27,671 nt of DNA from a virus, in the IMG/VR virus record IMGVR_UViG_3300021138_000132, positions 1-27,671 of that record, one strand, 5' to 3'. Position numbers and translations under genes: made by a program. Shown one piece after another: positions 1 to 27,671 of the stretch (positions are counted from its first letter, which is position 1; each line of letters begins with the position of its first letter). The notes under the pieces are model-generated. The model did not search any database and had not been told where the DNA came from. It worked only from the letters and a program-made list of their open reading frames with translations.

Positions 1-840
1 GTTGGTCACCGCGGTGCCGGACGAGCCGATCCCGTAAGTCGATGCAGGGTACCGATTATTGGTGCCGGGCGAGTTCGGAGGAGAGACGGACGCGCCGGTC
101 TGCTCGGCCCACCAGTGCGGGGTCACGGTCGAGACATCCACGTTGCCGCCGATGCCCCAGATGGATCCGACTGAGGTGAACTGCCAGAGGGAGTAGCCGC
201 TCCACGCGCCGGTGTTTTCGTTGGCCCAGGAAACGCTGCAAGCGCTGTTGTTGGCTACGGCTGAGTAACCGAGAGGGTAAGCCGCAAGCCAGAGATTCGG
301 GAAGGCGTTGGCAAGTGTCGAGTCGTTGAACCAGCTGTAGTAGCCCGTATAGAGCGTCGCCCACCGACCAGTTAGGGCGTAGAGCTCGTTGTTCCAGGTC
401 ACGGCCCACTGCACTGTTTGTGACTCCGAGTAGCCGTTGGTCTCGAGGTCGAGCACCGGAGACAGGGTTCCCTGCGCGCCACCGTTAGCTACGAAGTACT
501 TGGCGTCAGCAACTGGATCGTCAGTCGGCCGGGCGAAGTCATACCCCGCATAAGGCAGACCCGCCGCCGCTGCGCCGGCCCGCTGCGACGCGGCCGTTGG
601 CGAGGCGTACCAGGTGCCTTCAGTGGCCTTGATGTAGGCGCCCGCGATCCCGTCGCGCGCGACCAACGCCCAGTTGATGTTGGGCTGGTAGGAGCTGACG
701 TCGATGATGCGGACCTGGTTGGTGCAGGACGAGCCGTCGATCGGGGCGGCGGCGACACCCGGTGCGGTGCCGATGGCGAAGCCGGAGAAGAAGGCCGTGA
801 CGGCGATGACCATCGAGGCGCGACGAAGTAGACGGCGCAT
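1..840 (-). CDS. Secreted GH25 family lysozyme (endolysin), 3' end cut by window edge
   Basis: Peptidoglycan muramidase of glycoside hydrolase family 25; 280 residues are visible with no stop before the edge. Residues 1-32 form a Sec-type signal peptide: basic RRLLRR, a hydrophobic stretch, then GVAAA before APIDG. The catalytic domain follows, with IIDVSSYQ (D47), GAYIKATEG near residue 70, and VLDLE (D131, E133), matching the Asp, Asp-x-Glu pattern of the family; it ends near FTSVGSIWGIGGNVDVS. The tail YGIGSSGTAVTN resembles the start of a peptidoglycan-binding repeat, but only a few residues are seen. The ATG at 840 has GAAGGA just upstream. It is the last gene of the tail cluster, where actinophage lysins are often found. 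An export signal on a lysin suggests Sec-dependent release rather than a classical holin. If the window is circular, the protein gains 17 residues from the right edge and ends at 297. Confidence 0.9.
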   Translation of the reverse strand, partial: MRRLLRRASMVIAVTAFFSGFAIGTAPGVAAAPIDGSSCTNQVRIIDVSSYQPNINWALVARDGIAGAYIKATEGTWYASPTAASQRAGAAAAGLPYAGYDFARPTDDPVADAKYFVANGGAQGTLSPVLDLETNGYSESQTVQWAVTWNNELYALTGRWATLYTGYYSWFNDSTLANAFPNLWLAAYPLGYSAVANNSACSVSWANENTGAWSGYSLWQFTSVGSIWGIGGNVDVSTVTPHWWAEQTGASVSPPNSPGTNNRYPASTYGIGSSGTAVTN

Positions 841-867
841 AGAAATCCTTCGGGTGGGAGGTGGGGG

Positions 868-2040
868 TTAGCGGGGGTCGACGGTGATCTGGCCGGAGCC
901 GATCGTGATCGCGGCTGTCGGGTCGGAGACCCAGTAGAGAGGGAAGAAGGTCCACTTCTCGGGCCCATCTGCGGTCACCGCGCGCACCGGCGAACCGGCG
1001 GGGTGAGCGAGGGTGGTGTTGAGTGATGCGGAAGGACCGCCGAGTGCGGGAGGTACGAACTCGGCGAAGCACATCTCCTCGCCATCGATGCCAGCTACGC
1101 CAACAACAACGGAGGTGAGCGTGTTCTCAGTAGTGGACATCCCGGCGGGAATCTCACTGATGGAACCGGCATAGGGCGTGCCACTCGCGGCGGGATCAAC
1201 GATCGTTGTCTGCCACGGTGAGGTGCCTTGCGCCAAGGTCATGAGGTAGCTGTGCTGAAGCTGATAGGTCGGAGGTGCTGACCAGCCACCAGTACCGCCC
1301 GGCACGCCGTTGGCGACGTTGAACATCACCAACATCTGCTCGTCGGTCTGCCGGGTGTCGAGAGCGTTGAAGTAGTCCGACGTCGGAGTCCCAGAAGGAA
1401 GCGTCGAGAAGCCTTGGCCGGCATAGCCGGTCCGGAAAGCGACCATGAGGCCAATGACATTCACCTGAGTCGTGGGGAACTCGATCGAGGTGGCGACACT
1501 GACGTTGACCGTTGTGTCGAGAGGATTGCCATCGAGGTCTTGGCCGGGCGCGACCACCGTTGTTACCTGCGGCGGCTTGATGATGAAACCGTTGCCGGTC
1601 GTGGCCCAAGAGAAGCCTGAGAGGACCAAGTGGAAGTTGGCCACAATGGTCGGCGGGTTGTAATACAGCCTGCTGTTGACGGCGTCCACGATCGTGACCC
1701 ATGACGCTGTGTAGTTCCAGCCCGGGGTGCTGTGAGCCCCACCGAGCCCAGAATCCACACCGATGATGAGATCACCAACAGCGAAGCCCTCTACAGAAGC
1801 CACCTGGTAGTAGGTGCCGAGAGAATCAGTCACGGACCTGCCGCCGTAAGTCTCAGTTGTGACGAGGCTTGGCACGTACCACTCCTGCGCTCCTCCAGCT
1901 GCTGCTGGGATGGCGAGGCTCGGGTGGTGCGCCGCCTGCATGCCCGAGGCGCGAACGTGTGACTGCTCGGTGATGCGGCGGTTCTGGTTGGCGAGGTAGT
2001 TGACCGTGTAGTCGCTTGGGTTCTTGTGGACCTTCGGCAT
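868..2040 (-). CDS. Putative minor tail or receptor-binding protein
   Basis: A 390-residue protein that I do not recognise by motif. It begins MPKVHKNPSDYTVNYLANQN, then is rich in Gly, Thr, Ser, Val and aromatic residues with few charged runs, as in beta-rich virion surface proteins. There is no signal peptide and no membrane segment. It lies between the tail-hub protein (gap of 8 bases) and the lysozyme, the place where siphoviruses of Gram-positive hosts usually encode tail-tip, fibre or receptor-binding proteins, so the call rests on position and composition. The start at 2040 follows GGGGA at a fitting distance. Host recognition is an inference. Confidence 0.6.
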   Translation of the reverse strand: MPKVHKNPSDYTVNYLANQNRRITEQSHVRASGMQAAHHPSLAIPAAAGGAQEWYVPSLVTTETYGGRSVTDSLGTYYQVASVEGFAVGDLIIGVDSGLGGAHSTPGWNYTASWVTIVDAVNSRLYYNPPTIVANFHLVLSGFSWATTGNGFIIKPPQVTTVVAPGQDLDGNPLDTTVNVSVATSIEFPTTQVNVIGLMVAFRTGYAGQGFSTLPSGTPTSDYFNALDTRQTDEQMLVMFNVANGVPGGTGGWSAPPTYQLQHSYLMTLAQGTSPWQTTIVDPAASGTPYAGSISEIPAGMSTTENTLTSVVVGVAGIDGEEMCFAEFVPPALGGPSASLNTTLAHPAGSPVRAVTADGPEKWTFFPLYWVSDPTAAITIGSGQITVDPR

Positions 2041-2048
2041 GGGTTCCC

Positions 2049-3620
2049 CTAGATGATTGGTGGCTGGATGCCGGGGAAGCCGTTGAGGCCATCCGTATTG
2101 AACGGCATTGTCAGAGTGAAGGACACGGTGGACACACCTACATCAGTGATGACCGTGTCCTTCTGGACGACCCGAAAGACACAATCCAATCCGGTCGAGG
2201 GCCAGATCTCGTTACGTGCCGTGACGACTCGGATGTCATCGCCGAGCTTGATTTGAGTTGCGAGTGGGTTGTCCAGGTCAATGGTGAGGACCGGGTTTGA
2301 GATGGGCCACTGCGATGCCGCGAGGTCTCCGTATGCGAGAGCATCGAGCGCGTTCAGGCTGTTCGTCGTCGAGTAGCTCGCTGTCATCTGCGAAGGCGGG
2401 TAACCCTGCGACGTCGGTCCGTCCTGCACGATCATCGTGAAGCCAGCGAGCGTCTCCGTTGCCCAGGGAGGCGTCGAGCCCGTCCAGGCGATCGAGGTGC
2501 TCCAGCCGAACTCGCCGACCGGCACGCACGCGACGACCTTGCCGGGGTAGATGACATCGTCATCCCATTGAGAGACATTGACCCAGGTTTCGACGAGGAT
2601 CGGATCGGCGGTGAAGTAGCCGTTGCCGGCGAACGTCGTGCCACTCCAGTAGTCAGAGGCTCCCGCCTTCAGTCCCTTGCTGGCGGAGCCGGACGTCACG
2701 AAGATGGTCGTGTACTGCTGAGAGGCGTCGATTGTGTAGGTGAAGTCGATGCCCTCACTGCCGTTGACGTAGACGACCGGGACGTCGGTCGGCGTCACGG
2801 TCGAATCGACACCCATGCGAGGCCACCAGATTTCAAGCGCATACTCCGGGACGTTGTCCACGAGGGTTGCAGTGAAAGAGATGTCGAAGCCCGAGTAGAT
2901 CTTCGCGCCGGCCAACTTCTCGCATGCGGCTCCGAGAGAGAGGCGCTGCGAGAGCGGGTGATCGATCGCCATCCAGTAAGCCGGCGGAGGTGAACCGCCG
3001 AGGCTGTGGATGACCGGCGTGACGTTGATAAGGCCACCTGCCGTCGGCAAGTCGAGGCCCGGCATCGCGTGGACGAACTGGTAGGCGTTGTAGCTGAGAG
3101 CGTCACCGATCATGGCGAACGCCGCGATCGCAGGAGCGACGGGATTGGCCACCCAGTACCGCGGGCCGCCGAGCGCCGGCCAGAAGAAGGCATAGGAACT
3201 TTCGTAGGCGTAGGAGGCCCACGTTTCGGGCGAGCCAACAAAGCTCAGATTGGCGCCGGGGTTGTTCGGCAAGCCGCTGTAGCTGAATTGCTGTTGCATG
3301 CGATCGAGGATCGTGAGGAAGTCGGCGCCAGTGATGGTCATGACGCCGGTCGAAGCAGTGAACACCGCGCCCGTGATGAGGCCGCCCCAGAGAACCTCGG
3401 TGCCCGTGACTGCCAGCAGCACGGTCTTGCCGGGGTTGATGACTCCGCCTGCAACGGATGCAGAGACGTTCTCGTCGCGAAGGTTGAGAGTGGCGCTGAA
3501 GCTGCCGGTGGCGTTGATGATCTCGGACCACGTCACGCCACTGAGACCCATGATCTCGCCGGTGAATTTGTTCGTGAGGTAGTCGAAGGTGAGGTAGCGG
3601 ATAGAGCTGCTCGTCGACAT
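2049..3620 (-). CDS. Tail hub / baseplate minor tail protein (Gp37-like)
   Basis: A 523-residue structural protein directly after the distal tail gene. The N-terminus (TFDYLTNKFTGEIMGLSGV, then WSEIINATGSFSATL and a segment with LLAVTGTEVLWGGLITG) resembles the tail-associated hub proteins of actinophages (Siphovirus ReqiPepy6 Gp37-like group), in which this part builds a phage T4 gp27-like ring. The rest is beta-rich with many aromatic residues. In this family the protein sits below Dit at the tail tip. Its ATG overlaps the stop of the upstream gene as TGATG, which implies translational coupling. The family assignment comes from pattern memory, not from a search. Confidence 0.7.
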   Translation of the reverse strand: MSTSSSIRYLTFDYLTNKFTGEIMGLSGVTWSEIINATGSFSATLNLRDENVSASVAGGVINPGKTVLLAVTGTEVLWGGLITGAVFTASTGVMTITGADFLTILDRMQQQFSYSGLPNNPGANLSFVGSPETWASYAYESSYAFFWPALGGPRYWVANPVAPAIAAFAMIGDALSYNAYQFVHAMPGLDLPTAGGLINVTPVIHSLGGSPPPAYWMAIDHPLSQRLSLGAACEKLAGAKIYSGFDISFTATLVDNVPEYALEIWWPRMGVDSTVTPTDVPVVYVNGSEGIDFTYTIDASQQYTTIFVTSGSASKGLKAGASDYWSGTTFAGNGYFTADPILVETWVNVSQWDDDVIYPGKVVACVPVGEFGWSTSIAWTGSTPPWATETLAGFTMIVQDGPTSQGYPPSQMTASYSTTNSLNALDALAYGDLAASQWPISNPVLTIDLDNPLATQIKLGDDIRVVTARNEIWPSTGLDCVFRVVQKDTVITDVGVSTVSFTLTMPFNTDGLNGFPGIQPPII

Positions 3621-4444
3621 CAGAGCATCCAGGCGTCGCAGATGACGGCAGAGACCGTGCCCGAACTCACGGTGATGGTCACTGTCTCACCGGCCGGGAC
3701 GCTCCACCAGGAAGCACCAGGGTTGATGACGCCACGCCAGTTGGTCCCCGCGGACTCGAGAAACACCGATCGCGCCAGGGAGTCGATGACGACCGTGCTG
3801 CCACCGGGAATCGGTTGGCTGAAAGTGATGAACCCGATCGTGGTACCGCCGACCGCCGCTGAGAGCGTCCAGGACGAGGCGGTCGCGCCGCTCACGGTGT
3901 ACTTGGCGCGGGTCTCGTAGTTGCCGCCGTTGGTGAGAGAGATAGAGGATGCCGCGGCCACTGTGGTCGGCTCGGAGTAGAGACGAGGGTCAGAGGCGGA
4001 GAACTGCAACGATGCCTTGGCGACGCCGAGTGAGGCGGCCAAGTCCACGGGGAATGCGCGCTGGCGACACTTGGCCATGGCGCAGACCGTTCCGATCGTG
4101 GGGACCTTCACCCAGAGCGGCTGCTCCGTCTGGAGGTTGACGCCAGAGACAAAGGGTGGCGTGGTTGTCGTGGCCGTGGCGATCGCCTGGAGCAGTTCGT
4201 ACGTGTCGGTCTCGCCGGGGTAGACCTCGAGGTCTACCGTGATGGTGCGAGAGGTGAGGTAGTCGAACCCAGTGAGTGAGCCACTGTCGTGGGGACGCTG
4301 GACGTCGCCGGAGCTGACATCGGGCATGCCGAGGCCCTCGATCTGAGTCACACCAACTTGCAGCCCAGGGCCACCGATGACGGTCGAGCCGAAGGCCACC
4401 TGCCAGGTCTCAAGGCTGGGCGCCGCAGTTACTGGATACGACAT
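3620..4444 (-). CDS. Distal tail protein (Dit-like minor tail protein)
   Basis: A 274-residue protein immediately downstream of the tape measure. It has the usual features of a Dit or phage-tail family protein: LQVGVTQIEGLGMPDVSSGD, then a strand typed SRTITVDLEVYPG, followed by a region that ends KASLQFSASDPRLYSE, where ASDP(R)xYS is a common mark of the boundary between the N-terminal ring domain and the C-terminal galectin-like half. In siphoviruses Dit forms the hexameric ring joining the tail tube to the tip. The start codon overlaps the stop of the tape measure gene (TGATG), so the two are probably translationally coupled. Confidence 0.8.
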   Translation of the reverse strand: MSYPVTAAPSLETWQVAFGSTVIGGPGLQVGVTQIEGLGMPDVSSGDVQRPHDSGSLTGFDYLTSRTITVDLEVYPGETDTYELLQAIATATTTTPPFVSGVNLQTEQPLWVKVPTIGTVCAMAKCRQRAFPVDLAASLGVAKASLQFSASDPRLYSEPTTVAAASSISLTNGGNYETRAKYTVSGATASSWTLSAAVGGTTIGFITFSQPIPGGSTVVIDSLARSVFLESAGTNWRGVINPGASWWSVPAGETVTITVSSGTVSAVICDAWML

Positions 4445-6639
4445 CAGTGGGCCCCTTGCGTGCGAAGAATCCAGCCGATCTGGTTGGCGATCTGGCGTGG
4501 GTCGGCGTTGGTGATGGCGTTGACCGTGATGTTGGAACCGCCCATGCCGCGGCCCGCCTTGTTGAGCGGGATGACCGCTTCGTCGCGGCCGGCCTCGCCG
4601 AGCAGGGCGAGCGTGCCGCCGGGACGCGCTTGGACGACGCCGCCGTCAGCGAGGTGAGGTACGGCCATCTTCGGCAGGGTGATCGAGTCACCACCAATGA
4701 TGGGCACGAAACTGGGGATAGAGACGTGGAAGCCGCCGAGAGTTTCGTTCCATATCTTGGCGATGAACTTGAACGCTTCCTTGAACGGCGTCGTGATGAT
4801 GTCCTTGAGCGTGGTGAAGGCGGAAGAGATTCCCTTGGGGATCGCCTCGAAGAACTTCAACAGCGGCTTGATGACGTTGTCGTTGAGCCAGTCGGCGCCC
4901 TTCTTGACCTCACCCCAGGCCCACTTGAAGCCGTCGATAACGTCGTTCCAGACCTTCTCGATGCCCTTGAGGACGGCGTCAAAGATCTTGGTGAGGTCCT
5001 TACCCCACTTCTTCCACGCGGCGATCGCCCATCCGATGGGGCCGAGGAGGATTTCGACGAGAAGCTTCCAGTGGCCCTTGATGAACTTCACGATGTCCTT
5101 GATGAACCCCGTGATGGCGCCGTGGAAGTGCTTCCACACGACGAGGGCCAAGAAGACAGGTGCAGCGAAGATCGCAAGCAGCATCATGAAGTGCTGCTTC
5201 ACGAAATCGACGACCGTCTTGACGACTGCCTTTATGAATCCGAACACTGTCTTCCAGTGCTTCCAGAGTTCGTAGATCCCGATCACCAGCACGGCGATCG
5301 CAGCCACGATGGCGAGAATGGGCCACGACACCGCGATTACTCCTGGCGCGGCGGTGTAGCCCGCATCACCGAGACCTTCCGTCGAGATGGCCGCTTCGTC
5401 CTGAGCGGCGCCGTATTCGGCGAAGCTAGGGATGGCCTTCATCATGAGGTCCTTGAGGCCACCGAGGGCGTCACCGGCGCTCTTGACGCTTTTGATCATG
5501 CCCTGGACCTTGTTCACAACGAACACACCGACTGCGATCGAAAGCACTCCGCCGATAACGCCAGCTAGGGCGATCGCTGCGGCACGGTGTTTTAGGAACC
5601 AGCCAATCAGTGATGACACCTTGCCGATCAGCCCCTCGAGGATCGGAAGGAGGTGTTGCCCAATGGTGATCCCAATATCAGAAAGCTTGGCCTGGAGAAC
5701 GCGAGTCTCCCCGTGCAGCCCCTTGGTGGCGGTCACGGCCTGACCACCGATGCGCTTGCTCAGCGCATCCACGATCTGCTTGCCGGCGTCTTGGGTATCA
5801 GAGAGCTTCTGTTGCGCCGCCTCGGTCGCGCCGAGCAGCTTCTCGTAGGCCGCGTGGTGCTTCGAGTTGACGTTGATCGCGTCGCCGTACTGGGCGAGGT
5901 AAGCGGCCGAGGCCTTCTGAGCCTTCGAAAGCGCGTCTTGAGCGTTCTTGGTCTTGAGTGCACCGCCGGCAGCAATGGGAAGATCGATACCAAGGCTCTT
6001 GAGCGCACGAGTCTGTCCCTCGGAGGCGCGCGCGACCGCTGTCATCGCTTCGCCAAGGCTGATGTGCTTGTAGGCCGCCAGGTCAGCTGCAGTCTTCATC
6101 AGAGACAACGACTTGCCAACGCTCTGCGTGGCAACAACGCCAGATGTCAGTGCTCCCTCGACGTCCGTCGACGTGTAGCCGAGGTTCGACATCGAGGAGT
6201 CAGCGGAAGAGATCTGGCCCTTCCACGCGTCCATGCTCTCGCCGCTGCCCTTGACGGCAGCCTCGAGGCGGCGGTGCGTTTCATCGTACGAGTCGGCGAG
6301 GTGAAGCGACTCGGCGCCGACAGCGACGAGGCCAGCGGCACCCGCGGTAGCGACCGTGCCACCAATGGCGGAGAGCTGACCCTTGAGACCGTCGCCGTGT
6401 GACTTGGCCTCATCGAACTTCTTGGAGACGCCGTCGAGCACCCCGGAGAAGGGCAGGCCGAACTGGTTTGCCAAGTTGCCAAGACCGCCGAAGGCCTTGC
6501 CCATGCGAGACGATGCCTTTTCGAACGCGCCAGCGCTCTTGTCGGCCGTTTCCTGCATCGAGTAGCCGAGCGCCCGGAGTTGCTCACGAGCCTGACGGTC
6601 GTTTACGAGGACCGTGACTTCAGCCTGTGTGCGACCCAT
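4444..6639 (-). CDS. Tail tape measure protein
   Basis: At 731 residues this is the longest gene in the window and sits directly before Dit, as tape measures do. The N-terminal 300 residues are Ala, Lys and Gln rich helices (coiled coil, e.g. around residues 220-300). Hydrophobic segments follow near residues 350-380 (AIALAGVIGGVLSIAVGVFV), 435-465 (ILAIVAAIAVLVIGIYELW) and 490-550. The last 70 residues carry the common tape measure tail ADGGVVQARPGGTLALLGE and GRDEAVIPLNKAG. It sets tail length and is ejected with the DNA. Using the general figure of about 1.5 angstrom per residue, a tail near 110 nm is expected (inference). The ATG at 6639 has a GGAG ribosome site. Confidence 0.95.
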   Translation of the reverse strand: MGRTQAEVTVLVNDRQAREQLRALGYSMQETADKSAGAFEKASSRMGKAFGGLGNLANQFGLPFSGVLDGVSKKFDEAKSHGDGLKGQLSAIGGTVATAGAAGLVAVGAESLHLADSYDETHRRLEAAVKGSGESMDAWKGQISSADSSMSNLGYTSTDVEGALTSGVVATQSVGKSLSLMKTAADLAAYKHISLGEAMTAVARASEGQTRALKSLGIDLPIAAGGALKTKNAQDALSKAQKASAAYLAQYGDAINVNSKHHAAYEKLLGATEAAQQKLSDTQDAGKQIVDALSKRIGGQAVTATKGLHGETRVLQAKLSDIGITIGQHLLPILEGLIGKVSSLIGWFLKHRAAAIALAGVIGGVLSIAVGVFVVNKVQGMIKSVKSAGDALGGLKDLMMKAIPSFAEYGAAQDEAAISTEGLGDAGYTAAPGVIAVSWPILAIVAAIAVLVIGIYELWKHWKTVFGFIKAVVKTVVDFVKQHFMMLLAIFAAPVFLALVVWKHFHGAITGFIKDIVKFIKGHWKLLVEILLGPIGWAIAAWKKWGKDLTKIFDAVLKGIEKVWNDVIDGFKWAWGEVKKGADWLNDNVIKPLLKFFEAIPKGISSAFTTLKDIITTPFKEAFKFIAKIWNETLGGFHVSIPSFVPIIGGDSITLPKMAVPHLADGGVVQARPGGTLALLGEAGRDEAVIPLNKAGRGMGGSNITVNAITNADPRQIANQIGWILRTQGAH

Positions 6640-6654
6640 GTCGTGGCTCCTCGC

Positions 6655-7143
6655 CTACTTGAATCCGATGTCCCCCAGCGCTGTCGCCGTGGCATCTTCG
6701 ACTGCCTTCTTGATGGCCGGAATGTTCTTCTCGACTGCTGGCCGGAGATACGGCTTGGCCTTCTGACTGACCCACGTGTTCTTGTTGCCGAAGACGGGGT
6801 GGCGCCAGTAGCCACGATTGCGGCTGTCCTCCATGCCGGCTGCTTGACCACCTACTCCAGAGCCCTTGAGGGGCTTTGGACTACCGGAAACAAGCTTCAA
6901 GCCCATGCCACGCGTCTGGGCTTTGATGGTGTTGGCCACGGGTTCAGAGGTAGCTCGCGCTTCCTCCTTGGCAGCCGCTTCGAGAACTCGGCCGAGGTCC
7001 TTGAAGTGAGATTGAACTGCCCGATAGAGAGAGCGATCCACCTTCCAGAGCTTCCGGCCAATGTCTTGAAGCTCTTGGGTGTTGCAGACCACGGTGGAGT
7101 TGGCTTTCGAGCTTCGGATCTTCTTCAGCTTGAAGTCAGCCAT
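6655..7143 (-). CDS. HK97 gp10-like tail component / neck-type protein
   Basis: A 162-residue basic protein starting MADFKLKKIRSSKAN. The C-terminal signature YWRHPVFGNKNTWVSQ followed by KPYLRPAVEKN is like actinophage HK97 gp10-family proteins (HPVFGN... then a PxLRPAxE helix), which act at the head-tail junction or in tail completion. Its location is unusual, between the tail assembly chaperone and the tape measure, whereas the gp10 family more often precedes the tail tube gene. I chose the ATG at 7143 over the longer in-frame start at 7206 because the upstream part is antisense-like to the chaperone extension and this ATG has GGGCGGA before it. It overlaps the 3' end of the chaperone extension by 8 bases. 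Confidence 0.65.
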   Translation of the reverse strand: MADFKLKKIRSSKANSTVVCNTQELQDIGRKLWKVDRSLYRAVQSHFKDLGRVLEAAAKEEARATSEPVANTIKAQTRGMGLKLVSGSPKPLKGSGVGGQAAGMEDSRNRGYWRHPVFGNKNTWVSQKAKPYLRPAVEKNIPAIKKAVEDATATALGDIGFK

Positions 7144-7354
7144 GATTTCCGCCCTTGTTGGCTTCGGCACGGATGGCGTCAATCTGAGTGAACAGACTGA
7201 TCGCATCCTTGTAATCGAGGAGTTCGTACTCCCAAGGCCTGATGTGAAAGAAGTGGGCCAGCTCGCCCATGTACTCCTGAAACTTTTCCTCTAGGCGTCG
7301 GCCGCCGCCTCGATAGGGACATCGGCTTCCTTTGCCTCGACGGGCGTGACGAAC
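7136..7354 (-). CDS. Candidate -1 frameshift extension of the tail assembly chaperone (gpGT-like)
   Basis: This is the open part of the -1 frame relative to the chaperone gene, from just after an in-frame stop to the TGA at 7136-7138. Past the chaperone stop it reads KFQEYMGELAHFFHIRPWE, then YELLDYKDAISLFTQIDAI, a helical C-terminal piece like the T domain of lambda G/GT-type chaperones, which bind the tape measure. There is no good independent start: the only ATG has its Shine-Dalgarno too close. A -1 slip anywhere in the overlap 7291-7354 would fuse it to the chaperone. A single-codon A-AAG slip at about 7330-7333 is possible; no canonical heptamer is present. Confidence 0.6.
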   Translation of the reverse strand, partial: VRHARRGKGSRCPYRGGGRRLEEKFQEYMGELAHFFHIRPWEYELLDYKDAISLFTQIDAIRAEANKGGNHG

Positions 7355-7611
7355 TCAAGAGCGTCAAGGTCGAAGTCAACATCCTTGAACTTCACGCGCG
7401 GGTCCTTGCGACGCTTGAGGAGCCAGATGAGAGCAACCAGGGCTGCCATCGATCCAGCCTGAAGCGATGCGCTCCACTGGTCGAAGGTCATACCAGTGGC
7501 TGACTCCATTGCGATAACTTCCTGCGCTCGGAGCTTGTTGTTGAACTCGTAAGTCTCGCCGTCAACGATGACAGTGAAACCTGCAGGCGTGATTGGGGTG
7601 GTGTCGCTCAT
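7291..7611 (-). CDS. Tail assembly chaperone (gpG-like)
   Basis: A 106-residue protein between tail tube and tape measure genes, the conserved site of siphovirus tail assembly chaperones. It reads MSDTTPITPAGFTVIVDGE and continues with a helical core FDQWSASLQAGSMAALVALI followed by WLLKRRKDP and an acidic tail, as in actinophage G proteins (FxxL then WxxxRRxDPxxxFxD). It coats the hydrophobic tape measure during tail assembly and is not in the virion. A second frame continues beyond its stop (7136-7354), so a longer fusion product by ribosomal frameshifting is likely. The ATG at 7611 has AAGGAAGGAG upstream. Confidence 0.85.
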   Translation of the reverse strand: MSDTTPITPAGFTVIVDGETYEFNNKLRAQEVIAMESATGMTFDQWSASLQAGSMAALVALIWLLKRRKDPRVKFKDVDFDLDALEFVTPVEAKEADVPIEAAADA

Positions 7612-7637
7612 GCCGACACTCCTTCCTTGGTTGATGC

Positions 7638-8666
7638 TCAGACGGTGGTGTCGGCCGAGACGATGGTGATCTGTACTGGTGTGTTGGTGCCGTCGGAGAA
7701 AGCGGTGAAGGCGACCTTCTGGGTGAGGATGTCCGGACCCTCAACGCTGGGGCCACCCGGCTCATCGATGTAGATGGCAGGGAGGATGACGTTGAACTGG
7801 GCGTTGGTACCGGTGGAGCCGATCTCGGCACCGGTGAACGAGAGCTCGAGGCTCAGCGGGGCACCAGCGAGGAACTCGTTGTAGATGTCCATCGTTGCGA
7901 ACTCCACCTCAGCGGTTCCGCTGATGTCGACGAATGCATTGCGAACCTGCTCGAGCTTGGTCAGTGAACCAAGAGTCCGGCGGTCCTTCGCCAGGCCAGT
8001 AGAGCCCTTGATCTCGACGGTCTTGACCGCACCGGCCGGAGTTGCGCCACCAGAGATGGTGACCTCACCGTCTGACGTCGTCGCTGTCCCGCCGAGGGTC
8101 AGGCTGCCCTGAGCGAAGTGAAGGGGTGAACCACCGGTTCCCGAGTAGCTGGGAGCGACGTACGTCTCAGAGATGCTCGAGTTCACGCCGTCGACCGTCA
8201 GCGCCAGCGTGGCGATCTGACCGGTGGAGACGGCAAGTGTCCACTCATCGACCTTGATGCCGGTGTAGCTGAAAGCATTGACGGAACCATCCACCGACGG
8301 ACGGCCGACCTGCACCGAGAGGGCGCTACCAGTCGGGTCACCGAACGCGTGTACCTGCTTGGTGACACCCGCAGTGGGCGTGCTCACGATCGGGGTGCTG
8401 CCAAGTGAGTGCTTGACGAGGAGCCCGAGGCCGCCGCTGTCCGTCAGGTCGAGATCCACAGAACCGCTGACGTCGACCGCGGTGACGACACGCCGCGACG
8501 CGGGGTGAACCGCTCCGGCGCCGAGGACTTCGCTCACGACGGTGGTCTTCTTGAGAGCGAGCTGCTCCTTCTTGAAGTAGAACCAGCGCGTGGGTGCGGT
8601 GTAGGTGCCCGGAGAGGTCTCCTCGGCGACGCCGAAGGTACCGCCGAGACCGGAAGGGATGGCCAT
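7638..8666 (-). CDS. Major tail tube protein
   Basis: A 342-residue protein beginning MAIPSGLGGTFGVAEETSPG, then TYTAPTRWFYFKKEQL, a start typical of actinophage major tail proteins (full-length tube subunits that read 'GxxAxFGxxxEttyGTxvtptrf'). Residues 45-90 give VLGAGAVHPASRRVVTA and VDVSGSVDLDLTDSGGLGLL, and a later part has FTAFSDGTNTPVQITIVSAD. The length is normal for a one-domain tube with an extra loop domain. It polymerises into the tail tube around the tape measure. It precedes the assembly chaperone, as in lambda-like tail modules. Confidence 0.9.
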   Translation of the reverse strand: MAIPSGLGGTFGVAEETSPGTYTAPTRWFYFKKEQLALKKTTVVSEVLGAGAVHPASRRVVTAVDVSGSVDLDLTDSGGLGLLVKHSLGSTPIVSTPTAGVTKQVHAFGDPTGSALSVQVGRPSVDGSVNAFSYTGIKVDEWTLAVSTGQIATLALTVDGVNSSISETYVAPSYSGTGGSPLHFAQGSLTLGGTATTSDGEVTISGGATPAGAVKTVEIKGSTGLAKDRRTLGSLTKLEQVRNAFVDISGTAEVEFATMDIYNEFLAGAPLSLELSFTGAEIGSTGTNAQFNVILPAIYIDEPGGPSVEGPDILTQKVAFTAFSDGTNTPVQITIVSADTTV

Positions 8667-8668
8667 GA

Positions 8669-8887
8669 TTACTGCTCCTCGGTTGTGGCGTCAGACGAGG
8701 TCTCGTCGGACTGGATTGGGGTTGGGATTGGGTTGTTGACAGGCTGGAAGACGTTGGGTTGGCACTCATACGAGGGGTCAGCACCATCGACGACGTTGAA
8801 GACGTCGCCTGGCTGAACCGTCTTGGCGATGGTCAGGCCGTAGCCAATGACCAACTCCTGATCGGTGACATTGCGAAACTGAGACAC
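8669..8887 (-). CDS. Small hypothetical phage protein between tail terminator and tail tube
   Basis: A 72-residue acidic protein: FRNVTDQELVIGYGLTIAK, then TVQPGDVFNVVDG and FQPVNNPIP. The pattern of a short beta domain with 'xNVxD..l...g..v.PGd...v' is common in small proteins coded beside tail tube genes of actinophages, whose role is not established. It starts with GTG at 8887, chosen because GGAG lies at a proper distance upstream and because it begins 8 bases after the previous gene ends. It stops 2 bases before the tail tube ATG. Confidence 0.7.
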   Translation of the reverse strand: MSQFRNVTDQELVIGYGLTIAKTVQPGDVFNVVDGADPSYECQPNVFQPVNNPIPTPIQSDETSSDATTEEQ

Positions 8888-8895
8888 AGGGGCTC

Positions 8896-9363
8896 CTAAC
8901 TAATGCGGGCGTAGACGTTGAGGTTGATGTCGAGCTGGGCCGCGGAACCCTCGAGGTTGGTGACGCCCTGCTCGTACTCGAGGACGCCAACGTGGCAGTA
9001 GATGACGCCGGGCGTTCCGCCGAGGGTCGGGTCTGCACGGACAGCGGACAGGATGGCGTTGTAGGCCTCCTTGATCACTGCCCGGCTTCGGGCCTGGTCG
9101 ATGGTGCCGTCCCAGGCGAAGATGCGGCTCTCGATGGCGTAGCGCTCATCGAGCGGGAAGGACGGAGCGCCCGAACCGATGCCGGCCGGCTCTTGCTCCC
9201 AGCCAGTAGCTCCGAGGACGGCGGCCACGTAGTCGTACTCGCCGACACGAGGTTCGCCGTCAGAGACGTGCCACTTGGTGGACGTGGTGCTGAGCGCAGA
9301 GGTCAGGAGTGCGACGTAGCGGTCGTAGACATCGAACATCGTGGTGGAGTGTGCGACCGCCAT
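8896..9363 (-). CDS. Tail terminator / tail completion protein
   Basis: A 155-residue protein beginning MAVAHSTTMFDVYDRYVALL, with a central WDGTIDQARSRAVIKEAYNA and the end QLDINLNVYARIS. Position (after the head-tail connector, before the tail tube), length and an alpha/beta pattern fit the siphovirus tail terminator, which caps the tail tube and joins it to the head. The start at 9363 overlaps the connector stop as TAATG, which decides it over a longer in-frame reading that would extend far into the connector gene. Confidence 0.7.
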   Translation of the reverse strand: MAVAHSTTMFDVYDRYVALLTSALSTTSTKWHVSDGEPRVGEYDYVAAVLGATGWEQEPAGIGSGAPSFPLDERYAIESRIFAWDGTIDQARSRAVIKEAYNAILSAVRADPTLGGTPGVIYCHVGVLEYEQGVTNLEGSAAQLDINLNVYARIS

Positions 9364-10319
9364 TAGAAAAACGCCTGGGTCTTCTGGGATGGCTGAAGAA
9401 GCTCTCGTACGACATTGGGAACGAAGAACCCGAGGATCATCGAACCGTTGCTCGGCTCGTTGTCGTCGAGGCTTCCGTCGCCGATCCAACCACGGAGCAT
9501 GGGACGTGCCTGCGTGCGGTCGTAGTGGACGCGGATGAGCTGGAGCGCTGCTTCGGTGACGTTCGGTGGGACTGTCTCGAGGCCTGCGGTGTACTCGATG
9601 CGGACTTGCTGCGGACCGTATTCGAAACACATTGTCGAGCCGCCAGGGCCACGGCGGGTGACTCGACCTGGAGCCTCGAACTGGAAACTGAACATGGTGC
9701 CGGCGGTCGGGTTGTCGACTTGGGTAAGCACGTGCTCAATCGGACCCCACCATTCCGAGACGGCCTCGACAGAGACCGCAGGGCGATTGCGAAGGATGAT
9801 CGACTGAGAGCCGCCGTCGTACCACTCTGTGCAGGACCGCTGGAGGATCGGGCCAGTGATGTGCTCGATGACCGGGACGATGTCGAGTGCCATCTGGGTC
9901 AAGCGAGAGTCGTGCGACCGATCGTCGGAAGGAATGTTGAGGGCTTCTTTGATCTCGGCCAGCGAGACGATTTGAGAACCTCCCGCGGTGACGAGGTTCT
10001 CCTCGATGGAGATCGTGAGGTAGCCCTGCGTCGGGATGGTGAACGTGCCGCCGGAACCGTTCGTGACGATCCAGGAGCCCATGTACTCGCCAGCTGTTGC
10101 AGTCTGCTCAGAAGAGAATGCGAAGGAGACTTGGCCTGTGGCGGCGTCAACGATCTCGGCCTCGGCGTTGATCGCCGGGGTAGAAGCAGTGAGCGTCCGC
10201 ATGACGAAGTGGACGGTGCAGCCGGTCAGATCTACGGGAGTTCCCGTGGAGTCTGTAAACGTCTGAGTGAGGTACGGGAGCGAGTCGCCCTGCCTGATGG
10301 TGAAATCGAACTGGGCCAC
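9363..10319 (-). CDS. Head-tail connector with N-terminal BppU-like domain (apparent fusion)
   Basis: A 318-residue protein of two parts. Residues 1-110 look like the BppU N-terminal domain of phage baseplate proteins: FTIRQGDSLPYLTQTFTDS, GTPVDLTGCTVHFVMRT, AATGQVSFAFSSEQTATAGE, then TIPTQGYLTISI. Residues 118-318 look like a gp6-type head-tail adaptor: SLAEIKEALNIPSDDRSHDS, LTQMALDIVPVIEHITGPI, then VRIEYTAGLETVPPNV and TEAALQLIRVHYDRTQARP. The position between capsid and tail terminator fits the adaptor. A BppU-like module is normally found on baseplate proteins, so its presence here is odd. The GTG start at 10319 has GGAGG eight bases upstream. The domain calls are from pattern memory. 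Confidence 0.75.
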   Translation of the reverse strand: MAQFDFTIRQGDSLPYLTQTFTDSTGTPVDLTGCTVHFVMRTLTASTPAINAEAEIVDAATGQVSFAFSSEQTATAGEYMGSWIVTNGSGGTFTIPTQGYLTISIEENLVTAGGSQIVSLAEIKEALNIPSDDRSHDSRLTQMALDIVPVIEHITGPILQRSCTEWYDGGSQSIILRNRPAVSVEAVSEWWGPIEHVLTQVDNPTAGTMFSFQFEAPGRVTRRGPGGSTMCFEYGPQQVRIEYTAGLETVPPNVTEAALQLIRVHYDRTQARPMLRGWIGDGSLDDNEPSNGSMILGFFVPNVVRELLQPSQKTQAFF

Positions 10320-10349
10320 AGCGCCGCCCTCCTCTCGATGGTGGGTGAC

Positions 10350-10613
10350 CTACTTGGTGACTGCGGTCTCGGCCGCAGCGACGTCCTTGGCGACGTCGGC
10401 CTTGACGTCAGAGACAACCGTCTTTTCGACCTGAACGCCTGCATCGGCGAGAGCTGTTTTGAGGTCTGCCTTACGAGTCTCGAGCTGCTTGCGCGCCTGA
10501 GTGGCTTCCGCCTTTACGACGGGACCGACGGCTGCCTTTTCACGCTGAACTGCGGCAGCGAGCGCGTCCTCGATGTGCTTGGCTTCAGTCTTGAGTGCTT
10601 CGACGAATGACAT
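10350..10613 (-). CDS. Small Ala/Lys-rich helical protein after the capsid gene
   Basis: An 87-residue protein, MSFVEALKTEAKHIEDALAA followed by repeated Ala, Lys, Val and Glu; it is almost all predicted helix and probably coiled coil. No family is recognised. It lies between the major capsid gene and the head-tail connector, where phages often encode small accessory head proteins. Its ATG at 10613 was chosen over an upstream in-frame start at 10733 because GGGGA precedes it and because the upstream part lies in the inverted-repeat region. It may be expressed differently from the capsid because a large inverted repeat separates the two. Confidence 0.7.
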   Translation of the reverse strand: MSFVEALKTEAKHIEDALAAAVQREKAAVGPVVKAEATQARKQLETRKADLKTALADAGVQVEKTVVSDVKADVAKDVAAAETAVTK

Positions 10614-10642
10614 GGTGTCCCCTTTCGGGAGATCGTGTGGAC

Positions 10643-10756
10643 CGGGTGGGTACGTGGGAGAAGGGTGGAGGCGGTTCAACGGCCAGGGGATTGCCGGACA
10701 GGCCTCATGTACACCCCTCCCCCACGTACCCACCCGATCGAAACCGGGTGGGTACG
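10643..10756. repeat. Three-armed inverted repeat between capsid gene and downstream gene
   Basis: Three copies of a GT-rich unit lie in a non-coding gap of about 170 bases. Copy 1 is 10643-10667 on the plus strand, copy 2 is 10712-10736 inverted (23 of 25 bases match copy 1), and copy 3 is 10745-10756 in the plus orientation. Copies 2 and 3 form a perfect 12-bp stem (CGTACCCACCCG with CGGGTGGGTACG) with an 8-base loop. Copies 1 and 2 form a longer stem with a 44-base loop. The two stems exclude each other. In the transcript the capsid gene lies upstream. A role in termination, attenuation or RNA processing is inferred. Confidence 0.85.
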
Positions 10757-10784
10757 CAGAAGGGGTTAGCCCTCTGAAGGTGGC

Positions 10785-12116
10785 TTAGAAGCCCGCCGGG
10801 TTGGCCAGGCCGGTGCCCGAGATGATCGAGACCGACTCGCCGCGACGGCAGAGCGCCGACACGTAGCCGTAGCAGCGGTACCGCAGGGTGTTGGTGGCGG
10901 AACCCGGGGCCCGGAAGACCTCGAGGGTCGGGCCAGCTGCGGTCTCCATCGCCCAGATCTCACTCATGATGGCGGTGATGATCGGGGTCGTGGAAACCTC
11001 GCTGACGGTCGCCGACGGCAGGTTGCCGTCGAGGATGACGTCCGAACCGATGGCCAGCTTGCCTGCGACGCCCTGAGCGATACCCGTCGGGGTGACGCCC
11101 TGCGCGTTGTAGTTGGCGAGGCCAGTGCTCGCGACAACGGGACGACCAGTAGTGTCAGCCTCGGAAAGCAGATTGTACCACTGCGCCGGGGTCATGATCG
11201 TGGTGGTCGGGATGTTGCCGATCTTGCGGTTCGTGGCGATCTGGCTCACGGACTGTGCGACCGCAGTCAGGAACTCCTGAGCAGTGGGGCTGCTCGAGGT
11301 GAAGGTCACGTTGTTGGCCTCGGCCAGACCCTGGATGAAGCTCAGGATGTACTCGTCCTTGGCGCGCACGTACTCAGCCAGGAGGTCCTGGGTGATGACG
11401 AGATCGAAGATTCCGTTGGTGGAACGCTCGACTGCCTTGAGACTCACGTCGTAGAAGCCGGCCACGGTGTCGACAACGCCAGTGACGGTGTCCTCGACGA
11501 TGTCCCGGTTGTCGATGTCCGTGTTCTCAGTGCCCTGGACACCAATCTGAGTACCAGTCGCGACACGCGGCACGGTGAAGGTGTTGCCGTCAGTCTGGAG
11601 CTCAACCTGCTTGCAGGCGTCCCAGGTCGGGCTGGCCCAACGCAGAGCCTCAGCGAACTGAGCCTCGAGCCACACGGGCGCGGTGAAGTCGCCACCTGCA
11701 CCAGCAGTTGCCGAGCCGGCACGGGTCTCGAGGATGTTCTTGGCGTGACGAGCAAGACGCTCGTTGGCCTGGTCGACATTGCTGCCACCGACAAGGCCGT
11801 TGTGAGCGGCGAGGTCGCGGAAGAACGACACCTCGTGGGAGTTGTCCGCACGGTACTCGTGGGGCTCGTGGGTGATGGTGACCTTGGCAGCAGCAGCCTC
11901 GGCGATGTGGCGCGAACGCTCCACAGCCTCCTGGAGGTTGATGCGATCGGTCAGGTCCTTCATCTGGGCGGTGAGGCTCGCACTGCGGGTCTCCTCGTCC
12001 TCGGTGAGGGAACGGGTCTCGGCCTCGACGGTGTCCAGGATCTCCTGGGCCTCCGCGGCCACGGCTGCCCGACGCTCGATGAGCGTCTCGAGCAGGGTCT
12101 TGTCGGTGTCCGACAT
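10785..12116 (-). CDS. Major capsid protein (HK97 fold)
   Basis: A 443-residue protein. Residues 1-85 are a charged helical delta-type domain (MSDTDKTLLETLIERRAAVA, then DEETRSASLTAQMKDLTDRI) that serves as an internal scaffold in HK97-like phages and is removed by the prohead protease. The body carries GGDFTAPVWLEAQFAEAL, a T-loop and P-domain pattern, then LIVT-type segments such as TTTIMTPAQWYNLLSEADTT and GKLAIGSDVILDGNLP typical of phage_capsid family proteins. It follows the protease gene, as expected. Its ATG has a GGAG site (CTAAGGAGTCAAT). Hairpins lie on both sides of this gene. Confidence 0.95.
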   Translation of the reverse strand: MSDTDKTLLETLIERRAAVAAEAQEILDTVEAETRSLTEDEETRSASLTAQMKDLTDRINLQEAVERSRHIAEAAAAKVTITHEPHEYRADNSHEVSFFRDLAAHNGLVGGSNVDQANERLARHAKNILETRAGSATAGAGGDFTAPVWLEAQFAEALRWASPTWDACKQVELQTDGNTFTVPRVATGTQIGVQGTENTDIDNRDIVEDTVTGVVDTVAGFYDVSLKAVERSTNGIFDLVITQDLLAEYVRAKDEYILSFIQGLAEANNVTFTSSSPTAQEFLTAVAQSVSQIATNRKIGNIPTTTIMTPAQWYNLLSEADTTGRPVVASTGLANYNAQGVTPTGIAQGVAGKLAIGSDVILDGNLPSATVSEVSTTPIITAIMSEIWAMETAAGPTLEVFRAPGSATNTLRYRCYGYVSALCRRGESVSIISGTGLANPAGF

Positions 12117-12177
12117 ATTGACTCCTTAGAAGGAAAGGGGCGAGGCATCCGCCACGCCATGGGTGATGGTGTGTGTC

Positions 12178-12222
12178 CAGGTGGTGCCACGGGCGCGTCA
12201 GGTGGTGCCCCTCGAAAGGGGC
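12178..12222. promoter_or_regulatory. Hairpin and short direct repeats upstream of the capsid gene
   Basis: In the 144-base gap between protease and capsid genes, the 11-base unit CAGGTGGTGCC occurs twice (12178-12188 and 12199-12209). The second copy runs into a stem-loop whose minus-strand form is GCCCCT, loop TTCG, AGGGGC (12207-12222). A stable hairpin in front of the capsid leader could be an RNA processing or stability element, or a weak terminator; it has no T-run. I see no convincing promoter hexamers in the gap. Confidence 0.5.
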
Positions 12223-12260
12223 CCGGCGTGACGGTGCGCGGTCCGGCGTGGGCGGGTTGG

Positions 12261-13199
12261 TCAGCCCTGAGCTGCGAGCATGCGGAGGCGAAGAATCGCC
12301 GCCGTGGTGCCACGGGTCTCAAGGGTGTCCGTGTCGCCCCGAGTGGCGTCGACGTCGTTGTCGGCGCCCTCGAGGACTTCGTCCTGGGCTTCATCTGGGT
12401 TTGTGACGCCCAGGGTGTCGCTCAGGAGAATCTGGCTGAGGTCGACAGCAGAGTCTGCGATGCCGGTCAGCGTGAGAACTGTTACAAGAAGAGCCTCGAC
12501 CTCGGGGTCCAGGCTGCGGGTCTCGTTGAAAATGGTAAGCGCACGGAAGGCGTCCTGCAGGGAGTCTGCGGTGATGCCGCGATCGGTGAGCTGGTTGCGG
12601 AGCGTGAAGAGGTTGGCCGTCGCCGGGTTGGCTCCGTGCTCGACGATCGAGACGTCGCCACGGTGCAGGTTGGCGGAGAGCACGCGGCGCTCCTGGCCGT
12701 CGGGAGTCCACTCTTGGCGGTCCACGCGGAACCCGAATGACATTTCGTTGAGGTGGCCGGCTTCGATGGCCTGACGAAGAAGCTTGACGTCTGCGCGCTC
12801 GGGGTTGAGGTCGGCATCCGAGAAGAGCCCGGTGTTGTCGGCGCTCAAGCGAAGGTCACCAGCAGCTGATCGGGCCATGGGCAGGCCAGCGTGGTTGAGC
12901 TTGAAGGAGACGTCAGGCGACTGGCGCAGCGACTGGTCGAAGGCCCGACGGTCGATGACCTCAGTGAAGTCTCCGATCGCTGGGGCCCACACGTGGTAGC
13001 CACGCTCGACGACTGACGCGTAGCCCTCGAAGTGCAGCTTGGTGCCACCGGTACCGTTGGCAACCTCGCGCCACTCGAACTGCGGAGCAACTGCGGACTC
13101 AGGATCCTGGTCACGCACACACCGGGTCTCGGTGATGCCGCGCATCTGCTCAATGAGGGCAGTGCGCACCTCGGTGTTGTGATCAAGGGTGTCAGTCAC
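12261..13199 (-). CDS. Prohead protease (HK97 family, S78)
   Basis: A 312-residue protein. The protease domain covers about residues 50-210: KLHFEGYASVVERGYHVWA, FKLNHAGLPMARS with the catalytic His at 103, and HLNEMSFGFRVDRQEW with the catalytic Ser at 154, then RVLSANLHRGDVSIVEHGAN. It matures the capsid by cutting the delta domain of the major capsid protein. The C-terminal 100 residues are an acidic extension, as is common. It starts at a GTG (13199) with GGAG five bases away, 8 bases after the portal stop. It lies between portal and capsid, the usual HK97 order. Confidence 0.93.
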   Translation of the reverse strand: MTDTLDHNTEVRTALIEQMRGITETRCVRDQDPESAVAPQFEWREVANGTGGTKLHFEGYASVVERGYHVWAPAIGDFTEVIDRRAFDQSLRQSPDVSFKLNHAGLPMARSAAGDLRLSADNTGLFSDADLNPERADVKLLRQAIEAGHLNEMSFGFRVDRQEWTPDGQERRVLSANLHRGDVSIVEHGANPATANLFTLRNQLTDRGITADSLQDAFRALTIFNETRSLDPEVEALLVTVLTLTGIADSAVDLSQILLSDTLGVTNPDEAQDEVLEGADNDVDATRGDTDTLETRGTTAAILRLRMLAAQG

Positions 13200-13207
13200 A
13201 GGGTCTC

Positions 13208-14497
13208 CTAGTGGGAGTTGGGGTTTGGGTTCGTGCTGTCGGCTGACTGCACGGGCGTTTCGTCGCCTGGCTGGACGTACTCGCCGGACTGCGCGCTATT
13301 GAGAGGTGCCATGGGGTTGTTGGCCCACTCGGCGTACTCGTCGGCAACGGGCGGCATGTCTTCGCCGGCTCGAATCTCGGCGGGAGTAGCGATTCCGATG
13401 TTGCGCTGAATCTGGCGAATCTGCCAACGGACCAACTGTGCCGGAAGTAGACGCACGGACACGTCGAGCTTGACGTACTGGCCGCGGGGAAGAAGGTTCG
13501 AGAGCGCCGTCTCGATGCGGAGGATGTCGCCGCCGATGGTGTCTCGGACGAATGAGGTTTCGATGTCCTCTCGGTCTTCGTGGCCGGCCGCGTTCTTGGT
13601 GTGAGAGGCGTACATCGCGCCTGGGATACGGAAAATGATCCCGCAGACCAGGTCAATGCTTGCCGCCTGGCTCTCGAGCCACTGGGCGTCCGCTGGGGTC
13701 AAGGTGAGCGGCTGCCAGGTGATGGTGTCGGGAAGCACGATCGGCATGCCGGCATTGTGCGCGCCGCCACGCTTCTCGACGAACTGCTCGGCTACCTGCT
13801 TGCCTTCGTCTGAGTCTTTGAGACCACCTTGGACGGTGAGCACACCTGAAGGTTGGCCACCATTGGCGTAGAGATTGGCGATGAAGACGTCCTGCTGGCG
13901 AGCATTCATGAAGCTCATCCGACACTCTTCGACGGGCGAGAGAGCTCGGAGCATGCCCGGCATCATCATCCCCTTGATGTGCAACACGTCGTCGATCGGG
14001 GTTGGCGTCGGGCTGCCGTTGAAGCGGTACTCGATTGCGCCCGACTGCTTATTGCGGGTGATGTTCACCGCGTCTGGGTGGATTGGAAGCAACTGCGACG
14101 CGAAACCGTTGAGGTCACGCTCGACGATCTTGCAGTAGAAGTTCCCACGCAGGCACATGCAGGCCTCGTACATGGTGAGGAAGTCCTGCTGGGTCAGGTT
14201 GGAGCCACCAGCCGGGTTGTTGATGACGGGCCAAGGTGCGACCTGGGTCTTGTTGTCCCCGTAACCGCGGAACTGCTGGATCGGGAGCGTTCCGATCGCG
14301 TCACTTCGGATGCCGACTGCGGCGAACACGGATGCAAGACCCATGGTGGCTTGGCCGGCACTGCCGAAGTTTCCGAGCGGTGAGTTGAGCTGCGCCCAGG
14401 TGGGAGGTACGACCGATCCGTAGTCCATCGCCGGAACGGCGGCCCGCTGTTCGATCGGAGCGCGATTCGTCAGTCCGCTGAAGAGTGTCTTGCTCAT
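13208..14497 (-). CDS. Portal protein (HK97 family)
   Basis: A 429-residue protein with features of the phage_portal family: GLASVFAAVGIRSDAIGTLP near the N-terminus, FYCKIVERDLNGFASQLLPI and YRFNGSPTPTPIDDVLHIKG in the wing and stem region, then GMPIVLPDTITWQPL and QWLESQAASIDLVCGIIFRI, followed by a helical crown. It forms the dodecameric DNA channel at one capsid vertex and docks the terminase. The ATG overlaps the stop of the small membrane protein gene as ATGA. The C-terminus is Asn and Pro rich and disordered. Confidence 0.95.
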   Translation of the reverse strand: MSKTLFSGLTNRAPIEQRAAVPAMDYGSVVPPTWAQLNSPLGNFGSAGQATMGLASVFAAVGIRSDAIGTLPIQQFRGYGDNKTQVAPWPVINNPAGGSNLTQQDFLTMYEACMCLRGNFYCKIVERDLNGFASQLLPIHPDAVNITRNKQSGAIEYRFNGSPTPTPIDDVLHIKGMMMPGMLRALSPVEECRMSFMNARQQDVFIANLYANGGQPSGVLTVQGGLKDSDEGKQVAEQFVEKRGGAHNAGMPIVLPDTITWQPLTLTPADAQWLESQAASIDLVCGIIFRIPGAMYASHTKNAAGHEDREDIETSFVRDTIGGDILRIETALSNLLPRGQYVKLDVSVRLLPAQLVRWQIRQIQRNIGIATPAEIRAGEDMPPVADEYAEWANNPMAPLNSAQSGEYVQPGDETPVQSADSTNPNPNSH

Positions 14498-14661
14498 TCA
14501 TCAACCTCGGTGGGCTTGGGCTCGGGTGAACCTGCAGGAGCAAGAAGCTCAACCGCTGCCACGACGAGGATGCCGCCCACGATGAGGCCGGCCGGGATGT
14601 AGATCAGACCGACGCCGGCGGCGATAGTCAGCAAGGCGATGCATTGGATGGCGCGAAGCAT
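14494..14661 (-). CDS. Small membrane protein between terminase and portal
   Basis: A 55-residue protein, MLRAIQCIALLTIAAGVGLI, then YIPAGLIVGGILVVAAVELL and a Pro and Glu rich tail. Two hydrophobic segments (about residues 4-22 and 24-42) are joined by a short turn, or make one long span. The ATG has a strong GGGGAG site five bases upstream, and its stop overlaps the portal start (ATGA), so it is a real gene coupled to portal. Function is unknown. A holin role is possible on size and topology, but holins are seldom placed here. A shorter relative may exist at 20696-20848, which shares the LIYIP motif. Confidence 0.75.
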   Translation of the reverse strand: MLRAIQCIALLTIAAGVGLIYIPAGLIVGGILVVAAVELLAPAGSPEPKPTEVDE

Positions 14662-14671
14662 GTGGTCTCCC

Positions 14672-16192
14672 CTACAAGAAGTCGCTGAGGCTCATGATTT
14701 GTGGCGTCTCGAATGGCTCGAAACTCTGGGCACGGGCGAACGCCATCACCGCTGCAACGGCAAGGTCGATCTTCCTGTTGGAGCTCTTGGACTCCTTGGC
14801 GAGCTGGCTGCCGGCCGAGCCGACCTTGAGCACCGCGTTGGCGACGTGGCGAGCAAGATCCGGGTCGCCGTTGTGGTGCACTTCGCCGTTGGTCACTGCT
14901 TCGTAGAGCCGAGCGGTCGCTGGGATCATCCGTTGTGGTGACTGCGGGAACGCCACGGCGGGAAGCCGCTCCGCCTCGAGCGTTTGGATGGTGGAAGCCC
15001 AACGGTAAGGGTCGCAGGAGATTTCTCGGACCCGGTACTGCTTGCAGAGCTGCCGGATACGGTCCTCGACCTCGTGGATCGGGACCACCCAGTCAGGTGT
15101 CGCAGTCTTGGGCTTCTCCCACAGGCCACCGACCTGGAGGAAGGGGTCGTCACCCACACTGGCGATGACCAGCGCGGTGGTGTCACCGTTGAAGGAACCG
15201 TCGAAGCCAAGAACGACATCGGCGCCGTCTTCGATCGAGCGCTTGGGTTGGGCGACCTTGTCCCAGACGCCGACGGGGAACCAAGCGGACTTGGCTTCCA
15301 CCCATTGGTTGAGGCGCTTCGTCCGGAACTCCGGTTCGGGCGTGGAGTTGATGGTGCTCTTGAAGTCCTCGGGGTCGAGGAGGTCACCGAAACCGGGGTT
15401 GGCTGCCTTCCAGACCTTGGGGTCACGGTGGTCAGCACCTTCAGGAGCTCCCCACCAGGCGAAGAAGAACGTGGGGTCGTCAACCAAGCCCTGGGTGACT
15501 TCGATGCCGTGCTTGTAGAGCCGGTAACAGATGGACTCTTGGCCACGGGAGTCGTACATGACACCAGCGGTGGTGATGGCCAAGGTCATCGGGTCGAGTC
15601 GTGCACCAGAACCAAGCGTGAGCACGTTCCAGAGCTCATCGTTGGGGTGCGTGTGCAGCTCGTCGATGACGGCCAGGGTCGGATTCAGACCTTCGAGCCG
15701 CGGAGCTTCTGCTGCCAGGACTCGGTAGACGGAGTTTGTACCGGGAATGTCGATGACGTCTCGCATGACGGTCGAGAGTTCGGAGAGTTCGGGCTGGCCT
15801 TGCACCATGCGTTTGGCTTCACCGAAGACGATGCGCGCCTGCTCCTTGTCGCCGGCTGCCGAGTAGACCTCCGCACCTTGGCCACCGAAGATGAGGCCCT
15901 CGAGTGCGAGCGCAGAACCGAGTGCCGATTTCCCGTTCTTACGGGGGAGACCGACCAGCGCCTGCCTCCAGCGACGCTTGCCATCCGAGCGCCTTGCGTA
16001 GAGGTGCCCGATGAGCTCACGCTGCCACGGGCGCAGGACAATCGTGTCGCCGCCACGCGCTGCAATGCCGTCCTTGGAGACGGTGCAGAAGGTCTCGATG
16101 AAGTCGCAGACGGCGGAGCCGTCGCCTCGACGCACCTCTGCTGGGGTGGCCTTAGTGATGTAGAGCGGTGGCCAGCCTGGGGTCCTAGCCAT
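14672..16192 (-). CDS. Terminase large subunit
   Basis: A 506-residue DNA packaging motor. The ATPase domain has the Walker A-like motif GLPRKNGKS (residues 81-89) and Walker B LAVIDELH (173-180, D177 and E178), followed by LAITTAGV as the coupling motif. The nuclease domain begins at VVLGFDGSFNGDTTALVIAS, with the metal-binding Asp in the RNase H-like fold. It cuts concatemeric DNA and pumps it through the portal. It belongs to the HK97-type group that carries an adjacent HNH gene. Its start overlaps the small subunit gene by 8 bases. Confidence 0.96.
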   Translation of the reverse strand: MARTPGWPPLYITKATPAEVRRGDGSAVCDFIETFCTVSKDGIAARGGDTIVLRPWQRELIGHLYARRSDGKRRWRQALVGLPRKNGKSALGSALALEGLIFGGQGAEVYSAAGDKEQARIVFGEAKRMVQGQPELSELSTVMRDVIDIPGTNSVYRVLAAEAPRLEGLNPTLAVIDELHTHPNDELWNVLTLGSGARLDPMTLAITTAGVMYDSRGQESICYRLYKHGIEVTQGLVDDPTFFFAWWGAPEGADHRDPKVWKAANPGFGDLLDPEDFKSTINSTPEPEFRTKRLNQWVEAKSAWFPVGVWDKVAQPKRSIEDGADVVLGFDGSFNGDTTALVIASVGDDPFLQVGGLWEKPKTATPDWVVPIHEVEDRIRQLCKQYRVREISCDPYRWASTIQTLEAERLPAVAFPQSPQRMIPATARLYEAVTNGEVHHNGDPDLARHVANAVLKVGSAGSQLAKESKSSNRKIDLAVAAVMAFARAQSFEPFETPQIMSLSDFL

Positions 16193-16718
16193 TGGCTCGC
16201 TCCTGGCGCTTGGCCATCAGCTCTTCGAGCTTGCTCTGCCGCTTCACTTCGGCGAGGCCGAGTCGGGCACGAGCGCTTGGGGTGAAGCCGAGCTCAATAA
16301 GCCAGGACTGGAGCTGCTTCTCGGCATCTCGACGGAGGCGGGCGGCAGGGTTAGCCACCGACTTGGTCATCACCTCGCCGGTTTGCGGGTCGATCGCAGG
16401 GCCACGCGGCGTGATGATCGGCTCTTGGAGAATGTGGCCGCGCGTTGTGATGTCGTTCTCGAGCAGGGCTATCTCGTCGTACAGCCTGCAGACTCGTTCG
16501 ACCGTTGGACCATCGAGTGCAGGGTTCAGCCAGAGTGCAGCCGATTCCCAGATGAGCCCCCACCGTTCTTCGGCGTAGGAAGTAAGGCCGGAAGGCACTT
16601 TGGGAGTGCCGTTGGCGGCGGGAAGCGTGACGACCGGCACTGGGAGACTTCGCTTGCCGGGATTGCCTTGCTTACGCTTCAGCTCAGTGGGCTTAGGGGG
16701 TCGTCCGGTTCGGGCCAT
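16185..16718 (-). CDS. Terminase small subunit (P27-like)
   Basis: A 177-residue protein beginning MARTGRPPKPTELKRKQGNP, then GKRSLPVPV, the typical basic start of P27-family small terminases. A helical core follows (YAEERWGLIWESAALW, then VERVCRLYDEIALLENDI) and a conserved C-terminal end, LIELGFTPSARARLGL. It recognises the packaging site and regulates the large subunit. Its place just upstream of the large subunit, with an 8-base overlap, is standard. It is preceded by a 166-base non-coding gap that may hold the packaging site. Confidence 0.9.
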   Translation of the reverse strand: MARTGRPPKPTELKRKQGNPGKRSLPVPVVTLPAANGTPKVPSGLTSYAEERWGLIWESAALWLNPALDGPTVERVCRLYDEIALLENDITTRGHILQEPIITPRGPAIDPQTGEVMTKSVANPAARLRRDAEKQLQSWLIELGFTPSARARLGLAEVKRQSKLEELMAKRQERANG

Positions 16719-16884
16719 CTTGTCGCCTCAGACTTTCTGGCCGGCATCTCGGCGCATTCCTCCGTATCCCTTGGTATTGCTGGGCCTAAAGGGGTTTCTG
16801 ACTTTCGCGGGCGTATATTTGGCACTAGGGCGTGGGTCATGTAGCGACCTCTAGAGGTAAGACCCCCGCCCCCATCCAAGGCGG
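16719..16884. other. Non-coding gap between HNH and small terminase, candidate packaging site
   Basis: No gene is supported in this gap. It contains a perfect 12-bp palindrome ACCTCTAGAGGT at 16847-16858, followed by a C-run at about 16862-16875, and a more AT-rich stretch near 16815-16822. In phages with an HNH gene beside the terminase the cohesive end site often lies here, and such sites show dyad symmetry. That makes this the best place to look for cos, but the sequence alone cannot show it. Confidence 0.35.
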
Positions 16885-17229
16885 TCAGCTGCCGCCGCGA
16901 ACTTGCTGGCGAAACAGCTCGGCTGGTCGGTTGCCCTTGCCGCTGTTGTGAGAGCGGCACGCGGCCACGAGGTTTTCTCGGGCGTCGGTTCCACCCTTGC
17001 TCTTCGGGATGATGTGGTCGGCAGTATCTGCTCGGCCCCCGCAGTAGTGGCAGGTATAGCCATCACGCTTGAGGATCTCGGTGCTCAGCTTCTGCCAGGC
17101 CGAGCCGTAGCCACGCTCAGTGGTAGTGCCACGGACCTTGGAGTAGCGCTTCTCTCGTGTGGAGTAGCACGAACCGCAGCGACTGCCCGATGCAATGACG
17201 ACCCCACAATCAATGCACGGTCGCTTCAT
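16885..17229 (-). CDS. HNH endonuclease
   Basis: A 114-residue protein. The N-terminus has a zinc-binding set (C5, C8, C18, C21 in CIDCGVVIASGSRCGSC). Then RGTTTERGYGSAWQKLSTEI leads into the HNH domain: RDGYTCHYCGGRADTADHII, PKSKGGTDARENLVAACRSH, NSGKGNR. DH and HN supply the metal and catalytic residues, and the CxxC pair is of the zinc-bound HNH type. In HK97-like phages the HNH protein next to terminase is needed for cutting at cos together with the large terminase. It starts 8-10 bases after a short leader and lies directly upstream of the small terminase gap. Confidence 0.93.
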   Translation of the reverse strand: MKRPCIDCGVVIASGSRCGSCYSTREKRYSKVRGTTTERGYGSAWQKLSTEILKRDGYTCHYCGGRADTADHIIPKSKGGTDARENLVAACRSHNSGKGNRPAELFRQQVRGGS

Positions 17230-17253
17230 GGTTGCCCCTTGTTGATACGAAGA

Positions 17254-17325
17254 GCCCTGGTCTCACAGCACTGGGAGGTGAGCGGAGACGCCGCTGGAGA
17301 GATAGCGGCATGGTGAGACCAGGGC
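17254..17325. terminator. Large stem-loop between the FmdB-like and HNH genes
   Basis: A perfect 13-bp inverted repeat GCCCTGGTCTCAC (17254-17266) with GTGAGACCAGGGC (17313-17325) encloses a second stem GCCGCT/AGCGGC (17290-17295 and 17304-17309) with an 8-base loop. It fills most of the gap on the minus-strand transcript between the two genes. There is no clear T-run. It could be a terminator or a boundary between early and late transcripts; the role is inferred. Confidence 0.55.
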
Positions 17326-17342
17326 AGAACTTGGCAGCTTGG

Positions 17343-17516
17343 TTAGCCGCCGGTCGAATAGAAACCGCTGCCGTTGAAGGCGATGCCAACTGGAGCGATC
17401 AGCTTGGTGAGCTTGCACCTGCACGTCTTGCAGCGGCTCAGAGGCTTGGCGTGGATACTCTGCTCAACCTCGAAGGTGATGACGCATCGATCACAGCGGT
17501 AGTCGTAGCGAGGCAT
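17343..17516 (-). CDS. FmdB-family zinc ribbon protein
   Basis: A 57-residue protein that matches the FmdB zinc ribbon pattern from end to end: MPRYDYRCDRCVITFEVEQS, a spacer, PLSRCKTC, then APVGIAFNGSGFYSTGG. Two CxxC pairs (C8/C11 and C29/C32) bind zinc. The family occurs widely in bacteria and in actinophages; its molecular role is not settled. I start it at the ATG at 17516 because the family always begins MPxYxYxC; a longer in-frame start at 17567 adds residues foreign to the family. It lies between the large stem-loop and a short promoter-like gap. Confidence 0.85.
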   Translation of the reverse strand: MPRYDYRCDRCVITFEVEQSIHAKPLSRCKTCRCKLTKLIAPVGIAFNGSGFYSTGG

Positions 17517-17567
17517 ACGGCACATCCCCAGAACGAGTGCTGCCGAGCTAGTCAGCTCCAGGCGCAC

Positions 17568-17643
17568 TACTCACACCATAACGAATATGGTACAGCATTT
17601 GGTACCACGATATGAGCGATAATGCTGTTTATCTTCTCTATGG
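17568..17643. promoter_or_regulatory. AT-richer gap with palindrome, possible leftward promoter/operator
   Basis: This is one of the few AT-rich gaps on the minus-strand side. It holds the dyad ACCATA-ACGAA-TATGGT at 17575-17591 and two GGTAC elements (about 17589 and 17601). A leftward promoter for the FmdB, HNH and packaging genes would fit here, with the palindrome as operator. I do not see clean -35 and -10 hexamers, so the call rests on composition and dyad symmetry. Confidence 0.35.
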
Positions 17644-18072
17644 TCAAGATTTCTTGGCCGCGTGTGGCCTATTGACTTTTACGTTGATGTAGAAGGTCGC
17701 CATATCGTCGTGTGACCAGCTGTAAGCGCGCTGCGGCGTGGCGCCGGTTAGTGCCACATCGCGCTCCCTGGCGCAGAGGACGGGAATTTCGGTTCGTTCG
17801 AACGGCCCTGGCACGCGCTCTTGGTAGATGAAGAGCTTGCTGGAGCCGGGCGCCATCGGCAGGCAGAGGATGACATCGGGCGATCGCGTCACAGACTCGT
17901 GCCACGCCTGGAGCTGCAGATAGGCCGATTCCTCGAGGACCGCGCCGACGATGACTGGGTAGTCCAGGCTGACCTCGTAGCCCCTGATCGAGAGGTCAGC
18001 CTGGATCGCCATCGCTTCGAAAACTCGGTTTGGCGGAGCCGAGATCATCAGCCTCGGCCGGATGAGATTCAC
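17644..18072 (-). CDS. Hypothetical protein
   Basis: A 142-residue protein, RPRLMISAPPNRVFEAMAIQ, then ADLSIRGYEVSLDYPVIVG, SPDVILCLPMAPGSSKLFIY and a C-terminal part with WSHDDMATFYINVKVNRP. The alternation of strands and helices and the 'xSAPPN...GYEVxxDYP...SPDVILCLPxxxxS' layout recalls small Rossmann-like nucleoside deoxyribosyltransferase or DUF4406 proteins, but key residues cannot be confirmed, so no function is given. It starts with GTG at 18072, whose GTGA overlaps the stop of the initiator gene, which implies coupling. Confidence 0.65.
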   Translation of the reverse strand: MNLIRPRLMISAPPNRVFEAMAIQADLSIRGYEVSLDYPVIVGAVLEESAYLQLQAWHESVTRSPDVILCLPMAPGSSKLFIYQERVPGPFERTEIPVLCARERDVALTGATPQRAYSWSHDDMATFYINVKVNRPHAAKKS

Positions 18073-19067
18073 GCTGCCTCCAGAGGCCTCTGAAGCGTCG
18101 TGTAACCGCCTGGAATCCCTGCTGTAGCCGGATGCGCGATCTCGCCGTCCACGAGCTTCCAGACGTGTCCTAGAGGCCCTGGGAAGGTGTAGCCGTCGGG
18201 TGCACCGGCGTTGTCAGTCGTCACCACCAGCGGCAGCGATTCATCGACGAGAGCCCACGGTACGAACTCCACGCCCGGCCAGTCGTGAGCCAAGTCCTCA
18301 ACCGTCTCGACCCACTCGCTTACCGTCCACCCCTGAACGGCATCAGCCATCACGCCGCTCGGCCAGAACAGTCCTGCATCCGCAATCCGCTCAGGAATGC
18401 GCACAGTCGGGATCTGTGTGTAGTGGCACTGAGGCTTCAGCAGAAAACCGTATCGGTCACGCTCCCTTTCATCCCTTGCTGCTTCATTTTCATTGTCCAA
18501 CGAAGCAGTAAAGGAGGCGTCACTCTTGCGAAGCGAAAGCTTCGCCAATTGTTGTTGATTGTTAGATTGATTGTTGTATTGATTGTTTGGGGTCAATCCG
18601 TGACAAAAACTGTCACAGATTGATCCCCCTGGGGTCAATCCGTGACAAAAACTGTCACAGATTGATCCCCCTTGGGCCTGTGTCACAGATTGATCCCCAC
18701 CAATCAAGCTCTCTCGGTACGACTGTTTCGACGCCACGGCGCCACGGCGAATCGCCTCATCGGGCTTGTCGAAGTTGAGGACGATGTGCCTCCCGCGATT
18801 TCCCACCTGTCCTTCCTCGAGGACGTCGGCGAGTCCACACTCGATGAGTTCGTTCAAGTGCTTCTTGAACGTGTTCACCGACCGAAATCCGCACTCGTCG
18901 CTCAGTAGCTCACGGCTTGCGAAGCACTCCGGGTAGTGGCTGGCGATCACGATCGCCACGGTCTTCGTGGCCCCCCATATGTCTCGCCTCGCCTTGATGC
19001 GCTTGACTGCATCGTATGAGCTCAGATTGCCGTTGTAGGCCTCTGTGCGGTCTTCCCATTCAGTCAT
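18069..19067 (-). CDS. Replication initiator-like protein with winged-helix N-terminus
   Basis: A 332-residue protein. Residues 15-110 look like a winged helix: YDAVKRIKARRDIWGATKTV, AIVIASHYPECFASRELLSD, ECGFRSVNTFKKHLNELIEC, then GLADVLEEGQVGNRGRHIVL. The middle has a 14-residue repeat GGSICDSFCHGLTP twice (about residues 132-159) and then an Asn/Gln-rich stretch; these are by-products of iterons and a T-rich DNA tract inside the gene. The C-terminal 130 residues have an unrecognised domain. A DNA-binding initiator gene with the origin in its middle is the plan of lambda O. It starts at ATG 19067, overlapping the upstream stop by 8 bases. Confidence 0.7.
   Translation of the reverse strand: MTEWEDRTEAYNGNLSSYDAVKRIKARRDIWGATKTVAIVIASHYPECFASRELLSDECGFRSVNTFKKHLNELIECGLADVLEEGQVGNRGRHIVLNFDKPDEAIRRGAVASKQSYRESLIGGDQSVTQAQGGSICDSFCHGLTPGGSICDSFCHGLTPNNQYNNQSNNQQQLAKLSLRKSDASFTASLDNENEAARDERERDRYGFLLKPQCHYTQIPTVRIPERIADAGLFWPSGVMADAVQGWTVSEWVETVEDLAHDWPGVEFVPWALVDESLPLVVTTDNAGAPDGYTFPGPLGHVWKLVDGEIAHPATAGIPGGYTTLQRPLEAA
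18547..18698. other. Candidate replication origin: iteron-like palindromes plus T-rich tract
   Basis: Two identical 42-base direct repeats (18589-18630 and 18631-18672) are followed by a third half copy (18681-18698). Each repeat is itself an imperfect palindrome: arm GGGGTCAATCCGTGACA, spacer AAAAC, and arm TGTCACAGATTGATCCCC, giving five half-sites in all. Directly beside them, 18547-18588 is T-rich with ATTGATTGTT repeated, a likely unwinding element. All lie inside the initiator gene. Repeats next to an AT-rich tract inside the initiator gene is the plan of the lambda origin. Confidence 0.75.
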
Positions 19068-19470
19068 CCATCTCTCCTGTCTCGTTGTCTCCAGTGCTCA
19101 TCACTGGCGGCTCAACACCGTGGGCGGCGTAGAAGCCGATAACAGCGGCGTGAAGGTTCGGAAGCGTCGTCAGGTCACGCAGAAGGTCGGCCCTTGGCAT
19201 GACGTCCGTCATCTCAAGAACGAACTCCGTTGCGTACTTGATGACGTTGTCGAGTGCCTGGCACTCATGCTCGGACCGTTCCATCACGTCCAAGTCGCTC
19301 CCGTAGTAGCCAAGGGGCTTGACTCGGGTGTAGTCGTCCATGGCCTCGAAGAGCCTCAGCCAACCGTTGAGGTAGTCGGCTTCGTAGCTGGACCGGAGCA
19401 TCTCCTCTGCGCTGACCATGACCTCGAGCGCCAGCTCGTAGTCAGCTGCTGTGACCGTTCGTGTGTTCAC
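19060..19470 (-). CDS. Hypothetical protein
   Basis: A 136-residue acidic, mostly helical protein (DYELALEVMVSAEEMLRSSY, then YLNGWLRLFEAMDDYTRV, and an acidic C-terminus). No family is recognised. It has the same style as the product of 19726-20133 (helical, acidic, containing DYG or YYG), and might be a distant paralogue, but the similarity is weak by eye. It overlaps the initiator gene by 8 bases at its 3' end, so the two are likely translated together. Confidence 0.7.
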   Translation of the reverse strand: MNTRTVTAADYELALEVMVSAEEMLRSSYEADYLNGWLRLFEAMDDYTRVKPLGYYGSDLDVMERSEHECQALDNVIKYATEFVLEMTDVMPRADLLRDLTTLPNLHAAVIGFYAAHGVEPPVMSTGDNETGEMDD

Positions 19471-19537
19471 TGCTCTCTCCCATCTGTAGGCGACTCGGTG
19501 GCCGCGATTTCATCTCCAAGCCCTATATCGGACCGTT

Positions 19538-19729
19538 TCACGCCGCCCCATGCGGCCCGCAGTCGGTCGCCCGATCGAACCAGTGCTCGTGATCGCCGGG
19601 GTCGCTGCAGCCCTCAGTCGGTTCGACCCGGCCAACCGCCGCTCCGCCGGGGTAACGCATCGACAACTCGAACTCGCCGCAGTTGCAGACGATGAACAGC
19701 TGCTCGACGCAAGGCTCGTTCGGTATCAC
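19538..19729 (-). CDS. Small hypothetical protein, Cys and His containing
   Basis: A 63-residue protein: MIPNEPCVEQLFIVCNCGEF, ELSMRYPGG, VEPTEGCSDPGDHEHWFDR. The Cys-x-Cys, Cys and His residues might bind a metal, but no family is recognised. It uses a GTG start at 19729 that overlaps the stop of the upstream gene as GTGA, the same coupling seen all along this operon, which supports it as a real gene. A 67-base non-coding gap follows it. Confidence 0.6.
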   Translation of the reverse strand: MIPNEPCVEQLFIVCNCGEFELSMRYPGGAAVGRVEPTEGCSDPGDHEHWFDRATDCGPHGAA

Positions 19730-20133
19730 GCCGCCTCCCCTTCGCTTCGCGCCGCAACCACCGCGTCGAGCCCCGTCAGCGCGTCGTCCAGGAAGTCGAG
19801 CGCGCCGTAGTAGTCCTCACTGCCGTAGTCGCACACGCTCACCAACGCGGCGTAGCGCAACACGTTGCCCATCGCCGACGCGATCGTCTCGTGCACGGGC
19901 ACCATGCGTAGAACATCGGTCTCTTCGATGAGGGTGCCAAGCTCGATGGCGATCAGGCGCTTCTCGAGGATGTCCACGCTCTCCTGGAGCCTGCTGTAGG
20001 CCAACGCGGCCTCAGCAGTACCTGCCGGAGCGTCAGCCAGTGCGTCAGCGCGCTTGGTGACCCGGATGTTGTCGAGAAGCCGGTCTTGACTGATCGCCAG
20101 CCACTCCGGCATGCCTTCGGTGGAGTAGTTCAT
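19726..20133 (-). CDS. Hypothetical protein
   Basis: A 135-residue acidic helical protein beginning MNYSTEGMPEWLAISQDRLL. It contains LAYSRLQESVDILEKRLIAI, possibly coiled coil, and YAALVSVCDYGSEDYYGALD near the C-terminus. No domain is recognised. It lies in the leftward early operon; its ATG overlaps the upstream stop (ATGA) and its stop overlaps the downstream GTG. Confidence 0.7.
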   Translation of the reverse strand: MNYSTEGMPEWLAISQDRLLDNIRVTKRADALADAPAGTAEAALAYSRLQESVDILEKRLIAIELGTLIEETDVLRMVPVHETIASAMGNVLRYAALVSVCDYGSEDYYGALDFLDDALTGLDAVVAARSEGEAA

Positions 20134-20699
20134 GCCGCCACCTCGCTTTCTGCCTCTCCTGAGGCCTCTGTGAGCGCCACGCGGCGCTCGTTCTCGAAGA
20201 TGTGGTGTGGTAGCCGGCCGGACCCGTCAGGAGCCTCGCTCCGCCGCCACGCCGAGTAGCACGCTGGGCAGTAGCCGGCCTTCAGGCGGTTGGTCTGCGA
20301 GCCGGGTACCAGCTCCGTACACGCCTTGCACTCCCCGATCGAGACCACGCGACCACGCTCGCTTTCGCCGAGGTTGTTGAAGACCTGCAGCGCGCGACTG
20401 GCTCGGATAGCGCTCCGCCTCGCCTCGGCGAGGTGCTTGACGACCGCATCGATCGCCTCGCCGCGTGGGTCACCCATGATGCGGCCCTGTCGCGCGATGA
20501 CGGCTTGACCAGTTGGGTCAGAGATGTCGGTGCCACCCGACCCTTCTCCCTGGCCGGCGCGCCACCCATCAACCCCCACCCCGATCCGGCTCACACGCTG
20601 GAGCTCGTCCAGCACGGCTTCGTCGAAACCCGAAAGGAGATCGATCGTCTCGTCGATGGATCGGTGGGTCTTCTTGGCGTTCAGTTTGCGGTAGGTCAT
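20130..20699 (-). CDS. Hypothetical protein with zinc-finger-like Cys pairs
   Basis: A 189-residue protein. The N-terminal half is helical (THRSIDETIDLLSGFDEAVL). The C-terminal half carries GECKACTELVPGSQTNRLKA then GYCPACYSAWRRSE, i.e. two CxxC pairs in a likely zinc finger, as seen in small phage DNA- or RNA-binding proteins. A Gly-rich central linker lies near residues 45-60. No function can be assigned. Coupled to both neighbours by ATGA overlaps. Confidence 0.7.
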   Translation of the reverse strand: MTYRKLNAKKTHRSIDETIDLLSGFDEAVLDELQRVSRIGVGVDGWRAGQGEGSGGTDISDPTGQAVIARQGRIMGDPRGEAIDAVVKHLAEARRSAIRASRALQVFNNLGESERGRVVSIGECKACTELVPGSQTNRLKAGYCPACYSAWRRSEAPDGSGRLPHHIFENERRVALTEASGEAESEVAA

Positions 20700-20848
20700 G
20701 TCGTCTCCTTGGTCTTGGCGGCCAGCACCTCGGCCAGAGTGTGCGGGCCGTCGGCGCGCACGCGACGGCGGGTGGCGAGGGCCGACACGAGGCCGAGCAC
20801 GATCGCGGTGGGGATGTAGATGAGCCAGAACTCGATGGCGTCAGTCAC
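20696..20848 (-). CDS. Small single-span membrane protein
   Basis: A 50-residue protein from GTG at 20848: TDAIEFWLIYIPTAIVLGLV is one membrane span, then SALATRRRVRADGPHTLAE is a basic cytoplasmic tail. I choose this GTG because it overlaps the upstream stop by 8 bases (GTGACTGA) in an operon where nearly all genes overlap; a longer in-frame version from 20920 would lie over the upstream gene. It shares the LIYIP motif with the small membrane protein before portal. Function is unknown. Confidence 0.65.
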   Translation of the reverse strand: MTDAIEFWLIYIPTAIVLGLVSALATRRRVRADGPHTLAEVLAAKTKETT

Positions 20849-21080
20849 GGCAGCCGTCCTCCTCGAGCGTGGCGTGCGTGCCGTGCTCTCGGGCGATCTG
20901 GCCCCAGTACTCGAGCTCACCGACGAGGATGCCGACGTGAGGGTCGAACTGCTGGTCCTCGATCATGAAGCCGACGAGCGTCGCGGCCGCTTCGAAAAGC
21001 GTCGCCTCGAGCGAGCGATCCGAGTCAGGCTCGAACTCTTCCTCTGCGCGCGATGCATGGATGTAGCTGATATTTCCCAT
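20841..21080 (-). CDS. Small hypothetical protein
   Basis: A 79-residue acidic protein: MGNISYIHASRAEEEFEPDS, LEATLFEAAATLVGFMIEDQ, QFDPHVGILVGELEYWGQIA. No family is recognised. The ATG at 21080 with GGAGAGG nine bases upstream is preferred over an in-frame TTG at 21116. It overlaps the next gene (20696-20848) by 8 bases. Confidence 0.65.
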   Translation of the reverse strand: MGNISYIHASRAEEEFEPDSDRSLEATLFEAAATLVGFMIEDQQFDPHVGILVGELEYWGQIAREHGTHATLEEDGCRD

Positions 21081-21459
21081 GGGCCCTGTCCTCTCCGTTG
21101 GTGTCAGTTGGGCCAATGGAGGTGAGAAGTGTCACCGGGAAATGGGTGTACGCAGTCGTGTTGTGTGCAGGTGTCTGGGTGGTGTGTAGATCTGAGAAAG
21201 ATGCTGCTCCGCAGCGATCGCGCTGAGCTGGGAAAACGCGATCGGGGCCTACCCGCAGATCATGCGCGGGTTCCTCCGATCGGGACTCACGGGTCGCCCC
21301 AAGCGACACCGTGACGGCAGGGGAGGCCCCGGTGAGGGAGGCGGACCTACTCAAGGAGCTCGTCAGCGCTGCAGAGGCGACCGTCATCGCTGCAGCTCCG
21401 AGCTCCGAGTCGGTTGCTCCGACTCCGCTCACCAGGGGATAAATGACCGAGACGTTCAT
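21025..21459 (-). CDS. Doubtful hypothetical protein, low complexity
   Basis: A 144-residue frame, MNVSVIYPLVSGVGATDSEL, then Ala, Ser and Thr rich, then a Pro/His/Thr part with no clear domain. For it: its ATG overlaps the upstream stop as ATGA, as do its neighbours. Against it: the 3' 56 bases overlap the well-supported downstream gene in another frame, and its second half looks unlike a folded protein. It may be a real gene with a decayed or frameshifted 3' end. If it is not a gene, the stretch 21081-21455 is a non-coding leader in which I see no clear promoter. Confidence 0.4.
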   Translation of the reverse strand: MNVSVIYPLVSGVGATDSELGAAAMTVASAALTSSLSRSASLTGASPAVTVSLGATRESRSEEPAHDLRVGPDRVFPAQRDRCGAASFSDLHTTQTPAHNTTAYTHFPVTLLTSIGPTDTNGEDRAHGKYQLHPCIARRGRVRA

Positions 21460-21695
21460 GCCGACGCCTCGGTCGAAACGAGCGCTCCGCCGTTCTCGAG
21501 CCACTCCATGAAGGCCCTGCGGTTGAAGCGAACTGTGCCGTGAGGGGTGAGGCGGAAAACCACGGGAGGCGTCAGCGTCCCATCGGCGACCCGGCGGTTG
21601 ATGGAGCGCCGGGACCAGCCGGTCGCCTCCATCACCTCCTCGATGGACATCACCTGGCCGACGAACGGCCGGTCAGAAGAGAGTGTGGTCGTCAT
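21456..21695 (-). CDS. AlpA/excisionase-like helix-turn-helix protein
   Basis: A 79-residue DNA-binding protein. VMSIEEVMEATGWSRRSINR then RVADGTLTPPVVFRL is the helix-turn-helix and wing of the MerR-like/AlpA group, followed by GTVRFNRRAFMEWLENG, its usual last strand and helix (F.r..v..Wl..g). In temperate phages such proteins act as excisionase (recombination directionality factor) or as small regulators. The ATG at 21695 overlaps the upstream stop (ATGA), which decides it over a longer start. It lies in the leftward early operon, not beside the integrase. Confidence 0.75.
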   Translation of the reverse strand: MTTTLSSDRPFVGQVMSIEEVMEATGWSRRSINRRVADGTLTPPVVFRLTPHGTVRFNRRAFMEWLENGGALVSTEASA

Positions 21696-21880
21696 CGGAG
21701 CACCCCCAGTTCTTCTTGGGCCCGCATGTAGCAAGCGGTGATGGTGGCCTTATCCAGGCCGGCGGCGATTTGCGTGGCGATGCCGAGCAGGGTGGCTGCC
21801 TGCTCGTCATCAGGAGCGACGATGTTGAGGATGAGAGCCATGGTGAGAGCGCCCTCAACTGTCGTCGGGTCGAGCGCCAT
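21692..21880 (-). CDS. Small hypothetical protein
   Basis: A 62-residue helical protein: ALDPTTVEGALTMALILNIV, APDDEQAATLLGIATQIAAG, then LDKATITACYMRAQEELGVL. No family is recognised. The start at 21880 overlaps the stop of the upstream gene as TGATG, which favours it over a longer frame reaching 21985. It is coupled to the helix-turn-helix gene downstream. Confidence 0.65.
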   Translation of the reverse strand: MALDPTTVEGALTMALILNIVAPDDEQAATLLGIATQIAAGLDKATITACYMRAQEELGVLR

Positions 21881-22356
21881 CACTCCGAGCCCTCGGTCGG
21901 GTAGCCGAACCAACTCCGGAAAGTGCCGGGTAGGTCGAGGTCCGTGAAAACGCTCCAGGAGCCATCCTCCTCGTGGAAGAGCCACTCCCTTTCGACCAAC
22001 TCATAGATGAAGTCCATGAGCTCTTCGGGCTGGTGACCCTCGGGCAACATCTGCCGGATACTCGAAATGACGATTGGCTGTGTCCGTGCTGCCATCGCTG
22101 GAAAGGAATGCTGTTGCTCCAGGGTGCTGATAGAGGCGTTCGGCTCCGGCTCGGCGTCAAGAGCAATCTTGAGAGCGAATCGATAGAGCTCATGCAGCGT
22201 GATGTTCTCGGTGTAGAGGAAGTCCTCCCCGTAGAAGAGCCTGCCACGGTCTTGAAGCTCGACAAGGAGCTGCTGGTAGGCGTGGGCTGGCATTAGCTCG
22301 TGCAGGCGGTAAACGAGTTGGTCGACTTTCTGCTGAGCGCTGATTGTGGTGCTCAT
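21880..22356 (-). CDS. Hypothetical protein
   Basis: A 158-residue acidic protein starting MSTTISAQQKVDQLVYRLHE, with LFYGEDFLYTENITLHELYR and a C-terminal WLFHEEDGSWSVFTDLDLPG. It is helical, with many aromatic residues. No family is recognised. The ATG at 22356 overlaps the upstream stop (ATGA); an in-frame start at 22386 would add a Gly-rich piece over the upstream gene. It is the second gene of the leftward early operon. Confidence 0.7.
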   Translation of the reverse strand: MSTTISAQQKVDQLVYRLHELMPAHAYQQLLVELQDRGRLFYGEDFLYTENITLHELYRFALKIALDAEPEPNASISTLEQQHSFPAMAARTQPIVISSIRQMLPEGHQPEELMDFIYELVEREWLFHEEDGSWSVFTDLDLPGTFRSWFGYPTEGSE

Positions 22357-22634
22357 GCCTCCACCTCCTCGAGCTTGAACCAGCACGCCACCCAGAGCTC
22401 GTTGTCCTCGGCGTCCAGCTTCAAGGTCTCTCCCCAGTAGGAAAGGCGGTCCACACGCTGCACGTTGCGCAGGTACTCATCCCAGTCGGTGAAGAGCTCC
22501 TCGAGCGTGGCGATGGTGACTGGGCCATCGGTCCAGTCGTACATCGTTGAGTACTCAGTGCTGATGGTGACCATGTAACGAGTTGCCTCGGTTGCGCTGG
22601 TCCCCTGCGCCTTGTCTCCAGTGGTCTTGCTCAT
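22353..22634 (-). CDS. First gene of the leftward early operon, hypothetical
   Basis: A 93-residue protein: MSKTTGDKAQGTSATEATRY, then MVTISTEYSTMYDWTDGPVT, LFTDWDEYLRNVQRVDRLSY, ending in an acidic tail. No family is recognised. Two adjacent ATG codons occur at 22637 and 22634; GGGAGG lies just upstream and gives better spacing to the second. It is the first gene after the divergent control region, the place that in temperate phages often holds Cro-like or anti-defence proteins, but nothing in the sequence shows such a role. Confidence 0.7.
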   Translation of the reverse strand: MSKTTGDKAQGTSATEATRYMVTISTEYSTMYDWTDGPVTIATLEELFTDWDEYLRNVQRVDRLSYWGETLKLDAEDNELWVACWFKLEEVEA

Positions 22635-22637
22635 CAT

Positions 22638-22770
22638 GTACCTCCCAGTACTGATTGGTCGTTGTTGACCTGTAGGAGATAATACCGCGTAGTTGTGACA
22701 CGTTTAGTCGGTTTTAGTGTTTTCTTGGATTATTTTTGCCGTCGCGCGTTATCACGCCTAGGGTGTGACA
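22638..22770. promoter_or_regulatory. Divergent early control region (leftward and repressor promoters)
   Basis: This AT-rich gap separates the leftward early operon from the rightward repressor gene. Leftward, TATTAT (22684 to 22679) could serve as a -10 box about 40 bases before the first gene, with a poor -35. Rightward, TTGGAT (22725-22730) and TTATCA (22749-22754), 18 bases apart, could drive the repressor with a very short or absent leader. TGTGACA-type elements occur at 22694-22700 and 22764-22770. The promoter boxes are weak matches and unproven. Confidence 0.5.
22757..22770. promoter_or_regulatory. Operator candidate, copy 1 of CCTAGGGTGTGACA
   Basis: The 14-base element ends one base before the repressor ATG (22771). 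An exact inverted copy lies at 23357-23370, in front of the integrase. A site here would let the repressor regulate its own start and, by the second copy, the integrase. Confidence 0.5.
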
Positions 22771-23139
22771 ATGGACTACGCACCCAACTTGACCCTCGCC
22801 CAAGCCCTTCGACAGCACCTCGAGGAGCTAGGTGTCTCTCAGATGCAGGCAGCCGAAATAATCGGCACGAGCCAGACCCGAGTGTCTCAGTGGCTGCGCA
22901 ACGGTCGGCCCGACGCCAAGAGCTACCTGGCGATCATGAAGTTCCTCGACACCAGCCCGGCACAGTTCGGCTCCATGCTGGTCCTGGGCGAGCTCATCAC
23001 TGCAGCTCGTGATGCCGCCGATCGCCGTCTTGATGCTCCCGAGATCCTTCACCTTGGCGATCTCGTTGAGGGCAGGACTTCGGCTCCCGATGACTGGCCG
23101 ACGATCCCAATCGGCGCCCTGCTCGAGCCCCTGAAGTAG
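22771..23139 (+). CDS. XRE-family helix-turn-helix protein, candidate immunity repressor
   Basis: A 122-residue protein (124 if the GTG at 22765 is used). Residues 6-60 form a lambda-repressor-like helix-turn-helix: TLAQALRQHLEELGVSQMQA, AEIIGTSQTRVSQWLRNGRP, then DAKSYLAIMKFLDTSPAQFG. The C-terminal half is short, without a LexA-like protease domain, so it would not be RecA-cleaved. It is transcribed opposite to the lytic operon from a shared control region and lies just before the attP region and integrase, which points to an immunity repressor; a Cro role is the alternative. There is no strong ribosome site, so a leaderless or near-leaderless message is possible. Confidence 0.8.
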   Translation: MDYAPNLTLAQALRQHLEELGVSQMQAAEIIGTSQTRVSQWLRNGRPDAKSYLAIMKFLDTSPAQFGSMLVLGELITAARDAADRRLDAPEILHLGDLVEGRTSAPDDWPTIPIGALLEPLK

Positions 23140-23159
23140 GGCCGCCGCGCCGTTCTGGG

Positions 23160-23358
23160 CGCGTACCCACTTTGGTACCCAATGACCTCGTAAGGGGCGT
23201 CGTTGGGCCCCTGTCGCTATGGCTCGAATCCCTACGTTTTGGCCCTTTTGGCCTAGGACGGTGGACTTAGAGAGTCTTTAGCAGTGACTCCGATTCGGCC
23301 GCTCTCGCACCTCTCCATTGGGCTTCCGTCGGCCGCGTACCCAATCAGGTGCCCAATG
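23160..23358. other. Candidate attP region with paired arm-type repeats
   Basis: The gap between repressor and integrase holds two 25-base direct repeats, 23160-23184 and 23334-23358 (20 of 25 identical, both beginning CGCGTACCCA and ending CCCAATG). Each contains two GT(A/G)CCCA units with a 12-base period, like integrase arm-type sites. Between them, near 23215-23240, GGCTCGAATCCCTACG resembles the T-loop and 3' half of a tRNA gene, a usual attP core; its T-stem has a mismatch. TTTTGGCC occurs twice just after. Core boundaries cannot be fixed without the host attB. Confidence 0.55.
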
Positions 23359-23370
23359 TCACACCCTAGG
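23357..23370. promoter_or_regulatory. Operator candidate, copy 2 (inverted) upstream of integrase
   Basis: TGTCACACCCTAGG is the exact reverse complement of the element at 22757-22770. It overlaps the end of the second arm-type repeat and the AGGAG that probably serves as ribosome site of the integrase, so a protein bound here could block integrase expression. Confidence 0.5.
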
Positions 23371-23384
23371 AGCACACTGCGTCC

Positions 23385-24683
23385 ATGACCCAGAACAACA
23401 ACGATACAGCAGCCGAGGCAAGTGCCCAAGAAGAAGCACCGGCGGTCGGCACTCCAGAGAACCCGGTGGTCAAGGTGCATCCTCGCCGGCCCTACGGCAG
23501 TGGGTCGCTCGACAACGAGGTGGCTCGCAACGAAGACGGGTCCATCAAGACAACAGTCAAGAAGGGCGTCCACCACGCCGTCTATACGGACAAGTGGGTG
23601 TACCGCATCCGCATCGACGGCAAGCGCATCAAGCGTCACATCCGCTCGACGTCCTACTCCGATGCCAACCTTCAGGCTGCGGCCATTCTCCATGAGGTGA
23701 AGGCAGAAGACCCATCGAACCCCACGCTCACGACGGCGTTCAACTCGTGGCAGGAAACCATCGAAGGAGACCACTCCCCTACCTACATCCTCAAGAACCA
23801 AGACATCTTCAAGGCCGTCTGGGAGCCCAAGTTGGGGTCGAAACGGGTACGTGACATCGGCTTTGCCGACATCAACGCCGTCTTGGCCCCGCTGCGACCG
23901 CTGCTCGCGGTGTCATCGCTACGTCGATATCTCTCGCCGCTGAGGACGGCACTCGAGCACTGCGTCGACGAGGAAATCATCGAAGTGAACCCGGCCTCCA
24001 AGGTGAAGCTGGGCAAGCAGAAGAAGACCAAGGTCAAGCCGATGCGCCGCGGCGACCAGAACGTCGTCATGGCGACGATGGCCAAGACGGACCCGGCCAT
24101 GGCTGAGCTCCTCTGGTTCATTGGCAAGACCGGACTGCGCCGCGGCGAGGCCTGTGGCATCAAGTGGACCGACCTCAAGCTCGACGGTGCGAAGCCCTAC
24201 GTCATCGTGCAGCGCAACATCTGGCAGTACAACAAGCTCATCGGTGAGAAGGACACCAAGACCGAAGCCGGGATGCGCATCATCCCCCTGGGCCCGAACA
24301 TGGCGATTCGACTCAAGGCGTGGCGGAAGTGGTGCGAGGGCCGTGCAGCCGCTCTCGAGATGTACGTTGAAGAAAATGGCTTTGCGTTCAGTCGTTCACC
24401 AGCGTGCGAGACACCCATCAAGCCGAACTGGGTGACCGACAAGGTCGCCATAATCTCCGGCAAGCTCGCCGAGAACGGAACGATTGAGCGAAGCGTGAAC
24501 CCCCACATGCTGCGTCACACAGTTGCGACGGAACTGGTGGCAAGCAACGAGCACGACGTCGTTGCCATCGCACAGATACTTGGTCACTCTCGCCCTTCCA
24601 TCGTTCTCGACATCTATGCCCAAGCGGTTGTCAAGGAGGAAGCGATGGCCGCATCGCTCGATGCCCTGGGGCATGATGTCTAA
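23385..24683 (+). CDS. int: Tyrosine integrase
   Basis: A 432-residue site-specific recombinase. Residues 30-75 form an N-terminal arm-binding region (GSGSLDNEV, then VYTDKWVYRIRIDGKRIKRH). Residues 90-200 are the core-binding SAM-like domain. The catalytic domain has GKTGLRRGEACGIKW (Arg 252), NPHMLRHTVATEL (His 374, Arg 377), ILGHSRPSIVLDIYAQ (His in LGH, nucleophile Tyr 411). It integrates the phage at attB. It lies next to the attP-like region, which carries repeats fit for its arm-binding domain. AGGAG lies about 13 bases upstream of the ATG. The stop directly abuts the next GTG. Confidence 0.95.
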   Translation: MTQNNNDTAAEASAQEEAPAVGTPENPVVKVHPRRPYGSGSLDNEVARNEDGSIKTTVKKGVHHAVYTDKWVYRIRIDGKRIKRHIRSTSYSDANLQAAAILHEVKAEDPSNPTLTTAFNSWQETIEGDHSPTYILKNQDIFKAVWEPKLGSKRVRDIGFADINAVLAPLRPLLAVSSLRRYLSPLRTALEHCVDEEIIEVNPASKVKLGKQKKTKVKPMRRGDQNVVMATMAKTDPAMAELLWFIGKTGLRRGEACGIKWTDLKLDGAKPYVIVQRNIWQYNKLIGEKDTKTEAGMRIIPLGPNMAIRLKAWRKWCEGRAAALEMYVEENGFAFSRSPACETPIKPNWVTDKVAIISGKLAENGTIERSVNPHMLRHTVATELVASNEHDVVAIAQILGHSRPSIVLDIYAQAVVKEEAMAASLDALGHDV

Positions 24684-25136
24684 GTGGACGCCGAAGAGTT
24701 GATTGCATCCCTCACGTCACTTGACGAAGACACGCAGATCTCGATCGATGGTTGGCACGAACTCTTCGTCAAGTTTGTGAACGAGTTCGTCGCCGCGGCC
24801 GACGTCGGCGAGGCCGACATGGTGGGTGGCGGCCAGTGGCGTCGCGAACTCAGTGAGCTCTGGCTTGACGCTCTCTGCGTCCCCGAAGACGACAAGTACC
24901 GCCTGCCGTTCCTCAATCGCACCGAGGACATCCTTTGGGAGGTGCAGCAGTCCCTCGACGCTGTGCCCGATACGGAGTGGCCGGCATGGCGCTCCGAGCG
25001 GATCGCCGCGACGCTCGCCGAGTTCGAGGCCATCGACCCAGACGTGACCGACGACACGTTCAGCTCCGTCATCACGATGTGGACGTTCGACTGCGCTCGC
25101 TGGCCGGGAAGGGAGCCGGATTACCTTGGCCAATAA
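24684..25136 (+). CDS. Hypothetical protein in integrase operon
   Basis: A 150-residue acidic protein from a GTG directly after the integrase stop: DAEELIASLTSLDEDTQISI, DGWHELFVKFVNEFVAAADV, then WRRELSELWLDALCVPEDDK and an acidic, Trp-rich C-terminus. No family is recognised. It overlaps the methyltransferase start by 11 bases, so integrase, this protein and the methyltransferase probably form one operon. It might be a partner of the methyltransferase, such as a specificity or inhibitor protein, but there is no motif to show this. Confidence 0.7.
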   Translation: MDAEELIASLTSLDEDTQISIDGWHELFVKFVNEFVAAADVGEADMVGGGQWRRELSELWLDALCVPEDDKYRLPFLNRTEDILWEVQQSLDAVPDTEWPAWRSERIAATLAEFEAIDPDVTDDTFSSVITMWTFDCARWPGREPDYLGQ

Positions 25137-26589
25137 CACGCTCTACTACGGCGACAACCTCGAAGTCATGCGTCAGCACATCGAGGACGAATCGGTGGAT
25201 CTGCTGTACCTCGACCCGCCGTTCAAGTCCAATGCCAGCTACAACGTTCTGTTCAAGGAGCACGACGAAGACGGAACCAAGTCGGCCGCTCAGATCGAAG
25301 CGTTCGACGACACCTGGCACTGGGATGCCTCGGCAGCGCAGGCGTACGATGAAGTGGTCAGGGACGGTGGTCGGCTCGCAGATGCGCTTGTGTCGCTGCA
25401 CAACTTCCTCGGGCCGTCGGACATGATGGCGTACCTCTCGATGATGGGTGTCCGCATGATCGAGATGAAGCGAGTGCTCAAACCCACCGGCAGCATCTTC
25501 CTGCACTGTGATCCGACAGCCAGCCACTACCTAAAGATCCTGATGGATGCGTGCTTCGGCGGCGATAACTTCCGGAACGAGATCATCTGGACCTACACCG
25601 GCCCATCAGCTCCCAAGCAGCGGCAGTTCAGCCGGAAGCACGATGTCATCTTCTGGTACTCGATGGGCGATGAGTGGACGTTCAACGTCGACGACGTCCG
25701 AATCCCGTACTCCAAGAAGACCAAGGAGAACTACAAGCCGGGACTGACTGGATCGGGTTTCGTGCCCGGCGACGACGACCAAGTGCGAGAGATCGACTCA
25801 AAGGGCAAGATCCCCGAGGACTACTGGCCATTCGCCATCGCTCCCCGCGGCAAGGAGTATCTGGGCTATCCCACCCAGAAGCCCCTGGCGCTTCTCGAGC
25901 GCATCATCAAGGCCGCCAGTAATCCCGGAGATGTCGTCCTCGACCCGTTCTGCGGTTGTGGCACAGCGACGGACGCGGCCCAACGTCTGGGCCGGCGCTG
26001 GATTGGGATAGATGTCACCCACCTGGCCATCAACCTCATCCGCAAACGCCTCGTAGACACCTATGGCGACGCGTGCGAGTTCGACGTCATAGGCGAACCG
26101 CAGGACATGGAAGGAGCTCGACAACTCGCCGGCTCCGATCCGTACCAGTTCCAGTGGTGGTCGCTTGGTCTGGTCGGAGCTCGACCCGCCGATCAGAAGA
26201 AGGGTGCCGACAAGGGCATCGATGGGAAGATCTACTTCAACGACGGGCAAGACGGGAAGACTCAACAGGTCCTGCTGTCAGTGAAGGCCGGCAAGGTCAG
26301 CGTGAGCCAGCTGCGCGACCTTCGCGGTGTCATCGAGCGAGAGAAAGCCGCGATCGGCGTGTTGTTGTCAATGGAGCCGCCGACCAAGCCCATGAGACAG
26401 GAGGCCGCGGACGCCGGTTATTACGAAGGCCCGTGGGGCAAGCGGTATCCACGACTCCAAATCTTGACGATCCAAGATCTCTTCAACGGGGCAACCATCG
26501 ACATGCCGGATAGGGGCTCGATGGCAAAGGACAAGACGCACCGCAAGGCAAAGAGCGCGGGTGCCCACGGCCAACAGAAGCTCATCTGA
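25126..26589 (+). CDS. DNA methyltransferase (beta class) with Mrr-like nuclease C-terminal domain
   Basis: A 487-residue protein from a TTG start with GGGAG upstream. The methyltransferase part has the catalytic motif LLYLDPPFKSNASY (DPPF at 30-33) before the AdoMet motif VVLDPFCGCGTATDAAQRLG (about residues 268-287), the order of beta-class N4-cytosine or N6-adenine enzymes. From about residue 355 a second domain has GADKGIDGKIYFNDGQDGK, VLLSVKAGKVSVSQLRDLRG, then VIEREKAAIGVLLSMEPPT and a conserved YPRLQILTIQDLFNG; GxDG plus (S)VKAG near residue 387 looks like a PD-(D/E)xK Mrr-type core. It may protect phage DNA or act against other DNA. Target site is unknown. Confidence 0.85.
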   Translation: MANNTLYYGDNLEVMRQHIEDESVDLLYLDPPFKSNASYNVLFKEHDEDGTKSAAQIEAFDDTWHWDASAAQAYDEVVRDGGRLADALVSLHNFLGPSDMMAYLSMMGVRMIEMKRVLKPTGSIFLHCDPTASHYLKILMDACFGGDNFRNEIIWTYTGPSAPKQRQFSRKHDVIFWYSMGDEWTFNVDDVRIPYSKKTKENYKPGLTGSGFVPGDDDQVREIDSKGKIPEDYWPFAIAPRGKEYLGYPTQKPLALLERIIKAASNPGDVVLDPFCGCGTATDAAQRLGRRWIGIDVTHLAINLIRKRLVDTYGDACEFDVIGEPQDMEGARQLAGSDPYQFQWWSLGLVGARPADQKKGADKGIDGKIYFNDGQDGKTQQVLLSVKAGKVSVSQLRDLRGVIEREKAAIGVLLSMEPPTKPMRQEAADAGYYEGPWGKRYPRLQILTIQDLFNGATIDMPDRGSMAKDKTHRKAKSAGAHGQQKLI

Positions 26590-26738
26590 GCCTCAGAGCT
26601 TGATGAAGCAGAACAGCGGCCGAATCGGACCGCGGCCCGGTGAGCAGATGATGCGCAGCAACGTGTGCAGGATGAGATGTGTCATGCCTCGATCAGTAGC
26701 AGGCGGTTGAGTCACATCGACCGCGTAGCTTCCGCGGC
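26590..26738. other. Gap between methyltransferase and orphan gene
   Basis: A 30-residue minus-strand frame (26593-26685, MTHLILHTLLRIICSPGRGP...) is open here, but its GAGG lies too close to the ATG and nothing else supports it. The plus strand has TTGAG near 26708, but I find no matching -10 box for the next gene. I see no terminator directly after the methyltransferase. Confidence 0.3.
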
Positions 26739-26999
26739 ATGGACCTACACAACCTCGACCACGCCACCATTCACACCGAGACCGTGGCAGGCGTCGCCAC
26801 GATCGCCCTGCGAATCGCGCGGGTCGGCGGCGAGGCGCACGTCGAGCTTTGTATCTCCACACGCGATGACGGGCCGCGCGAGGTGCTGCAGTGTTGGGAA
26901 GGCCCATGCACGCAGGGTGAGGAGATCGACTGGGGCGTGAAGCTCGACGACCTACCCGGCGTCGTCGCGCGCGCTCTCGACTTCGCCCTCACCTGGTAG
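26739..26999 (+). CDS. Small hypothetical protein (orphan, plus strand)
   Basis: An 86-residue protein: MDLHNLDHATIHTETVAGVA, TIALRIARVGGEAHVELCIS, then VLQCWEGPCTQGEEIDWGVK and DDLPGVVARALDFALTW. It looks like a small folded alpha/beta domain with a final helix. No family is recognised. There is no Shine-Dalgarno before the ATG, so it may be leaderless, which is common in Actinomycetota. It is the last rightward gene and is followed by a hairpin cluster. Confidence 0.6.
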   Translation: MDLHNLDHATIHTETVAGVATIALRIARVGGEAHVELCISTRDDGPREVLQCWEGPCTQGEEIDWGVKLDDLPGVVARALDFALTW

Positions 27000-27014
27000 C
27001 CCAGAAATAGCGAA

Positions 27015-27040
27015 AGCCCCCGGTCCGAAGACCAGGGGCT
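27015..27040 (-). terminator. Terminator for the leftward genes
   Basis: On the minus strand the stem AGCCCC-x-GGTC closes a TTCG loop, giving the stable C(UUCG)G form, and is followed by TTTCGCTATTTCT. This fits an intrinsic terminator for transcription coming from 27116-27609. It may also act on the rightward gene ending at 26999, though the plus side lacks T-residues. Confidence 0.6.
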
Positions 27041-27070
27041 CAACGCTGCAGCTCGTAGCTGCGAGAAGGT

Positions 27071-27107
27071 GGTGGTGGCTCGAGGGCATGAGACACGAGC
27101 CACCACC
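27071..27107. terminator. Second long hairpin between convergent genes
   Basis: A perfect 12-bp stem GGTGGTGGCTCG (27071-27082) and CGAGCCACCACC (27096-27107) with a 13-base loop. A small hairpin GCAGCT-CGT-AGCTGC lies between it and the terminator at 27015 (27048-27062). Together they isolate convergent transcripts. It lies 9 bases after the stop at 27116. Confidence 0.5.
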
Positions 27108-27115
27108 AGACTGGG

Positions 27116-27385
27116 TCAGAGAGCGGTATAGAGAATCTCCCCTCCAAGAGACTCGTAGCCTTCCACCCCTTCACCAGTAGCGGTGTACGAGGTGACGTTC
27201 TGATCACCACAACTAAACATCACCTCACCGCCACTGGAACCGTACGCCTCGGGTGTGACAGAAACGTCGAACGGAGCGATAGCCCCGCCGGGGAGCTGAT
27301 CGACGATGAAGGGGATCGCTGCGCCGATCCGCATCTGGATTGTTCCTAGCGCCGGGGCGCCCGTACCGACAGTCAGAACGGCCAT
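27116..27385 (-). CDS. Small hypothetical protein, probably virion or lysis related
   Basis: An 89-residue protein: MAVLTVGTGAPALGTIQMRI, GAAIPFIVDQLPGGAIAPFD, then a Gly and Ser rich end. There is no recognised motif; the composition resembles a small beta-rich phage structural protein. Its ATG at 27385 overlaps the upstream stop (TGATG), which is why I take it over an in-frame start at 27412. It is the last gene of its operon, followed by hairpins. Confidence 0.65.
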   Translation of the reverse strand: MAVLTVGTGAPALGTIQMRIGAAIPFIVDQLPGGAIAPFDVSVTPEAYGSSGGEVMFSCGDQNVTSYTATGEGVEGYESLGGEILYTAL

Positions 27386-27609
27386 CAGCCACCAGCCTCC
27401 GCGACGGCCCACGCCTCGGCCTCAGCGGTGAGGTCGGCAGGCGTGAGGTGCAGGGAGTTGGCGGCGTCGTTGATGTCGACCACGCCCTTCACGACGAGAA
27501 GCGTTGCGAACGCCCCGGTCGGGTCGAGCGGAGCTTGTGGGAGCTCGACGGTCTCATCGCTAATGATGTTGCCGGCGCCATCGATGCTCTGGTTGCGGAT
27601 TGTGGTCAT
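27385..27609 (-). CDS. Small hypothetical protein
   Basis: A 74-residue acidic protein: MTTIRNQSIDGAGNIISDET, VELPQAPLDPTGAFATLLVV, then KGVVDINDAANSLHLTPADL. Similar short proteins with a 'xDxxGNxxxxE' start occur in the tail/lysis area of many phages, where their role is unknown. GGAGG stands in front of its ATG, eight bases after the stop of the gene that enters from the right edge. Confidence 0.65.
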   Translation of the reverse strand: MTTIRNQSIDGAGNIISDETVELPQAPLDPTGAFATLLVVKGVVDINDAANSLHLTPADLTAEAEAWAVAEAGG

Positions 27610-27617
27610 GCTGCCTC

Positions 27618-27671
27618 CTAGTAGACGCCGATGGTGTGGCCAGTGGAACTGATGTTCGGAGTTCCAGAGAC
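27618..27671 (-). CDS. 3' end of a gene entering from the right edge
   Basis: The last 17 codons, VSGTPNISSTGHTIGVY, and a TAG stop at 27618-27620. The frame is chosen because the stop is followed by GGAGG and the next start, as in an operon. It is too short to name by itself. Joined to the left edge it would be the C-terminus of the GH25 lysozyme, in phase (see findings). Confidence 0.5.
   Translation of the reverse strand, partial: VSGTPNISSTGHTIGVY

Follow-up and report, generated by a model that had tools for sequence, protein, structure and literature searches.

A probable replication origin within an O-like initiator gene of an uncultured phage

Introduction

Some phages carry a replication origin inside the gene of the protein that activates it. 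In lambda and the Stx phages, ori lies in the middle of O (PMC7466680), and oriL of SPP1 lies within gene 38 (PMC6316719). In the latter case, which we liken to the present locus from that paper alone, the initiator gene holds the direct repeats bound by its product, gp38, together with an AT-rich unwinding element.

The window analysed here is a full virus contig of 27,671 bases, that is, the whole of its record. A first-pass annotation of these letters had placed a replication origin at 18547-18698, inside the coding sequence of a winged-helix protein. Those coordinates proved right, and we consider it very probable, judging from sequence, that the segment is a theta-type, iteron-controlled phage origin embedded in its own initiator gene, on the plan of lambda ori within O.

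Results

Repeats and an AT-rich tract within the gene

Both the repeats and the AT-rich tract fall within a single ORF of 332 codons, which is read from 19067 to 18069 (Table 1). The array is built from an 18-base unit, GGGGATCAATCTGTGACA, present between 18588 and 18698 as three exact copies on the coding (minus) strand and two inverted copies with three mismatches. As had been described in the first pass, the array comprises two identical 42-base imperfect palindromes plus a third half copy, all of which were recovered exactly; the arms of each palindrome differ from one another at three positions. When up to three mismatches were allowed, five matches to the unit were observed compared with 0.03 in shuffled sequences, and none of 100 shuffles reached five. 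The 42-mer pair and the 18-base unit are also the only direct repeats of at least 16 bases lying within 500 bases of each other in the entire record.

The T-rich tract reported beside the repeats was likewise confirmed. It is made of three 12-mers, TTGATTGTTNNN, at 18555-18590 (on the coding strand, three copies of AACAATCAANNN), and its GC content over 44 bases is 0.27 compared with 0.62, which makes it the AT-richest among 27,628 positions of the record. The least stable 50-mer of the record is found at 18547-18596. The tract adjoins the iterons toward the 3' end of the gene, and the lambda control agrees with this arrangement. The inverted repeat on its far side is suggestive only, because 0.07 of these would be expected by chance in 50 bp and none is present in phiPsal1. 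Additionally, the cumulative GC skew has its maximum at about 17.3-18.8 kb, within a block of co-directional genes, which is in weak agreement with an origin.

Table 1. Features of the putative origin and of the gene that contains it (window coordinates).
Feature	Position	Strand	Description or evidence
O-like replication initiator gene, 332 aa (P0001)	18069-19067	-	Pfam, PHROG, AF2 model, fold match
Regions of P0001			winged helix, residues ~15-100; linker holding the putative origin, ~120-175; C-terminal part of no recognised family
42-bp repeat, copy 1	18588-18629	.	two inverted 18-bp arms, 18588-18605 and 18611-18628, 5 bp between
42-bp repeat, copy 2	18630-18671	.	identical to copy 1; arms 18630-18647 and 18653-18670, 5 bp between
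Fifth unit, unpaired	18681-18698	-	exact 18-base copy in a different codon phase (GDQSVT, not GSICD)
AT-rich tract, probable DNA unwinding element	18546-18589	.	AT-richest 44 bp of the record; adjoins the iterons
Short inverted repeat	18528-18545	.	GCGAAGC-GAAA-GCTTCGC; 7-bp arms, beyond the AT tract as seen from the iterons

Other loci of the window were recorded in passing. An inverted repeat with 33 nt arms, 85% complementary and 44 nt apart, lies at 10635-10744, just past the 3' end of a capsid-like ORF of 443 aa (10785-12116), and contains three copies of CGGGTGGGTA. At 25126-26589, a DNA methylase (N6_N4_Mtase) carries, fused at its C-terminus, a domain resembling restriction endonucleases (NA-iREase1/Mrr_cat). 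The one Rfam match of the record, to a miRNA, lies away from the repeats and was discarded as being at chance level.

The initiator protein

Several lines of evidence agree with the earlier view that P0001 is a winged-helix protein. Its match to Pfam HTH_36 (4.1e-5, 23.7 bits) is narrowly below the cut-off of 25 bits, and in an alignment of residues 1-104 with 30 relatives, every one of the 31 proteins matches this family. The best PHROG match is to PHROG 270, replication initiation protein (E 3.5e-7, residues 29-196), and six of the seven PHROG matches are to replication families, namely initiators, a DnaD-like helicase loader and O-like proteins; the other is a weak one (E 0.52) to a transcription regulator. 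In an AF2 model of residues 1-104 (pLDDT 81.8), the structural elements follow one another as in a winged helix. Against predicted viral structures, the best match of this model is the putative replication protein O of the lambdoid Escherichia phage Min27 (E 2.5e-5, TM 0.69), and in the PDB it matches only generic winged-helix regulators, such as MarR. The fold is a moderate argument, because the alignment behind the model is shallow and divergent (the relatives are only 10-24% identical), and it is confined to the N-domain, as the full-length model, made without an alignment, has a pLDDT of 33.

The first-pass statement that the protein does not resemble O holds at the level of Pfam, where P0001 has no match to PF04492 (Phage_rep_O) while lambda O, as a control, matches it at 5.7e-36, but not at the level of PHROGs, which give a weak O-like match, or of fold, where the best viral match is a protein O.

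The rest of the protein is different. The match to PHROG 270 ends at position 168 of the 383 of the profile, while most relatives extend to about 250-270, and residues 200-332 have no match in Pfam, PHROGs or NCBIfam. No counterpart of the family's C-terminal domain, which in relatives reads FxxFWxxYPxK ... WLNxxxW, was found in P0001. From these comparisons, the N-domain belongs with initiators of the HTH_36/PHROG 270 type, and the C-terminal part departs from them. Among the neighbouring genes scanned in this record, which may be a fragment, there is no recognisable helicase or helicase loader of the lambda P, DnaC or DnaI type.

Relatives and their arrays

No direct homologue of P0001 was found in phages, viral contigs, plasmids, genome contigs or the records of 50 terminase relatives and, consequently, relatives had to be reached through the terminase. 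Eighty loci were obtained in this way, and the nearest isolate is Pontimonas phage phiPsal1. The iteron patterns of the window were not found in viral contigs, and no close homologue carrying its iterons was found in the collections searched. Two isolated palindromes in bacterial genome contigs, neither of them within an initiator gene, were discarded as unrelated.

HTH_36 is present in the records of 11 of the 50 terminase relatives, and six of these proteins are replication-initiator-like (L086-L090 and L092). PHROGs confirmed this for five of the six, and L090 is almost the same as L089. In L086-L088 the winged helix is immediately followed by three or four copies of AGGGGTGACA, after which A-rich repeats appear in L088. 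The AT-richest 40 bp of the locus are found at gene nt 359-472 in the six O-like genes, phiPsal1 RepO and lambda O, and at nt 480 in the window. Exact 8-mer repeats exceed those of codon shuffles in six of nine genes (L086, L087, L088, phiPsal1, lambda and the window); no exact 8-mer triplets are present in L089, L090 and L092, whose repeats are not above the shuffles. In the comparison with related phages, which had been suggested as a check, the layout recurs, with the AT-richest stretch in mid-initiator; a close homologue of the protein or of the repeats was not found in the collections searched.

Two other kinds of array were seen among the terminase relatives. About eight copies of ACCCTTTCCC occupy some 150 bases in L014 (4015-4167) and L016 (1014-1166), where only a short and doubtful ORF lies over them, and this array is possibly an origin located outside an initiator gene. 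In L079 (5664-5729) and L084 (5674-5739), three copies of CGAAGCAAAG lie inside a gene of 233 aa and may perhaps be another embedded iteron array, in the gene of a different protein.

A search of viral contigs for three copies of AGGGGTGACA gave at least 120 matches, from which 80 loci were examined (L117-L196). Within this sample of the matches, 79 of the 80 arrays fall within an ORF of the same strand, most often some 88-90 codons from its start; among the 71 that are non-redundant, 92% have a bottom-1% (AT-rich) 40-mer no more than 120 bp downstream, compared with 10% upstream and 13% at random positions; and, of 56 distinct arrays, 43 have copies of the unit in differing codon phases. As the set was chosen by motif, these figures show that the layout is common, not how frequent it is among all initiators. 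Many viral contigs, with GC from about 0.40 to 0.69, carry at least three copies of AGGGGTGACA in the linkers of winged-helix initiator genes, and AGGGGTGACA is apparently a widely shared iteron; among the matches listed in a literature search for GGGGTGACA, no paper was relevant and none named the AGGGGTGACA iteron. The unit of the window and the AGGGGTGACA core have only GTGACA in common, and we draw no homology from it.

Other explanations of the repeats

Dyad repeats are typical of operators, and in the PDB the N-domain matches transcription regulators, MarR among them, so the repeats could be operators, bound by the winged-helix protein or by a phage repressor, that control transcription instead of replication. 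However, this fold is common to initiators and regulators, and the repeats are in mid-gene, 370 bases past its start, with no promoter-like match near them and no further copies in intergenic control regions. As their coupling to the AT-richest tract also recurs in relatives, we regard control of transcription as very improbable.

It is even harder to sustain that the 42-mers act as RNA, forming two strong mRNA hairpins that would affect translation, stability or termination. The RNA of the coding strand does fold much better than shuffled sequences (z = -6.2), but any DNA dyad folds as RNA, and the fifth unit stands alone, without an inverted partner. No Rfam family or terminator-like site was found at the repeats, and in the related arrays AGGGGTGACA is repeated directly and an AT-rich tract comes next, which is what would be expected of DNA sites.

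The repeats are also visible in the protein, where the 14-residue sequence GGSICDSFCHGLTP occurs twice and is followed by NNQYNNQSNNQQQ. Since a period of 42 stays in frame and both copies give GGSICDSFCHGLTP, this Cys/His repeat and the Asn/Gln-rich linker could have been selected as peptide. The codon readings contradict this: the two direct copies within the palindromes encode GSICD, the third direct copy GDQSVT and the inverted copies CHGLTP, and the 18 bases are kept (18/18) across the change of phase and in both orientations, which indicates that DNA, and not peptide, is conserved here. In addition, the 42-mers are identical at all bases, third positions included, and all five Gln codons of the tract are CAA, compared with 22% of Gln codons elsewhere; codon phases are also mixed in the related arrays. 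The unit is thus conserved as DNA and not as peptide, and the first-pass view that the amino acid repeat and the Asn/Gln-rich stretch are by-products of an in-frame period is borne out, leaving selection for the peptide with hardly any credibility.

Palindromic tandem units can also be debris of a mobile element, whether insertion-sequence ends or a small element made of palindromic repeats, but this is a barely tenable source of the repeats of the window, which have no copy in plasmids or viral contigs, a single chance-level match in phages and, in bacterial genomes, only the two unrelated palindromes mentioned above.

Discussion

An iteron-controlled origin inside the initiator gene is the explanation on which the PHROG initiator match, the O-like fold, the layout of relatives, the conservation at the DNA level and the AT-rich tract converge, and the plan of lambda ori in O, originally proposed for this segment, is upheld by them. 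By analogy with lambda and SPP1, the N-terminal winged helix of P0001 would bind all five units of 18 bp, probably with a dimer on each 38-bp dyad; its assembly would melt the adjacent tract of AT-rich 12-mers; and the C-terminal part would recruit the host helicase, either directly or through an unrecognised loader. The protein would tolerate the peptides dictated by its DNA because the unit sits in a flexible linker.

It had also been suggested that this might be an undescribed initiator-origin pair. The pair itself is new, as none of the collections searched contains this initiator or this iteron, but its kind is already known from lambda O, SPP1 gene 38, phiPsal1 RepO and the dozens of cases in our survey. 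Although P0001 falls outside the Pfam family of lambda O, it most likely works like lambda O/ori. We consider it unlikely that the locus represents a distinct lineage, in which an O-type winged helix is joined to an unrelated C-domain that loads the host helicase alone, and each 38-bp dyad is recognised as a head-to-head pair of sites or in the form of an extruded hairpin, in contrast to the direct iterons of lambda and of the GGGGTGACA phages.

In this uncultured, temperate phage, the likely origin and its initiator can be placed from the letters of the DNA alone. A usable rule emerges for O-like winged-helix initiator genes, where iterons are to be looked for just after the N-domain and, following them, the least GC-rich stretch of the locus, at about gene nt 360-480; it could serve to annotate origins in many metagenomic phages. 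The locus also offers an example of a DNA site that writes the linker of a protein.

Comparison with known systems

SPP1 differs from the window in possessing a second origin as well as a loader and a helicase of its own. The similarity to lambda (L237, NC_001416) is one of layout: its iterons start in the middle of the initiator gene, at nt 349 (nt 370 in the window), and the AT-rich tract comes directly after them, at nt 436 (nt 480 in the window). In both, the tract is followed by a short inverted repeat, which in lambda ori occupies the equivalent relative place, and the origin segment is preceded by the winged-helix N-domain and followed by the C-domain. However, the window protein stands outside Phage_rep_O in Pfam and has a different C-terminal part, its iterons are unrelated in sequence and, unlike those of lambda, have their arms head to head in 38-bp dyads, and no lambda P-like loader was seen.

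The initiators with AGGGGTGACA arrays (L086-L088 and L117-L196) resemble that of the window in having an HTH_36 N-domain, iterons that lie within the gene and are read in several frames, and AT-rich repeats downstream. They differ in that a 10-bp core is repeated directly, usually at intervals of about 21-23 bp, and in a conserved C-domain that is absent from the window protein.

Finally, phiPsal1, which has an actinobacterial host, uses a different iteron, and the C-terminal half of its RepO (L238, 23804-24610) matches PHROG 270 further than P0001 does. Like P0001, RepO is a PHROG 270/HTH_36 protein, and its gene contains iterons, TTCCACTGTGG, with a period of 15 bp, followed by the AT-richest stretch of the phage genome, which is the same layout as that of the window.
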